Below are positions 1-55,669 of a stretch of 55,669 nucleotides of DNA, piece by piece (the first letter of the stretch is position 1; the number at the start of each line of letters is the position of its first letter). Below the pieces are notes generated by a model, which saw only the letters and a list, made by a program, of their open reading frames with translations, had not been told where the DNA came from and did not search any database. Both the position numbers and the translations under genes were made by a program. The DNA is from Ereboglobus sp. PH5-10 (GTDB lineage: Bacteria > Verrucomicrobiota > Verrucomicrobiia > Opitutales > Opitutaceae). Where the stretch lies: NCBI RefSeq assembly GCF_029504735.1, contig NZ_JAQFIP010000017.1, forward strand, positions 1-55,669. The letters are read 5' to 3'.

Positions 1-3000
1 ACGCCGGTGAGGGTGCCGGTGAAGGCCTGCGTGTCCACTTCGCCGGTGCTGGCGAGTGTGACGTTGTTGGCGAGCGAGAGGTTGTTCGCGTCGAGTCGCA
101 AGGTGCCGCTGTCGAGCATCGCCGTGCCGGTGCCGAGTGCGGAGTTGTTGTTGATGCCCGTGATGCCGCCTTGCATTTCCACGCCGCCACTGTGCGTGTT
201 TTCCGCGAGCAGCAACAACGTGCCGGTGCCGGTTTTGGTGATCTTTGTCGTGCCGCTGATCACTCCGTCGAGTTCCGTGAGGGAGCCGGAAACGGTCACC
301 TCGGCAAGGTTCAGTTCGGAGACCACCACTGTCTTTCCATCGCCCTCAAAGACCAGGTTGTTCGTGCCGGAGAGCGTTCCGCCCTCGGAGCCGAGCACAA
401 AGGTGCCGCTCGCCTCCGTGACGGTCACCGTCGAGCTCGCGATGATCGTGCCCTCGCCGGTGATCGATAGCGCGCCCGTGCCCGCGACCGTCAGGTCGCC
501 GGCGAACACGATGTCGTTGACGAGCGTGCGATTCGCGTCGTTGCCCGCGCCGTCGGTGGCGCGCAATGTGCCGCCCACGATCGTGATCGCGCCGACGCCC
601 AGCGGGCCGCCGTCCCCGGCGTTGAGCCTGTCGGCGCCGATGTGCACTTCGCCGCTTTCGACGACGAAGCCTTTGCTGAACATGTTTGCGGCGTTGAACA
701 CGACCGCGCCCGCGCCGGTGCCGCTCACCGTCACGATGGAATCGGGGCCCTCGATCTTGCCGTTGAAGATGAGCCAGCCGGCGCCGTTTTGCTCAATGGA
801 GAGGTTTTTACCCAGCAAGTCGGTGGCATCGTATTCGAGGAGGATGTTCGCGCCGATGGTGACGTCGCTCACACCGGTTTGCGTGATGAAGCCCGAGGCC
901 GAGGCGGTGCGCCCCTGAAAGACAAGGTTGCCGGGGCCGGCAATCGTGAAGTCCTCGTCGGAGGCTCCCACGAGGAGGAGATTGTTGAGGCGGCGATCAC
1001 CGGACAGGGTGATGGTGGCGCCGGCGAGATTGGCGAGGTCGGTGTTGAAGGTGACTTGCGCGCCTTTTATGTTGGGCTGCGCATCGGGCAGGTGCAGGCC
1101 GTCCTGCTTCATCCAGTTGTTATTCGCCCAAACGTTGTTGGTCGCGCCATCCCAGATAAAAATATCGTCGAAGGGCAGGAGCACGCGAATGCCCTCGTCG
1201 TTGCGCTGCGCCACAACGGAGGTGGCGGAGTTGTTGCCGAGAACGATGCCGTTGATGATCGTGCCCTCGGTGAGGCTGGTGCGAATGAGCGTCGAACCGA
1301 GGCCCGTGATGGGGTCGGCGTTCCAACCGAGGAAGGTGAGCAGGCTGTCGGTTTCATTGACCGATATGCTCCCGGTGAGGATCGAGACGGGGTTGTGCGC
1401 GGAGCCGCCGGAAACGTCGATGATCGCGCTGCCGGTGACGTAAATCGCGCCGTTGATCGTCTGCGCGAGCTGGTTGATGTCCAGGGTGCTGTTGTTGGTG
1501 AGATAAATGTTTTGCACGTTGGCCAGCAGGTTTGCGCGGGCGAGGTTCACGGTGCCGGCGTTGAGCGTCCAGTTGAGGGCGTTGAGCTTGACGCCGAGGG
1601 TGTAGTTTTGGGTGAAAATATTGTCGGCGACGAGCACGCCCTCCTGTCCGACGGTGTCGGAGCTGGCGAGCCAGCCGTTGTCGGCGAGCACGGTGCTGAC
1701 GTCGGTGCCGGTGATGCGGAGCTGGCCGTTGTCGTTCAGGACAAAACTGTTGCTGCCGGTCAGGGTAACCGTCGCGCTCGCGGTCAGCGCGGCGACTTCA
1801 AACGCGCCCGCCGTGCCCGCGCCGGAGGCGGTTTGCGCGCGCCAGACGCCGGTGCCGAAGGCGGAGTCCCCGGCGGCGTGCGAACCGACTTGCGCGTTGT
1901 CGCCGGCCACGGTCGTGCGCACGACACCGGCCTGGACGTCGATGCCGTCGGAGATTTGGTTGTTGGTGTTGAGCAGTTCGAGGATGCCCGCGCCGGTCTT
2001 GGTGATGCCGCCGGCAGTGGAGCCGTCCTTGTCCGCGAGCAGGGACTCGATGGAGAGGACTTGGTTGGCGGTGGTGACGTTGATCGAGAGGTCCGACTTG
2101 CCATTGCGGAGGCTAATGGAGCCGGTATCGAAGATGAGCGTCGTGGCGGAACCGGCGTTGGTGACAGTGATGCCGTTGGCGCCGAAGTTGACCGCGTTGG
2201 ACATGCGGATGGAGGTGGCGTCGGGGTTGATGCTGTCGGCCCCCACATACGCACCGATGACGGCGGTGTTTCTTATGATGTTGAGCGTGCCGGTGCCGAG
2301 CGCGCCGCTGACGAGGGTGCCGCTATCCCAGAACGAGTCGCGGCCGATGTGGATGGTCGCGCTTTGGTGGTTGATGTTGCCGGCAAACTCATTGGCTCCG
2401 AGGAATCGGATACTGCCGCCGCGTCCCCAGCCGCTTTCAGCACCGGTGACAAAGCCGCCCACGCCCGCGATGACGTGGTCCTTGCCGAAGATAAGAACGC
2501 CGCTGCCGCCGAGGCCATGGACTCCGGTGACGTTGCTTTTCTGGCCGGTCGTGCCGCTGTCCAGATTGAAGAGCAAATTGCCCTGATAATTGTTGCCGGC
2601 GGTGATGTTCAGCACATTGGAGAGCATGATCGTTCCGCTGCTGGATTGGATGCGCCCCGTGTTGATTCCGCCCGAAAGGGTGAGCGTGCCCGTGCCGAAG
2701 GCGTTGTCGTTTTTTATGACGGCCTTGCCGGCGAGGTTGTAGTTGCCGGTGTAGCCGCTGTTGTCGCCGTTGTAATAAACAAAACCGTAACCCGTCTGGT
2801 GAATGTTGGCCGATCCTGTGATGTTGCCGTTAAAAACCGTGGTGGTGTAGTCGCCGGCGGCGGTCGAAGCTTGGGCGTAGTTATTGATGGTGTAGGTGAC
2901 GCCGGTGCCGAGCGGGTCGTCGAAGACGCCGTTGCCGTTGAAAACAATCCGGGAGACCTCGCCGTATTGTCCGTTTGTGACCAACTGGCCCAGATCGGTC

Positions 3001-6000
3001 TGGCGGCGGTGGATGAGGTTGCCGCGCAGGATGAAGTCTCCATTGATGAAGCGTGTTGTGCTTGCCGGGATGACGGTGTTGCTGGAGGCAAGCTGCTCGT
3101 TGTAGGTTTCCAGATAGAAGGTCTTGTTGGTGCCGTCGCCGATGACGAACGTGCCGCTGCCAAAATACGCCCCGCCGTAGCTGGCGGCGTTTGCACCGCC
3201 GAGCTGGATGACCGAGGAATCCCGCCAAGTGAAACCGCCGGTGTAATCGCTGTCCTTGTTCATCAACAGCAATGTGCCCGCGCCGGTTTTGGTGATGCCG
3301 CCGGAGCCGCTGACCGCGCCGGTCCATTTCAGGTAGCTGACCGTGGCGAGCGTGCTGGCGGCCAGTTCGATGTCGTTTTTCAATTCCACGGCGCTGCCAA
3401 TGGTCAGGATGGAGCCGCCGTCGTGCAGGATTCGCGACGCGGCCCCGGTGCCGGTGCGCTCGAAAACCAGCGTGCCCGAGCCGCCGAGCGTGACGGCGGT
3501 TTGCACCGAGGTGACGTTCAGGCGCGAAAGCGTGTGGTTGCCGTTAACGTCGATTGTCTTGGCCGCGAGGTTTTCGTCGATGTCCTTGATGGAAACACTG
3601 AGGTCCACGCCGTCGGGCGCGACGGGCGTGAGCCAGTTGCCGGCGTTGCCCCAGAGTGCGTCTGCGCCACCGCCGGTCCATTCGATGGTGGCGGGCGCGC
3701 TGGCGGTGAGATACCAATAGCTGTCGGCACCCTGCGTCAGCGAGACCCCGGATTCGTAACCGGTGAGGGAAATATTATCGAGCGACGTCAGGCCCGAGCT
3801 GTCGGCAAAACGTATGTAGGCTCCGAGGTCGTTGGTATTCCAAATGCCGCTGGTGTTTTGGACGGAAAGCAGCGCGGCGGTGGTCCAGGTGCCCACTCCC
3901 GCAAAAGTGATTCCGCCGTCGGCCCCGAGCAACAGCGAACCGCCGCTGGCGAGCAAGTTTAGATTGTCGAAGGATTGCGCGGTGCCTTCCACGCCGAGCG
4001 CGCCGCCATTCAGGTTAACATTAACCAGCGAGATCCCGTTGGCTCCGGTGACCTGATTGTTCGCGCGGAGTTGGAGCACGCCGCCGTCGAGGAGCAGGTT
4101 GCCGGAAATATTGTAGGTCAGCTGGGATTCCATGCTCATCATGCCCGAGCCGGCTTTGACGATGTTTCGCAGGCCCTTCACAACGCTGGCGCCGTTGGAA
4201 CCCTTGCCCACGCCGCCGCCACCGGGATTGGTTGTGGTGTCGAGGTAGAGGTTGACGTTCTTGCCCGTGGTGACGCCGTCGTCGCCGAAGATGCCGCCGT
4301 CGAGCATCAAGCTGCCGGAGACGCGGAACTGCGAGTTATCGGTATTGTTACCGATGACTTCGCTGTCGGTGCCGAGTGTCACGAGGCCGCCGTTGTTAAA
4401 AGACATGAAGGCGGAGCCCAAGTTGATGATCGCCTTGTCGCCGCCGGTGCCCGAAACTTGGGTTTCATAACCCTGCGTGTCCACCTGCAACGAGCCGCCG
4501 GTGACGCTGATGCTGCCGGAACCGAGATAGTTTTTGCCGGCGTCCATGTGGCCGATCACCAGTCCGCCCGCGCCGACCGTGGTATAGAGAACGCCGGCCG
4601 TCACGCGCAGTCCGCCGGAAAAGGTGTTGTTGCCGCTCAAGATCTCCATTGAGTATGCGCCCGACTTGGAAAGTCCGGCGCCTCCCACGAGATTGGTGCT
4701 GGCGCTAAAGGTCAGGGAAGCGCGATGGCCGGCGGGGTTGATGACGGCCTCATCGACGTTCATGTTGTAGAATGGCTTGATGCCGGCATTAAGCAAAACA
4801 TCGCCGTTCCATGTAAAAGCCGTGTTGTTGGCGTAACTAAGGTCGGCCTCGATAAAAATGCGATTGGGAACACTGATTTTATTTTGATTGGCCTGCCCGC
4901 GAATGCCGCCGCCCTTGAAGATGATGGCGTTGGTCTCGCCGGCGAGCAACGCGGCACTGGTAATGTTTCCCCAAGAGTTGTCTCCCTGCCGGGAAATGCG
5001 CCCCTCACTGACAATAATGTTGCCCGTCCAATTCTCATTCGAGCCGCCGAAACGGTTTTCATGGGCGCCGGTGCGGGCAATGATGATGTCGTGCGTGCCG
5101 GTGATGCTGGGATAAAAATAGAAACTCGCGTTTCCTTCCAAGCGCAGGTCCGAGTCCAGCCGGACGTTGCCGTTGAGTTGATTCCAACTATAGGTGTTCA
5201 CCGACAAAACCGCCGGCGTGCCCTCCACGCCGCTGTCAAACACCAACGTGACGCCGGCCCCGGGAGTCACGGTATAAGTGGCGCCCGAATTGTTGCTCAT
5301 GAACAGTTTTCCCAGAGTCCAAGTGCTTCCGCTAACACCAAAGTTCGCGCCGGTGACGGTCTTGCCGCCAAGGGAGCCGCCGAGGTCGCCAAGCACGGCC
5401 ACGACACCCGGCGCGTTGGGCTGGGCGAGCTGATGCGTGATATTGGTGCCGACAGTGCGCCAGTTGTTGTAATTGGCGGTATCCATCGTGTTGGCCGCGC
5501 CCGTCCACTCGACTCGCAGAAAGTCCGGCGCGCCGCCAACCGTGCCGCCGACAGTCGGCGCAAACAATTCGCCGCCGCTGACAATGGCGCCGGGATTGTA
5601 ACCGTGGAACCAAACTTGGTTCGTCGGGATCGCGCCGCCGCTGTAATGAACATGGTCGGCGTTCGCGCCGTATTGGTAATTGTAAATGCTCAGGTAACCC
5701 GTGGCGCCAAGAAAGTTGACATTGTCGAGCGTGAGCGAGGTCGAGGTGTCGATGCCGCCGCCCAAGTCGATGCGCGCCACCGCGCCGGCGCCGATGGTCA
5801 CGTCGTCGAATGTTTGCGACCAGCCGCCGAGCCGCGCCGCGCCGGTCGAGGCGCTGTCGTAAACCAACACGCCGGAGAACTGGTTGCCCGCGCCAAAAAC
5901 AAGGTCGCCCGCGCCGATGCCGACGCCGCCGTTCGCGGTCAGGTATGAGTTGCCAAGGTCAAAAACGCCCGCGTCGAGCCGAAGGCGGTTGGTCAGCGTC

Positions 6001-7520
6001 AAGTTTGTGATCGAGTCGTCCAGCGTGACGCGTCCCGAGCCGGATTTGACAAGCGTGCCCGAAATCGCGACCGCGCCGGCGACCGTGCGCGAAAGTGCCT
6101 GCGCGCCGCCGCCACTGAGGTTGATGCGGTAGCCTGCGTTGTCGATGATGCCCGTGTGGCTGTCGTGAAACGCCACGTTGCCCGCGAAATCAAATCCCGC
6201 GGCGGGCGCGTTCACAATCGAGGTGCTGCCAAGTATGACATTGCCCTGGTAATCAAAAAGGCCGCTGCCGCCCAGGTCGATGACGCCGCCGAGGAGCCCG
6301 AGCGTGGCGTTGCTCAGGCGAAATGTAGCCTGGTTGCTCAGTGTGATGTTCGCGCCGGCGATAATGTTGAGCGTGTGGCCCGGGTCGGCGCCGCGCACTT
6401 CGAGCGCGGAGCTGCCGCCGTCCACGCGAATGGTGCCCGAGCCAAAAACGCCCGAGCCCCCGCCGATGGAAAGCGAGGCGCTGTTCAAGTAACCGACGAC
6501 GCTGCCCGCGCGAATATCGAGCAACGAAAACGTGCTGCCCGCGCCGCCAAGCGTGAGCACACCCGACCCCTGCTTGACGAGCGTGCCGCCACTGAACGCC
6601 TGATTCGCGCCAAACGCCAGCCCGGTGAACGCGCTCACATTAATCGTGCGCGAGACGCCGATGCCGGAGACCGAGGCCGCGGTCGGGTTGAACGTGAGCG
6701 TGCGCAACACCGTCGCGCCGCCCAAGTCGTCCCGGCTGACATGCAGGTCGGACGCTGAAATATCCAGCGCATTGGAAAGCGTTTGGTCGGCGTTGCCCGC
6801 GAGGTTGATTTTTTTCTCGTTGATGTTTGCGCCGAGCACGAGCGTGCCGGTGCCCAGCACGTTGTTCGCGCCGATGACGAGCGTGCCGTTGTTGAAGTTG
6901 ACCGGACCGGTGACCGACGCGGGCGAGGACGATTCGAGCACAAGCCTGCCGCTGCCGTTCTTGACAAGCGAGCCGGCGGTCAACGCGCCGGAAACGAGGA
7001 TGTCCGCCGAACTGGTGTCATTATAAAACGTGACCGTGTTCGAACCGGCGTTGAGCGCGCCGAGGAGACTGATCTTGCCGAGCACCGCGCTGTTATTGTT
7101 GATGGTGAGGTTGCCATTCGCGACCATGTTGGCGGCAAGCTGAAGGTTGATGCCGCCGGAAAGGGTGATCACCGAGGAAGCGGCGCCAAAAGTAAGCGTC
7201 GGCGAAGCCGCCGAGCCGATGGTCAGGGAACGGGTCAAATCGACCCCGTTGGGTCCGATGACATTGAGCGCGCCAATCGTGCGCGCCTCCCCGAGCGAGA
7301 TGGTCTTGTTGGCGAGCGAGCTGTTCGAGGCGGCGTTGAACACAGCCGTGTCGCCGGCGTTCGAGCCGGGCATCCCGCCGGACCAGTTGGCCGCGTCGCC
7401 CCAGTTGGCACCGTTTCCGGTGAATGTGCCCGATGTGGTCTGCGCCGAAATGCCGAGCGCAAAACCTGCAAGTGCAAAAAGGCTGAAAGTGAGACGGAAG
7501 GTTGTGGGTTTTGTGCGCAT
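1..7520 (-). CDS. Giant autotransporter-associated beta-strand repeat protein (3' end outside window)
   Basis: The minus strand is open from an ATG at 7520 to the left edge, giving at least 2,506 residues with no stop; the C-terminus is missing. Residues 1-26 (MRTKPTTFRLTFSLFALAGF, then ALGISA) form a signal peptide with a likely cut before QTTSG. Next comes an N-terminal motif typical of these proteins (NWGDAANWSGGMPG, then DTAVFN). The rest is Gly/Ala/Asn/Thr/Leu-rich beta-helix repeats with recurring phrases such as GGITKTGAGTLLL and GTGTLTLSGG. Family knowledge: autotransporter-associated repeats form long exported beta-helical passengers, and Opitutaceae encode many. Function (adhesion or polysaccharide binding) is inference. 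Whether it ends in a beta-barrel or a PEP-CTERM anchor cannot be seen. Large antisense open frames, e.g. 642-3962 (+), are its shadows. Confidence 0.9.
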   Translation of the reverse strand, partial: MRTKPTTFRLTFSLFALAGFALGISAQTTSGTFTGNGANWGDAANWSGGMPGSNAGDTAVFNAASNSSLANKTISLGEARTIGALNVIGPNGVDLTRSLTIGSAASPTLTFGAASSVITLSGGINLQLAANMVANGNLTINNNSAVLGKISLLGALNAGSNTVTFYNDTSSADILVSGALTAGSLVKNGSGRLVLESSSPASVTGPVNFNNGTLVIGANNVLGTGTLVLGANINEKKINLAGNADQTLSNALDISASDLHVSRDDLGGATVLRTLTFNPTAASVSGIGVSRTINVSAFTGLAFGANQAFSGGTLVKQGSGVLTLGGAGSTFSLLDIRAGSVVGYLNSASLSIGGGSGVFGSGTIRVDGGSSALEVRGADPGHTLNIIAGANITLSNQATFRLSNATLGLLGGVIDLGGSGLFDYQGNVILGSTSIVNAPAAGFDFAGNVAFHDSHTGIIDNAGYRINLSGGGAQALSRTVAGAVAISGTLVKSGSGRVTLDDSITNLTLTNRLRLDAGVFDLGNSYLTANGGVGIGAGDLVFGAGNQFSGVLVYDSASTGAARLGGWSQTFDDVTIGAGAVARIDLGGGIDTSTSLTLDNVNFLGATGYLSIYNYQYGANADHVHYSGGAIPTNQVWFHGYNPGAIVSGGELFAPTVGGTVGGAPDFLRVEWTGAANTMDTANYNNWRTVGTNITHQLAQPNAPGVVAVLGDLGGSLGGKTVTGANFGVSGSTWTLGKLFMSNNSGATYTVTPGAGVTLVFDSGVEGTPAVLSVNTYSWNQLNGNVRLDSDLRLEGNASFYFYPSITGTHDIIIARTGAHENRFGGSNENWTGNIIVSEGRISRQGDNSWGNITSAALLAGETNAIIFKGGGIRGQANQNKISVPNRIFIEADLSYANNTAFTWNGDVLLNAGIKPFYNMNVDEAVINPAGHRASLTFSASTNLVGGAGLSKSGAYSMEILSGNNTFSGGLRVTAGVLYTTVGAGGLVIGHMDAGKNYLGSGSISVTGGSLQVDTQGYETQVSGTGGDKAIINLGSAFMSFNNGGLVTLGTDSEVIGNNTDNSQFRVSGSLMLDGGIFGDDGVTTGKNVNLYLDTTTNPGGGGVGKGSNGASVVKGLRNIVKAGSGMMSMESQLTYNISGNLLLDGGVLQLRANNQVTGANGISLVNVNLNGGALGVEGTAQSFDNLNLLASGGSLLLGADGGITFAGVGTWTTAALLSVQNTSGIWNTNDLGAYIRFADSSGLTSLDNISLTGYESGVSLTQGADSYWYLTASAPATIEWTGGGADALWGNAGNWLTPVAPDGVDLSVSIKDIDENLAAKTIDVNGNHTLSRLNVTSVQTAVTLGGSGTLVFERTGTGAASRILHDGGSILTIGSAVELKNDIELAASTLATVSYLKWTGAVSGSGGITKTGAGTLLLMNKDSDYTGGFTWRDSSVIQLGGANAASYGGAYFGSGTFVIGDGTNKTFYLETYNEQLASSNTVIPASTTRFINGDFILRGNLIHRRQTDLGQLVTNGQYGEVSRIVFNGNGVFDDPLGTGVTYTINNYAQASTAAGDYTTTVFNGNITGSANIHQTGYGFVYYNGDNSGYTGNYNLAGKAVIKNDNAFGTGTLTLSGGINTGRIQSSSGTIMLSNVLNITAGNNYQGNLLFNLDSGTTGQKSNVTGVHGLGGSGVLIFGKDHVIAGVGGFVTGAESGWGRGGSIRFLGANEFAGNINHQSATIHIGRDSFWDSGTLVSGALGTGTLNIIRNTAVIGAYVGADSINPDATSIRMSNAVNFGANGITVTNAGSATTLIFDTGSISLRNGKSDLSINVTTANQVLSIESLLADKDGSTAGGITKTGAGILELLNTNNQISDGIDVQAGVVRTTVAGDNAQVGSHAAGDSAFGTGVWRAQTASGAGTAGAFEVAALTASATVTLTGSNSFVLNDNGQLRITGTDVSTVLADNGWLASSDTVGQEGVLVADNIFTQNYTLGVKLNALNWTLNAGTVNLARANLLANVQNIYLTNNSTLDINQLAQTINGAIYVTGSAIIDVSGGSAHNPVSILTGSISVNETDSLLTFLGWNADPITGLGSTLIRTSLTEGTIINGIVLGNNSATSVVAQRNDEGIRVLLPFDDIFIWDGATNNVWANNNWMKQDGLHLPDAQPNIKGAQVTFNTDLANLAGATITLSGDRRLNNLLLVGASDEDFTIAGPGNLVFQGRTASASGFITQTGVSDVTIGANILLEYDATDLLGKNLSIEQNGAGWLIFNGKIEGPDSIVTVSGTGAGAVVFNAANMFSKGFVVESGEVHIGADRLNAGDGGPLGVGAITIVGGTLRATDGAGNDANRTLVNDIVFAGDLTVAGTGALSITGEGTIIASSTVTVTEASGTFVLGSEGGTLSGTNNLVFEGDGKTVVVSELNLAEVTVSGSLTELDGVISGTTKITKTGTGTLLLLAENTHSGGVEMQGGITGINNNSALGTGTAMLDSGTLRLDANNLSLANNVTLASTGEVDTQAFTGTLTG

Positions 7521-7853
7521 GTGCTGATTTGTTGAAAATGATTTGTGGAAAGCATCATCCAAGCGTCCACTTTCATTGGAGGAAACGCCTGCGTTGATTG
7601 TATGTCGGATCGCCGTATTGTAAGAAAAATTAGCACTTTGTTGCAAATTTTTTTACACTGGCATCAAACAAGACCTAATAGAGTCGGCTAATTTGGCAAT
7701 ACTTTTGCATGTAGAATCCTTTTGGTATGCCTTTGAATTCTATCCATGCTCTAAAATATGCCCCAAAAGCCGCGCCCGCCCTTGTTGCCGGGGGCACTAA
7801 AATGGAGATCATCCATGGGCTTTGTTTAAGAACCTTCCCGCCGCAAATCGGCG
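7521..7853. other. Intergenic leader of the giant surface protein
   Basis: A 333-bp gap between the start of the giant surface protein and the stop of the transporter gene, both on the minus strand. The middle (about 7600-7740) is clearly A+T-rich against a G+C-rich background, as expected for a promoter region. I see no convincing gene or RNA fold in it. Confidence 0.6.
7617..7646 (-). promoter_or_regulatory. Candidate sigma-70-type promoter
   Basis: On the minus strand TTGCAA (7646-7641) and TACAAT (7622-7617) are separated by 18 bp inside the A+T-rich leader. This would start transcription about 90 nt before the ATG at 7520. No clear Shine-Dalgarno precedes that ATG. Motif match only. Confidence 0.35.
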
Positions 7854-8750
7854 CTACCCCATGATTGTCAGCGCAATTCCGATCACCACACCGATCACCG
7901 CGGGCAGTTTTTTACGACCGTTGGACTCATGGAAAATCAACAGGCCGCCCGCAAAGGCCACGAGCACGCTGGCGCGGCGAAAACTGGACACGAGCGAAAC
8001 GAGCGCCTCGGGATTGCGCAGGACATCGAAGTAAAGGAAGTCCGCCGCGAGCAACGCCAGCCCCACAAGCGGAATGCTCCATCGCCAGTGAAATTCATTG
8101 CGCGGCCAAAGGCGCGCTTTCCACGCGAGCGCGAGCGGCGCGAAGATCGCCGCCAGATAAATCGCAAACCACGCCTGCACCGTCGACGCCTTGAAACCGA
8201 CCGTGCCGAGCAAAAACTTGTCATACAATCCGCTGACCGCACCAAGCAGCGTGCCGCAAATCAACAGCCAAACGGATTTGTTTTTTGAAAAATTGATGCC
8301 CTCCTGCCGTCCCGCCACCGAAAGGCCGAAGAACGCGCCGATGGTCGTCACCACACCGAGGATTTGCAGCCACGACGGACGCTCGCCAAGCACGAGCAGC
8401 GCGCCGAAAAGCGTCCACACCGGCGCTGTCGCGCGAATCGGGGCGGCGAGCGAAACAGGCAAATGTTTCACCGCAAAATACGAGCACACCCACGACGAGG
8501 CGACGAGGGCGGACTTGGCGAACAACAACAAATGCTGATGCGCGTTGAGCGGTTCCACCCACAAAATCTCCGGCACCGCGCCGGGACTCGCCACCCGCGC
8601 GCCCATGAGCGCGAGCCACACCGCCGCGCTGCACACATTCGCAAAAAACAACACGGGCAGCACCGCGTTCCCACGCACGGACGCCTTGGTGAACAAATCG
8701 TAACACCCGAGAAAAAACGCCGAAACAAGACTCGCGACAATCCAGTGCAT
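7854..8750 (-). CDS. EamA/DMT-family membrane transporter
   Basis: About 298 residues with roughly ten hydrophobic segments in two homologous halves, the usual build of drug/metabolite transporters of the EamA type. The N-terminus MHWIVASLVSAFFLGCYDLF is transmembrane segment 1. The second half contains the typical PLVGLALLAADFLYFDVLRN and GGLLIFHESNGRKKLPAVIG segments. The frame extends upstream to 8831, but those 27 residues do not look like a transporter N-terminus, so the ATG at 8750 is preferred. Substrate unknown. It stands alone, divergent from the RNA-binding protein gene. Confidence 0.85.
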   Translation of the reverse strand: MHWIVASLVSAFFLGCYDLFTKASVRGNAVLPVLFFANVCSAAVWLALMGARVASPGAVPEILWVEPLNAHQHLLLFAKSALVASSWVCSYFAVKHLPVSLAAPIRATAPVWTLFGALLVLGERPSWLQILGVVTTIGAFFGLSVAGRQEGINFSKNKSVWLLICGTLLGAVSGLYDKFLLGTVGFKASTVQAWFAIYLAAIFAPLALAWKARLWPRNEFHWRWSIPLVGLALLAADFLYFDVLRNPEALVSLVSSFRRASVLVAFAGGLLIFHESNGRKKLPAVIGVVIGIALTIMG

Positions 8751-8986
8751 GGGGGAAATTTTGACAATAAAGCCTTCCAGCGTAATCCGCCGCCCGCCAT
8801 TGCCAAAAACAAAATACCCTTGCTTTTGCATCCCGGTTCTATGTGCTGCGCCGTCTCGTTAGAGAAACGTTAGGTCAACAGAAACTGGTGAGTCGTCAGG
8901 AGAGCGCAGTTGTTCGAGTGATGATTTCGAAACCCGATGGTCGGGAACGGACTGGCAGCCACGCTCGCTCTACGAACTCAGATAAT

Positions 8987-9340
8987 ATGACAGGTAATTC
9001 AAAACTCTACGTCGGCAATATGTCTTTCAAGACAACTGAAGACGAACTCCGCGCCGCTTTCGGCCAATTCGGTTCAGTGACCGACGTCTATGTCGCCATG
9101 GACAAGATGAGCGGCCGCCCCCGCGGCTTTGCGTTCGTGACCATGGGCACCCCCGAAGAGGCAAAACTCGCGGCGGAAAAGATGAACGGCGTCGATCTCG
9201 GCGGCCGTAACCTCACAGTCAATGAAGCTCGTCCCAAGGAAGAAGGCGGTGGCCGTTCCTTCGGTGGCGGCGGTCGCGGCGGCTTCGGCGGTCGTGAGCG
9301 TCGTGGCGGCTTCGGCGGCGGTCGCGATCGTCGCGACTAA
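8987..9340 (+). CDS. RRM-domain RNA-binding protein with Gly/Arg-rich tail
   Basis: 117 residues. One RNA-recognition motif fills residues 5-80: RNP2 is KLYVGNMSF and RNP1 is RGFAFVTM. A tail of [10 protein letters not shown] and RERRGG repeats follows, like cyanobacterial Rbp and eukaryotic glycine-rich RRM proteins. Such proteins bind single-stranded RNA and are often cold-induced. The frame is open from 8843, but conserved sequence begins at the ATG at 8987 ([10 protein letters not shown]). That leaves a leader of about 150 nt, which is common for cold-shock genes. A strong terminator follows at 9396. Confidence 0.92.
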
Positions 9341-9395
9341 TCCAGCAGCACCCGACCAAACAAAACGATTCACTAATAAATCGATTTTAAAAACA

Positions 9396-9428
9396 AAGGC
9401 GAAGCCTCAAAAGGGCTTCGCCTTTTTT
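9396..9428 (+). terminator. Rho-independent terminator after RRM gene
   Basis: Perfect 11-bp stem (AAGGCGAAGCC with GGCTTCGCCTT), 7-nt loop, then a run of T. It lies 55 bp after the RRM stop codon. Confidence 0.9.
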
Positions 9429-9591
9429 GCGTAAAAACAAATGCGCCGGCGCCATGCCCCTGCCGCCCATAGCCACCACACGCCACCTCGTTTTGGGCTT
9501 CCAAATACACCTGTCCTTTGTTCCCATTTGCCCCGTTGTTTTTCCAGACAAATCCCTCAACTCCGCGGCCTTTTCCCCGCATCACACACCC

Positions 9592-10548
9592 ATGACACGC
9601 GTCCTCCTCACCACCACCTCATTCCAAGACACGCCCGGAGCCCACCACGACATGCTCGCCGGTCTCGGCGTCGAAGTCGTTCGCGAACGCGGCCCGCTCC
9701 CCGAGTCGCGCATGCTCGAGCTCGCGGGCGAATTCGACGCCTTCCTCTGCGGCGACGACGCCATCACCGCCGCCGTCATCGACAAGTCGCTCCCGCGCCT
9801 CAAGGTCATCAGCAAATACGGCATCGGCCTCGACAAGATCGACGTCGCCCACGCCAGCGCGAAAAAAATCCCCGTGCTCTTCACCCCCGGCGTGAACCAC
9901 ACCACCGTGGCCGAGCACACGTTCCTGCTCCTGCTCGCGCTCGAAAAACAACTCCTCTTCCATTGCGACTCCACCCGCTCCGGCGGATGGAAACGCAAGA
10001 CCGGCCATGAGCTCCTCGCCAAAACCATCGGCATCGTCGGCCTCGGCCGCATCGGCAAGGAAGTCGCCATTCGCGCGCGCGCCTTCGGCATGGATGTGAT
10101 CGCCTTCGACGTCTACTGGGACGAAGCCTTCGCCGCGCAGCACAACGTCAGGCGCGCCGCCACAAAGGAGGAAATCTTCGCCGCCGCCGACTACATTTCG
10201 CTGCACACAAACCTCACCCCCGAGACGCGCGACATGATCAACGCCAAGTCCATTGCCACGATGAAAAAAGGCGCGATCATCCTCAACTGCGCCCGCGGCG
10301 AAATCGTGCACACCGCCGACCTCGTTGAGGCGCTCAACTCCGGCCAGCTCGGCGGCTACGGCGCCGACGTGCTCGACCAGGAACCGCCGCCCGCCGACCA
10401 CCCGCTGCTCAAGCTCCCGAATGTCGTCATCACCCCGCACATTGGCTCGCGCACCTACGAAAGCGTCGTGCGCCAGGCGTGCTGCTGCGTCTCGAACTAC
10501 AAATCCTTCCTTGAAGGCAAAATCGTCAACCAAGCGAACAAATTCTAA
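9592..10548 (+). CDS. D-3-phosphoglycerate-dehydrogenase-like 2-hydroxyacid dehydrogenase
   Basis: 318 residues; NAD(P)-dependent D-2-hydroxyacid dehydrogenase fold. The nucleotide-binding motif is GIVGLGRIGKEVAIRARAFG. The catalytic Arg is in NCARGEIVHTADL, the Glu in DQEPPP and the His in ITPHIGSRTYES. It is short, with no ACT regulatory domain, so it is not a standard SerA. The open frame begins at 9427, but homology starts at the ATG at 9592 (MTRVLLTTTSF). It sits about 110 bp upstream of an Ldh_2 oxidoreductase on the same strand. The pair suggests sugar-acid or 2-keto-acid metabolism (inference); substrate unknown. Confidence 0.88.
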   Translation: MTRVLLTTTSFQDTPGAHHDMLAGLGVEVVRERGPLPESRMLELAGEFDAFLCGDDAITAAVIDKSLPRLKVISKYGIGLDKIDVAHASAKKIPVLFTPGVNHTTVAEHTFLLLLALEKQLLFHCDSTRSGGWKRKTGHELLAKTIGIVGLGRIGKEVAIRARAFGMDVIAFDVYWDEAFAAQHNVRRAATKEEIFAAADYISLHTNLTPETRDMINAKSIATMKKGAIILNCARGEIVHTADLVEALNSGQLGGYGADVLDQEPPPADHPLLKLPNVVITPHIGSRTYESVVRQACCCVSNYKSFLEGKIVNQANKF

Positions 10549-10557
10549 AAATACATA

Positions 10558-10652
10558 GGAGTCAGAATACAGGAGTCAGGAGCCAGGAGAAAAACCCTTC
10601 GGCATCTTTAAGCCTTCTGCATTCTGACTCCTGACTCCTGTATTCTGACTCC
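10558..10652. repeat. Heptamer-periodic inverted repeat (family A)
   Basis: A perfect 24-bp inverted repeat (10558-10581 and 10629-10652) made of degenerate 7-bp units such as GGAGTCA and GAATACA. It fills the gap between the two dehydrogenase genes and could form a long hairpin in their shared transcript. It resembles the short tandem heptamer repeats of cyanobacteria. Confidence 0.9.
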
Positions 10653-10659
10653 TTTACCA

Positions 10660-11757
10660 ATGGAAACCTACCACATCGTTCCCGAAAAACAGCACAACGA
10701 CCTCGTCGCCGCCGCCTACATGCACCGCGGCTTCCACGCCGACGAGTCCGGCGAGGCCGCGCGCTTCTGCGCCGACGCCACGCGCCATGGCATCCGCACG
10801 CACAACGGCATCAAGGCCCTCCACCTCGACCACCTCTTCGGCTCCGGCTCTAAAGGCTGCGTGCCCGGCGCGCAAATCGAGGAAAAACCCTCCCGCTTCG
10901 CAGCGACGAAAATCTGGAATGCCAACAAAAAACTCGGCCAGGCCACCGCCTACCGCGCCATGGACGCCGCCATGAAACTCGCCGACCAATACGGCACCGG
11001 CACCGTCGTCGTTGACAACGCCTTCCACTATCTCTGGGGCGGCGGCTACGTGATGGACGCCGCGCGCCGCGGTTACTACGCCTACACGAACTGCACGGCG
11101 GCGCTCGCCGAGGTCGTTCCCTTCGGCGGCAAATTCCCCACGCTCGGCACCAACCCGCACTCGTGGGGTTTCCCCACCACCGACGCCATCGGCTTCCCGA
11201 TCGTGATCGACTGGGCGACATCGGTCGTCGCCATGGGTCGCGTGCAACAACTCCTGCGCGAAGGAAAACAACTGCCGCCCAACGCCGCCGTTGACGCCGA
11301 CGGCAACCCGACCACCGACCCCGCGAAAGCGAAGTCGCTGATGCCCTTCGGCGCGCACAAAGGCTACGGACTCTCGCTCATCAACGAACTCGTCGGCGGC
11401 ATGATCGGCGGCTCGCTCCCGACAATCCGCAACCGTTGGGAGCAAGTTTCCGAGGGCGACAAGGGCACCTGCTGCTTCTACTTCCAAGTCATCCATCCCG
11501 ACGCGATCAGCGGCGGCGCATTTGCCAAGGGCCGCACGCAATCGCAAAACGTGAAAGCCGTCCTTGAGGACATCCTTGGACACGGCAACGACAAGTGCAT
11601 CCTCCCCGGCCAGATCGAGGCGGAGTTCGCGAAGAAAACGGCGGCCGCCGGCGGCCTTCTCTTCAGCGCGGCGGAAATCGAGGCGTTTAACGAAATCGCC
11701 AGGGAAGCGGGCCAGCCGCTCTGGGACCCCGCCTCGTTCAAAACGGTGGAGTTCTAA
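10660..11757 (+). CDS. Ldh_2 (malate/L-lactate/diketogulonate dehydrogenase-type) oxidoreductase
   Basis: 365 residues of the COG2055 family: NAD(P)H-dependent enzymes with a non-Rossmann fold acting on malate, sulfolactate, ureidoglycolate or 2,3-diketo-L-gulonate. Family marks include the N-terminal HGIRTHNGIK stretch, GTVVVDNAFH, FGGKFPTLGTNPHSWGFPT and the glycine-rich PFGAHKGYGLSLINELVGG. The start METYHIVPEKQHN matches usual N-termini. Paired with the upstream hydroxyacid dehydrogenase, probably one transcript. The exact substrate cannot be read from sequence; YiaK-like diketogulonate reduction is one option. Confidence 0.88.
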   Translation: METYHIVPEKQHNDLVAAAYMHRGFHADESGEAARFCADATRHGIRTHNGIKALHLDHLFGSGSKGCVPGAQIEEKPSRFAATKIWNANKKLGQATAYRAMDAAMKLADQYGTGTVVVDNAFHYLWGGGYVMDAARRGYYAYTNCTAALAEVVPFGGKFPTLGTNPHSWGFPTTDAIGFPIVIDWATSVVAMGRVQQLLREGKQLPPNAAVDADGNPTTDPAKAKSLMPFGAHKGYGLSLINELVGGMIGGSLPTIRNRWEQVSEGDKGTCCFYFQVIHPDAISGGAFAKGRTQSQNVKAVLEDILGHGNDKCILPGQIEAEFAKKTAAAGGLLFSAAEIEAFNEIAREAGQPLWDPASFKTVEF

Positions 11758-11792
11758 ACAAAATCGTTTTCAACATTCTCAAGGCTCACATG

Positions 11793-11825
11793 GCGGCGGA
11801 AAAAATTCCGCCGCTTTTTTATTTT
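11793..11825 (+). terminator. Rho-independent terminator after Ldh_2 gene
   Basis: 9-bp stem (GCGGCGGAA with TTCCGCCGC), AAAA loop and a long T tract, 35 bp after the stop codon. Confidence 0.92.
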
Positions 11826-11917
11826 TATAAACACGCCCGACAAGAAGACGCGACTTTTTCAACGCAAATTCCCCGTCCGTGTTTCTGGCATGCTCAAAAG
11901 CCAGCGAACGCCGGCGG

Positions 11918-12676
11918 TCACTCCGGTTTCCGGCACAGCGCGGCGAAGCCGAGGCAGAGCTTGGTGTTGCGGGAGAACTTGTCGAACAGCGCGCCGGCGA
12001 TGTTGTTCATCAGATACAGCGGCGCGCCAAAGACGCCGAGCGCGCCGAACAGATACATGTTCATGATCTGGAAAAACGCCGCCGCGGAACCGCCGCGCGA
12101 CAGGAGCGTTTCCATTTCAAAACCGGAATCGACGGCGAGCCGCGCCACGCCTTGCTGCGTGAATCGCCAGTTGTCCGCCGGATGCGGATGATGGAACCAC
12201 ACGTGCGGCACGCTGAAAAGCAGGCGTCCGCCGGGGCGCAGGATGCGGCGCAGCTCGCGCATCGCCGCCCATGGTTGCGCGCTGTGCTCGATGACTTCGG
12301 TGCAGAGCACAAAATCAAAACCATCCGCGGGCAGCCCGGTTTGCTCAACCGTGCCGACATGGTCGACTCCGGGGCCGGGCGCGATGTCGAGTGTCTCCAG
12401 TTTCCAGCCGCGCGCCTCGAAAAGTTTTTTATACGGGCTTTGCTCGCAGCCGGCATCGAGCGCGATTTTGCGCGGCGATTCCGATAGCTCCGCGACGGCT
12501 TGCGTGAAAAGTTCGTTGATGTTTTCGGCGAGTTTGGAGAGCACGAGGTAATCGTATTTCCAAATCGAGGGGCGCGTGCGGTCGGTGGCTCGGTGCAGCG
12601 CGCGGTGAAACGCGGGACGTCGCGCGGGCGCGGTTTGCGGAGCGGCGCCGCCGTTGTCGGGGAGGTCGATTTTCAC
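11918..12676 (-). CDS. Class I SAM-dependent methyltransferase
   Basis: 252 residues, Methyltransf_11 type. Motif I is [12 protein letters not shown], the acidic residue after beta-2 is in LETLDIAPG, motif II is [12 protein letters not shown] and the post-II stretch is [18 protein letters not shown] hydrophobic C-terminal stretch ([19 protein letters not shown]) suggests membrane association. The start is a GTG whose last bases overlap the TGA of the upstream ABC ATPase (GTGA), indicating translational coupling. The frame stays open further upstream, but that part is antisense-like sequence inside the ABC gene. Substrate unknown; perhaps a lipid or cell-envelope sugar. Confidence 0.85.
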
Positions 12677-13665
12677 TGCCAGATTTCCTCGGCGCGGATG
12701 CAGGCGACTTCGCGGTTGTCGCCGGCCTCGAGTTTTTCGAGCGGCGGCACGGCGGCCTGGCAGCGTTCTTGCGCGTGCGGGCAGCGCGGGTGAAACGCGC
12801 AGCCGCGCGGCGGGTTGATCGGCGAGGGCGGATCGCCGGGCAGGACGATGCGTTTGCGCGCGCGCTCGACGTCGGGGTTGGGCGTGGGGATGGCGCTGAT
12901 GAGCGCGCGGGTGTAGGGATGGCGCGGGTGCTCGATCACTTCGACCGCCGGGCCGAGCTCGACGATTTTGCCGAGATACATGACGGCCACGCGGTCGGAG
13001 ATGTGCTTCACGACGGAGAGGTCGTGCGCGATGAAGATCAGGCTGAGGTTCATCTTGCGCACGAGCTGCGAGAGGAGATTGAGGATTTGCGCCTGGATGG
13101 AAACGTCGAGCGCCGAGACGGGTTCGTCGGCGATGATGATTTTCGGGTTGAGCGCGAGGGCGCGGGCGATGGCGATGCGCTGGAGTTGTCCGCCGGAAAA
13201 CTCGTGCGGATATTTTTGCATGAAGCGCGGCGCGAGGCCGACGAGCGTCATGAGTTCGGCGACGCGCGGCGTGACTTCGGCGGGCGCGCACACGCGGTGC
13301 ACGAGAAGCGGCTCGGCGATGGTGTCGTGCACCGTCATGCGCGGGTTGAGCGACGCGTAGGGGTCTTGAAAAACCATCTGCATGTCGCGGCGCACGGCGC
13401 CGACTTCGTCCGCGCCGCCGGCGGTGAGATTTTTGCCCTCGAGGATGACCGCGCCGCCGGTGGTGGGCACGAGTTGCATGATCGTGCGGGCGAGCGTGGA
13501 TTTGCCGCAGCCGGATTCGCCGACCAGCCCGAGCACCTCGCCGCGCGCAAGCGCGAGGTTGACGCCGTCAACCGCCTTCACCGCGCCGGCGTTGCGGCGC
13601 ACGAGAAACCCCTGATGCACGGGGAAGTGCGTCTTGACGTCGCGGAGTTCGAGGATGGGCGGCAT
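12673..13665 (-). CDS. oppF: Oligopeptide/dipeptide ABC transporter ATPase, OppF/DppF type
   Basis: 330 residues. Walker A is GESGCGKST, the Q-loop is [16 protein letters not shown], the signature is [15 protein letters not shown] and Walker B is [12 protein letters not shown], followed by the H-loop [12 protein letters not shown]. The C-terminal oligo_HPY extension contains [15 protein letters not shown]. These are the features of the second nucleotide-binding subunit of oligopeptide importers. It follows an OppD-type gene by about 70 bp. No permease or binding-protein genes are nearby, so the partner membrane subunits must be encoded elsewhere. Confidence 0.93.
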
Positions 13666-13672
13666 GAGATAA

Positions 13673-13704
13673 ATTTTGGATTTTGGATTGGGGATTTTGG
13701 ATTG
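13673..13704. repeat. Heptamer repeat ATTTTGG (family C)
   Basis: Four consecutive 7-bp units (ATTTTGG, ATTTTGG, ATTGGGG, ATTTTGG) between oppF and oppD. The same unit recurs as an inverted pair between mreB and mreC. Confidence 0.85.
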
Positions 13705-13733
13705 ATAGGACAGATCGGGCTAATCAGTCGGTT

Positions 13734-14705
13734 TCAAATTTCCCCGGCTTGCACGCGCAGGCAGGCTTGTTGGTGCTCGGGGGTTACGGGTTTGAGCTCG
13801 GGTTGTTGTTGACGGCAGCTTTCCCTGGCGAGTTCGCAGCGGTCGGCGAAGGCGCAGCCGGTGAAGTTTTTTGAGATGTCGGGCGGAAGTCCCTTGATCG
13901 TGAAAAGTTCGCGGCCTTTTTGTTGCAGCGAGGGGATCGAGCGTTGCAGGCCGATTGTGTAGGGGTGCCTCGGCTGGTAAAAGAGTGTGCGCGTGCCGGC
14001 GGTTTCGACGATGCGCCCGGCATACATGACTTGCACGCGGTCGCAGAGGCCGGAGACGACGCCGAGGTCGTGCGTGATGAAGATCACGGCCATGCCGGAC
14101 TCCTTCTGCATTTTTTTAATGAGCTCCAAAATCTGCGCCTGCACGGTCACGTCGAGCGCGGTGGTGGGTTCGTCGGCGATGAGAAGCTCGGGGCGCGTGA
14201 TGAGCGCCATCGCAATCATGACGCGCTGGCGCATGCCTCCGGAAAACTCGTGCGGATGATAGTGAATGCGTTTCGCGGCGTCGTTGATGCCGACGGCCTC
14301 GAGCATTTCGAGCCCGCGGGCGAGCGCGGCCTTGCGGGAGATTTTTTCGTGGATGATGAGCGGCTCGATGAGTTGTTCGCTGATGCGCAGGTAGGGGTTG
14401 AGCGAGGTCATCGGGTCCTGAAAAATCATCGAGATGCGCTTGCCGCGGATCGACTGCAACCGGTGCGGCGCGCAGTGGAGCAGGTCAACGCCGTCAAACA
14501 TCGCCACGCCGCTTTCGATGCGCCCCGGCGGTTGCGGGACGAGGCCCATGAGCGAGTAGCACGTGACGGATTTTCCCGAGCCGGACTCGCCGACGATGCC
14601 GAGCGTCTCGCCGCGCTCCAGGTCAAAGCTCACGCCGTCAACCGCGCGATACACACCGCTGCGCGTGTGAAAATAAGTGCGAAGATCTTTGACGGAGAGA
14701 AGCAC
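13734..14705 (-). CDS. oppD: Oligopeptide/dipeptide ABC transporter ATPase, OppD/DppD type
   Basis: 323 residues. Walker A is GESGSGKS, the Q-loop MIFQDPMTSLNPYLRI, the signature FSGGMRQRVMIAMAL and Walker B LLIADEPTTALD, then H-loop ITHDLGVVSGLCD. The oligo_HPY tail has GCAFADRCELARESC. First of two ATPase genes transcribed toward oppF and the methyltransferase. Its upstream gap is filled by an inverted pair of octamer repeats, so promoter and leader are embedded in repeat DNA. Confidence 0.93.
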   Translation of the reverse strand: MLLSVKDLRTYFHTRSGVYRAVDGVSFDLERGETLGIVGESGSGKSVTCYSLMGLVPQPPGRIESGVAMFDGVDLLHCAPHRLQSIRGKRISMIFQDPMTSLNPYLRISEQLIEPLIIHEKISRKAALARGLEMLEAVGINDAAKRIHYHPHEFSGGMRQRVMIAMALITRPELLIADEPTTALDVTVQAQILELIKKMQKESGMAVIFITHDLGVVSGLCDRVQVMYAGRIVETAGTRTLFYQPRHPYTIGLQRSIPSLQQKGRELFTIKGLPPDISKNFTGCAFADRCELARESCRQQQPELKPVTPEHQQACLRVQAGEI

Positions 14706-14712
14706 GGGAAGA

Positions 14713-14847
14713 GAAAGGCTGAAGGACTGAAAAACTGAAAGACTGAAAATTCGGAGCTTCGTTATGGGCGCGATTTTTTGGAGGTGTCGGGCTTGCGGCG
14801 GGTTGGGGCCTTCAGCTTTTCAGTCCTTCAGACTTTCAGCCTTTCCC
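14713..14847. repeat. Inverted pair of octamer arrays (family B)
   Basis: Left array (14713-14749) on the plus strand and right array (14809-14847) on the minus strand both begin with the unit GAAAGGCT and continue with 8-bp units of form GAANNNCT. They face each other between oppD and the acyltransferase. The right array encodes the last residues and stop codon of the acyltransferase. A third copy overlaps the end of hemE. Confidence 0.9.
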
Positions 14848-16373
14848 TCCTCCGGCAGGCCGAAGTGCTCGAAGAGTTTTCGCCAGAGCACGGAGGGGGC
14901 GGGATTGGTCGCGAGAAAATCGGCGGGGGCCTCGTAAACATCGGTGAGACGCGGGCGGCGCTGGCCGGGGCGAACGAGGCCGAAGCGCTGCGGGCTGCGC
15001 GTGGATTTGGCCTCGCGGTCGGCGCGCGCGGATTCGTCGAGGTTCACAAACACGTCGGGATATTCGAGGCGGAGTTTTTTGAAATAACAACGCGATGCCA
15101 GGGCGCCGCGCGGCAGCTCGCGCATGTAGTCGGCGGTGCCGTCGTCGATGAGCGGCTTGAGCGCGGCGAGCGCGGCGGCGGGCGCGAAAAGCGTGAGCTG
15201 CGTGTCGGGGCGCGACTGGCGCAAGTCGCGAAAGATCGGCAGCGCGGCGGCGAGTTGCGCGGGCGCGATTTCGCCGGACGGGAAGCGCACCCACACGCGC
15301 GTTTTTCGCGGCATGGTGGCGCGCGTGAAACCGTGCGCGGCGAGGTCGGCGTCGAGGTAATCGTTTTTCGTGTGGTAGCGGAAGCGCAGGGTCGGCCAGT
15401 TCTGGCTGCGCCAGCGTCCGTGGCTCCAGAGCCACGACGCGCACATGTTGTCGTCGTTGGAGAGTGCGTTTTCGAGCCAGCGGTTGAGCGCGATGGTGGC
15501 GTCGATCGCGCTGCCGCCGGTGACGATGTCAACGCACTCGTAGCCGATGCGCCAGAATCCGTAACGGCGCGGATAAATGATCGTGAGGCGCGCGTTGTAT
15601 TTTTCGACGAGCGTGCCGGGAAACTCCGTCGTCGAGCAGACGCGCCCGAGAAATGTCGTGAGCGCGCCGTGGTGGCCGGCGTTTTGGTCGAAGAGAATGC
15701 TGATGACGCCGCGCCGCTTCATGACGCGGAAAATTTCGAACAATCCGTCGCGCCGCGAAAACAGTTTCAGCCCGTGGCGTTCGCGCGTGGACTTTATCCA
15801 TGCGTTGAGATCGTTGTTTTTGAGCGGGCGGAACACGACGCCGACCTCGCCGCGATATTCCGTGAAAAGCGCGAGCCACGTGAGGCTTTCCCAATACGCG
15901 AGGTGCAGCGTGCCGATGACGCCCGGCGATTCGGGATTCTCGGCGATGCGGCGCGCGAGCGCGGCGTCAAACGACGGCGTGGCGCGCGCGACGCGGCGCA
16001 ACCGCGCGTCGGACATGAACGGGCTCGCGAGCGAAAGCATTCCCGTTTCGATGAGCCGGCGCGAGCTCTTGAGGGCGATCTTGCGATGCCAAGCGCGCGC
16101 GCGCTTGGGAAACGCGTGATGCAGATTGGAAAAAACGATTTGCCGGCGCTTGGGCAATAGCAACACCACCGGGCCGAGCAGCCAGGCGGTGAAATGCAGC
16201 AAAAACTCAGGCGTGTGGGCGATGAGCCAGCCGAAAATCTTGAGGAAAAGGAGTGTCACGCGAAACACAGATGAAAAGGCGCGCGGGGCTTTGTGTGAAG
16301 CGAGTTTTTCCGTTTTCGGACAAATGAAAATTCGCCCGGATTTCCGGCATGAAACCATCGCGCGATTCTTCAT
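14820..16373 (-). CDS. LpxL/HtrB-like acyltransferase fused to a GT9-like half domain
   Basis: 517 residues from the first ATG; a later start is possible because conserved sequence begins near residue 35 with a membrane segment (TLLFLKIFGWLIAHTPEFLL). Residues about 75-320 match lauroyl/myristoyl lipid A acyltransferases: KRRQIVFSNLHHAFPKR, then the catalytic HX4E at H157-E162 in GTLHLAYWESLTW, then SILFDQNAGHHGA. Residues about 357-500 resemble the N-terminal Rossmann half of heptosyltransferase family 9 (RVWVRFPSGEIAPAQLAAAL, later YPDVFVNLDES and RFGLV), with no C-terminal GT half. Likely role: acylation of lipid A or another lipid at the inner membrane. The last residues GKAESLKD are encoded by the octamer repeat. 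Confidence 0.8.
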   Translation of the reverse strand: MKNRAMVSCRKSGRIFICPKTEKLASHKAPRAFSSVFRVTLLFLKIFGWLIAHTPEFLLHFTAWLLGPVVLLLPKRRQIVFSNLHHAFPKRARAWHRKIALKSSRRLIETGMLSLASPFMSDARLRRVARATPSFDAALARRIAENPESPGVIGTLHLAYWESLTWLALFTEYRGEVGVVFRPLKNNDLNAWIKSTRERHGLKLFSRRDGLFEIFRVMKRRGVISILFDQNAGHHGALTTFLGRVCSTTEFPGTLVEKYNARLTIIYPRRYGFWRIGYECVDIVTGGSAIDATIALNRWLENALSNDDNMCASWLWSHGRWRSQNWPTLRFRYHTKNDYLDADLAAHGFTRATMPRKTRVWVRFPSGEIAPAQLAAALPIFRDLRQSRPDTQLTLFAPAAALAALKPLIDDGTADYMRELPRGALASRCYFKKLRLEYPDVFVNLDESARADREAKSTRSPQRFGLVRPGQRRPRLTDVYEAPADFLATNPAPSVLWRKLFEHFGLPEEGKAESLKD

Positions 16374-16378
16374 CCTTC

Positions 16379-16406
16379 CTAATTTCCAATTTCTAATCTC
16401 TAATTT
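16379..16406. repeat. Heptamer repeat CTAATTT (family D)
   Basis: Four 7-bp units (CTAATTT, CCAATTT, CTAATCT, CTAATTT) between the divergent acyltransferase and exonuclease genes, immediately before the exonuclease start. Confidence 0.85.
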
Positions 16407-16411
16407 CGCCC

Positions 16412-17308
16412 ATGTCCAAATGGCTCCTCATCGACGGCTTTAACCTCGCCTACCGCTGCTTCTTCGCGATTCCCGAGCTCACGCGTCCCGACGGGTTTCC
16501 GACCAACGCGCTCCACGGCTGGATAAAATCCATCTGGCGCCTCATCGACCAGGAACGCCCCGGCGGCACACTCGTCTTCTTCGACTTGGGCGGCTCGCAA
16601 GACCGCCTCGCGCTCCACCCCGAATACAAGGCGCAACGCGAGGAAATGCCCGACGCGCTCGCAAAACAAATCCCGCATTTAAAAACACTCAGCCGAGCGA
16701 TGGGCCTCGCCGTCATTGAGCAAAACGGCGTCGAGTCGGACGATCTGCTCGCCGCGCAAGCCGTCGCGTTTGCAAACGCCGGGGACGACGCCCTGATCGT
16801 CAGCTCCGACAAGGACTTCGCGCAAATCGTCAACGACCGCATAAAAATCCTGCTCCCCCCGCCGACCGGCAACGCCAGGCTCGGCTGGCGCAAGCTCGAT
16901 GCCGCGGGAGTTGTCGAAAAGTTTGGCGTCCCGCCCTCGCAAATCGCCGACTACCTCGCGCTCGTCGGCGACGCCTCCGACAACATTCCCGGACTCAAGG
17001 GCGTCGGCCCAAAAACCGCCGTCAAGTGGCTGCAGCAACACAGTGGCCTCGAAGCCATCATCGCGGCCGCCGACACAATCGCGCCCGAACGTTTCCGCGA
17101 CGCCCTCCGCGCCAACACCGACCTGCTGCGCCTCAACCTAAAACTCGTCACGCTCAACCTCGCGCTCCCCGTGCTCGACACCGCCACCGCAAAACAAAAC
17201 CAGGAGCCCTGCCGCGCCGAACTCCTCGCCTTCCTGGAAGAAATGGGCATGAAAACCGCCCGCACCGAAGCCGAAACCCGCTACAGCGGGCAGATCGAGT
17301 TGTTTTGA
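16412..17308 (+). CDS. 5'-3' exonuclease / flap endonuclease (PolA N-domain type)
   Basis: 298 residues covering only the 5'-3' exonuclease domain, as in stand-alone flap nucleases. Metal-binding acidic clusters are seen in LLIDGFNLAYR, GVESDDLLAAQ and IVSSDKDFAQI. The helix-hairpin-helix segment is VGDASDNIPGLKGVGPKTAV. It would remove RNA primers or 5' flaps from DNA. The start MSKWLLIDGFN is typical. Single gene, divergent from the acyltransferase. No strong terminator follows; a short palindrome lies at 17316-17337. Confidence 0.93.
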   Translation: MSKWLLIDGFNLAYRCFFAIPELTRPDGFPTNALHGWIKSIWRLIDQERPGGTLVFFDLGGSQDRLALHPEYKAQREEMPDALAKQIPHLKTLSRAMGLAVIEQNGVESDDLLAAQAVAFANAGDDALIVSSDKDFAQIVNDRIKILLPPPTGNARLGWRKLDAAGVVEKFGVPPSQIADYLALVGDASDNIPGLKGVGPKTAVKWLQQHSGLEAIIAAADTIAPERFRDALRANTDLLRLNLKLVTLNLALPVLDTATAKQNQEPCRAELLAFLEEMGMKTARTEAETRYSGQIELF

Positions 17309-17315
17309 AAATGTG

Positions 17316-17337
17316 GCACAGGCATTCCTGTCTGTGC
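17316..17337. repeat. Short palindrome after the exonuclease gene
   Basis: Nested inverted repeat with outer arms GCACAG and CTGTGC between the convergent exonuclease and ATPase genes. It could act as a weak bidirectional hairpin; there is no T tract. Confidence 0.5.
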
Positions 17338-17384
17338 GTTCCTCGATTCGCGCGCCGCTCTCCGTGCGGGTGGGAATGCTCGCG

Positions 17385-18569
17385 TCACACCTTCAAAATC
17401 GCCCCCACCTCAGCCAGCGGCAGCGCGGTGATTTTTTCCGTCAACGGCACCGTGCGCTTTCCCGGATAAACCACCCACAAATGCTCCAGGCGCAAATCCT
17501 CCAGCGCCGCGTGCATCGACTTCGATGTCGCCGGGCGCTCCCGCCACTTGAACTCCACGCCGATGCGCCGCCCGTTCAGCACGCAAAACAAATCCAGCTC
17601 CGCGCCCGAGTGCAGCGCCCAGAAATACGCCTCCTGCGGCTCCAAAACGCCCAGCGTCTGTTCCAGCGCAAACCCCTCCCACGACGCGCCCACCTTGGGA
17701 TTGCTCCAAAGCGCGTCGCGCGTCGCCAGCCCGAGCAGCGTGTGAAACAGTCCGCTGTCGCGCAGATAAATCTTGGGCGATTTCACCAGCCGCTTGCCGA
17801 TGTTTTCATACCACGGCTGCAGCACGCGCACCATATACGTGCCCTCCAAAACATCCACGTATTTGCGCGCCGTCATCGAGCTCACCCCGAACGCCCGCCC
17901 GAGCTCCGACGCGTTGAAAATCTGCCCGTGAAAATTCGCCAGCATCATCCAAAACCGGCGCAACTCCACCGCCGTTTTTCCCGGGATGTGCGCCGCGATG
18001 TCGCGCTGCAAATACGTCTGGATAAAATTGTCGCGCCACGCGAAAGCGTCCGCCTCCGAGTCCGCCAAAAACGACCTCGGAAACCCGCCGCGCTCCCACA
18101 ACAAGTCCAGCGAATCCGCGCCGGTTTCCCGAAATTGAAACGGCCTCAACTCCACAAACTCCACGCGCCCCGCGAGCGATTCCGAGGCCCCCGCCACCAG
18201 CGCCGGCGACGCGCTTCCCAGCAAAAGAAACTTCGCCGGCGCATCCGGCCTGTCCGCCAGCACGCGAAGCAACGGAAACAAATCCGGACGCTCCTGCACC
18301 TCGTCCAAAACGACCAGTCCGCGTTGCGCCGACAAAAACAGCTCCGGATTTTCCAGAGCAACCAAGTCCCCCGGCGACTCCAAATCCAGATAAACCGCCC
18401 CGCCAGTGCTTTCCCTGTCATTCTTTGCACCCGACTGTTCCTTCCACTCCGTCGCGATTTCTCGGGCGAGCGTGGTCTTGCCGCACTGCCTCGGCCCTAG
18501 CACCGCCACCACCGGCGACCGGCGAAGCCCCGTTTCGATTTTCTGACGATAAAAACCGCGATCAAGCAT
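17385..18569 (-). CDS. AAA ATPase with DUF4143 domain
   Basis: 394 residues. Residues 1-130 hold an AAA_14 core with Walker A GPRQCGKTT and Walker B LVVLDEVQ plus sensor LLLGSASPALV. The middle is winged-helix-like (FNASELGRAFGVSSMTARKYVDVLEGTYMV). The C-terminal DUF4143 part contains ELDLFCVLNGRRIGVEFKW, a PD-(D/E)XK-like arrangement. The family is widespread, sporadically distributed and without firm function. Upstream lies an A+T-rich gap with a 26-bp perfect palindrome that may be an operator. Confidence 0.88.
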   Translation of the reverse strand: MLDRGFYRQKIETGLRRSPVVAVLGPRQCGKTTLAREIATEWKEQSGAKNDRESTGGAVYLDLESPGDLVALENPELFLSAQRGLVVLDEVQERPDLFPLLRVLADRPDAPAKFLLLGSASPALVAGASESLAGRVEFVELRPFQFRETGADSLDLLWERGGFPRSFLADSEADAFAWRDNFIQTYLQRDIAAHIPGKTAVELRRFWMMLANFHGQIFNASELGRAFGVSSMTARKYVDVLEGTYMVRVLQPWYENIGKRLVKSPKIYLRDSGLFHTLLGLATRDALWSNPKVGASWEGFALEQTLGVLEPQEAYFWALHSGAELDLFCVLNGRRIGVEFKWRERPATSKSMHAALEDLRLEHLWVVYPGKRTVPLTEKITALPLAEVGAILKV

Positions 18570-18681
18570 GATTATGCTGGAAAAATTAAAAGGTGATTTG
18601 AATTTTTCAAGGATAAATTGACTTCACCTGATATCTGTTCCTCGAAACCACTCTCCCTTTTCCCCCATCTAAGTGAGCCAA

Positions 18682-18707
18682 AAAGTTTTAATCATGATTA
18701 AAACTTT
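18682..18707. promoter_or_regulatory. 26-bp perfect palindrome
   Basis: Perfect palindrome centred on CATG at 18693-18696, with half-site AAAGTTTTAATCA. It lies 113 bp upstream of the DUF4143 ATPase start and 54 bp after the radical SAM stop. Dimeric regulator site or transcript hairpin; which one is not decidable here. Confidence 0.55.
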
Positions 18708-18720
18708 CCACCCAAAACCA

Positions 18721-18748
18721 GTTTTCTTTAAGTATGGCTAAAGAAAAC
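18721..18748 (-). terminator. Possible terminator hairpin after radical SAM gene
   Basis: 10-bp stem (GTTTTCTTTA with TAAAGAAAAC), 8-nt loop, 13 bp after the radical SAM stop on the minus strand. It is A+T-rich and lacks a classic T tract. Confidence 0.4.
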
Positions 18749-18760
18749 CGGAAACCAAAA

Positions 18761-20194
18761 TCATGGGTTGTTGGCGGAATCCTCCTGCGTCTGAACATGC
18801 ATGGACTGCAACTCATCTCGAACCTCCGGATTATTATTTTTCACTTTTGATAAAATCGTTTCCAGCAATGGGAGCATGTGATTTAAATTTTTGGTTTTGA
18901 TTATCAGATTCCAAAACACTTCAAATTTTTTCCAGCCCCCAGTATAGAAAAGATGCTTTAGCTTATGCCTGTGCAAATCATGACCGAGGCTCGACTTGAA
19001 TATATTACGCCAACTATAAAAATCACGATATGCCTTGTCGTAACCTTGCTTTAGCTGTTCCGCAGTTAGATTGGCTGTCTTGAAAACTACGTTTCTCGTA
19101 TCATAAAGATCCCAGTTTCTTGTCAAAATGCGCCCCTCCTGCTCCATTCTGTCGTAAAGTCGTGTCCCTGGATATGGCGTAAGAATGTGATAAGTCGCCG
19201 TCGTGATTGAGTTTTTCACTCCCCAATCAACCGTCCTTGTGAAAACATCTTCATCGTCCTCATCCAAACCGAACACAAAACTCCCGTTTATCATGATTCC
19301 CAAGGCGTGAAGCCTGTTGGCTGCCGCCACATAATCCTTTTCCAAATTTTGATGTTTGTTGCCCTGGGCGAGATTTGCCGGGGAAAATGTCTCAAATCCG
19401 ACAAACAGACTTCGAAGTCCCGCATCGGCGGCCTTCTCGATCAAGTCGCCTCGCAATATGGACTCAACCGTCGCGGCACCTTGGAAGAGCCTGCCCATTC
19501 CTTTCATTCCATCAAATAGGGCACTGGCAAACCGCGTATTTCCAAGCAAGTGATCGTCCAAAAAATAAAGATGTTTTCCAGGGAGTCGGTCTATTTCAGA
19601 AAGCGCATCATCGACGGCTTGTGTATAAAATGATTTTCCGCCTTTGAAAAAGGCGTCCTTGTAACAAAAATCGCAATGGTGCGGACATCCGCGTGTGACC
19701 GAAATCGAATTAGGCACAAGATAGCGATTTCGTTTTATCAAATCCCTTCTTATAGGAGGCAGATTTTCCAAAGTCCTGTTCGTTGAGTTATATGTTTTTT
19801 TCGGAGCCTTGTTTTTCAGATCTTTTAAAAAACGCGGAAACGACTCCTCTGCCGGGCCCAAAAAAATAGTGTCCGCATGCCGGGCGGCTTCGGCGGGTAG
19901 CGATGTCACATGCAACCCGCCCAGCGCCACATGCGCGCCCTGATTCCGGTAGTGATCCGCCAATTTGTATGAACGATTGGCATTCGTAATATACACTTGG
20001 ATAATCACCAGATCAGGGGCGTCGTTAATGTCGAGCGCCTCGACATGCTGATCTTGCAACTCGATTTCGTCGTCAGGCCCAAAATACGCCGCAAGTGTTG
20101 CGAGTCCAAGCGGAGGAAACAAGGAATACTTAATCGGACGCCAAAAGGGACTTTCCGACTCGGCAAGCGCGGGCAGTATCATCTTGACCTTCAT
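18761..20194 (-). CDS. B12-binding-domain radical SAM protein
   Basis: 477 residues. Residues 1-130 look like a cobalamin-binding Rossmann domain (LGGLHVTSLPAEAARHADTI, GPAEESFPRFL) without an obvious DxHxxG lower ligand. The radical SAM cluster motif CX3CX2C is C170-C174-C177 (GCPHHCDFCYK). Later segments FLDDHLLGN, LFVGFETFSPANL and YHILTPYPGTRLYDRM are typical of the class. Substrate unknown; relatives methylate or rearrange lipids, natural products or cofactors. The start of the gene overlaps the upstream sugar transferase stop by 4 bp, so the two are co-translated. Its codon use is visibly A+T-richer than the neighbours', suggesting transfer. Confidence 0.87.
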   Translation of the reverse strand: MKVKMILPALAESESPFWRPIKYSLFPPLGLATLAAYFGPDDEIELQDQHVEALDINDAPDLVIIQVYITNANRSYKLADHYRNQGAHVALGGLHVTSLPAEAARHADTIFLGPAEESFPRFLKDLKNKAPKKTYNSTNRTLENLPPIRRDLIKRNRYLVPNSISVTRGCPHHCDFCYKDAFFKGGKSFYTQAVDDALSEIDRLPGKHLYFLDDHLLGNTRFASALFDGMKGMGRLFQGAATVESILRGDLIEKAADAGLRSLFVGFETFSPANLAQGNKHQNLEKDYVAAANRLHALGIMINGSFVFGLDEDDEDVFTRTVDWGVKNSITTATYHILTPYPGTRLYDRMEQEGRILTRNWDLYDTRNVVFKTANLTAEQLKQGYDKAYRDFYSWRNIFKSSLGHDLHRHKLKHLFYTGGWKKFEVFWNLIIKTKNLNHMLPLLETILSKVKNNNPEVRDELQSMHVQTQEDSANNP

Positions 20195-20742
20195 TTCAAG
20201 TTATTCCTTCTAAAAACAATCCGCCTTATTCTTGTCTTCCCAAATAGATTCATCGCAAAGGAAATCATTATGATGATGAAATCCGTCAAAAGACTGTTCG
20301 TCTTGATATAATATTTGTCCCAAAACCAGGATATTTTCCTGTGCTGACCTCCGTAGATTTGAGCTAATCCTGTGATTCCCGGCTTGATTTCCCATCTGGC
20401 GCTAAAAAATGCGCTGTTCCAGCCGAGTCTTTTTATATCAAACGAGGTTAGTGCTCGCGGGCCGACAATGCTCATTTCACCTTTAAGAACATTAAAAAAC
20501 TGGGGTAATTCATCGAGTCCCGTTTTTCTCAAAAAGCGCCCGGTTGAGGTTGGCGCATCGTCAACCATTGTCTGAAATTTTAATATTTCAAAACCACATC
20601 CGTTCCTTCCAACTCTCTGCTGCCTGAAGAACACTGCATGTTTTTCCTTAATCCGAAGCAGCAAGGCAATGACCGCCATTGGGATTGCAAATAATGACAA
20701 TGCTATGAATGAAAACACTATATCAAACAAGCGTTTCATCAT
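20191..20742 (-). CDS. Monotopic polyprenyl-phosphate glycosyl-1-phosphate transferase
   Basis: 183 residues, the size of the minimal PglC/WcaJ-C core of bacterial sugar transferases. One N-terminal membrane segment (RLFDIVFSFIALSLFAIPMA) precedes FFRQQRVGRNG and the catalytic Asp-Glu in GLDELPQFFNVLKGEMSIVG. Family reaction: transfer of a sugar phosphate from a UDP-sugar to undecaprenyl phosphate, starting a glycan. The C-terminal membrane-like stretch FIIIMISFAMNLFG is unusual. First gene of a two-gene unit with the radical SAM protein. No other polysaccharide genes are nearby. Confidence 0.88.
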   Translation of the reverse strand: MMKRLFDIVFSFIALSLFAIPMAVIALLLRIKEKHAVFFRQQRVGRNGCGFEILKFQTMVDDAPTSTGRFLRKTGLDELPQFFNVLKGEMSIVGPRALTSFDIKRLGWNSAFFSARWEIKPGITGLAQIYGGQHRKISWFWDKYYIKTNSLLTDFIIIMISFAMNLFGKTRIRRIVFRRNNLK

Positions 20743-20928
20743 TTGTAGCCGAGGCAGATGCAGGAGGACCCAGGGAGCATGGTGAACTGATGCCCGCCAG
20801 AATCTTCCTTGTCATGCTTTTTATGCATGAGCGCAAAACTTGCTAATTGTTTTCGACAGGGTCGCCTTTCGACATCCGCTCTTGCCTCTTTTCCCGTCGC
20901 GCCCACAACATCGGTCCCTCTCAATTTT

Positions 20929-22572
20929 ATGGAAAAACTCGCCCTACTCTCCGTCAGTGACAAAACCGATCTCGTCGAATTTGCGACCGCGCTTGTCAAA
21001 CAACACGGCTTCCGCCTGCTCTCGACCGGCGGCACCGCCAAGCTACTCGCCGAAAAGGGCTTGCCCGTCACCGAGGTCAGCCAGCACACCGGCTTTCCGG
21101 AAATTATGGAGGGGCGCGTCAAAACCCTTCACCCGAAAATCCACGGCGGGTTGCTCTGCCGCCGCGACAAGGCCGAACATCTCGCCGAGGCCGCGAAAAA
21201 CGGCATCGCCATGATCGACCTTGTGGTCGTCAACCTTTACCCGTTCGAGGCCACCGTCGCCAAGCCCGGCGTCGCGTTTGAGGAAGCCATCGAAAACATC
21301 GACATCGGCGGCCCCTCCATGCTCCGCAGCGCCGCCAAAAACCACGAGAGCGTGACCGTCGTTTGCGATCCCGCCGATTACAACGCCGTGCTCGGCGCCT
21401 TCGCCAAATCCGACGACACCGTCGGCCTGCTCGCGTTGCGCCGCCGCCTCGCGCTCAAGGTTTTCCAACGCACCGCCGCCTACGACGCCGCGATCTCCGC
21501 GTATCTCGGATCGAGTGGCATGGGCGACTCGCCCATGGGATCGGGTCGCGCGGACGACTCGGCCGCGCTTTCGGAACACGGGCGGGTCGCCTGTGCCACC
21601 CAACCCGCCGAGCCCGATCTCGACGCGCTCGCCGGGCTGCCCGCTCAGCTCGATCTCTCCTACAAAAAAGCCCAGTCGCTCCGCTACGGCGAAAACCCGC
21701 ACCAGAAGGCCGCGCTCTACGGCACGTTCCACGACCACTACCAGCAACTCCAGGGCAAGGAACTTTCCTACAACAACATCCTCGACATCACCTCGGCGAC
21801 CTACCTCATCGGCGAGTTCGAGCGCCCCACCCTCGCGATTCTCAAGCACACCAACCCGTGCGGCGTGGCCAGCGCCGACGACCTCGTGACCGCGTGGCAC
21901 AACGCCTTCGCCACCGACCGCCAGGCGCCCTTCGGCGGCATCATCATCGTCAACCGCACGCTCGAGGCCGACCTCGCGAAAATCATCAGCGAAATTTTCA
22001 CCGAGGTTATCATCGCGCCGCATTTCACCGACGAGGCGCTCGCCATTTTTGGCAAAAAGAAAAACCTGCGCCTCATGATTGCCAAGGGCGGCATCGGCGC
22101 GGATTCGCTCCTCGATGTGCGCTCATGCGTCGGTGGCCTGCTCGTGCAGGATCGCAACATCAAGCTCGGCAACCAAGCCGACTTCAGGGTCGTGACCAAG
22201 CGCCAGCCCACGCCCGAGGAATGGGCGAACATGATGTTCGGTTGGCGCGTGTGCAAACACGTCAAGTCAAACGCCATCGTGTATTGCCGCGACGAGCGCA
22301 CGCTCGGCGTCGGCGCGGGCCAGATGGCGCGCGTGGACAGCTCGCGCATCGCCGTGTGGAAGGCGGGTGAGGCCAAGCTCGACCTCAAGGGCAGCGCGGT
22401 GATTAGCGAGGCGCTGTTCCCGTTTGCCGACGGCCTCATCGCCGCGGCGGACGCCGGCGCGACCTCCGCCATCCAGCCCGGCGGCAGCATCCGCGACGAC
22501 GAAGTCATCAAGGCCGCCGACGAGCGCAACATGGCCATGGTCTTCACCGGCATCAGGCATTTCAAACACTGA
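20929..22572 (+). CDS. purH: Bifunctional AICAR transformylase / IMP cyclohydrolase with in-frame palindromic insert
   Basis: 547 residues; performs the last two steps of IMP synthesis. The N-terminal MGS-like cyclohydrolase domain has ALLSVSDKTDL, LSTGGTAKLL and EGRVKTLHPKIHGG. The C-terminal transformylase domain has LRYGENPHQKAALYG, LKHTNPCGVA and RDDEVIKAADE. Between them, residues about 195-230 are an extra Gly/Ser/Ala/Asp-rich stretch encoded by an inverted repeat (21513-21601), absent from usual PurH linkers. The frame is open from 20809, but conserved sequence begins at the ATG at 20929. Confidence 0.96.
   Translation: MEKLALLSVSDKTDLVEFATALVKQHGFRLLSTGGTAKLLAEKGLPVTEVSQHTGFPEIMEGRVKTLHPKIHGGLLCRRDKAEHLAEAAKNGIAMIDLVVVNLYPFEATVAKPGVAFEEAIENIDIGGPSMLRSAAKNHESVTVVCDPADYNAVLGAFAKSDDTVGLLALRRRLALKVFQRTAAYDAAISAYLGSSGMGDSPMGSGRADDSAALSEHGRVACATQPAEPDLDALAGLPAQLDLSYKKAQSLRYGENPHQKAALYGTFHDHYQQLQGKELSYNNILDITSATYLIGEFERPTLAILKHTNPCGVASADDLVTAWHNAFATDRQAPFGGIIIVNRTLEADLAKIISEIFTEVIIAPHFTDEALAIFGKKKNLRLMIAKGGIGADSLLDVRSCVGGLLVQDRNIKLGNQADFRVVTKRQPTPEEWANMMFGWRVCKHVKSNAIVYCRDERTLGVGAGQMARVDSSRIAVWKAGEAKLDLKGSAVISEALFPFADGLIAAADAGATSAIQPGGSIRDDEVIKAADERNMAMVFTGIRHFKH
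21513..21601. repeat. Palindromic element inserted in frame in purH
   Basis: Two 25-nt arms (21513-21537 and 21577-21601) are inverted copies differing at five sites, all transitions, so RNA pairing is kept by G-U pairs. It translates without stops and lengthens the inter-domain linker of PurH. Confidence 0.88.
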
Positions 22573-22579
22573 GATTTTC

Positions 22580-22666
22580 AATCGCGGAAGCGCGAAGGGG
22601 CGGAAACACGGATCAGGAATTTTAAAAAGCTTTTCCGCGCTTTCGCTCCTTCGCGCTTCCGCGATT
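22580..22666. repeat. Octamer-periodic inverted repeat (family E)
   Basis: Arms 22580-22609 and 22632-22666 share at least 19 perfectly inverted bases built from 8-bp units such as CGCGGAAG and CGCGAAGG. It fills the gap between purH and lpxB. Confidence 0.88.
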
Positions 22667-22680
22667 AATCAACATCCTTC

Positions 22681-23910
22681 ATGGCACAGTCCGCCCTTCC
22701 CTTTCGTCTTCCCGCCCCGCGCACCTCGCGCGTGGACCTGCTCGTCATCGCGGGCGAGCATTCGGGCGACCAGCACGCGGCGCGCATGGTGCGTGAATTC
22801 CTCTCGCACGACCAGGGCGGCAATCTTTCCGTCTGCGCGCTCGGCGGCCCCGAGCTCGCCGGCGCGGGCGCGCAATTACTCCACGACATGACCGCCACCT
22901 CGGTGATCGGCTTCGTGGAAGTGCTGAAACATTTCTCGTTTTTCAAGGCGCTCTTCAACGAAGTGCTCCGCTGGGTCGCCGTGTATAAACCGCGCGCCGT
23001 CTGCTTTGTCGATTACCCCGGCATGAATCTGCGCCTCGCCAACGAAATGCGCAAACGCGGCCTCTCGGTGAAAGGCGGCGGCCCCACGCGCACGCTCTTT
23101 TACATCAGCCCGCAAATCTGGGCGTGGAAAGCCGGGCGCCGTTTCTCGATGGCGCGCAATCTCGACGCGATGGCCGTCATCTTTCCGTTCGAGCCCGCGT
23201 GTTACGGCGACACCGACTTGAAAGGCCGCGTGGAGTTTGTCGGGCACCCCTTCGTCGCCGCCGACTATGCCGCGCCGGTGACCTACGATCCCAACGGCCC
23301 GATCCTGCTTCTCCCCGGCAGCCGCAAGCAAGCTGTCACGCGCATCTTCCCCGTGGTGCTCGCGGGATATGAGCGGTATCGTAGGGGCGTGCCAGACGCG
23401 CGCCCTGAAACACTCAACACGGACGAAGACAAGGGCGCGCGCCAGGCGCGCCCCTACAAAGACGCCGTAGTCCTTTATCCGAGTGCGGAAGTGCTGTCCG
23501 TTTTGCGCACGTTTCCCATTCCCGACAGCATCACGCTGCGCCCCACCGGCGAGCCGGTCGCGGCCTCGGCGGTGCTCACCAGTTCCGGCACGATGTCGAT
23601 GCACTGCGCGCTCGCGGGAATCCCCGGCGCGGTCGTGTATCGCATCAGCCCGCTGACTTATCTTTTCGGACGCCTCCTCGTGAAAGTGCCCTACATCGGT
23701 ATCGCGAACCTGCTGCTCAAGGAGCCGATGTATCCCGAGCACATCCAGGGCGCGGCCTCGCCCGAGGCGCTCGCCGCGCAACTTCACGACTGCATTGAAA
23801 ACCCCGCCCGCCTCGCGCACACCGAAACCTGCGCGGCAAAGCTCCGCGAAATCCTGCGCCAGCCGACAACCGGCACCGCCGCCGACTGGCTCGCGCGGCA
23901 ACTGGCGTGA
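22681..23910 (+). CDS. lpxB: Lipid-A-disaccharide synthase with in-frame palindromic insert
   Basis: 409 residues, GT19 family. It joins UDP-2,3-diacylglucosamine and lipid X in lipid A synthesis at the inner membrane. Family marks are IAGEHSGDQHAARMV, FVDYPGMNLRLA, YISPQIWAWKAGR, FVGHPF, LLPGSRKQAV and LTSSGTMSMHCALAGIPGAV. Residues about 234-260 (from RRGVPDARPETL to ARQARPYK) are an extra segment encoded by a palindromic element. Located 108 bp after purH across an inverted octamer repeat. It and the convergent DUF362 gene are separated by a 20-bp inverted repeat. Confidence 0.95.
   Translation: MAQSALPFRLPAPRTSRVDLLVIAGEHSGDQHAARMVREFLSHDQGGNLSVCALGGPELAGAGAQLLHDMTATSVIGFVEVLKHFSFFKALFNEVLRWVAVYKPRAVCFVDYPGMNLRLANEMRKRGLSVKGGGPTRTLFYISPQIWAWKAGRRFSMARNLDAMAVIFPFEPACYGDTDLKGRVEFVGHPFVAADYAAPVTYDPNGPILLLPGSRKQAVTRIFPVVLAGYERYRRGVPDARPETLNTDEDKGARQARPYKDAVVLYPSAEVLSVLRTFPIPDSITLRPTGEPVAASAVLTSSGTMSMHCALAGIPGAVVYRISPLTYLFGRLLVKVPYIGIANLLLKEPMYPEHIQGAASPEALAAQLHDCIENPARLAHTETCAAKLREILRQPTTGTAADWLARQLA
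23381..23457. repeat. Palindromic element inserted in frame in lpxB
   Basis: Arms 23381-23406 and 23432-23457 (26 nt each) are inverted copies matching at 23 of 26 sites. They begin with GTAGGGGCG and end with CGCCCCTAC. Related ends occur at 46079-46108, 53701-53726 and 54471-54482. It reads through in the lpxB frame. Confidence 0.9.
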
Positions 23911-23915
23911 TTGGC

Positions 23916-23984
23916 AGGGCGAAGCCTCCGGCTGAACCGCTCATTCGTTTCGATATGCGTCGGCTCAGCCGGAGGCTTCGCCCT
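23916..23984. repeat. 20-bp inverted repeat between convergent genes
   Basis: Perfect 20-bp arms (23916-23935 and 23965-23984; AGGGCGAAGCCTCCGGCTGA and its complement) between lpxB and the DUF362 gene. Probably a hairpin serving both transcripts. The outer bases AGGGCGAA recur in the repeat at 55137. Confidence 0.92.
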
Positions 23985-24007
23985 ACCCGCAAACACGCGC
24001 GGCGTGT

Positions 24008-25156
24008 TCACACGCGCACCAGTTCGTAATCGCGCGTGCCGACGCCGACCTTCTCGGCGTGCGCAAGTGTGTCGCGCCAGTTCGTGCTCGAAAAAACTGT
24101 CGTGAAATGATCGCACCGCATTTCGTTTTCGCCAGCCGCCCCGTCGCCCGCGGCCTTTTTCAAGACGCGCTCAAGCACGCTGCCGCCCATGACCGGCTGG
24201 CGGTTGCACGCGTCGGCGCACGCCTGGTCAACCGCTACGGCGTCGAACGATGCAAACATGCCCACGTCGGGAATGATCGGAATGTCGTTTTCGCCATGGC
24301 AGTCGCAGAAGGGCGAGACTTGCGTGACGATGTTGATGTGGAACTGCGGGCGCCCGCGCACGACGGCCAGCGCATACTCGGCCATTTTTTTCGAGAGCAT
24401 CTCGTTTGAGTCGCCGCTCGTGTTTTCGATGGCGTCGAAATTGCACGCGCCGATGCAGCGTCCGCAGCCGACGCATTTGTCAGTGTCGATGCGCGCGATG
24501 CCGCGCTCGTCGTAGGAAATCGCGTCCTGCCCGCACTCTTTGCCGCATGTTTTGCACTTGCGGCACTTGGACTCGTTCACCTGCGGCTTGCCGGCGTTGT
24601 GCTGCTCCATTTTTCCGGCGCGCGAGCCGCAACCCATGCCGAGGTTTTTGATCGCGCCGCCGAAGCCCGTGCACTCGTGCCCCTTGAAATGGTTGAGCGA
24701 AATAATCACGTCGGCGTCCATGATTGCGTGGCCGATTTTCGCCTCCCTCACATACTCGGTTCCGGCGAGAGGCACGATGGTTTCGTCGGTGCCCTTCAGG
24801 CCGTCGGCGATGATGATCTGGCATCCGGTGGACAGCGGCCCGAAGCCGTTTTCCATCGCGCAGTCGAGGTGGTCGAGCGCGTTCTTGCGGCTGCCGACAT
24901 AGAGCGTGTTGCAATCGGTGAGAAACGGTTTCGCGCCGAGCGGCTTGAGCACGTCCACGAGGCGTTTCGCGTAGTTGGGGCGCAGGAACGACAAATTGCC
25001 CAGCTCGCCGAAGTGGATTTTGACGGCGACGAACTTTCGCTCGAAGTCGATTGTCTCAATGCCCGCGCGCCTGACGAGGCGTTCAAGCTTGTCCGGCAAG
25101 CTCAAGCCGGGACGCGTGCGCATGTCGGTGAAATAAACGGGGGATTTCTGTTTCAT
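24008..25156 (-). CDS. DUF362 / 4Fe-4S ferredoxin-domain protein
   Basis: 382 residues. The DUF362 part carries FVAVKIHFGELGN, LTDCNTLYVGSR, DGLKG and SLNHFKGHECTGFGGAIKNLGMGC. Two [4Fe-4S] motifs follow: CRKCKTCGKECGQDAI and CVGCGRCIGACNFDAI. Such proteins are presumed cytoplasmic iron-sulfur proteins of unknown activity. The frame is open to 25249, but the ATG at 25156 (MKQKSPVYFTDMRTRPG) matches relatives and leaves room for a divergent promoter region shared with yicC. Confidence 0.9.
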   Translation of the reverse strand: MKQKSPVYFTDMRTRPGLSLPDKLERLVRRAGIETIDFERKFVAVKIHFGELGNLSFLRPNYAKRLVDVLKPLGAKPFLTDCNTLYVGSRKNALDHLDCAMENGFGPLSTGCQIIIADGLKGTDETIVPLAGTEYVREAKIGHAIMDADVIISLNHFKGHECTGFGGAIKNLGMGCGSRAGKMEQHNAGKPQVNESKCRKCKTCGKECGQDAISYDERGIARIDTDKCVGCGRCIGACNFDAIENTSGDSNEMLSKKMAEYALAVVRGRPQFHINIVTQVSPFCDCHGENDIPIIPDVGMFASFDAVAVDQACADACNRQPVMGGSVLERVLKKAAGDGAAGENEMRCDHFTTVFSSTNWRDTLAHAEKVGVGTRDYELVRV

Positions 25157-25343
25157 GAATCGAGGGAGTATTGAAAGTGTGAAAATTTGTGATGACGGGA
25201 GATTGCACGCCGAGAGAGGGATTGTCGATAGCGTGAAAAGCGCGGGCAAGCTTTCGCGGGTTTGCGCGGCGGCGCATTTTTTTGGAACGCGCTACAATCA
25301 GCGCGCGCTTGCGCCGGAACGCCCGGTCATGTTCATTCGCCGC

Positions 25344-26222
25344 ATGAAAAGCATGACAGGCTTCGGCCGCGCCACCGCCCCCCTCGGCACCAGCACACTC
25401 ACCGTCCAGGTGAATTCCGTGAATCGCAAAACACTCGATCTCGCGATCTCGCTCCCGTCCGAATGGGCCGAATACGAGGCGCCCGCGGGCGAGCTTGCGC
25501 GCAAATACGCCGCGCGCGGAAAAATCAACATCCGCTTCGACGTGACCGGCGCCGATGGCGCGCAAAGCCAAGCCTTCAACTGGGACGAGGCTGCCGTTGA
25601 CGCCGTCCTCGAAAGGCTCAAGGCGCAGGCCGCGCGCAACGGGGTCGGGCTCGAGATCACGCCCGAGCTTTTGTGGAGCGTCGTCGGCTCGCAGCGAAAG
25701 AAAGCCGACCTTCCCGCCGGCGACGACGTGCGCGCCACCGTCCTCGCAACGCTTGAGGAGGCGCTGCGCGCGTTCTCCTCCATGCGCGCGCGCGAGGGCG
25801 CCGCGCTGCTCGCCGACTTCGAGGATCGTATCCAAAAAATAAATACACACGTCCGCTCCGTCGCGGAGCTCGCGCCGTGCGTCGCGCCCGCGTGGCGCGA
25901 GCAGCTTCTGAAGCGGCTGCGCGACGCCGGGCTCGAGATCAACCCCGACGACGAGCGCGTGCTGAAGGAGGTCGCGCTCTTCGCGGACCGCTGCGACATC
26001 GCCGAGGAAATCACGCGCCTGCGCAGTCACCTCTCGCAATTCGCCGCGTTGCTGCGCGGCGACGCGGAGATCGGGCGCAAGGCGGAATTCATTTTGCAGG
26101 AGATGGGGCGCGAGGTGAACACGATTGGAAGCAAGGCGAACAACATCGAGATTTCGCGCCGCGTGATCGAGATGAAGAACGAGCTCGAGCGCGTGCGCGA
26201 ACAAATCGCCAACATCGAATGA
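25344..26222 (+). CDS. yicC: YicC/YloC-family endoribonuclease
   Basis: 292 residues, the family length. N-terminal YicC_N starts with [10 protein letters not shown] and contains [19 protein letters not shown]. The C-terminal DUF1732 has [40 protein letters not shown] and [19 protein letters not shown]. The family is reported as endoribonucleases, e.g. clipping of small RNAs in Escherichia coli. The frame is open from 25155, but homology begins at the ATG at 25344. Contains a 20-bp string (25828-25847) shared exactly with polX. Confidence 0.92.
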
Positions 26223-26306
26223 GCGCGAACACGCAAAACAAAAATGCATTTAGCGAAAAAATTTTGTTGAGGTTCCACCCTCTCCCACACACAAAGGATG
26301 ACGATC

Positions 26307-26525
26307 ATGGCATCAAAAACCAAAAAACCGGCCGCTAAAAAAGCGGTGAAAAAAACCAGCGTTGCTAAAAAAGCTCCCGCCAAAAAAGCGGCTGCCAAAA
26401 AAGCTCCTGCCAAGAAAGCGGTTGCTAAAAAAGCTCCTGCCAAGAAGGCGGTTGCTAAAAAGGCTCCCGCCAAGAAGGCGGTTGCCAAGAAGGCTCCTGC
26501 TAAGAAAGCAGCGAAGAAGAAATAA
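26307..26525 (+). CDS. Lysine/alanine/proline-repeat histone H1-like protein
   Basis: 72 residues composed almost only of K, A, P and V, with a 10-residue repeat [10 protein letters not shown] encoded by a 30-bp DNA repeat. Such proteins resemble eukaryotic H1 tails and chlamydial Hc1/Hc2, and bind DNA by charge. AAAGGA lies about 8 nt before the ATG at 26307, making it a better start than the in-frame ATG at 26298. A strong terminator follows. It is a free-standing version of the tail seen on the DksA-like protein at 27333. Confidence 0.85.
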
Positions 26526-26547
26526 TTCTGCTTCGCTTTACACCTCC

Positions 26548-26580
26548 AACCGCGCCCTGGTTTTCGGGGCGCGGTTTTTT
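26548..26580 (+). terminator. Rho-independent terminator after KAP-repeat gene
   Basis: 10-bp stem (AACCGCGCCC with GGGCGCGGTT), 9-nt loop and a T run, 23 bp after the stop. Confidence 0.92.
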
Positions 26581-26725
26581 GTCGCCTCGCAAAAACGGGC
26601 GCCACGTTTCCCCTCGTCAAATGCCATGCGGAGCATGTCGCGCGAGCTGCCGGACCCGCCCGTTTAAAAAATTGAAACACAAAGAGACTTGGCGCGCCCG
26701 CGTTACGAACGCGCGCGCAAGGCAA

Positions 26726-27265
26726 TCACTCCCGCCTTCTCTCGCGCACCGCGCTCATGATTGTGGTGCCAATGTAGATCACCACTCCGGCGACGATGCC
26801 GATGTCGGCGATGTTAAACGCGGGCCATGCGTAGCCGGCGAAATGAAAATCCAGGAAGTCGATCACGTGCTTGTGCATGACGCGGTCAACGAGGTTTCCG
26901 GCGATGCCGCCGCACAACAGGCCGAACGCGATTTGAATGGCGCGCACATGCAGCTCGAGTGTTTTGCGGAAGAAAAAAATGGCGGCCAGCACGACGGCGG
27001 CAAACACCGCGAGCCATTCGCTGTGCCCGCTCAGAATGCTCCACGCGGCGCCGGTGTTGCCCACGTGCACGATGTTAAAAAAACCGGGAATCACCTCGAT
27101 GTGCTCGCCCGGCCCGTAGGAGTTGAACGGCAGTCTTTCGTTGTTGTGAATCCACGCCTTGGTGAGTTGGTCGAGCGCAAACACAACGATCGCGCAAATG
27201 TGCAGCCTGCGATACGCAAGTATGCGCTGCATGCGCGTGGGTGTTTTTGGAGGGGCGGATTGCAT
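26726..27265 (-). CDS. lspA: Signal peptidase II (prolipoprotein signal peptidase)
   Basis: 179 residues with four membrane segments. It cleaves lipoprotein signal peptides before the lipidated Cys. Family marks are FALDQLTKAWI, NTGAAWSILSGHSEWLAVFA, GGIAGNLVDRVMHKHVIDFL and the second catalytic Asp in AWPAFNIADIGI. The start at 27265 (MQSAPPKTPTRMQRILAYRR) is one of three close ATGs; 27232 is possible. It lies 67 bp after the DksA-like gene, probably in the same transcript. Lipoproteins at 46105, 51486 and 51738 would be substrates. Confidence 0.93.
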   Translation of the reverse strand: MQSAPPKTPTRMQRILAYRRLHICAIVVFALDQLTKAWIHNNERLPFNSYGPGEHIEVIPGFFNIVHVGNTGAAWSILSGHSEWLAVFAAVVLAAIFFFRKTLELHVRAIQIAFGLLCGGIAGNLVDRVMHKHVIDFLDFHFAGYAWPAFNIADIGIVAGVVIYIGTTIMSAVRERRRE

Positions 27266-27282
27266 GTGCATACAAACAAAAA

Positions 27283-27317
27283 GCGGAATGCGGACTATTC
27301 GGCAATCCGCATTCCGC
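27283..27317. repeat. Heptamer-periodic palindrome (family F)
   Basis: 12-bp perfect arms (GCGGAATGCGGA at 27283-27294 and its complement at 27306-27317) built from the 7-bp unit ATTCCGC, between the DksA-like gene and lspA. Confidence 0.85.
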
Positions 27318-27332
27318 ATTCGGGAACCAGGG

Positions 27333-28607
27333 TCACTCCTCCTCGACGTTGGTGTCGTCGCCGCGTCCGGAGTCGTCGCCCATTTCGGCGAAGAGCCCCG
27401 CGGCGGTGCGCACGCGCATGCGGTTTCTCTCAATGTCCTTCTGCGCCTCGGCGGAGTAGCGGGTGAAGGGCACGGCGAGCAGGCGCTCCTTGGCGATGGG
27501 TTTCTGCGTGACCTCGCAAATGCCGTAGGTGCCGTTTTGGATGCGCTTGATGGCGGCGTCGATTTCGGTGAGCGCCTCCTGCTCGTTGGCAACCATGCTC
27601 AGCGCGAAGTCGCGGTCGAACGTGTCGGTGCCGGCGTCGGCCATGTGCTGCCCGTAGCTCGACAGGTCGCCCGCGTCCTCCTTCGTGGAGCGGCGGAGCG
27701 TTTCCTCGGTGTGCAGCGAAAGTCCCTCGGTGAGCGAATTGCGCAGCTCGATGAGAAGTTTGTAATAGCGGCGGTATTTCTCCGGGATCGTGCTCGGGTC
27801 GGCAAAGAGCGACGGCTTCTGCGCCTTCTTCGGATTGAAGCCGAGGATGTCGGCGAGCGACGCCGCCTTCACATGCGAGGGCGCGATGGCCTTGGCGAGT
27901 TTTTCGAGGTCGGGCTTGGCCGGCGCGGCGGGAGTTTTTGCGGAGGCGGACACGGACGCGCTTTCGGACGCGCTTGCGGTTTTGGCGATTTCGCGAGCCT
28001 CATCCAAGGTGAAGGCAACGGGCCTGAGTGATTTTTTCCCGCCCATGATGTTTTTGCGCAACAGGTCGCGCTTTGTCTCGGGCTTGGCCGGGACGGAAAC
28101 GACCTTGGCCGGCGCGGGCGCGGCGGCGCGCCCCTTTTTCGCGTCTGCCTTGGGCGCGCGCTTTTTCGCGGGCGCGACCTTGGGCTTGGCCGCGGATTTT
28201 GCGGGCTTTGATTTTATTGCGGGTTTCTTCGCAGATTTGACGGCTTTGGACACGGGTTTCGATTTTTTCTTAGGAGCCGCGGGTTTCGCGGCGGATTTCG
28301 GCGATGCTTTTATTTTTTTTGCGGGCGTTTTTTTCGCGGGCTGTTTTTTTGCGGAGGCTTTTTTGACCGGCGCTTTTTTTGCGGGTGCCTTCGCCGGTTT
28401 CTTTTTTACCACATTTTTCGCGGCGGTTTTTTTGGGCGCGGCTTTCTTTTTTGGAAGAGGTTTTTTGGACGGCTTTTTTCCAGCCGGCGTTTTTTTGGCC
28501 GGCGCTTTTTTGGACGCTGACTTCTTTGCAGCCGGCTTTTTGGACGCGGCTTTTTTTTCTTTTCTGGCTGATTTTTTAAGGGGGGCGTTTTTTTTGGGTT
28601 TGGCCAT
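27333..28607 (-). CDS. DksA/TraR-like protein with long histone-H1-like tail
   Basis: 424 residues. Residues 1 to about 210 are Lys/Ala/Pro repeats (KKAPAKKTPAGKKPSKKPL and similar), a DNA-binding H1-like tail. The C-terminal about 150 residues match DksA/TraR: a coiled-coil part (YYKLLIELRNSLTEGLSLHT), then GTYGICEVTQKPIAKERLL. Of the four zinc Cys positions only the first remains; the others read T, S and A. It is therefore probably a zinc-free DksA-like fold. DksA proteins bind the RNA polymerase secondary channel; the tail could tether this one to DNA (inference). First gene before lspA; located 37 bp after ileS. Confidence 0.85.
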   Translation of the reverse strand: MAKPKKNAPLKKSARKEKKAASKKPAAKKSASKKAPAKKTPAGKKPSKKPLPKKKAAPKKTAAKNVVKKKPAKAPAKKAPVKKASAKKQPAKKTPAKKIKASPKSAAKPAAPKKKSKPVSKAVKSAKKPAIKSKPAKSAAKPKVAPAKKRAPKADAKKGRAAAPAPAKVVSVPAKPETKRDLLRKNIMGGKKSLRPVAFTLDEAREIAKTASASESASVSASAKTPAAPAKPDLEKLAKAIAPSHVKAASLADILGFNPKKAQKPSLFADPSTIPEKYRRYYKLLIELRNSLTEGLSLHTEETLRRSTKEDAGDLSSYGQHMADAGTDTFDRDFALSMVANEQEALTEIDAAIKRIQNGTYGICEVTQKPIAKERLLAVPFTRYSAEAQKDIERNRMRVRTAAGLFAEMGDDSGRGDDTNVEEE

Positions 28608-28643
28608 GATCTTTGTTCTTGTTGGTTGTTTTTGCTGAAGCTT

Positions 28644-31571
28644 TTACTTGTCCACCTGAAATGCTTGGAGCGCCTCGGCGCAGCGCGGGCATACGTCGCC
28701 GTGAGGCGTCGCGTGAAGCGCGGGCACGGAGCGCCAGCAGCGCGGGCAGCGGTGCAGTCCGCGTTCGGACGCAAGGCTCACTTCGATCGCGGGCGCGCCG
28801 GGCGCATCGGCAATCTCGACTTGCGAGACGATGAAGAGCTCGGGGAGAAAATCGCGGTGCTTTTCGTAGAGCGCGCGCTCGGGCGCGCCGGCGGCGGCGT
28901 TGAGCGTGATGACGGCGTCGAGCGACTTGCCGATCTTGCCCGCGGCGCGAAGCGGCTCGATGGCCTCGGTGACGGCGGCGCGCGTCTTGAGCAGCGCGGC
29001 GATGTCGGCCTCGAGCGTGGCGTCGGTCCACTCGGCGGGCGCGACGGGCCAGTCGCGGAGGTGGATGGAGTCGCCGTCGATGTATTCGTTTTTCGCCGTG
29101 GCGAACGACCACGCCTCGTCGGTCGTGAAGGCGAGCACGGGCGCGAGGAGTTTCGCGAGCGTGTGGAAGATTTCGTGGATCGCGGTTTGCGAGGAGCGGC
29201 GTTGCGGGCTGTTCGTCGCGTGCGTGTAGAGGCGGTCCTTGAGGATGTCGTGATAGACGGCGGAAAGCGTCACCGAGCAGAACTGGTTGCAGAGTTGATA
29301 GACGCGGTGGAACTCGTAGGCGTCGTAGGCCGCGGTGCATTCGCGGATGAGCGCGGCGGTTTGGTGGAGCGCCCAGCGGTCGAGCGTATCCATTTTTGAA
29401 TACGGAACGGCGTCGCGCGCGTGGTCGTAGTCGAAGAGGTTCGAGAGCTGGTAGCGGAATGTGTTTCGGAAAAGGCGGTATGCCTCCGCAACGACGTTGA
29501 GGATGCTCGCGGGGTTTTTGAGGTCCGTGTCGAGATTGGAGACGCGGAGGTCCTCGGTGAAATTTTGCGAGGCGAACAAAAGGCGGATGACGTCGGCGCC
29601 GTATTGCGCGATGTAGTTGTCGCTGGTGGGCGGTTTTTCGTATTGGCCGGACTTGGAGATTTTTTTGCCGTCCGCGCCGACGATGAAGCCGTGCGTGAGG
29701 ACGCGTTTGTAGGGCGCGGCTCCGTAGGCGGCGACGCTTGTCCAGAGCGAGGACTGGAACCAGCCGCGGTGCTGGTCGGAGCCTTCAAGGTAGAGGTCGG
29801 CGGGCCATTGCGTGCCGCCTTGTCCGCGCTTGAGCACAGCGGCGTGCGACGAGCCGGAGTCGATCCAAACGTCGAGCGTGTCGCGTCCGCACGCGAGGGC
29901 GTCGGCGGCGGGCCATGTGGCGGGGAGCGCGACGCCTTCGAGGATTTGCGCGGGCGTGGCGTCATACCAATAGTTGGTGCCGTGCTTCTCGATTTTTTCG
30001 GCGACGGCGCGAATCACGCCCGCGTCGAGATAGGGATTTTTTTTGTCGTCGTAGAAGGCGATGATGGGCACGCCCCACGAGCGCTGGCGGCTGATGCACC
30101 AGTCGGGGCGCGACTCGACCGCGCCGGTGATGCGTTTCTCGCCGCTGGGCGGAACCCAAGCGACTTGCTGGATAGACCAAAGAGCTTCTTTTCTGGGTGT
30201 GATTGGAGTTGTCATAGGCTCCTCTTCGCCAAGACGAATACCCAAAACCTTGTTGTCGAGCGAGACAAACCATTGGTCGACGGCGCGGAAGATGATCGGC
30301 GTTTTCGAGCGCCAGCAATGCGGGTAGCTGTGCGTGTATTTCGCCTTCGCGAGGAGCGCGCCGGAGGCGTCGAGTTTTTTGAGGACGGCGATGTTGGCGG
30401 GCGAGGTGCGCTTGGCGGCGAGATCCTCGACGGTTTCGAGCGTGGCGAGGCCGACGAGGTCGGCGGGGATTTGTCCGTCGTCGATGTATTTGCCATCGTC
30501 GGCGACGGGGCAGTAGATGGGCAGGCTGTATTTGAGGCCGGTGAGATAATCCTCCGCGCCGTGGCCGGGCGCGGTGTGCACGCAGCCGGTGCCGCTTTCG
30601 GTGGTCACGTAATCGGCGAGAACGACGGGCGCGGTGCGGTCAATGAAGGGATGGCGCGGCGCGAGTTTTTCGAGCGCGGCACCGGTGAGTTTTTTGTCGA
30701 TGACGGGCGCGGTTTCGATTCTCGCGGCGGCGAGCACGGATGGCAGCAGCAGCTCCGCGACGACGATGCGCTCCTCACCGAGATCGGCCACGACGTATTC
30801 GACGTCGGGATTCACCGCGATGGCGAGGTTGGCGGGAATCGTCCACGGCGTTGTCGTCCAGATGACGACGGAAAGCGGCTTGTCGGCGGGCAGGTCGTAT
30901 TTGTGCGCCTCGCCGGTCGGCACGGGAAATTTCACCCAGATGGCGGGGCTGACGTGGTCCTTGTATTCGATTTCAGCCTCGGCGAGCGCGGTTTCGAACG
31001 GGATCGACCAGTAAACGGGTTTCTTGCTGCGGTAAACGAGGCCCTTTTCAACAAACGCGGCGAACGTGCGGATTATGTCGGCCTCGAACGCGGGAGCCTT
31101 TGTTTTGTATTCGCTGGCCCAGTCGGCGAGCACGCCGACGCGCTTGAATTGTTTTGTTTGGTGCGCGATCCACTTTTCCGAAAACTCGCCGCAGAGGGCG
31201 CGCATTTCGGCGGTGGAGACGGTTTTGTTTTCGGCGCGAAGCTGCGCGGTGACTTTTTGCTCGATGGGCAGGCCGTGGCAATCCCAGCCGGGCACGAAGG
31301 GCGTGCGAAAGCCGCGCATGGATTTGTAGCGGTTGACGATGTCCTTGAGAACCTTGTTGAGCGCGGTGCCGATGTGGACGTCGCCATTGGTGAACGGCGG
31401 GCCGTCGTGAAGGACGAAGGCGGGGGCGCCGGCGCGTTTTTTCTGGATGGCGGCGTAGAGGTCGAGTTTCTCCCAATGGGCAATTCGCTCGGGCTCGCGC
31501 TTGACGAGATTTGCGCGCATCGCGAAGTCTGTTTTCGGAAGTTGGATAGTGTTTTTTAAATCGGTTGCCAT
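28644..31571 (-). CDS. ileS: Isoleucyl-tRNA synthetase
   Basis: 975 residues. Class I signature HIGH appears as HIGT at 66-69 ([17 protein letters not shown]). The KMSKS loop is [13 protein letters not shown], followed by the anticodon-binding domain. The C-terminal zinc finger is [12 protein letters not shown] with DVCPRC. Charges tRNA-Ile and edits Val. The ATG at 31571 ([16 protein letters not shown]) is preferred over an upstream in-frame TTG. Divergent from polX. Followed closely by the DksA-like gene and lspA; an ileS-lspA neighbourhood is common in bacteria. Confidence 0.97.
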
Positions 31572-31677
31572 GCCCAAAAAATTAAGCGCGGAAGGCTATT
31601 CGCGCGCCGGGGGTAGTCAACAAGGGAAAGGGACAAATTATCGTGGTTTTTCGGCCCAAAGCGGTTTTACTGGAGGC

Positions 31678-33462
31678 GTGACCAAAAACGATATTGCCGA
31701 TGTTTTGAGGGAAATCGCCGTGCTGCTCGAGTTGAAGGGCGAAAATCCGTTCAAGATTCGGGCTTACGAAAACGGAGCCCGCACCCTGGAGTCGCTCACG
31801 GACGACCTCGGCGAAGTGATCGCCGCCGGAAAGCTCTCCGAAGTCAAGGGCATCGGCGAGGCGCTCACGCAGAAAATCACCGAACTCCACAAAACGGGCA
31901 GGCTGCGCTTCCACGAGGAACTGCGCGCATCGGTCGCCCCCGGCCTCGTTGAGATGTTGGAAATCCCGAATCTCGGCCCGAAAAAAATCAATGCGCTGCA
32001 CGACAAGCTCGGCATCTCAAGCATCGCCGCGCTTGCCAAGGCGTGCGCCGACGGCCTCGTGGCGGAACTGCCCGGCTTCGGCGAAAAAACCCAGCAAAAA
32101 CTCCTCGAGGGAATCAAGCACCGCGAGGCCTACGGACGGCGCCATCTCTGGTGGGACGCGCACGCGGTTGCCGGGCCGATTGTCGCCGGATTGCGCAAAC
32201 TGCGCGGCGTGAAACACGCCGAGGCCGCGGGCAGCCTGCGCCGCGGACTGGAGACAGTCGGCGACCTTGACTTCATCGTCGCGGCGGACGCAAAGGACCC
32301 GAAGGCCGTCGAACAAATCGTCGAATGGTTCACGTCCCGTCCGGGCGTCTTCGAGGTGACCGCGCGCGGCGAGACAAAAACAAGCGTGCGCCACGAAAAC
32401 GGCCTGCAGGCCGACTTGCGCATCGTGCCGGAGGAGCAATTCGCGTTTGCGCTGCACCACTTCACCGGCTCGAAGGATCACAACGTGCAAATGCGCCAGC
32501 GCGCCCTCGCTCGCGGCCTGAGCCTCAGCGAATGGGGCCTTGAGCCCGCCGATGGCGAGGGCACCGTCAAAACAAAAGCCGCCGCGCACGCGGAGACGCG
32601 CGCGAAAATCACAAGCGAAACGGAGCTCTTCGCCGCGCTCGGCCTGGCGTTTATCGAGCCCGAGTTGCGCGAGGGACTCGGCGAGATCGAGGCCGCGGAA
32701 CTCACAAACAACAGGCTCCCGCATCTCGTGGAGCACACCGACCTGCGCGGCGCGTTTCACAACCACACCACCGCGTCGGACGGCCGCGGCACGCTCGAGG
32801 AAATGATCGCCGCCGCGCAAGCGCTCGGTTGGGAATACATCGGCATCGCCGACCACTCGAAGTCGAGCCACCAGGCGCGCGGCCTCGACGAGCAACGCCT
32901 CGCCGACCAGCTCAACTGTATCCAAAAAATAAATACATCGGGGCGCTTCAAAACGCATGTCTTCGCCGGCACCGAATGCGACATCCTCACGGACGGCTCG
33001 CTGGATTTTGACGACCTCACGCTTGCGCAACTCGACTTCGTCGTCGCCTCGGTGCACAACGCCTTCTCGCAAGGCGAGGAGCAGATGACCGCGCGCATCA
33101 TCCGCGCCATCGAAAACCCGCGCGTCACCATGCTCGGTCACATGACGGGGCGGCTGCTGTTGCGTCGCGAAGGCTACCGCGTGAACGCGGCCAAGGTGAT
33201 CGACGCCGCGATCGCCAACGGCGTCATCATCGAACTCAACGCCAGCCCGTGGCGTCTCGACATGGACTGGCGGCTCTGGCGCCGGGCCGCCGAACGCGGC
33301 CTGCTCTGCTCAATCAACCCCGACGCGCACGAACCCGGGCACCTCGCCTTTGTGCGCACGGGCGTGAACATCGCCCGCAAGGGCTGGCTCTCGAAACAAA
33401 ACATCATCAACACCAAGCCCCTCGCCGAAATGCGCGCGTGGCTTGAGACCCACCGCGCGTGA
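31678..33462 (+). CDS. polX: Family X DNA polymerase with C-terminal PHP domain
   Basis: 594 residues. The N-terminal HhH and pol-beta-like region starts with [20 protein letters not shown]. Palm catalytic Asps lie in [18 protein letters not shown] (about 196-198) and LQADLRIV (about 246). The PHP nuclease/phosphoesterase domain starts at [12 protein letters not shown] (His about 361-363), then IADHSKSS and [10 protein letters not shown]. Role: gap-filling in base-excision repair, with 3'-end processing by PHP. The frame is open to 31501, and an ATG at 31570 would share its CATG with the ileS start codon. The GTG at 31678 fits homologs and leaves a 106-bp divergent promoter region. Overlaps yraN by 4 bp. 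Confidence 0.93.
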
Positions 33463-33917
33463 TCTCGTGGCTCAAGCAACAATGGGCGAGGCTGCGCGGC
33501 GCGGCGACGCCGGCGCGCACCGAAAAACAAAAACACGGCGCCGCCGGTGAGTCCGCCGCCGCGCGCTTCCTGGCAAACGAACGCGGCATGACCATTCTCG
33601 CGCGCAACTGGCGCAGCCCGAGGGACCGCCGCGACGAAATCGACATCATCTGCCGCGCACGCGAAGGCGCGCTCGTTTTTGTCGAAGTGAAAACCTATCA
33701 AACCGCGCGACTTCTCAACGGCTACGAGGCGGTGAACACGCGCAAAAAAACCGTCCTCAAGCGCGCCGCCGGCACCTATCTGCGCACCCTCGGCCCCCGC
33801 TGGCGCGACTTGAGCTACCGCCTTGATGTCGTCGTTGTGGAACGAACGGACGACGGCCGGCTCATCCCGCACCATTTCGAAAACGTGCCGCTGTTCTCAA
33901 AAGGAAGGCACATCTGA
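33459..33917 (+). CDS. YraN family (UPF0102) endonuclease-like protein
   Basis: 152 residues. The PD-(D/E)XK-like core is [22 protein letters not shown], preceded by [26 protein letters not shown]. The family is thought to act in DNA metabolism, but activity is not established. The GTG start overlaps the polX TGA (GTGA), indicating translational coupling to a repair polymerase. Confidence 0.9.
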
Positions 33918-34026
33918 AAACGAGGGGCGCGTCCGTTTGCCTGCCATCGGAAACAAGCCGGGCGCCTTTGGCGTTTGCATCCGGCTTTTGTTCGCATTCC
34001 ACTCAAAGGCGAAAATCAATTTTCCC

Positions 34027-35145
34027 ATGCGCATCGGCTCCGTCCAACTTGACTCACCGCTCTTTCTGTCACCGCTCGCGGGCTACACAAACCTGCCCAT
34101 GCGCCTGACGATTCGCGAGCTTGGCGGGCTCGGCTGGGCGACCACCGACCTGGTGAACGCGCGCTCGCTCATCGAGCGCAACCCGAAGGCGCTGCAACTC
34201 ATCCGTTCCACGCCCGCCGACCGTCCGATGGCGATCCAGCTTTTCGGATCAGACCCGGCGGAGATGCGCGACGCGGCGGTCATTTGCGAGCAGGCCGGCG
34301 CGGCATCCATCGATATCAACATGGGCTGCCCCGTGCCCAAGGTCGTGAAAGTTGGCGGCGGCTCGGCGATGATGACCGAGCTCGACAAAACCGCGAAACT
34401 CGCGCGCGGCATGGTCGGGGCGGTAAAGATTCCCGTCACCGCAAAAATGCGCCTTGGCTGGGACGACGCCAACATCACCGCGCCCGACCTTGCGCGCGTG
34501 CTGGAGGACGCGGGCATCGCGGCGGTGTTTGTGCACGGGCGCACGCGCGCGCAGGCATTTTCCGGCACGGTCAACCTCGCCGGAATCCGCAAGGTCGCGG
34601 AGGCGGTGAAAACGATTCCCGTCATCGGCAACGGCGACGTGATCACGCCCGAGTCCGCGCGCAAGATGATCGACGAAACCGGTTGCGCGGGCGTGAGCAT
34701 CGGGCGCGGCGCGTTTTACGATCCGTGGATTTTTCGTCGCACGGAGCACCTGCTGCGCACGGGCGAACTGCTACCCGAGCCGACGTTTGCCGAGCGCGTG
34801 CGTGTGATGTCGCGCCATCTGGATTTGATGATCGAAGTGTTCGGCGAGGAGCTCGGCTGCCGGATGTTTCGCAAAATCGCGCCGTGGTATGCGCGCCGCT
34901 TGGGTCCGTCGAAGGACTTCAAGCAGCGCATCGTGAAAATGAACACGCGCGCGGATTTCGAAACGATACTCGACGCGTATCGCAAGTGGCGCGCGCCGTT
35001 TTGCGAGAATGGAAACCCCGACGCCGAGCCGCTTCCGCGCTTCCGCCCCGCGCCGCTTGTGGCGTCGTTCATGCGCCCCGCGGGCGAAACCGCGGACGCC
35101 AACGAATCCATCCCCGTGCCCAAGGGGCCGGTGGATTTTTGGTGA
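34027..35145 (+). CDS. dus: tRNA-dihydrouridine synthase
   Basis: 372 residues. FMN-dependent TIM barrel reducing uridine in the tRNA D-loop. Conserved marks are LSPLAGYTNLPMR, the catalytic Cys in IDINMGCPVPKVVKVGGGSA, KMRLGWDD, VHGRTRAQAFSGTVN, IGNGDVITPESA and VSIGRGAFYDPWIFR. It looks DusB-like. The start MRIGSVQLDSPLFLSPLAG matches homologs; earlier in-frame codons do not. Confidence 0.95.
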   Translation: MRIGSVQLDSPLFLSPLAGYTNLPMRLTIRELGGLGWATTDLVNARSLIERNPKALQLIRSTPADRPMAIQLFGSDPAEMRDAAVICEQAGAASIDINMGCPVPKVVKVGGGSAMMTELDKTAKLARGMVGAVKIPVTAKMRLGWDDANITAPDLARVLEDAGIAAVFVHGRTRAQAFSGTVNLAGIRKVAEAVKTIPVIGNGDVITPESARKMIDETGCAGVSIGRGAFYDPWIFRRTEHLLRTGELLPEPTFAERVRVMSRHLDLMIEVFGEELGCRMFRKIAPWYARRLGPSKDFKQRIVKMNTRADFETILDAYRKWRAPFCENGNPDAEPLPRFRPAPLVASFMRPAGETADANESIPVPKGPVDFW

Positions 35146-35233
35146 AATCGGAACGGCGGTTTTCTTACCGCGGGACGCGCGTGTTTGACGATGTGTCGTG
35201 CACGCGCGAAAGCGCGAATGTCCGATGAGGATA

Positions 35234-35284
35234 AACAAAACCGGCAAACGAACGCCGTTTGAAAACGGGTCGTTTGCCGGCTTG
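35234..35284 (-). terminator. Hairpin between convergent dus and glpD
   Basis: 11-bp stem (35241-35251 CCGGCAAACGA with 35270-35280) with a second inner stem. On the minus strand it is followed by TTTTGTTTA, as for a terminator of the glycerol-phosphate operon. Confidence 0.75.
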
Positions 35285-35304
35285 TTGATTAGCGCTCGAA
35301 TAGA

Positions 35305-36798
35305 TTATGCGCCCGCTTTCGGGGCCGGATAGGTTTTGGCGGCTTCCTCGGCGTAGTGCTTGAGCTCTGAGGCAAGGCGCTCGGGAGTCCAACCGGCGGC
35401 GGCGGCCATCCAGCGGCCCACTTCCTCCGCGCGCGAGGGCATATCGGGAATGTAGAAGTGCCAGCTCGTGCGGCGCATGATCACGTCGGCGAGCGAAATC
35501 GCCCACTCGTTTTCGACGTAGTGCTTCACCGCGGCCTCGCCGTAGGCGGTCGGGATGATGCCACTGTAGGTCGCCGCTTCCTCGGGCGTGAGGAGGGGCT
35601 CCTCTTTCGTGCGACAGGGCTTGGCATTGAGACTGAGGCTCTTGACAATCTTGGTGACGGCTTGCTCGGCCATGAGGCGGTAGGTGGTGAGCTTGCCGCC
35701 GGCGATGTCCCACCAGCCTTCCGTGACGAGTTTGATCTGGTGCGCGCGCGAGGTGCTCGAGGGCGAGCCGTCGCGGTTGGCGATGAGCGGGCGCAGGCCA
35801 ACCCAGGAGCTGATGATGTCCTCGCGGGTGAGCTTGACCGTGGGGAAGGTGGTGTTGACGGTCTGCAGGACGTAGTCGATGTCCTCGAGGTCAACTTTCA
35901 CGTCCTCGGGCCGCGCGTCGTAGTCGGTGTCGGTCGTGCCGATGATGAGGCGTTCGCCCCAGGGGATGAGGAAGAGGATGCGCTTGCCCTCGACCATCGT
36001 GACGGCCTCGCCCTCGTCAACGTGGATGCGCTTGCGGTCAACGACGATGTGGATGCCCTTGGTGAGGCGGAGTTTGATCTCGCTGTGCGGGATTTTTTCG
36101 AGCCAGGGGCCGGCGGCGTTGAGGATGGCGCGGGTCTTGACGGTGTATTTTTCACCGGTGAGCGTGTCCTCGATTTCGCACGTCCAGATGCCGTTTTCGC
36201 GCTTGGAATCGATGAAGCGCGTGTAGTTGGAGATGTGCGCGCCGTGCTTCACGGCGGAGCGGAGGGTGTCGAGCGTAAGGCGGGCGTCGCTGGTGAGCGC
36301 GTCGTAGTAGCGCACGGAGCCGCGCAGTTCGTTGGTGTTGATTTGCGGAAGGTGCTCGAGGGTTTCCTTGACGGTGAAGCCGCGCGAGGGCTTGAAGTTT
36401 TTGCCGTTGCAGAGCAGGTCATACATTTTCACGCCGATGCGCATCATCCAGAGCGGGAAGCCGTTGACCTTGTAGACGGGGAACATGAACCCGAGGGGCT
36501 GGCCGAGGTGCGGCGCGATTTTGTGGACGACTTTTTTCTCGACGCTGGACTCGTGCACGAGGGCGACGCGGCCTTGCTCGAGGTAGCGCAGGCCGCCGTG
36601 GAGGAGGCGGCTGGAGCGGCTGCTGGTGCCGTAGGCGAAGTCGTAGCGGTCGACAAGGCCGGTGCGAAGTCCGCGCATGGCGGCATCGCGCGCGACGCCG
36701 CTGCCGACGATACCCCCGCCGATGACGAGGAGGTCCAGGGTTTCCCCAGCGAGCTGGGAAAGCGTTGATTTGCGTTTCTCTTGGTATGTGGTGCTCAT
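35305..36798 (-). CDS. glpD: FAD-dependent glycerol-3-phosphate dehydrogenase
   Basis: 497 residues. Oxidises sn-glycerol-3-phosphate to DHAP at the membrane, passing electrons to quinone. FAD-binding GGGIVGSG is at 27-34, followed by TSSRSSRLLHGGLRYLEQG. Later marks are ILNAAGPWLEKI, TKGIHIVVDRKRIH, LFLIPWGERLIIGTTDTDYD and SWVGLRPLIAN. The DAO_C domain is at the C-terminus. Last gene of the minus-strand operon led by the SorC regulator. The frame is open far upstream, but the ATG at 36798 (MSTTYQEKRKSTL) begins the homology. Confidence 0.95.
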   Translation of the reverse strand: MSTTYQEKRKSTLSQLAGETLDLLVIGGGIVGSGVARDAAMRGLRTGLVDRYDFAYGTSSRSSRLLHGGLRYLEQGRVALVHESSVEKKVVHKIAPHLGQPLGFMFPVYKVNGFPLWMMRIGVKMYDLLCNGKNFKPSRGFTVKETLEHLPQINTNELRGSVRYYDALTSDARLTLDTLRSAVKHGAHISNYTRFIDSKRENGIWTCEIEDTLTGEKYTVKTRAILNAAGPWLEKIPHSEIKLRLTKGIHIVVDRKRIHVDEGEAVTMVEGKRILFLIPWGERLIIGTTDTDYDARPEDVKVDLEDIDYVLQTVNTTFPTVKLTREDIISSWVGLRPLIANRDGSPSSTSRAHQIKLVTEGWWDIAGGKLTTYRLMAEQAVTKIVKSLSLNAKPCRTKEEPLLTPEEAATYSGIIPTAYGEAAVKHYVENEWAISLADVIMRRTSWHFYIPDMPSRAEEVGRWMAAAAGWTPERLASELKHYAEEAAKTYPAPKAGA

Positions 36799-36898
36799 GT
36801 TATTTCGATTGGAATATTTATGCGCGTTGGTTTTAGGTGAGTCCGATGTTGGTTGTGGTGAAAAAAACGGGGGTCGTTGGCGGGGTGACGGTGTGTGT

Positions 36899-37732
36899 TT
36901 AGCGCGATCCGGTAAGCATCTCTCCGAGGCCGGCGAGGTTTTCAACAATAATGTCGGCCTTGACCGAGGATTCCTCGGCGTCCTGTCGCGTGGCTTCGCC
37001 GGAGAGGACGAGCACGCCCGTAACGCCGGCGTTTTGAGCCATGGCGATGTCGGTGTAAATACGGTCGCCAACCATCGCGACTTCCTCCGGGCGGAGGTTG
37101 TGGCGCTGGAGGATGCCGGTGACCATCGAGGGATCGGGTTTTCCGAAAACCTTGTCGGGAGCGCGTCCCGTGGCGGATTGGATTGCCGCGCAGATGGCAG
37201 CGCAATCGACGAGCACGGTGGGCAGGTCGGTGGGGCAAATGCGATCGGGGTTGGTTGCGAAATAGGGGCGGCCTTGCGAGGCCCACCACGAGGCACGGCA
37301 GAGGCGCGCGTAGGTGAGGCTCATGTCGAAGGCGGCGATGACGGCGTCGGGGATGTCGGCGGGATCGTCGTTGGCGGATTCGTAACCGGCCTTGGTGAAT
37401 TCGCCGATCATGCTGGGCGTGCCCAGAAGGAACAGGCGGCGGAACTCGGGATGATTGGCTTTCAGCCAGTCAATGGTGGCCTGCGCGGAGGTGTAGAGTT
37501 GCTCGGGCGCGGAGGGAATTCCGATGCGCTCCAAGTGCGCGAGATAATCGGCGGAGCTCTTGGAGGGATTGTTGGTGAGGAAGGTGTAGCCGATGCCGTG
37601 CCGGGTGAGGGAATCGAGGAACGGTTTTGTCCAGGGAAACAGCGTGCCGCCCTTGTAGATGGTGCCGTCCATGTCGAGGACGACATGGCGAATGCGGGAG
37701 GTGTCGGCGTTGGTTGTGGCGGATGCGGTCAT
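36899..37732 (-). CDS. HAD-IIA family sugar/glycerol phosphatase (NagD/PGP-like)
   Basis: 277 residues. The nucleophile motif is VVLDMDGTIYKG (D20, D22), then FLTNNPSKS, FGKPDPSMV and MVGDRIYTDIAMA. The cap placement is that of HAD class IIA (NagD, phosphoglycolate/glycerol-3-phosphate phosphatases). Between glpD and the glycerol-1-phosphate dehydrogenase in the same operon, so a glycerol-phosphate substrate is a reasonable inference. Relatives in this class are known to dephosphorylate glycerol phosphate. Confidence 0.9.
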   Translation of the reverse strand: MTASATTNADTSRIRHVVLDMDGTIYKGGTLFPWTKPFLDSLTRHGIGYTFLTNNPSKSSADYLAHLERIGIPSAPEQLYTSAQATIDWLKANHPEFRRLFLLGTPSMIGEFTKAGYESANDDPADIPDAVIAAFDMSLTYARLCRASWWASQGRPYFATNPDRICPTDLPTVLVDCAAICAAIQSATGRAPDKVFGKPDPSMVTGILQRHNLRPEEVAMVGDRIYTDIAMAQNAGVTGVLVLSGEATRQDAEESSVKADIIVENLAGLGEMLTGSR

Positions 37733-37875
37733 TGGAACGGAACAGGATAGGTCAGAATCGGGGGGTTGTTTTTCACAACAATAACCATGCGTTTTCGGGA
37801 GTCAGGCAAGGGCAAAAGTGAGAACCCCGGCCAAAATCGGCGTGTATTGCGCGCATGGTTTTTGTTGGGCGCGGT

Positions 37876-39273
37876 TTATTTTATTTCCCACGCGCCGCCG
37901 GGGCCGAAGAGGGCGTCGAGCGCGGGCGCGAGCCAGCCGGTGCGCACGGCGACGTCGAGGACGGTGAAGCGGCGGCGGATGTGGTAGGCCTTTGTGAAGG
38001 TTTCGCGCAAACGCTGGCGGGTGATGCCGATTTGCTCGGGCTCGAAGGGCGCGCCGACCGATTGCAAGCGCTGCTTGATGTCGGCAAAGGGGATGAGCTG
38101 GCGGCGGAGCTTGGCGCAGATCGCGGGCCACTCGGCTTTCAGGAGCTCGAGTTGTTTGCGGAGCGCGGCGGCATCGACGTATTTTGTCATGGTTTCGCGG
38201 ACGGCGGTCTCCTTGAAATCCGCCGTGGCGAACAGGGCGGCGGTGTTGGCCTCGACCGTCTTCGCGTCGGGCCAGGCGGCGCAGATCGCGTCGATGTCGA
38301 GCGTGGAGGCGTCCATGCGGAGCAGTTGCTCGTAGAGGCTGGTGATGGCGAGCGTGCCGATGCCGACCTTGAAGCCGTGCGAGGGCGCGGCGCCGTTGTG
38401 CGTGTGGTGCTCCATGTCCCAGAGATGGCTGAACTGGTGCTCGGCGCCCGAGGCGGGACGGCTGGACTTCGCCCATTGCATGGCAAAGCCGCCGAGTATG
38501 AGGCCCTCGGTGAGCGCGTTGATCGCGGCGGTGTCGCCCGCGCGGGCGGCGGCGGGATCGGCGAGCGCGTCGCGCAGCCCGCCTTGCACGATTGTCCAGG
38601 CCTTGGTCTCGATGGGTTCCTCGCCGAGGGAGTCGGCAAATATCCAATCGGCGCCGGCGGGAACTTTCGCGAGCAGGTCGGCGTAACCGGAGGCGGTCAT
38701 TTCCGGCGGGGCTTTTTTGATCACGTCGATGTCCGCGAGCACGGCTTGAGGCGCGGGGCAGACGAGCGTCTGCTTGGCGTTTTCATAGGTGATCGACGCG
38801 CCGAACGCGGTGTAGCCGTCCATCGAGGCGGCGGTGCCGACGCAGACATACTGGCGGCCCGTCTCGTGCGAGGCGCGCTTGGTGAGGTCGTTGATCGTGC
38901 CCGAGCCGACGGCGACGGGAATGGCGTCGTGCGTCTTGAACGAGGCGATGAGTTGCTCGACGTATTTGTATTCGGCGTAGAGTCCCGGATCGGTGAAGAT
39001 GAACGACTCGAGCACGGTGACGCCATCGGCCGCGAGCGCGTCGCGAACGGCATTGCCCGCGACCGCCATCGTGTTTTGGTCCGCGATGACGACGGCTTTG
39101 CGTCCGGGGAATTGCTGCTTGAACACTTGGGCGACCTTCCCGAGGCAACCGGGTTCGAGCACGAGCGCCTTGGTTTCGCTCGCGGCGGCAAGCGCCTCCT
39201 GCGGGGAGAGGCGCGTGATGCCGAACAATGTGTCTGCGTCAACCGGTTGGATCGGGGAGGGAGTGTTGCTCAT
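37876..39273 (-). CDS. sn-glycerol-1-phosphate dehydrogenase (AraM/EgsA-like)
   Basis: 465 residues, iron-containing alcohol dehydrogenase superfamily, Fe-ADH_2 type. NAD-binding AVGSGTINDLTKRASHETGR is followed by VGTAASMDGYTAFGASIT. The metal-site region is RPASGAEHQFSHLWDMEHH and THNGAAPSHGFKVGIGTL. Bacillus AraM and archaeal EgsA interconvert DHAP and sn-glycerol-1-phosphate. It lies between a glycerophosphodiesterase and a HAD phosphatase, which suggests catabolic use here rather than archaeal-type lipid synthesis (inference). Longer than AraM, with an extended C-terminus. Confidence 0.9.
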   Translation of the reverse strand: MSNTPSPIQPVDADTLFGITRLSPQEALAAASETKALVLEPGCLGKVAQVFKQQFPGRKAVVIADQNTMAVAGNAVRDALAADGVTVLESFIFTDPGLYAEYKYVEQLIASFKTHDAIPVAVGSGTINDLTKRASHETGRQYVCVGTAASMDGYTAFGASITYENAKQTLVCPAPQAVLADIDVIKKAPPEMTASGYADLLAKVPAGADWIFADSLGEEPIETKAWTIVQGGLRDALADPAAARAGDTAAINALTEGLILGGFAMQWAKSSRPASGAEHQFSHLWDMEHHTHNGAAPSHGFKVGIGTLAITSLYEQLLRMDASTLDIDAICAAWPDAKTVEANTAALFATADFKETAVRETMTKYVDAAALRKQLELLKAEWPAICAKLRRQLIPFADIKQRLQSVGAPFEPEQIGITRQRLRETFTKAYHIRRRFTVLDVAVRTGWLAPALDALFGPGGAWEIK

Positions 39274-39325
39274 GATGCTGTTTTCTTCGTGATTTTTGAG
39301 ATGTTAAAACTGTGGCGGACGGGAA

Positions 39326-40324
39326 TTACTTCTTCCCGCGTTTGGCGTAGTATTTTCTGATTTCAAGCATGGCGACGTCGGGATGGTCGGTGGCAAAAGA
39401 GGCCACTCCGAGATCCATCAGCTCGGCGTAAACTCCGTCGCGGGACATGTAGGGAAGCGATTGATACAGGATGCCGAGGGAGCGCAGGCGCTCGCCGAGC
39501 CTGATGATGAAGGAGCGCGTGTGGTTGAACGGCTCGGAGGGATCGTCGGTGCAGGGGATTTTCTTCCAATCCCTGCCGCCGTCGGTGCTGCGATCGTAGT
39601 TTGCGCCGTTCCGGTTGGGGTGCACGTGCAATTGCATCGAGGTGATCGATTTGATGTCCCCGCTGGCGACAAGCTCGTCGATCATCTTGGTGATTTCCTG
39701 CTCGCCCGCGGACATCCAGAGAAGCGTGCCGGACTCGGGCACGAGTTTTTTCCACTCGATATGATGCGCGGGATGGCGCGAGGCGAGGATGACGCGATCA
39801 GCGACGCCGGCGTCCTTCACCAATTTTGCGAGCACGGCGAAGTCCACCTTCTTGATGTCGAGGTAAAGGCGCAGGTCGGGATTGTCGGCCATGTAGGCGA
39901 AAATGTCGCTCATTTTTGGAACGCGGCGGCCCCTGAATGAATCGCCTTTCCACGCGCCGACATCGAGGGTTTGGAGAAACGCCCATGTGCTTTTTTCAAC
40001 GGAGCTTTTTTTGAGCACCGGGTCGGCATCCTTGATCAGGCGCTTGAAACTGCCGTCGTGGAAGGAGACGATGACGCCGTCCTTGGTGGCGCGAATGTCG
40101 GATTCGGGAATGGTGCCCAAGGCCCAGCCGAGTTTGAACGACTCAAGGGTTCCCTCCTCGGCGAGATTGCCCGCGCCGCGGTGGCTTTGCACGACGAAAT
40201 CTTTCAGTGCGATGTGGTCGGTGACGTTCCAGGCGCTCTTGGGCGCGGAAGTTTGCGCTTGCGCAAACAAGGCGGTGGGGGCGGCGGCAACAAGCAGCCA
40301 GGCGAGGGCGATACGGGGGCTCAT
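39326..40324 (-). CDS. Secreted glycerophosphodiester phosphodiesterase
   Basis: 332 residues. A signal peptide (MSPRIALAWLLVAAAPTALF) is probably cut after A21. GDPD active-site residues are visible: H48 in SHRGAGN, E74 and D76 in IPESDIRATKDG, and H89 in SFHD. Would release glycerol phosphate from deacylated phospholipids or related polymers in the periplasm. Overlaps the SorC regulator stop by 4 bp (ATGA). No matching transporter is seen in the operon. Confidence 0.9.
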   Translation of the reverse strand: MSPRIALAWLLVAAAPTALFAQAQTSAPKSAWNVTDHIALKDFVVQSHRGAGNLAEEGTLESFKLGWALGTIPESDIRATKDGVIVSFHDGSFKRLIKDADPVLKKSSVEKSTWAFLQTLDVGAWKGDSFRGRRVPKMSDIFAYMADNPDLRLYLDIKKVDFAVLAKLVKDAGVADRVILASRHPAHHIEWKKLVPESGTLLWMSAGEQEITKMIDELVASGDIKSITSMQLHVHPNRNGANYDRSTDGGRDWKKIPCTDDPSEPFNHTRSFIIRLGERLRSLGILYQSLPYMSRDGVYAELMDLGVASFATDHPDVAMLEIRKYYAKRGKK

Positions 40325-41307
40325 TTCTTTTTCTTGGTTGATTTTGTTTTTGTGGATTGTGCGGAATAGTTAAGCAAGGTGCGCGCGCTGGGCTCGTCGA
40401 TGATGATGCCCTTGAGAAAACCGCCCTTGATGGCGGCCATGATCGAGGGGGCCCGGTCGTTGCCCGTCACCACGCCGATGACTTGGGGGATTTTGGCGAG
40501 CTGGGAGAGCTCGATGCTCATCACGCAGTCGCGCCAGGGAGTGTCGCACTCCTTGCCCGCGGCGTTGAAATAGCGCCCGCACGCCTCGCCGACCGCGCCG
40601 GCGGCGCGCAGGGCCTCGATCTCGTTTTCCTTGAGAACGCGGCGCTCGGTGAACACGGAATTGTCCAGCGCGCCTATGCCGATGACCGCGAGGTGGGCGC
40701 GGTCGAAATAGTTGTTCACGGTGCGGATCTGCTCAAGGTCGAGCAGGGCGTCGCGCATTTTTTTCTCGTGCACGTAGGCGGGCGTGTTCATCGCCACGAA
40801 GTTGCCGCCGAGACGCTGGGAGAGCACGCGGCCGATTTCCTGGGCATCGAAAGTGTTTATGTTGGAATCGACGCTGCCCATTGATTGCACGATGGTCGGC
40901 GCCGTGCTCCTGGATTCGCGGACATTTTCGACGAGCGCGTGGATGGTGCGCCCGCCGCCAAGGGCAATGATACTCTTGGTCTCGATGAGCGACTCGAAAA
41001 CGCCGGCGGCAAACAGGCCGATCGTTTTGCGCAAGTCGGCGGCAGGCAGGTTTTCGGCGGCCCTGATGACGATGGCCGTCGAAAGCCCGAGCTGGACGCG
41101 CAGGCGGGTCTCAAGTTCGCGGTCGCGCGGCTCGTAATCAGCGACCGTGATGCGGACGATGCCGCGCTCGCGCGCCATCGCGAGAAGTCGCGACACCTTG
41201 GCCTGCGAAACCTTCACGAATTTGGCCACTTCATCCTGCCCCAAGCCCTCCACATAATAGAGGCGGGCGGCAAGATGCAATTGGTCGTCTGAATAACTAT
41301 TCCGCAT
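40321..41307 (-). CDS. SorC-family sugar-phosphate-responsive transcriptional regulator
   Basis: 328 residues. N-terminal helix-turn-helix: LAARLYYVEGLGQDEVAKFV then SQAKVSRLLAMARERGIVRI. The SorC effector domain follows with IALGGGRTIHALVENV, MGSVDSNINTFDAQEIGRVL and AHLAVIGIGALDNSVF. Family members bind phosphorylated sugars and usually control the adjacent operon. First gene of the operon, with a C-terminal lysine-rich tail. It faces mreB across a 247-bp gap. Confidence 0.92.
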   Translation of the reverse strand: MRNSYSDDQLHLAARLYYVEGLGQDEVAKFVKVSQAKVSRLLAMARERGIVRITVADYEPRDRELETRLRVQLGLSTAIVIRAAENLPAADLRKTIGLFAAGVFESLIETKSIIALGGGRTIHALVENVRESRSTAPTIVQSMGSVDSNINTFDAQEIGRVLSQRLGGNFVAMNTPAYVHEKKMRDALLDLEQIRTVNNYFDRAHLAVIGIGALDNSVFTERRVLKENEIEALRAAGAVGEACGRYFNAAGKECDTPWRDCVMSIELSQLAKIPQVIGVVTGNDRAPSIMAAIKGGFLKGIIIDEPSARTLLNYSAQSTKTKSTKKKK

Positions 41308-41554
41308 TACAATTTAGAGGTTTGATTCCTCGCCCAGAGGATGTCAAGGCGTGAGCAACGTAATTTTTATACAGAAAAATGATGGAAGGCCTGCGCACAA
41401 GGCGCGCGGCGGGTCCGCGCGGCCTCTTGCAAATGATCTTGTATTATTCTCATTTACCCTTTGACAGAGACTGTGCGCGAAGATTCTTTTCTGTCGCGGA
41501 CACGCATCGCCCCGCGGCATGCGCGGAACACACCTTTCAACGAACAGTTACAAA
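41308..41554. other. Divergent control region between SorC operon and mreB
   Basis: 247 bp holding promoters in both directions. A perfect TTGACA at 41461-41466 could be the -35 of mreB; the -10 is weak. The first 80 bp next to the SorC start are A+T-rich. No gene seen. Confidence 0.5.
41461..41489 (+). promoter_or_regulatory. Weak candidate mreB promoter
   Basis: TTGACA (41461-41466), a 17-bp spacer, then TTCTTT (41484-41489), about 65 bp before the mreB ATG. The -35 is perfect and the -10 poor. Confidence 0.3.
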
Positions 41555-42571
41555 ATGGCTTCAAACCTCTTAGGTTACTTCTCCAACGACATCGGCATCG
41601 ACCTCGGCACCGCCAACACTCTTGTCTATGTGAAGGACAAGGGCGTTGTTCTGCGCGAGCCAAGCGTCGTCGCGCTCGACACCAACACGCGCAAGGTTCG
41701 CGCCGTCGGCGACGACGCCAAGCGCATGCTTGGACGAACCCCGGGCAACATCACCGCCATTCGCCCCATGAAGGACGGCGTCATCGCCGACTTCGACGTG
41801 ACCGAGGCGATGCTCCGCTACTTTATCGGCAAGGCGCGCATCCACTCGCTGCGCATCCCGCCGCGCGTCGTCATCGCGATTCCCTCGGGCATCACCGAGG
41901 TCGAAAGACGCGCCGTGAAGGACTCCGCGTCCCGCGCCGGCGCGCGCGAGGTGATCACCATTCCCGAACCCATGGCCGCCGCGATCGGCGTCGGCCTGCC
42001 CATCGACGAACCCGCCGCCAACATGATCGTGGACATCGGCGGCGGCACGACCGAAATCGCCATCATTTCGCTCGCGGGCATCGTGTTTTCAAAGTCCGTG
42101 CGCGTTGCGGGCGACGAGCTCGACAGCGCGATCGTCAACTACATGAAGCGCGCCTACAACCTTCTCATCGGCGAGCGCACCGCCGAGGAAATCAAGATGC
42201 GCATCGGCTCGGCGTATCCGCTCGACGAGGAAATCGACATGGAGGTGAAGGGCCGCGATTCCGTCGCCGGGCTGCCGAAAACAATCCACATCACCTCGCA
42301 GGAAATCCGTGACGCGCTCGCGGACACCATCAGCGCGATTGTTGACGCCGTGCGCGCGACGCTGGAGCGCTGCCCGCCGGAGCTTTCCGCCGACCTGGTT
42401 GACCGCGGCTTTGTGCTTGCCGGCGGCGGCTCGCTCATTCGCGGCATCGACCGCCTGTTGAGCGACAAAACCGGCCTGCCCGTCACCGTGGCCGAGGATC
42501 CGCTTTCCGCGGTCGCAAACGGCACCGGCGCCGTGCTGAACGACATCAACTGGTTGCTGCAAAATGTCTGA
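41555..42571 (+). CDS. mreB: Rod-shape-determining actin homolog MreB
   Basis: 338 residues. Actin-fold ATPase forming membrane filaments that guide lateral wall synthesis. Phosphate-1 is IGIDLGTANTLVYVK, phosphate-2 is MIVDIGGGTTEIAIISL and the adenosine motif is VLAGGGSLIRGID. A membrane-binding start MASNLLGYFS is present. The ATG at 41555 is chosen over 41519 because the homology begins there. Starts the mreBCD-mrdA cluster. Confidence 0.97.
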   Translation: MASNLLGYFSNDIGIDLGTANTLVYVKDKGVVLREPSVVALDTNTRKVRAVGDDAKRMLGRTPGNITAIRPMKDGVIADFDVTEAMLRYFIGKARIHSLRIPPRVVIAIPSGITEVERRAVKDSASRAGAREVITIPEPMAAAIGVGLPIDEPAANMIVDIGGGTTEIAIISLAGIVFSKSVRVAGDELDSAIVNYMKRAYNLLIGERTAEEIKMRIGSAYPLDEEIDMEVKGRDSVAGLPKTIHITSQEIRDALADTISAIVDAVRATLERCPPELSADLVDRGFVLAGGGSLIRGIDRLLSDKTGLPVTVAEDPLSAVANGTGAVLNDINWLLQNV

Positions 42572-42586
42572 CGGCATTTTTGCCGG

Positions 42587-42697
42587 TTTTGGATTTTCGA
42601 CTCTCGATTTTGGATTTTGGAGCCTCCGCTCCGATTTCGCTTTCGTTTCCGCGCGGTAGCGCGTAATCCAAAATCCAGACTTCAAAACCCAAAATTT
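42587..42697. repeat. Inverted heptamer arrays between mreB and mreC (family C)
   Basis: Left array 42587-42621 (units like ATTTTGG) and right array 42664-42697 (its complement, AATCCAA units) flank about 42 bp. They could fold into a long hairpin within the mre transcript and lower or time mreC expression (inference). Confidence 0.88.
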
Positions 42698-42701
42698 CTT
42701 C

Positions 42702-43562
42702 GTGCAATTCAAGCGCTTCGACCAGACAAAACCATTCATCGTTCTCGCCATCGTGTTCGCGGCGTGGATGTTTTTGCCGTTCGCAGCGAAACGCCTCGCG
42801 AGACACGCGTTTTTTGAGTTCCAGGCGCCCATCGACGTAAGCGCGGCGACCATCCGCACGTTTCAGGATTACTGGGCGATGCGCACGCGCAATCCGAACG
42901 ACCTCATCGAGGCGGGACAGGAAATCGCGAGACTGAACTCATTTTACGAAAACAAAATCAGGGAGGCCAAAACGCTTGAGGGCGAAATCGCCCGGCTCGA
43001 GGCGCTGCTCAATCTGCCCGTGTTTAACGAATACCGCCACGAGGCCGCGCGGGTTGTCCGCCGCGATTACAACGCGTGGTGGCAGCGCATCACGATTCGC
43101 AAGGGCCGCAACTACGGCATCACCGTCGGCTCGCCGGTGATTTTTGCGGGGGGGGTCGTGGGGCGCGTGAGCGAGGTGGGGCTCTACACATCCGTCGTCG
43201 ATCTGCTCAGCAGCCCCGGCGTGCGCCTTTCGGCTGTCATTGAAACGGACGGCAAACATCGCCCCGTCAATTTTCAGGGACGCTCAAGCTCGGCGTTTTC
43301 AAACGCAACCGGCTCGCTCGAGTTTGTGCCGCTCGATATTTTTATCGCCTCCGGCGAGGCGCCGCGCGTCGTCACCTCCGGCCTGGGCGGCGTGTTTCCG
43401 CCGGGGCTTTCCCTCGGCGTGATACGCAAACTCGAGCCCGACAGCGACGGGCTTTTCCAATCCGCCGAGGTGAGCCTCGACTCGCGCCTGGCCTCCCTCA
43501 TGGAGGTCACCGTGCTCGTGCCGCTCGCCCCCAAGGAACCGCCGAAGGGAGGCGCGCGATGA
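42702..43562 (+). CDS. mreC: Rod-shape-determining protein MreC
   Basis: 286 residues. An N-terminal membrane anchor (PFIVLAIVFAAWMFLPF) is followed by a coiled coil (IARLNSFYENKIREAKTLEGE) and the MreC beta-barrel domain (VVRRDYNAWWQRITIRKGRN, GVVGRVSEVGLYTSVVDLLS). Periplasmic partner linking MreB to PBP2. GTG start right after the repeat hairpin. Overlaps mreD by 4 bp. Confidence 0.93.
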   Translation: MQFKRFDQTKPFIVLAIVFAAWMFLPFAAKRLARHAFFEFQAPIDVSAATIRTFQDYWAMRTRNPNDLIEAGQEIARLNSFYENKIREAKTLEGEIARLEALLNLPVFNEYRHEAARVVRRDYNAWWQRITIRKGRNYGITVGSPVIFAGGVVGRVSEVGLYTSVVDLLSSPGVRLSAVIETDGKHRPVNFQGRSSSAFSNATGSLEFVPLDIFIASGEAPRVVTSGLGGVFPPGLSLGVIRKLEPDSDGLFQSAEVSLDSRLASLMEVTVLVPLAPKEPPKGGAR

Positions 43563-44098
43563 TCTCCCTCCACCGCCAGCCGCTTGTCGTGATTGTCTGC
43601 GGGATCTTGCTTTGGACGATCACCGCGCAAATCAACCACTACCTCGCCGTGTGGCACCTCAATCTTTTCACGGGCGGATTAATGGTCGCCCACGCTGCGC
43701 TGCGCTTTCGGTCGCGCGTCATCTGGCGCATCACGCTGCCGCTCGGCCTGTGGCTCGACGCCGCGTCGGCCGTGCCCTTCGGCATGCACGCGGCGCTTTT
43801 TCTGCTGGCGGGCGTGATTATTCACCGCGTGCGCGGACGCACGCCGCGCGTCGACACCGCCTCCGGCGTGATCGCCGCGGTGAGCGCCAACGCCATCCTG
43901 TTTGTCGTGATCGCGATCGCCTTTGCGATTCGCGGCCCCGTGCAAACCGGCGTCCTCTTCACGCTGCTTGTGAACCTCGCGCTTTCGAGCGCGTTTGTGG
44001 CGCTGATCGCGCCGTGGTATATCGCGCTGCAAACACGCGCCCTCGAACTCGCCGGCATCAACGCGCACATGCAGCTCGGCCTCTCCGCGCACGACTAA
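43559..44098 (+). CDS. mreD: MreD-like membrane protein
   Basis: 179 residues with five or six hydrophobic segments, e.g. QPLVVIVCGILLWTITAQI and VIAAVSANAILFVVIAIAFA. MreD is poorly conserved, so the call rests on size, topology and position between mreC (ATGA overlap) and PBP2. Confidence 0.8.
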   Translation: MISLHRQPLVVIVCGILLWTITAQINHYLAVWHLNLFTGGLMVAHAALRFRSRVIWRITLPLGLWLDAASAVPFGMHAALFLLAGVIIHRVRGRTPRVDTASGVIAAVSANAILFVVIAIAFAIRGPVQTGVLFTLLVNLALSSAFVALIAPWYIALQTRALELAGINAHMQLGLSAHD

Positions 44099-44102
44099 AA
44101 AA

Positions 44103-46082
44103 ATGCAGCCGCCCGACAAGACAGACCCGCGCTCCGGCACGCTCGTTGAGGCCCACAAAACCTACGACAAACGCATCATCATTTTTTATCCCGCCATCGG
44201 CGTCCTCCTGCTCATCGTCGCCATCGGGTTCGCCTACCAGCAGCTTTTCAAGGCCAACGAATACGCGGAAAGCGAAAAAATCCAAAGCCTGCGCCGCATC
44301 CTCACACCCGGGCCGCGCGGCAACATCTACGATCGCGAAGGCCGCCTGCTCGTCGGCAACCTCGCCCGCTACGCCGTCACCATAAACCTTGACGAACTCC
44401 GCGCCGAGTTTCGCCGCGCCTACCTCATCACGCGCCGCAACTACCGCGAGGCGGACGACAAAAACATACCCTCGTCCAGGCAGCTTTGGATCATTGCGCG
44501 CTACGCGGTCATGCAACGCTACCTCGACCGGATAAACGAAATCACCGGACGCGACGAGACGGTGAACGCCACGCGTTTCCAGCGCCATTTCAACCAGCAG
44601 TTGCTCATCCCCTACACGCTGATCGACGACCTCACATCCGGCGAATACGCGCGCCTCGCCGAGCAACTGCCCGTCAACTCTCCGCTCCGGCTCACCGCCA
44701 GCAGCATCCGTTATTATCCGCACGGCAGCGCCGCCGCGCACGTGCTCGGCTATATCCGCTCCAGCGACGACCTCGACGCCGAGGGCTTCCCCGGCGAAAA
44801 CCTGACCACCTTCAAAATGCGAGGCACCACGGGACGCGACGGGCTCGAGCTAAGATTCAACGAACACCTCCAGGGCAAGCCCGGCTATACCATCTACCGC
44901 GTCGATCCCGCGGGCTACCGTATCGAGCCCCCGCTCGAGCACCAGCGTGCCGTCCAGGGACAAAGCATCGTCACCAGCCTCGACATCGACCTTCAAAAAG
45001 TCGCCGAGGCGCAACTCGGCGACATCGACAACGACGGTTATCGCGGCGCCGTGGTCGCGCTCGACGTGCTCACCGGCGAAGTCCTCGCGCTTGCCAGCAA
45101 CCCCGGCTACAACCCCAACGACTTTTTCCCGCGCCTCAGCCAGGAAACGGTGGACAAGATGAACACGCAGCGCGCGTGGTTCAACCTCGCCATCGCCGGC
45201 GGTTATCAACCCGGCTCCACATTCAAAATCATAGATGCCATCGCCGGATTCCGGCACAACGTGCTCAAGCCGGACACCGAGTATTATTGCGACGGCATAC
45301 TCCGCGTCGGCAACCGGAACTTTGTCTGCAACAACCACAGCATGCGCGGCGAAATGAGTTTTCGCGACGCGATCGCCAAGAGCTGCAACATCTTTTTTTA
45401 TCGCGAAAGCCTCGTCCTCGGCGCGCAACCCATCGCCGACGAAGCGCGCCGCTTCGGGCTCGACCAACGCACCGGCATCGAGCTTCCCAGCGAGGGCAAG
45501 GGTAACATACCCGACCCGATCCAGCGCCGCGCGCGCGGCCTGCCATGGACCGGCGGCGACACCGTCACGCTGGCAATCGGTCAAAGCGAAATCACCGTCA
45601 CGCCCCTGGAGATGGCGGGTTTCGCCGCCTCGGTTGCGCGCGACGAAACCCGCACCACGCCCACGATATTGCACGACCCCAACCGCACGCGCCAGCGCAC
45701 CGAACCCATCGGGCTGACGCCCGAACAGCGCCACGCGCTCGTCGATGCGATGCGCGAGACCATGAAAACCGGCTCCGGCCGGATGCTCACCAATCCGCGC
45801 TTCAAGGCGCTCAACCTTGGTTATCTCGACATCGCCGGAAAAACCGGCACCGCGCAGCGCGAAGTGTGGGTGGATGGCAAGCGCGGCATCATCAACCTCG
45901 CGTGGTTCATAGGTTTCGCGCCCGCGGAAAACCCGAGCATCGCAATCGCCGTGGTTCTCGAAGGCAACATCCCCGGCGAAGAACTCGGCGGCGGAGCCAA
46001 AGCCGCACCCATCGCGGGCTACGTGCTAAAAAAGTATTTCGAAAAACACCCCGACCAAATCCCCGCGCAGCCGGAAATGTAG
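44103..46082 (+). CDS. mrdA: Penicillin-binding protein 2 (elongasome transpeptidase)
   Basis: 659 residues. One membrane anchor (IIIFYPAIGVLLLIVAIGFA) is followed by a pedestal with RRILTPGPRGNIYDREGRLL. The transpeptidase domain has SxxK at S372-K375 (PGSTFKI), SxN at S427-N429 (AKSCNIFF) and KTG at 580 (GKTGTAQ). Crosslinks lateral-wall peptidoglycan with RodA; no rodA follows here. Starts 4 bp after mreD. Its TAG stop lies inside one arm of a palindrome (46079-46108). Confidence 0.95.
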   Translation: MQPPDKTDPRSGTLVEAHKTYDKRIIIFYPAIGVLLLIVAIGFAYQQLFKANEYAESEKIQSLRRILTPGPRGNIYDREGRLLVGNLARYAVTINLDELRAEFRRAYLITRRNYREADDKNIPSSRQLWIIARYAVMQRYLDRINEITGRDETVNATRFQRHFNQQLLIPYTLIDDLTSGEYARLAEQLPVNSPLRLTASSIRYYPHGSAAAHVLGYIRSSDDLDAEGFPGENLTTFKMRGTTGRDGLELRFNEHLQGKPGYTIYRVDPAGYRIEPPLEHQRAVQGQSIVTSLDIDLQKVAEAQLGDIDNDGYRGAVVALDVLTGEVLALASNPGYNPNDFFPRLSQETVDKMNTQRAWFNLAIAGGYQPGSTFKIIDAIAGFRHNVLKPDTEYYCDGILRVGNRNFVCNNHSMRGEMSFRDAIAKSCNIFFYRESLVLGAQPIADEARRFGLDQRTGIELPSEGKGNIPDPIQRRARGLPWTGGDTVTLAIGQSEITVTPLEMAGFAASVARDETRTTPTILHDPNRTRQRTEPIGLTPEQRHALVDAMRETMKTGSGRMLTNPRFKALNLGYLDIAGKTGTAQREVWVDGKRGIINLAWFIGFAPAENPSIAIAVVLEGNIPGEELGGGAKAAPIAGYVLKKYFEKHPDQIPAQPEM

Positions 46083-46108
46083 GGGCACACGCAAAATACC
46101 GTCCCTAC
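46079..46108. repeat. Short palindrome giving stop codons to two convergent genes
   Basis: Ends GTAGGGGC and GTCCCTAC form an inverted repeat. The left TAG (46080-46082) ends mrdA, and the right CTA (46105-46107) is the TAG stop of the minus-strand lipoprotein gene. Ends resemble the element inside lpxB. Confidence 0.7.
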
Positions 46109-46890
46109 GAGCGTGATGCGTCAGGATTGCGCGGTTGTATCGTCACTCTCCAGATGCCGCACCGGCGTATTTGATCGAGCACATAAGCCAGAGATGGAAA
46201 TGGCATGTCAGCATCGACGACAACCACAGGGAAAATATTTTCAGGACCGATCATGAGTGTGGCTTCATGTATCTTTTGAACAAACTCATCCCCGGATATT
46301 TCGGTGCCGTTCCATCCGATTCTTTCATTATATTGTAGCGTAATCGTGATGGTGTTCCTCGCAAATTTCGCAGGAGGTTTTAAACCCTTTGGAAATTCAA
46401 AATATTTGAGAGGGATGCATCCTTCGGACGACCTGAATGCCATGCCGGATTCACGCCACACTCCTGTATCAAAACGAATATCCTTAATGTGCGCGCGTTT
46501 GGCAGTTTCGATAGCATCAAGAATGGCGCCGCACGTTGCATAATAATCTCCATCAATGACGACGGAGGGATGCGCATTCGCTCTTTCTTGTTCGCGCTTG
46601 AATGCTTCGATACGCGAAGGAATGTCCTCAACGATTGATGGTTTAACGATGACGCCTTTTTCCTGTTCGATTTCCGTCAATACGCGATTTGCCGGTATAT
46701 GCGAGATATACACAACAGGATCCTTTGAAAACTGAATGACCAGTGGCTCTTGAGCGAAGCTTATCTCTACTTCCTCATCCGGCGATGTCCAATATGGGTT
46801 TCCCTCAACCGCCTTTTTCGAACATCCCGCCAGAACAAAACCCGCCAGCAACAAAACGCCGAAACCGATGTGTGCTTTATGACAGTGCAT
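46105..46890 (-). CDS. Lipoprotein with two ExbD/TolR-like periplasmic domains
   Basis: 261 residues. Lipobox LAGC with Cys23 (GVLLLAGFVLAGCSKK). Residues about 40-155 and 180-258 each follow the ExbD/TolR pattern: a beta strand with a ligand loop, then a VVIDGD- or VVVDAD-type strand, a helix and a final strand (VVIDGDYYATCGAILDAIET; VVVVDADMPFPSLAYVLDQI). ExbD/TolR normally carry an N-terminal membrane helix for proton-motor coupling; here it is replaced by a lipid anchor. Function unknown. The ATG at 46890 gives a normal lipoprotein signal; an upstream TTG is less likely. Confidence 0.75.
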   Translation of the reverse strand: MHCHKAHIGFGVLLLAGFVLAGCSKKAVEGNPYWTSPDEEVEISFAQEPLVIQFSKDPVVYISHIPANRVLTEIEQEKGVIVKPSIVEDIPSRIEAFKREQERANAHPSVVIDGDYYATCGAILDAIETAKRAHIKDIRFDTGVWRESGMAFRSSEGCIPLKYFEFPKGLKPPAKFARNTITITLQYNERIGWNGTEISGDEFVQKIHEATLMIGPENIFPVVVVDADMPFPSLAYVLDQIRRCGIWRVTIQPRNPDASRS

Positions 46891-46952
46891 GATTGGGGCC
46901 GGGTTGATTTTTGGTGGCAATCTGCCTCGTCATCCGGCTTTGCGCAACCTAC

Positions 46953-46981
46953 AAAAAAGCCACCGATCTTATCGGTGGCTT
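46953..46981 (-). terminator. Rho-independent terminator of the ferredoxin gene
   Basis: 11-bp stem (AAGCCACCGAT with ATCGGTGGCTT), 3-nt loop. On the minus strand it ends in a T run. It lies about 30 bp after the ferredoxin stop. Confidence 0.9.
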
Positions 46982-47011
46982 CGAGAAAAATAAGAGGGAC
47001 TTGTCGCGCGC

Positions 47012-47245
47012 TTATTCGCCGTCGTTGCCGATGGCCTCGACCGGGCAGCCCTCGAGGGCTTCCATGCACAGCGCCGTGTCTTCCTCGGTCGCCGGCTGCG
47101 CTTGCACGTAGGAGTATCCGCCCTCGTCGCTGCGCGCGAAAAACGCGGGAGCCGTCTCGCGGCACAGGTCGCAGTCGATGCATTGCTGGTCGACATAGAA
47201 TTTACCGGGAACATTGGAGGGCCATTTATCGTCTTTGTTTGCCAT
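47012..47245 (-). CDS. Small 4Fe-4S ferredoxin
   Basis: 77 residues. Cys 22, 25 and 28 (CIDCDLCRETAP) with Cys67 (EGCPVEAI) form the [4Fe-4S] ligand set; Cys60 is extra. Soluble electron carrier; partner unknown. The ATG at 47245 (MANKDDKW) is preferred to an upstream TTG. Monocistronic, with its own terminator. Confidence 0.9.
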   Translation of the reverse strand: MANKDDKWPSNVPGKFYVDQQCIDCDLCRETAPAFFARSDEGGYSYVQAQPATEEDTALCMEALEGCPVEAIGNDGE

Positions 47246-47415
47246 GATGACAGGCAAACAAAACGAAAACTTCGCGCTGTCAAGTTAGCTCATTTCTCCC
47301 GTGGGCGCAAAAACACGCGCTTGCGCCCGCAAATTTTCACGGACGAGTGCTTGTGTTTGCCGGCTTATCGGGCAAGTTTTGCAACCTCTCCGCCAAGACA
47401 GCGATTCACTTTCCG

Positions 47416-48315
47416 ATGGCATTCTCAGACAGATCATACGTTCGCGACAACCACAGGAACAACCGCCAGCAAACCAGCACGCTGGTGTGGCTGTTGTGCG
47501 CGATCGGCGCGGGCTTTATCATACAATCGGTTTTTGAGCGGCTCGTGCCCGGCGGGGAGGGCGCGTTCACACAGGCCGCCGCGCTTGTGCCGGGCCTGTT
47601 CGTCAAGGGTCGCGTCTGGACGCTCGTCACCTACACATTGCTTCACGGCAACTGGCTGCACCTGCTCGTGAACGGCATCACGATTTACTTCATGGGGCGC
47701 GAGGTGCTTCCGCTGCTTGGCAACAAACGCTTCGCCTGGTTCTGCGTCGCGGCGGCGGCGGGCGGCGGGCTGATGTGGCTCGCCGTCAATTTCCACCACC
47801 AGTATTATACGCTCATCGGCGCGAGCAGCATCTCGCTCGCGCTGCTGATTCTCTTCGCGTGCTTTTATCCGAACAACAAAATCACGGTTTTGCTGTTCTT
47901 CATCATACCGGTTTCCATCCGCCCGAAATACCTGGCCATCGCCGCCGCCACGCTCGACCTCTGCGGCCTGTTGTTTCTCGAAATCCCCGGCAGGCACACC
48001 GACATTTCCGTCGCCTACTCGGCGCACGTCGGCGGCATAATCGTGGCGGTCTGTTATTATTTCCTCATCCACAAGCGGGCCTGGCGCAGGAGCGAGGCAG
48101 CCCGCGAGTCCGCGCTGCCCGAATGGCTCCGGAAAAAGAAAAAGCCCGCCGCGGTCGTCGCGCCCAAATACACGGTCAACATCACCAGCCGCGCCGATCT
48201 GCGCGCCGAGGTCGACCGCATTCTCGACAAGATCAACAGCCAGGGATTCGCCTCGCTGACCGACGAGGAAAAACGCACGCTCGACAGCGCCAAGGACATG
48301 CTCAGCGGAAAGTAG
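47416..48315 (+). CDS. Rhomboid-family intramembrane serine protease
   Basis: 299 residues, six or more membrane segments. The TM2 motif is HGNWLHLLVN, the catalytic serine is in GASS (about S137) and the catalytic His in YSAHVGG (about H204). A cytoplasmic C-terminal extension of about 80 residues (LPEWLRKKKKP, LRAEVDRILDKINSQGFASL) is common in Bacteroidetes/Verrucomicrobia rhomboids. The ATG at 47416 (MAFSDRSYVRDN) is chosen over 47347. Substrates unknown. Confidence 0.92.
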   Translation: MAFSDRSYVRDNHRNNRQQTSTLVWLLCAIGAGFIIQSVFERLVPGGEGAFTQAAALVPGLFVKGRVWTLVTYTLLHGNWLHLLVNGITIYFMGREVLPLLGNKRFAWFCVAAAAGGGLMWLAVNFHHQYYTLIGASSISLALLILFACFYPNNKITVLLFFIIPVSIRPKYLAIAAATLDLCGLLFLEIPGRHTDISVAYSAHVGGIIVAVCYYFLIHKRAWRRSEAARESALPEWLRKKKKPAAVVAPKYTVNITSRADLRAEVDRILDKINSQGFASLTDEEKRTLDSAKDMLSGK

Positions 48316-48601
48316 CACCGGCCTGCCGCGCGTTTTTCGCGCTTGGTTTTTTCGGGCAACCGGCATTGGCTTGGAAGCGCATGTTGCTCGTGTCCGTTTT
48401 CACCTTCCCATAACTATCCGTGTTCATGTTGATCACAATCATGAAGTCCTTCGCCGCCCCTCCGTTCGCGGTCATGCTTTTGCGCCGCGTTTTCCCCGCG
48501 GTCATTGCAAAATCGAACTGACTGATTGCGTCGACCCTTTACTTAAAGCCTTCCGATTTTAAACCAGTAAACTCACAAACATAAACCATAACAACAAAGC
48601 C
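48316..48601. other. Intergenic region upstream of kduI
   Basis: 286 bp. The first 40 bp contain a weak terminator-like hairpin; the last 70 bp before kduI are A-rich, as a leader. A 67-codon minus-strand frame (48302-48505) has no recognisable features and is not called. Confidence 0.5.
48326..48352 (+). terminator. Weak terminator after rhomboid gene
   Basis: Short GCGCG/CGCGC stem with T5 loop followed, after TTGG, by a T run. Confidence 0.4.
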
Positions 48602-49426
48602 ATGAAACTCCACTATTCCGCCAGCCCGGACACCACCAACAGCATGACCACGGAGCAGCTCCGTGACACCTATCTCATCCAGGGCATTTTCCAGCCCGGC
48701 CAGATCATCGCCCACTACACGGACCTCGACCGCATGGTCGTCGTCGGCGTGCAGCCCGCCGGCGCGCCCCTCAAGCTCGGCAACTACAAGGAAATCGGCT
48801 CGTCCTACTTCCTCGAGCGCCGCGAAATCGGCATCCTCAACATCACCGCCACGCCCGGCACCGTCACCGTCGGCGGCAACAAATACGAGCTCGGCCACCT
48901 CGACTGCCTCTACATCGGCCTCGGCGAGCAGGACGTCACCTTCTCCGGCGACACCCAGTTCTACTGCATCAGCACGCCCGCCCACATGAAGCATCCGACC
49001 GCCGTTCTCCGCGGCGAGGACATCAAGACCCCGCCCATCGGCGACCCGGTCAACGCCAACAAGCGCGTCATCCGCCGTTACATTCACCAGCTCGAGGGCG
49101 GCATCAAGAGCTGCCAGCTCGTCATGGGCTGCACCACGCTCGAAACCGGCAGCGTCTGGAACACCATGCCCTCGCACGTCCACAGCCGCCGCACCGAAGT
49201 CTATCTCTATTTCGACGTGCCGCAGGACCAGATGGTCGTGCACCTCATGGGCGAGCCCAACCGCACCCGCAACATCATGGTGCAGGACCGCGACGTCGTC
49301 CTCTCCCCCGGCTGGTCAATCCACTCCGGCTGCGGCACCGCCGCCTACCGCTTCGTCTGGGCCATGGGCGGCGACAACCAAAAGTTCGAGGACATGGACG
49401 CCGTCGAAATCAAGGACATGCGCTGA
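48602..49426 (+). CDS. kduI: 5-dehydro-4-deoxy-D-glucuronate isomerase
   Basis: 274 residues. Isomerises 4-deoxy-L-threo-5-hexosulose uronate (from pectin or other uronate oligomers cut by lyases) to 3-deoxy-D-glycero-2,5-hexodiulosonate. Cupin fold; zinc ligands are in PSHVHSRRTEVYLYF (HxHx4E) and IHSGCGTAAYRFVWAMGGDN. The start MKLHYSASPDTTNSM is canonical. 43 bp upstream of kduD, same transcript. Confidence 0.96.
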   Translation: MKLHYSASPDTTNSMTTEQLRDTYLIQGIFQPGQIIAHYTDLDRMVVVGVQPAGAPLKLGNYKEIGSSYFLERREIGILNITATPGTVTVGGNKYELGHLDCLYIGLGEQDVTFSGDTQFYCISTPAHMKHPTAVLRGEDIKTPPIGDPVNANKRVIRRYIHQLEGGIKSCQLVMGCTTLETGSVWNTMPSHVHSRRTEVYLYFDVPQDQMVVHLMGEPNRTRNIMVQDRDVVLSPGWSIHSGCGTAAYRFVWAMGGDNQKFEDMDAVEIKDMR

Positions 49427-49469
49427 GTCTTCCCTCACCCAATCGCCAACCAAAACAATCAATAATCAA

Positions 49470-50240
49470 ATGAGCAAATTACTCGATCTCTTCAAACTCG
49501 ACGGAAAAGTCGCCATCGTCACCGGCGCTGGCCGCGGCATTGGCCAAGGCTACGCCCTCGCCCTCGCCGAAGCCGGCGCGGACGTGGCGCTCGTTGACGT
49601 CATCCCGATGGATGAAACCGCCGCAAAAGTCGCCGCCCTCGACCGCAAGAGCGTCAGCATCACCGCCGACCTCTCCAAGGGAGACGAAGCCGCCCCCGGC
49701 ATCGTCGCCGAAGTCGTGCAAAAACTCGGCCGCGTTGACATCCTCGTGAACAACGCCGGCATCATCCGCCGCGAACCCTTCACCGAGCACAGCGCGAAAA
49801 ACTGGAACGACGTCATCGCGATCAACCTCTCCACGCCCTTCTTCCTCAGCCAGGCCGTCGCCAAGCAGATGGTCGCGCAAGGCCAGGGCGGCAAGATCAT
49901 CAACATCGCCTCGATGCTCTCGTTCCAGGGCGGCATCCTCGTGCCCGGCTACGCGGCGTCGAAAGGCGGCATCAAGAGTCTCACGATGCTCATGGCCAAC
50001 GAACTGGCCCCGCACAAAATCTGCGCCAACGCGATCGCCCCCGGCTACATCGCCACGGAAAACACGCGCCCGATCCGCGAGAACCCGGAGCGCAACAAGG
50101 CGATCCTCGACCGCATCCCCGCCGGACGCTGGGGCACGCCCGAGGACCTCATGACGACGGTCGTGTTTCTCGCCTCGCCCGCCTCCGACTACATCAACGG
50201 CCACACCCTCGCCGTGGACGGCGGCTGGCTCTCCCGCTAA
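49470..50240 (+). CDS. kduD: 2-dehydro-3-deoxy-D-gluconate 5-dehydrogenase
   Basis: 256 residues, classical short-chain dehydrogenase. The cofactor motif is TGAGRGIGQG, then NNAGI, the active-site Ser in INIASMLSF and YxxxK as YAASK. Reduces the KduI product to 2-keto-3-deoxygluconate. The C-terminus NGHTLAVDGGWLSR is typical. Forms the kduI-kduD operon; ends at a strong terminator. Confidence 0.96.
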   Translation: MSKLLDLFKLDGKVAIVTGAGRGIGQGYALALAEAGADVALVDVIPMDETAAKVAALDRKSVSITADLSKGDEAAPGIVAEVVQKLGRVDILVNNAGIIRREPFTEHSAKNWNDVIAINLSTPFFLSQAVAKQMVAQGQGGKIINIASMLSFQGGILVPGYAASKGGIKSLTMLMANELAPHKICANAIAPGYIATENTRPIRENPERNKAILDRIPAGRWGTPEDLMTTVVFLASPASDYINGHTLAVDGGWLSR

Positions 50241-50273
50241 GCGAACACCCAGCGCACGCAACCACACTCAAAC

Positions 50274-50309
50274 AAAAAGCGCGCCGGAATTCCCGGCGCG
50301 CTTTTTTAT
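50274..50309. terminator. Bidirectional terminator between kduD and hemE
   Basis: 12-bp perfect stem (AAAGCGCGCCGG with its complement), 5-nt loop, T run on one side and A run on the other, between convergent genes. Confidence 0.92.
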
Positions 50310-50322
50310 TTCCCCTCCCACG

Positions 50323-50359
50323 CTTCAGCCCTTCAGTCTTTCAGCCCTTCAGCCTTTCC
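50323..50359. repeat. Octamer array overlapping the hemE 3' end (family B)
   Basis: On the minus strand the array begins with unit GAAAGGCT and continues as 8-bp GAANNNCT units. Codons within it give the last eight residues of HemE (GKAEGLKD) and its stop. Confidence 0.9.
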
Positions 50360-51403
50360 CCCGTCCTCCCCGAATTCAACAACCGCGTCCACCAGCGCGT
50401 GCATGCACTCGATTTTGGCGGACGGCGTGATGCCATGCCCCAGGTTGAAAATATGCCCGCCCGGCAACCCGCGCATCGAGCACAGCAAGCGCACCGCCTC
50501 GTCGCGCACAATCTCCGGCGTCATTTGCATCAGCGCCGGATCAAGGTTGCCCTGTAGCGCCACGCCCGCCGGCAATCCGCGCCGCAGCGCCGCCAGGTTC
50601 ACCGTCCAGTCCACGCTCAACACGCGAACACCCGACTTCGCCTGCGCGCCATGCTGCGCCGCCGCGCCCCTGGCATACAAAATCACCGGAAAATCCTCGG
50701 GCAGCGCCGACGCGATCTCGCGTATCCATTTTAAGGATACATATTCGTAGTCATGCGCCGCGATGATTCCGCCCCACGAGTCGAAAATCTGGATCGCGTC
50801 CGCCCCCGCCGCGACCTGCATCCGGAAATACGCGATCAACGCGTCCGTGAGCTTGCGCATCAGCGCCTCAAACGCGCCGCGGTCCGTGTAATAAAGCTGC
50901 TTCGCGCGCGCAAAATCGTCCGAGCTTCCGCCCTCGAGCATATACGCCGCCAGCGTCCACGGCGAACCGCCGAAACCGAGCAGCGCCTTGCCGTCCGACG
51001 CCAGCTCGCCCTTGAGCAAACGCAGCGCGCCGTCCACATACGCAAGCCGCTCGGGCACGGCCTCCGCCGGCGCAAGCGCGTCAATGTCCGCTCGCGACCC
51101 GATCCGCCGCGCCATTTCAATTCCCCCGCCCTCGCGAAACGCATACGCCTGCCCGAGCGCCTCGGGAATCACCAGGATGTCGGAAAACAAAATCGCCGCG
51201 TCCAGCCCCGGAAACCGTTTCATCGGCTGCAAGGTGACCTCCGCCGCCAACTCCGGCGTGCGCACCATTTCAAGAAACGACGAACGCGCCTTCAGCTCGC
51301 GGTATTCCGGCAGATAACGCCCCGCCTGCCGCATCACCCACACTGGCGGGCGCGACAACGGTTGCGAGGCGCACGCGGCGAGAAATCGTTCACGGGAAGT
51401 CAT
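50333..51403 (-). CDS. hemE: Uroporphyrinogen decarboxylase
   Basis: 356 residues. Decarboxylates uroporphyrinogen III to coproporphyrinogen III in heme synthesis. Signature sequences are PPVWVMRQAGRYLPEYRE, the catalytic Asp in AAILFSDILVIPEALG, GFGGSPWTLAAYMLEGGSS, IFDSWGG and HIFNLGHGITP. The last eight residues are repeat-encoded and match the end of the acyltransferase at 14820. Contains a palindrome (50722-50740) in its coding region. Confidence 0.96.
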   Translation of the reverse strand: MTSRERFLAACASQPLSRPPVWVMRQAGRYLPEYRELKARSSFLEMVRTPELAAEVTLQPMKRFPGLDAAILFSDILVIPEALGQAYAFREGGGIEMARRIGSRADIDALAPAEAVPERLAYVDGALRLLKGELASDGKALLGFGGSPWTLAAYMLEGGSSDDFARAKQLYYTDRGAFEALMRKLTDALIAYFRMQVAAGADAIQIFDSWGGIIAAHDYEYVSLKWIREIASALPEDFPVILYARGAAAQHGAQAKSGVRVLSVDWTVNLAALRRGLPAGVALQGNLDPALMQMTPEIVRDEAVRLLCSMRGLPGGHIFNLGHGITPSAKIECMHALVDAVVEFGEDGGKAEGLKD

Positions 51404-51485
51404 GGCAAGAGCGAAAAGTGGGCGGGAAACGGTGAAAAAACAGGTTCCGGACAGGGTGTCCGGCCTCTGTGCTCAATTGCCCCAA

Positions 51486-51695
51486 CTATCGCTTTTTCCC
51501 GAGCGGAATCGAAAGGCTTCCACCGCCGGTCGTTCCCGAGCTGCTGCCCGATTCGCCCCAGGCGCGGAACGACTGGCAGCCCGCCATCAACACGCACACC
51601 GCCGCAACAAGCGCCAGCACACCCGCGCGGATAAAGCCCCGCCCGCATTTTCCCGCGCTTAATCCTTCGTTATGATTGTTCGAGTTCATTTGCAT
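51486..51695 (-). CDS. Small predicted lipoprotein
   Basis: 69 residues. Signal segment AGVLALVAAVCVLMAGC with lipobox MAGC, then a short Ser/Gly-rich tail. No domain recognised. An in-frame ATG at 51689 is an alternative start. Lies between hemE and the LysM lipoprotein on the same strand. Confidence 0.6.
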   Translation of the reverse strand: MQMNSNNHNEGLSAGKCGRGFIRAGVLALVAAVCVLMAGCQSFRAWGESGSSSGTTGGGSLSIPLGKKR

Positions 51696-51737
51696 TCATT
51701 CATGTTGGTTGGCGCCGATTGGCGATAAAAAACTGTC

Positions 51738-52592
51738 TCACGGAATGCGCAGCTCCATTCCCACGCGCAACGGTGTGTTGCGCGACTGGAGCTGGTCGCG
51801 GTTGGCGTTCACAATCGCGTCCACCTGCGCGTTGCGCGCCGAGCCGTAATGCTGCCTCGCGATGTTGTATAAACTGTCACCCTGGCGCACCACGTGCCGG
51901 CGCGCGGGCGCGGCCTGTTGCGGCTGCGGCGCCGGTTGCGAAACGGCCGCGGGCTGCGCGTCGGGTTGCCGGGTCGCGACCGGAGCGGCTTGGGAAAACT
52001 GCGTGTTCCGCGATGTGACGACGATCGGATTCTCCGCCGCCACGACGCGCCCCGTTGTCTGCTGGCTCGTGTTTATGGGAACGCGCGCCGCCGCCGCTTG
52101 CGCCACGGCGAGGTCGGCGCGCAGGCGTTCGTTTTGCGCGCGAAGCCGGTTGATTGTCTCGGCGTAATCCGGGGACGCCCCGGACAAATCCAGCGAGGGC
52201 CGTCCGGGCAGCGTGCTCATGTAGTCGCGCTTTGCCGCGTCGATCCGCTGCTCGATCATCGCGCGCTGCGGCGAGTTCCGCATTATGGCCATGTATTTTT
52301 GATAATGATAAATCGCCGTCAGGTAGTCGCGCACCTGCTGCTGGTAAATGATCGCCATGTCCAGGTGCGTCTCCGGCGCCTTGTTGAGCCCGCGCTTGAC
52401 GAGCACCCGGTCATACGCGGCCAGCGCCTCCGACGTGCGCCCCTGCCTGACCATTTCCTTCGCCTTTCTGTAATCCGGATCGTCAACCTCCGCCACTTCC
52501 GCGGTGCTCTCCGCGCGCCAGCATCCCGCCGCCAAAAGCAGCGCGGCGCACAGGCAAAAAAACACGGAAAACAGGGACCGGCGGGATCTCAT
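51738..52592 (-). CDS. LysM-domain lipoprotein with TPR-like region
   Basis: 284 residues. The lipobox is LAAGC (FCLCAALLLAAGCWRAES). Residues about 40-110 are TPR-like helices (YRKAKEMVRQGRTSEALAAY). A coiled-coil stretch (RLRAQNERLRADLAVAQ) follows, then a Gln/Pro/Ala linker and one C-terminal LysM motif (RRHVVRQGDSLYNIARQHYG). LysM binds peptidoglycan, so it is probably an envelope-anchored scaffold. Divergent from kdsD. Confidence 0.88.
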   Translation of the reverse strand: MRSRRSLFSVFFCLCAALLLAAGCWRAESTAEVAEVDDPDYRKAKEMVRQGRTSEALAAYDRVLVKRGLNKAPETHLDMAIIYQQQVRDYLTAIYHYQKYMAIMRNSPQRAMIEQRIDAAKRDYMSTLPGRPSLDLSGASPDYAETINRLRAQNERLRADLAVAQAAAARVPINTSQQTTGRVVAAENPIVVTSRNTQFSQAAPVATRQPDAQPAAVSQPAPQPQQAAPARRHVVRQGDSLYNIARQHYGSARNAQVDAIVNANRDQLQSRNTPLRVGMELRIP

Positions 52593-52678
52593 CTTGAAAA
52601 GCTAGACGGAAAAGGATTTGAACGACAATAAACTCCTTCGTAATTTTTGCAACAAACCGGCAGAGACAATTCAAATCA

Positions 52679-53668
52679 ATGACACTTTCCACAAAAACCG
52701 CCCTATCCCGAGCCCGCGCCTGCATCCGCACCGAAATGGACGCCCTCAAGGCAACCGCCGCCGCACTCGATGAGGAGTTCGCCGTCTGCGCCCGCATGGT
52801 GGGCGATACCGCCGCGAACGGCGGCAAGCTCGTCTTCTCCGGCGTGGGCAAATCCGCGCACATCGCCCAAAAACTCGCGGGCACTTTCAACAGCACCGGC
52901 ATCGTCTCCTGCTTCCTCGATCCCACGCAGGCGCTCCACGGCGATTTCGGCATCTGCGCCGAGGGCGACACGGCCTTCCTCATCAGCAACTCCGGCCAGT
53001 CCGAGGAAATCCTCCGCATCATTCCCGCCCTGAAACGCTTCGGCCTGAAAATCCTCGCGCTCACCAGTTTTGCAGACTCCGACATCGCGCGCCACGCCGA
53101 CTGCCGCCTGCTCTATCGCGTGCCCCGCGAAGCCTGCCCGCTCGAGCTCGCCCCCACCGCCAGCACCACCGCGGCCATGGCCCTCGGCGACGCGCTCGCC
53201 ATGGTGCTCCTCGAAACACGCGGCTTCACGCGCGAGGATTTCGCCCTGCGCCATCCCGCCGGAAATCTCGGACGCCTGCTGCTCCTCAAGGTGAAGGACA
53301 TCATGCGCACCGGCGACCGCCTCCCGCTCATCACGGCCGACGGCACGCTTCAGGAATCCATACTCGCCATGACCGCCGCCAAGTCCGGCTGCATCGCGAT
53401 CATCGACCCGAGGACAAAAAAGCTCGCGGGCATCCTCACCGACGGCGATTTCCGCCGCGCCGCGCTCACCGGCAACAATTTCCTGTCCAAGCCCGTCTCC
53501 AAGTTCATGACGCGCACGCCGAAGGTCATCGACGAAAACGCCCTGGGCGTCGAGGCCATGCGCCTTTTCGAAAAACACAAAATCGACGACCTCATCGTGG
53601 TTGACAAAAAAGCCCGCCCCGTCGGCGTGATCGACGGCCAGGATCTGCCGAAGTTGAAGATCGTGTAA
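52679..53668 (+). CDS. kdsD: D-arabinose-5-phosphate isomerase (KdsD/KpsF family)
   Basis: 329 residues. The SIS domain (LVFSGVGKSAHIAQKLAGTF, FLISNSGQSEEILRIIPALK, ELAPTASTTAAMALGDALAM) is followed by two CBS domains (KDIMRTGDRLPLITADGTL; KFMTRTPKVIDENALG). Converts ribulose-5-phosphate to arabinose-5-phosphate, the first step to Kdo for LPS. Fits with lpxB in this window. Confidence 0.94.
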   Translation: MTLSTKTALSRARACIRTEMDALKATAAALDEEFAVCARMVGDTAANGGKLVFSGVGKSAHIAQKLAGTFNSTGIVSCFLDPTQALHGDFGICAEGDTAFLISNSGQSEEILRIIPALKRFGLKILALTSFADSDIARHADCRLLYRVPREACPLELAPTASTTAAMALGDALAMVLLETRGFTREDFALRHPAGNLGRLLLLKVKDIMRTGDRLPLITADGTLQESILAMTAAKSGCIAIIDPRTKKLAGILTDGDFRRAALTGNNFLSKPVSKFMTRTPKVIDENALGVEAMRLFEKHKIDDLIVVDKKARPVGVIDGQDLPKLKIV

Positions 53669-53700
53669 GCGCGTGGTGAAACGACACGCGCACGCAATTC

Positions 53701-53726
53701 GCAGGGGCGCACTTTACGTGCGCCCG
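53701..53726. repeat. Inverted repeat after kdsD, related to the lpxB element
   Basis: Starts GCAGGGGCGCAC, with hairpin arms GGGCGCAC (53705-53712) and GTGCGCCC (53718-53725). A reverse copy of the end, GTGCGCCCCTAC, lies at 54471-54482 beyond the orphan gene. Confidence 0.7.
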
Positions 53727-53790
53727 CGTATGCGAAAGACTGTTTGTCCGACCTACGAAAGCACTTGCCTGCGCGTGGCTCAGATTTAAC

Positions 53791-54410
53791 GTTAGGCCGC
53801 TATGCCAGACCACCCCAAAATCAATTGGCAGTTTCAGGACTTGCACGCACCGAGTCCAAACCGCGATTGGGTAGCGCTCCAGAAGCTGGAGGCTGACATC
53901 TGTTTGTTCTATCAGCAGCAAGCACACTATTCGCATGTCATGGGCGACCTTTACTACGGAGATGTGTATTCTCTGCCGTATTGGGAGATGTTGAGTCTCG
54001 AAGACTTGGACGGAGAGAGGTTGGAGTTCGTGCAGTCCGGCTGCTTGATGATTTTGCTCGCGATGAGCTGGGAGCTTATCGACGGCTCTGGCAGCTATTT
54101 GATGCCGCATGTTTCAGAAGCGCTGGCTGGTGTTCGTGCATCTAAGCCTGCCACCAGCCGCGTGGCTCGTCTTCGGCAGCATGTCGAGGATATTTTGAGC
54201 TACCTTCAGGACAAGCGCCCCAGTCTATCAGCAGTTGAGGAGGAGCGCGAGTGGTTCGGATTTGTGGACACTTCGCAGTGGGCGCATCGCGAATTTGTGT
54301 TCGGATACTTTCGGAATTGGTGCGATGAATTTATCAAGAATCCATATTATCACGGTGGAACGGTCTAACCATGCGTTGCAGCGGAGCAGCCGAGGTCTTG
54401 CCTTTTGACA
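53791..54410 (+). other. Integron-gene-cassette-like unit with partial attC
   Basis: A cassette-style left boundary AACGTTAGGC (GTTRRRY at 53791-53797) lies 4 bp before the ATG of the orphan gene. The stop codon of that gene is embedded in GTCTAAC (RYYYAAC, 54363-54369), followed by ATGCGTTGCAGCGG, resembling the left half of an attC site. The matching right half is not recognisable. No integrase in the window. Confidence 0.45.
53802..54368 (+). CDS. Orphan protein, cassette-like
   Basis: 188 residues, not recognised. It is soluble, rich in Trp, Tyr and acidic residues, e.g. HYSHVMGDLYYGDVYSLPYW and FVDTSQWAHREFVFGYFRNW, and mostly helical by composition. Lower G+C and different codon use than kdsD before it. 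Position between a GTTAGGC boundary and an attC-like sequence suggests a captured gene cassette. Confidence 0.7.
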   Translation: MPDHPKINWQFQDLHAPSPNRDWVALQKLEADICLFYQQQAHYSHVMGDLYYGDVYSLPYWEMLSLEDLDGERLEFVQSGCLMILLAMSWELIDGSGSYLMPHVSEALAGVRASKPATSRVARLRQHVEDILSYLQDKRPSLSAVEEEREWFGFVDTSQWAHREFVFGYFRNWCDEFIKNPYYHGGTV

Positions 54411-54643
54411 TAAAGGCGGCAACGCGGACGAACACCATTCGCCGATGAATTCGAAACCCGGATACGCGAGGTGCGCCCCTACAAGCAAACTAGCGCGTTT
54501 TGAGGCAGAGCGGTTGCCACCAACCCAAAAGGTTCCGCCATTGACACCCATGATGATAAGCAAACAATTCTTGCCATGTCCCCCGCAATCCCAAAAACGA
54601 ACTTGGCTCAATAGCGCTGATCAGCAAAGCAAGTATTGGCACT
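54369..54643. other. Accessory intergenic segment
   Basis: 275 bp of mixed composition with the half attC-like site and a GTGCGCCCCTAC repeat end (54471-54482). The 54445-54876 frame through it overlaps the membrane protein gene out of frame and is not called. Confidence 0.4.
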
Positions 54644-54826
54644 ATGAAAACGAAAATTCTAATGGCGCTCGGTGCAGCTATAGGGTTCGCTATCTACGAA
54701 ATGGTCGAGCACGGTATAAAGCAGGCCGACTGGCGGCGGGTCGTCGCTGTGCCGATGATCATGTTCGTGCTGCTATTGTTTGTTCCAAACCGATGGTTCG
54801 AAATAAAGAAAACACCAAATTCATGA
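54644..54826 (+). CDS. Small membrane protein
   Basis: 60 residues with two hydrophobic segments (MALGAAIGFAIYEMV and VVAVPMIMFVLLLFVP). No family recognised. Its TGA is followed after one base by the ATG of the next small membrane protein, suggesting a coupled pair. Confidence 0.55.
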   Translation: MKTKILMALGAAIGFAIYEMVEHGIKQADWRRVVAVPMIMFVLLLFVPNRWFEIKKTPNS

Positions 54827-54827
54827 C

Positions 54828-55088
54828 ATGTTGCAGAAGATGCTGCTACTCCGAGAAAAAATTCAAATTGTATTGATTGCCCTCGGGATGTTTTTCTGCG
54901 GATTTGGTTTTGCGCTATTCAAACCATTTGCGACCGAGGAAGAACCTCCTTCACCGCCTGTGCATAAGGTCGGGTTTTGGAAGGATGGAGGCATATCAAA
55001 AGAAGCGGGACGTCGGTTTGCGCCATGGGTTATGGCTGCTGGTGTTGTATCGTTTGCTGGCGCATTTCTGATGCGCGATCGTAGATGA
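54828..55088 (+). CDS. Small membrane protein
   Basis: 86 residues. An N-terminal hydrophobic helix (IVLIALGMFFCGFGFALF), a short Pro-rich loop and a second helix (APWVMAAGVVSFAGAFLM) ending in Arg. Not recognised. Follows the 60-residue membrane protein by 1 bp. Confidence 0.6.
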   Translation: MLQKMLLLREKIQIVLIALGMFFCGFGFALFKPFATEEEPPSPPVHKVGFWKDGGISKEAGRRFAPWVMAAGVVSFAGAFLMRDRR

Positions 55089-55136
55089 TCCCTGAAAGGC
55101 AAAATCACGCATGTATGTGGTGGGCGGAAGCGGAAG

Positions 55137-55198
55137 GTAGGGCGAACCGTCCCGGTGAGCCGGTCGCATTATCGACTCACCGAGACGGTTCGCCCTAC
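55137..55198. repeat. 23-bp inverted repeat near the IS end
   Basis: Arms 55137-55159 and 55176-55198 match at 22 of 23 sites and begin GTAGGGCGAA, like the outer part of the repeat at 23916-23984. It lies between the small membrane protein gene and the transposase. Confidence 0.9.
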
Positions 55199-55225
55199 CT
55201 TGAACCTGAAAACCGCGATTGGAGA

Positions 55226-55669
55226 TTAATTTTGCAGCAGGCCCGGGGGGATGTTCCTTGGTTTTTCACCGGGCTGTTCCAATCGCGGCGCGATTGAACG
55301 GCACCATCGCAATGTTTGTTCGATCATCGGCTTGCGTTTTTCCAACCCGCCCCAGCTGCTGCTCATGTGCAGCACATACTTGTGCCCGCTTCGCCCGCCC
55401 ACCGCTCCGCACAGGAACACTTCCGTGCGCAGCGTCACCGGACGCTTGTATTCGCGCTTTTCGCCCAACGCCGCCCCCTGCCACACACTGAGCAGGTTGA
55501 AGAGCATCAGCACAGAGCGAAACGCCGCCTCCGTCGCAAAAAACTCCCGCCGGCAAAAACTGTCCGCCGCCAGATCGTCCTTGAGTTCGCATATGCGCTG
55601 CTCGATTCGCGCGCGCTGGTTGTAATCGCGCCACAACGCCTCGGGCGCATCGTTGCGATTGGTCACGAA
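55226..55669 (-). CDS. IS1380-type transposase, C-terminal part (cut by window edge)
   Basis: About 147 residues, open to the right edge. The sequence RIEQRICELKDDLAADSF, then FFATEAAFRSVLMLFNLLS, matches the C-terminal region of DDE transposases of the IS1380 group, including the conserved Glu-containing helix. The N-terminal catalytic part and the other IS end lie outside. Marks the right end as a mobile region. Confidence 0.8.
   Translation of the reverse strand, partial: FVTNRNDAPEALWRDYNQRARIEQRICELKDDLAADSFCRREFFATEAAFRSVLMLFNLLSVWQGAALGEKREYKRPVTLRTEVFLCGAVGGRSGHKYVLHMSSSWGGLEKRKPMIEQTLRWCRSIAPRLEQPGEKPRNIPPGLLQN

Follow-up and report, generated by a model that had tools for sequence, protein, structure and literature searches.

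The palindrome located within the lpxB gene of Ereboglobus sp. PH5-10 (family Opitutaceae) is very probably a non-autonomous mobile repeat, consisting of two GTAG REP hairpins joined head-to-head, that reached the gene as an insertion. It is found in a window of 55,669 nucleotides (contig NZ_JAQFIP010000017.1; by the window we mean the whole stretch of DNA analyzed) belonging to a genome of 3.58 Mb, referred to here as G000, while G001, G002 and G003 denote genomes of the same genus. The lpxB gene offers a clear, phylogeny-placed case of a bacterial mobile repeat entering the gene of a core enzyme. Insertion of REPs within genes is not new in kind, as it was described in 2013 (PMC3733652), and what we consider to deserve further attention is that these repeats recur in one frame and in linkers, and that a single turn of LpxB was struck twice.

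The palindrome in lpxB and its absence from relatives

The lpxB gene (22681..23910, + strand) encodes lipid-A-disaccharide synthase, and its open frame of 409 amino acids is intact with the insert included; the protein scores 170 bits against the NCBIfam model TIGR00215, under the cut-off of 190 for that model. The first-pass annotation had reported an in-frame palindrome with 26-nt arms matching at 23 of 26 positions at 23381-23457, and it is indeed present there without disrupting the frame, its arms (23381-23406 and 23432-23457) being 88% complementary and 25 nt apart. The 77-bp element (23381..23457, + strand) is a head-to-head, REPIN/BIME-like dimer of GTAG REPs that encodes LpxB residues 234-259 (RRGVPDARPETLNTDEDKGARQARPY). 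Its left REP (23381..23405, + strand) is composed of the GTAG tag and the hairpin GGGCGTGC-CAGAC-GCGCGCCC, and its right REP (23433..23457, - strand) is an inverted copy with the tag and a hairpin (GTAGGGGCGCGCCTGGCGCGCGCCC). GTAG REPs have been defined by an unpaired GTAG at one end of a stem-loop with a stem of 5-13 bp and a loop of 2-20 nt (PMC3733652), and both lpxB arms conform to this definition: folded alone, each has an 8-bp stem closed by a 5-nt loop, with the GTAG left unpaired in front of it (z about -2.8 and -3.0), and in each case 2 of 200 shuffles reached this stability. The complete 77-nt element folded as DNA reaches -29.0 kcal/mol (z -6.9), a stability found in none of 200 shuffles, and the inverted doublet with its spacer forms one hairpin, as in REPINs.

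An LpxB sequence was recovered from 55 of 57 genomes searched (G000 included), with no match in G052 or in the same-genus genome G003, which is 65% complete. The first-pass annotation had proposed an alignment of LpxB from relatives, in which an insert shared by all of them would speak against insertion; a comparable insert in this part of the protein is absent from 53 of the 55 genomes. The nearest sister, G001, encodes an LpxB that is 95% identical and 60 nt shorter, and it does not have the palindrome. The estimate of about 26 added residues is correct for the coding capacity of the element (residues 234-259) and too high for the net gain over G001, which is 20 residues (60 nt) as a result of differences in, or partial replacement of, the host loop. 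The segment from LPGSR to YPS spans 34-40 residues in 52 of the 55 genomes, 44 in G007, 58 in the window and 77 in G002; the LpxB proteins of loci L022, L025 and L029 are also longer, but only farther downstream than this segment. Among 80 named loci, a set overlapping with the 55 genomes, the segment measures 34-39 residues in 79; the exception is L119, identical as a record to G002, with 77 residues. In G002 this turn of the protein is occupied by another palindrome, which encodes GGTGFQPV...HGQDARAT and whose two arms fit exactly the GTGG pattern of the family found in purH (see below). To judge by these alignments, one LpxB turn has been entered by two REP families in two sister species, with the nearest species, G001, free of either.

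We sought a clean empty site or a target duplication in lpxB and at two other REP sites and found none. The element length of 77 bp is not a multiple of three while the net difference from G001 is 60 nt, and the flanks in lpxB cannot be aligned exactly, as neighboring codons differ. The boundaries are likewise imprecise at two G000 REP sites that are empty in G001, the dimer at C1:45071 and the copy with a decayed partner at C1:50463; REPs appear to turn over between these sister species. In a separate region of G000 (C1:39284-41427), two REP copies enclose about 2.1 kb that is missing in G001, where a single REP is kept; this looks like REP-mediated loss or gain.

The palindrome had been placed right after the LPGSRKQ motif (residues 211-217); it does follow this motif, but begins 17 residues past it, at the end of the next helix in the model. 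We built an AlphaFold2 model of LpxB from 28 sequences (the window and named loci; mean pLDDT 85). Mapping the insert on this model, as had been suggested, puts it in a low-confidence turn, where residues 240-255 (pLDDT < 50) are modeled as a coil linking helix 216-234 to strand 262-266; the other stretches with pLDDT < 50 are short (1-4, 74-78 and 148-150). The alignment of the 28 sequences contains no invariant or near-invariant position within 234-259. The insert is thus probably a floppy surface loop in a helix-strand turn of the C-terminal half. The solved structures nearest to the model are three LpxB entries, which we take to be E. coli proteins, and comparison with 5w8n gives a TM of about 0.53 and an rmsd of 19.6 over the whole chain, which is a placement by fold family and not a close superposition.

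The GTAG REP family and its candidate RAYT

The first-pass annotation had also suggested a genome search for similar palindromes. The GTAGGGGCG..CGCCC hairpin has 96 matches in the 3.58-Mb G000 genome, some of them overlapping and some in frame within genes, compared with 6 for a reversed-pattern control, which gives the many dispersed copies expected of GTAG REPs. A census of 45 stretches around exact matches plus the window, covering about 8% of the genome, contained 21 head-to-head dimers with GTAG at their outer ends, the one in lpxB included; 13 of these are 101 bp long with spacers alike by eye. Another 27 elements, of the 24-bp GTAGGGGCGTCGC type, did not score as dimers, although in some of them a second REP may have decayed; they include one overlapping pair of 28 bp. 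The 19 other singles are of the GTAGGGGCGCACC/CGCC type. From a wider fuzzy census of 81 elements we set aside 14 as not REP-like, among them the one at window position 37262, which presumably is native sequence of a HAD-type gene, judging by eye. The lpxB dimer has a diverged left arm and, by eye, a spacer unlike that of the 101-bp dimers, and with this spacer and a length of 77 bp it is an atypical or aged copy of the family.

There are eight matches to Y1-type transposases (Y1_Tnp) in G000. A RAYT (REP-associated tyrosine transposase) gene is encoded at C3:25222-25776 (NCBIfam NF047646, 86.1 bits; cut-off 80) and has 101-bp dimers of the GTAG family on both sides (25122-25222 and 25816-25916), which is the arrangement of a REPtron, i.e. 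a RAYT flanked by repeats of the same family. These dimers were read directly from the sequence, as a hairpin scan of the eight Y1_Tnp loci under a strict rule left them out. The TAG stop codon of this RAYT belongs to the GTAG of the REP next to it, and REP ends are described as often supplying the TAG stop of a neighboring ORF (PMC3733652). The G001 copy of the RAYT is 99% identical, and dimer-like matches occur at both of its ends too. Within 57 related genomes, 32 have a match to the C3 RAYT and 16 have matches to a general dimer pattern (at least two matches in 12 of these); since the reversed dimer control gave 1-3 matches in 15 genomes, single matches mean little. One genome, G019, is rich in dimers of this general pattern, yet the C3 RAYT has no match in it. 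Another Y1_Tnp match of G000 (C4:128361, locus L018) is flanked by inverted GTAGCACAGACA..TGTCTGTGC hairpins at 1415-1436 and 2205-2226, and is possibly a second REPtron with another REP.

Arrival of the lpxB element

The dimer probably arrived in lpxB through RAYT-dependent copying of REP DNA, for which the C3 gene, lying elsewhere in the genome between two dimers of the same family, would be the source of the RAYT. It would have landed in the turn predicted between a surface helix and the next strand in the C-terminal half of LpxB, and would have persisted because it contains no stop in this frame, changes the net length by a multiple of three and forms a floppy loop harmless to the enzyme; such harmlessness is suggested by the frame being intact, the turn lacking conserved positions and the model confidence being low. 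The same filter may operate genome-wide, keeping REPs in frame mainly in variable linkers or loops and removing the rest.

It could be argued that the palindrome belongs to an ordinary loop of LpxB and that its codons are self-complementary by chance, as the window contains many weak inverted repeats. We rejected this reading on account of the sister genome G001, identical in 95% of its LpxB and lacking the insert, and of the 53 genomes in which it is absent; it is also at odds with the arms matching a repeat family dispersed through the genome. In addition, the best 26-nt arm match among 60 codon-shuffled copies of lpxB was 21 (mean 17.3), none of them reaching 23 of 26, and lpxB without the element attains only 18. 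A native loop is therefore scarcely credible. The imprecise boundaries in lpxB and at two other sites, the unusual spacer of the lpxB dimer, and the dimer-rich genome G019 with no match to the C3 RAYT would be in line with an arrival independent of a RAYT. Another REP could, for example, have served as the source for template switching or gene conversion, with the copy then duplicated in inverted orientation on the spot and part of the host loop replaced. We consider this unlikely, since both lpxB arms end in the GTAG of the family and the RAYT gene has family dimers on both sides, while the edges can also be explained by later decay and other RAYTs may escape a query with the C3 RAYT.

Selection of the insert for a function, either as an RNA hairpin tuning the purH-lpxB transcript or as a loop altering LpxB, is very improbable in our judgment, even though the 77-nt hairpin is stable and the same turn was entered in two species by different REPs. 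Di Nocera et al. considered insertions in replication and repair genes hard to call fortuitous and speculated that REPs have changed some repair proteins, while neutrality in flexible linkers or loops is one of the arguments in the same paper (PMC3733652, in the parts considered here). The two peptides inserted in LpxB have no sequence in common by eye and most genomes have no insert, which argues against a conserved function, and a tolerated site explains the repeated strike equally well.

Copying of a GTAG REP dimer into a tolerant turn, the reading we prefer, can be compared with several known systems. With the GTAG REPs of Di Nocera et al. (2013), who describe such REPs, their dimers, REPtrons and intragenic copies, the Ereboglobus repeats share the GTAG tag, the short stem-loop, a RAYT gene flanked by repeats, copies inside ORFs and head-to-head dimers, with spacers there mostly of 20-100 bp (PMC3733652). 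According to that paper, intragenic GTAG repeats are most numerous in Opitutus terrae, a member of the same family as Ereboglobus, more than half of the intragenic inserts are dimers or groups encoding 20-30 residues, and the REPs at nearly the same site of recB differ between two Xanthomonas species. Its cases concern other species and genes, and lpxB is not named in the parts of the main text covered. REPINs (Bertels and Rainey 2011, PMC3116915) likewise consist of an inverted REP doublet forming one long hairpin and are associated with RAYTs, and the REPs/BIMEs flanking RAYTs (Nunvar et al. 2010, PMC2817692) share the RAYT association and the GT(A/G)G head. Both are described as extragenic in the parts of these papers considered, whereas the lpxB copy lies in an open coding frame; the other 20 of the 21 dimers failed the coding score. 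Rickettsia palindromic elements resemble the lpxB element in being palindromic repeats tolerated in frame in unrelated protein genes, but are 105-146 bp long, compared with 77 bp, and belong to another phylum (PMC2229807 and PMC10969869, as far as covered here). Assignment of the lpxB and purH elements to this group was rejected, as the NCBIfam matches of LpxB and PurH (E 0.001) were confined to the enzyme families to which they belong and to related ones. We assume that NCBIfam holds models of the Rickettsia elements.

Our literature searches on RAYT and REP in Verrucomicrobia and on intragenic RAYT-associated REPs found only PMC3733652, which is also the only paper fitting by title for intragenic REPs and linkers; no paper was found for the GQDARAT peptide, and none of the titles on Ereboglobus concerns repeats.

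In-frame REPs in other genes

The purH gene (20929..22572, + strand), encoding the bifunctional AICAR transformylase/IMP cyclohydrolase, carries in frame a REP dimer of a second, GTGG-tagged family (21515..21599, + strand). This insert is absent in G001, G002 and G003, where the alignment breaks off at residue 194-195 and is taken up again at 222-225, the two parts being separated by 3-6 nt, and the earlier view of both palindromes as insertions of two different families, GTAG-tagged in lpxB and GTGG-tagged in purH, agrees with these close relatives. The two families are not unrelated, because GT(A/G)G, the tag of both, is the head given for RAYT-associated REPs (PMC2817692), and in one O. terrae family GTGG replaces GTAG in most members (PMC3733652, main-text parts). 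The GTGG pattern has 41 matches in G000, 26 in G001 and 255 in G002 (control 0). We surveyed 30 loci from these 322 matches, 10 per genome, and a coding frame was recovered at 9 of them (six sites) and at none of the remaining 21. The G000 proteins with an in-frame GTGG dimer are PurH, a NuoG-like protein scoring below its NCBIfam cut-off, an AceF-like E2 and, twice, a CusA/CzcA-type pump; elsewhere the dimer is in frame in one unnamed G001 protein and in IspH of G002. The metH gene of G002 (C12:76223-79069) spans two GTGG REP matches (77448 and 78422) with one TAG reported inside, which could be a damaging insertion or a MAG error.

Translated in frame, the 24-bp REP gives VGASLATP or a closely similar peptide in SMC, MetH, a SufT-like protein and SucB of G000 (named by NCBIfam, with SMC and SufT-like below their cut-offs), and also in a TagF-like protein, a large unnamed protein (C5) and a short protein (C7). 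The TagF-like protein had no NCBIfam family match, and we take its identity from resemblance. In PurL of G003 the same repeat reads AGALLATP. Relatives without the insert were seen for LpxB, PurH and the SufT-like protein, whose linker segment has 43 residues in both G001 and G002 compared with 68 in G000; the G003 segment, also of 68 residues, differs in content. The linkers holding the REP in SMC and MetH are variable among relatives and not clearly longer, so the REP may have replaced linker sequence there, or these are weaker cases. The suggestion that two such events in adjacent genes reflect a general process is supported by these in-frame REPs and by the dimer of the other family in the LpxB turn of G002, and such a process was already in print. 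It is noticeable that most REPs have no coding frame, and location within genes is therefore not the rule: in the G000 census no frame passed the coding score for 20 of 21 dimers, 18 of 19 GTAGGGGCGCACC/CGCC-type singles and 19 of 27 24-bp elements, and the 24-bp pattern had a coding frame in 0 of 11 G001 and 0 of 2 G002 matches.

Frames were selected by codon scores of the flanks and not of the element. Eight of the 27 24-bp elements passed, and the seven accepted as intragenic all lie in one orientation and frame, although five of the six frames of this REP are stop-free as read from its sequence. Together with PurL of G003, 8/8 accepted copies from two species read VGASLATP-like, and the leading arms of GTGG dimers read SGTGDSPV, SGMGDSPM or GGTGFQPV in 8/8 cases (the six surveyed sites, purH and lpxB of G002), both figures being counts from the same data in which the cases were found. 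Two sites in other frames were left out, namely C1:188249, which scored weakly and has only 26 codons upstream, and the L310 site in G003 (score 0.04); with these two added the count for the 24-bp type becomes 8/10. At C3:224067 the codon score chose the opposite strand, and the SMC frame was taken instead on the basis of NCBIfam and relatives. In IspH of G002 the second of two tandem GTGG copies is in another frame. The lpxB dimer lies outside the VGASLATP frame and ends in GARQARPY, and the only accepted GTAGGGGCGCGCC-type single (C19:40900) reads GARKARPY, like this end.

The frame bias hints at selection for harmless linker peptides. It is less expected than the intragenic location itself, and we do not claim it as unpublished. 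As a tentative and on balance doubtful extension, the REP families of Ereboglobus may have been shaped to tolerate translation, serving as a recurrent source of linkers and loops, with selection on the peptide feeding back on REP sequence and length. Such a reading is based on intragenic copies occurring almost only in one orientation and frame, in which the encoded peptide is small, flexible and neutral, namely VGASLATP for the 24-bp REP (24 bp being eight codons) and GTGDSPV/GTGFQPV...HGRVARAT for the GTGG dimer. The REP-decorated proteins of the genus (LpxB, PurH, PurL, SMC, MetH, SufT-like, SucB, AceF-like, NuoG-like and IspH) form a natural series that makes the question of whether selfish repeats supply linkers testable.

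Several other repeats were observed in the window and related loci. A palindrome with 33-nt arms, unlike both in-gene elements, lies between purH and lpxB (22580-22666). Inverted pairs with GTAGGGCG-type ends are located directly after lpxB (23913-23987) and at 55134-55201, and apparently represent a third REP-like family. A large unnamed protein (L072, 6088-8193) contains the peptide GTARVxRADSVVP in five near copies, four of which are arranged in tandem, and a related peptide (GTARVPRADGVVP) is present in the TagF-like protein (L059), which suggests one more coding repeat family. A tandem 15-bp repeat at 26316-26510 of the window looks like a lysine/alanine-rich tail of the AKKA type, presumably resembling that of histone H1-like proteins.
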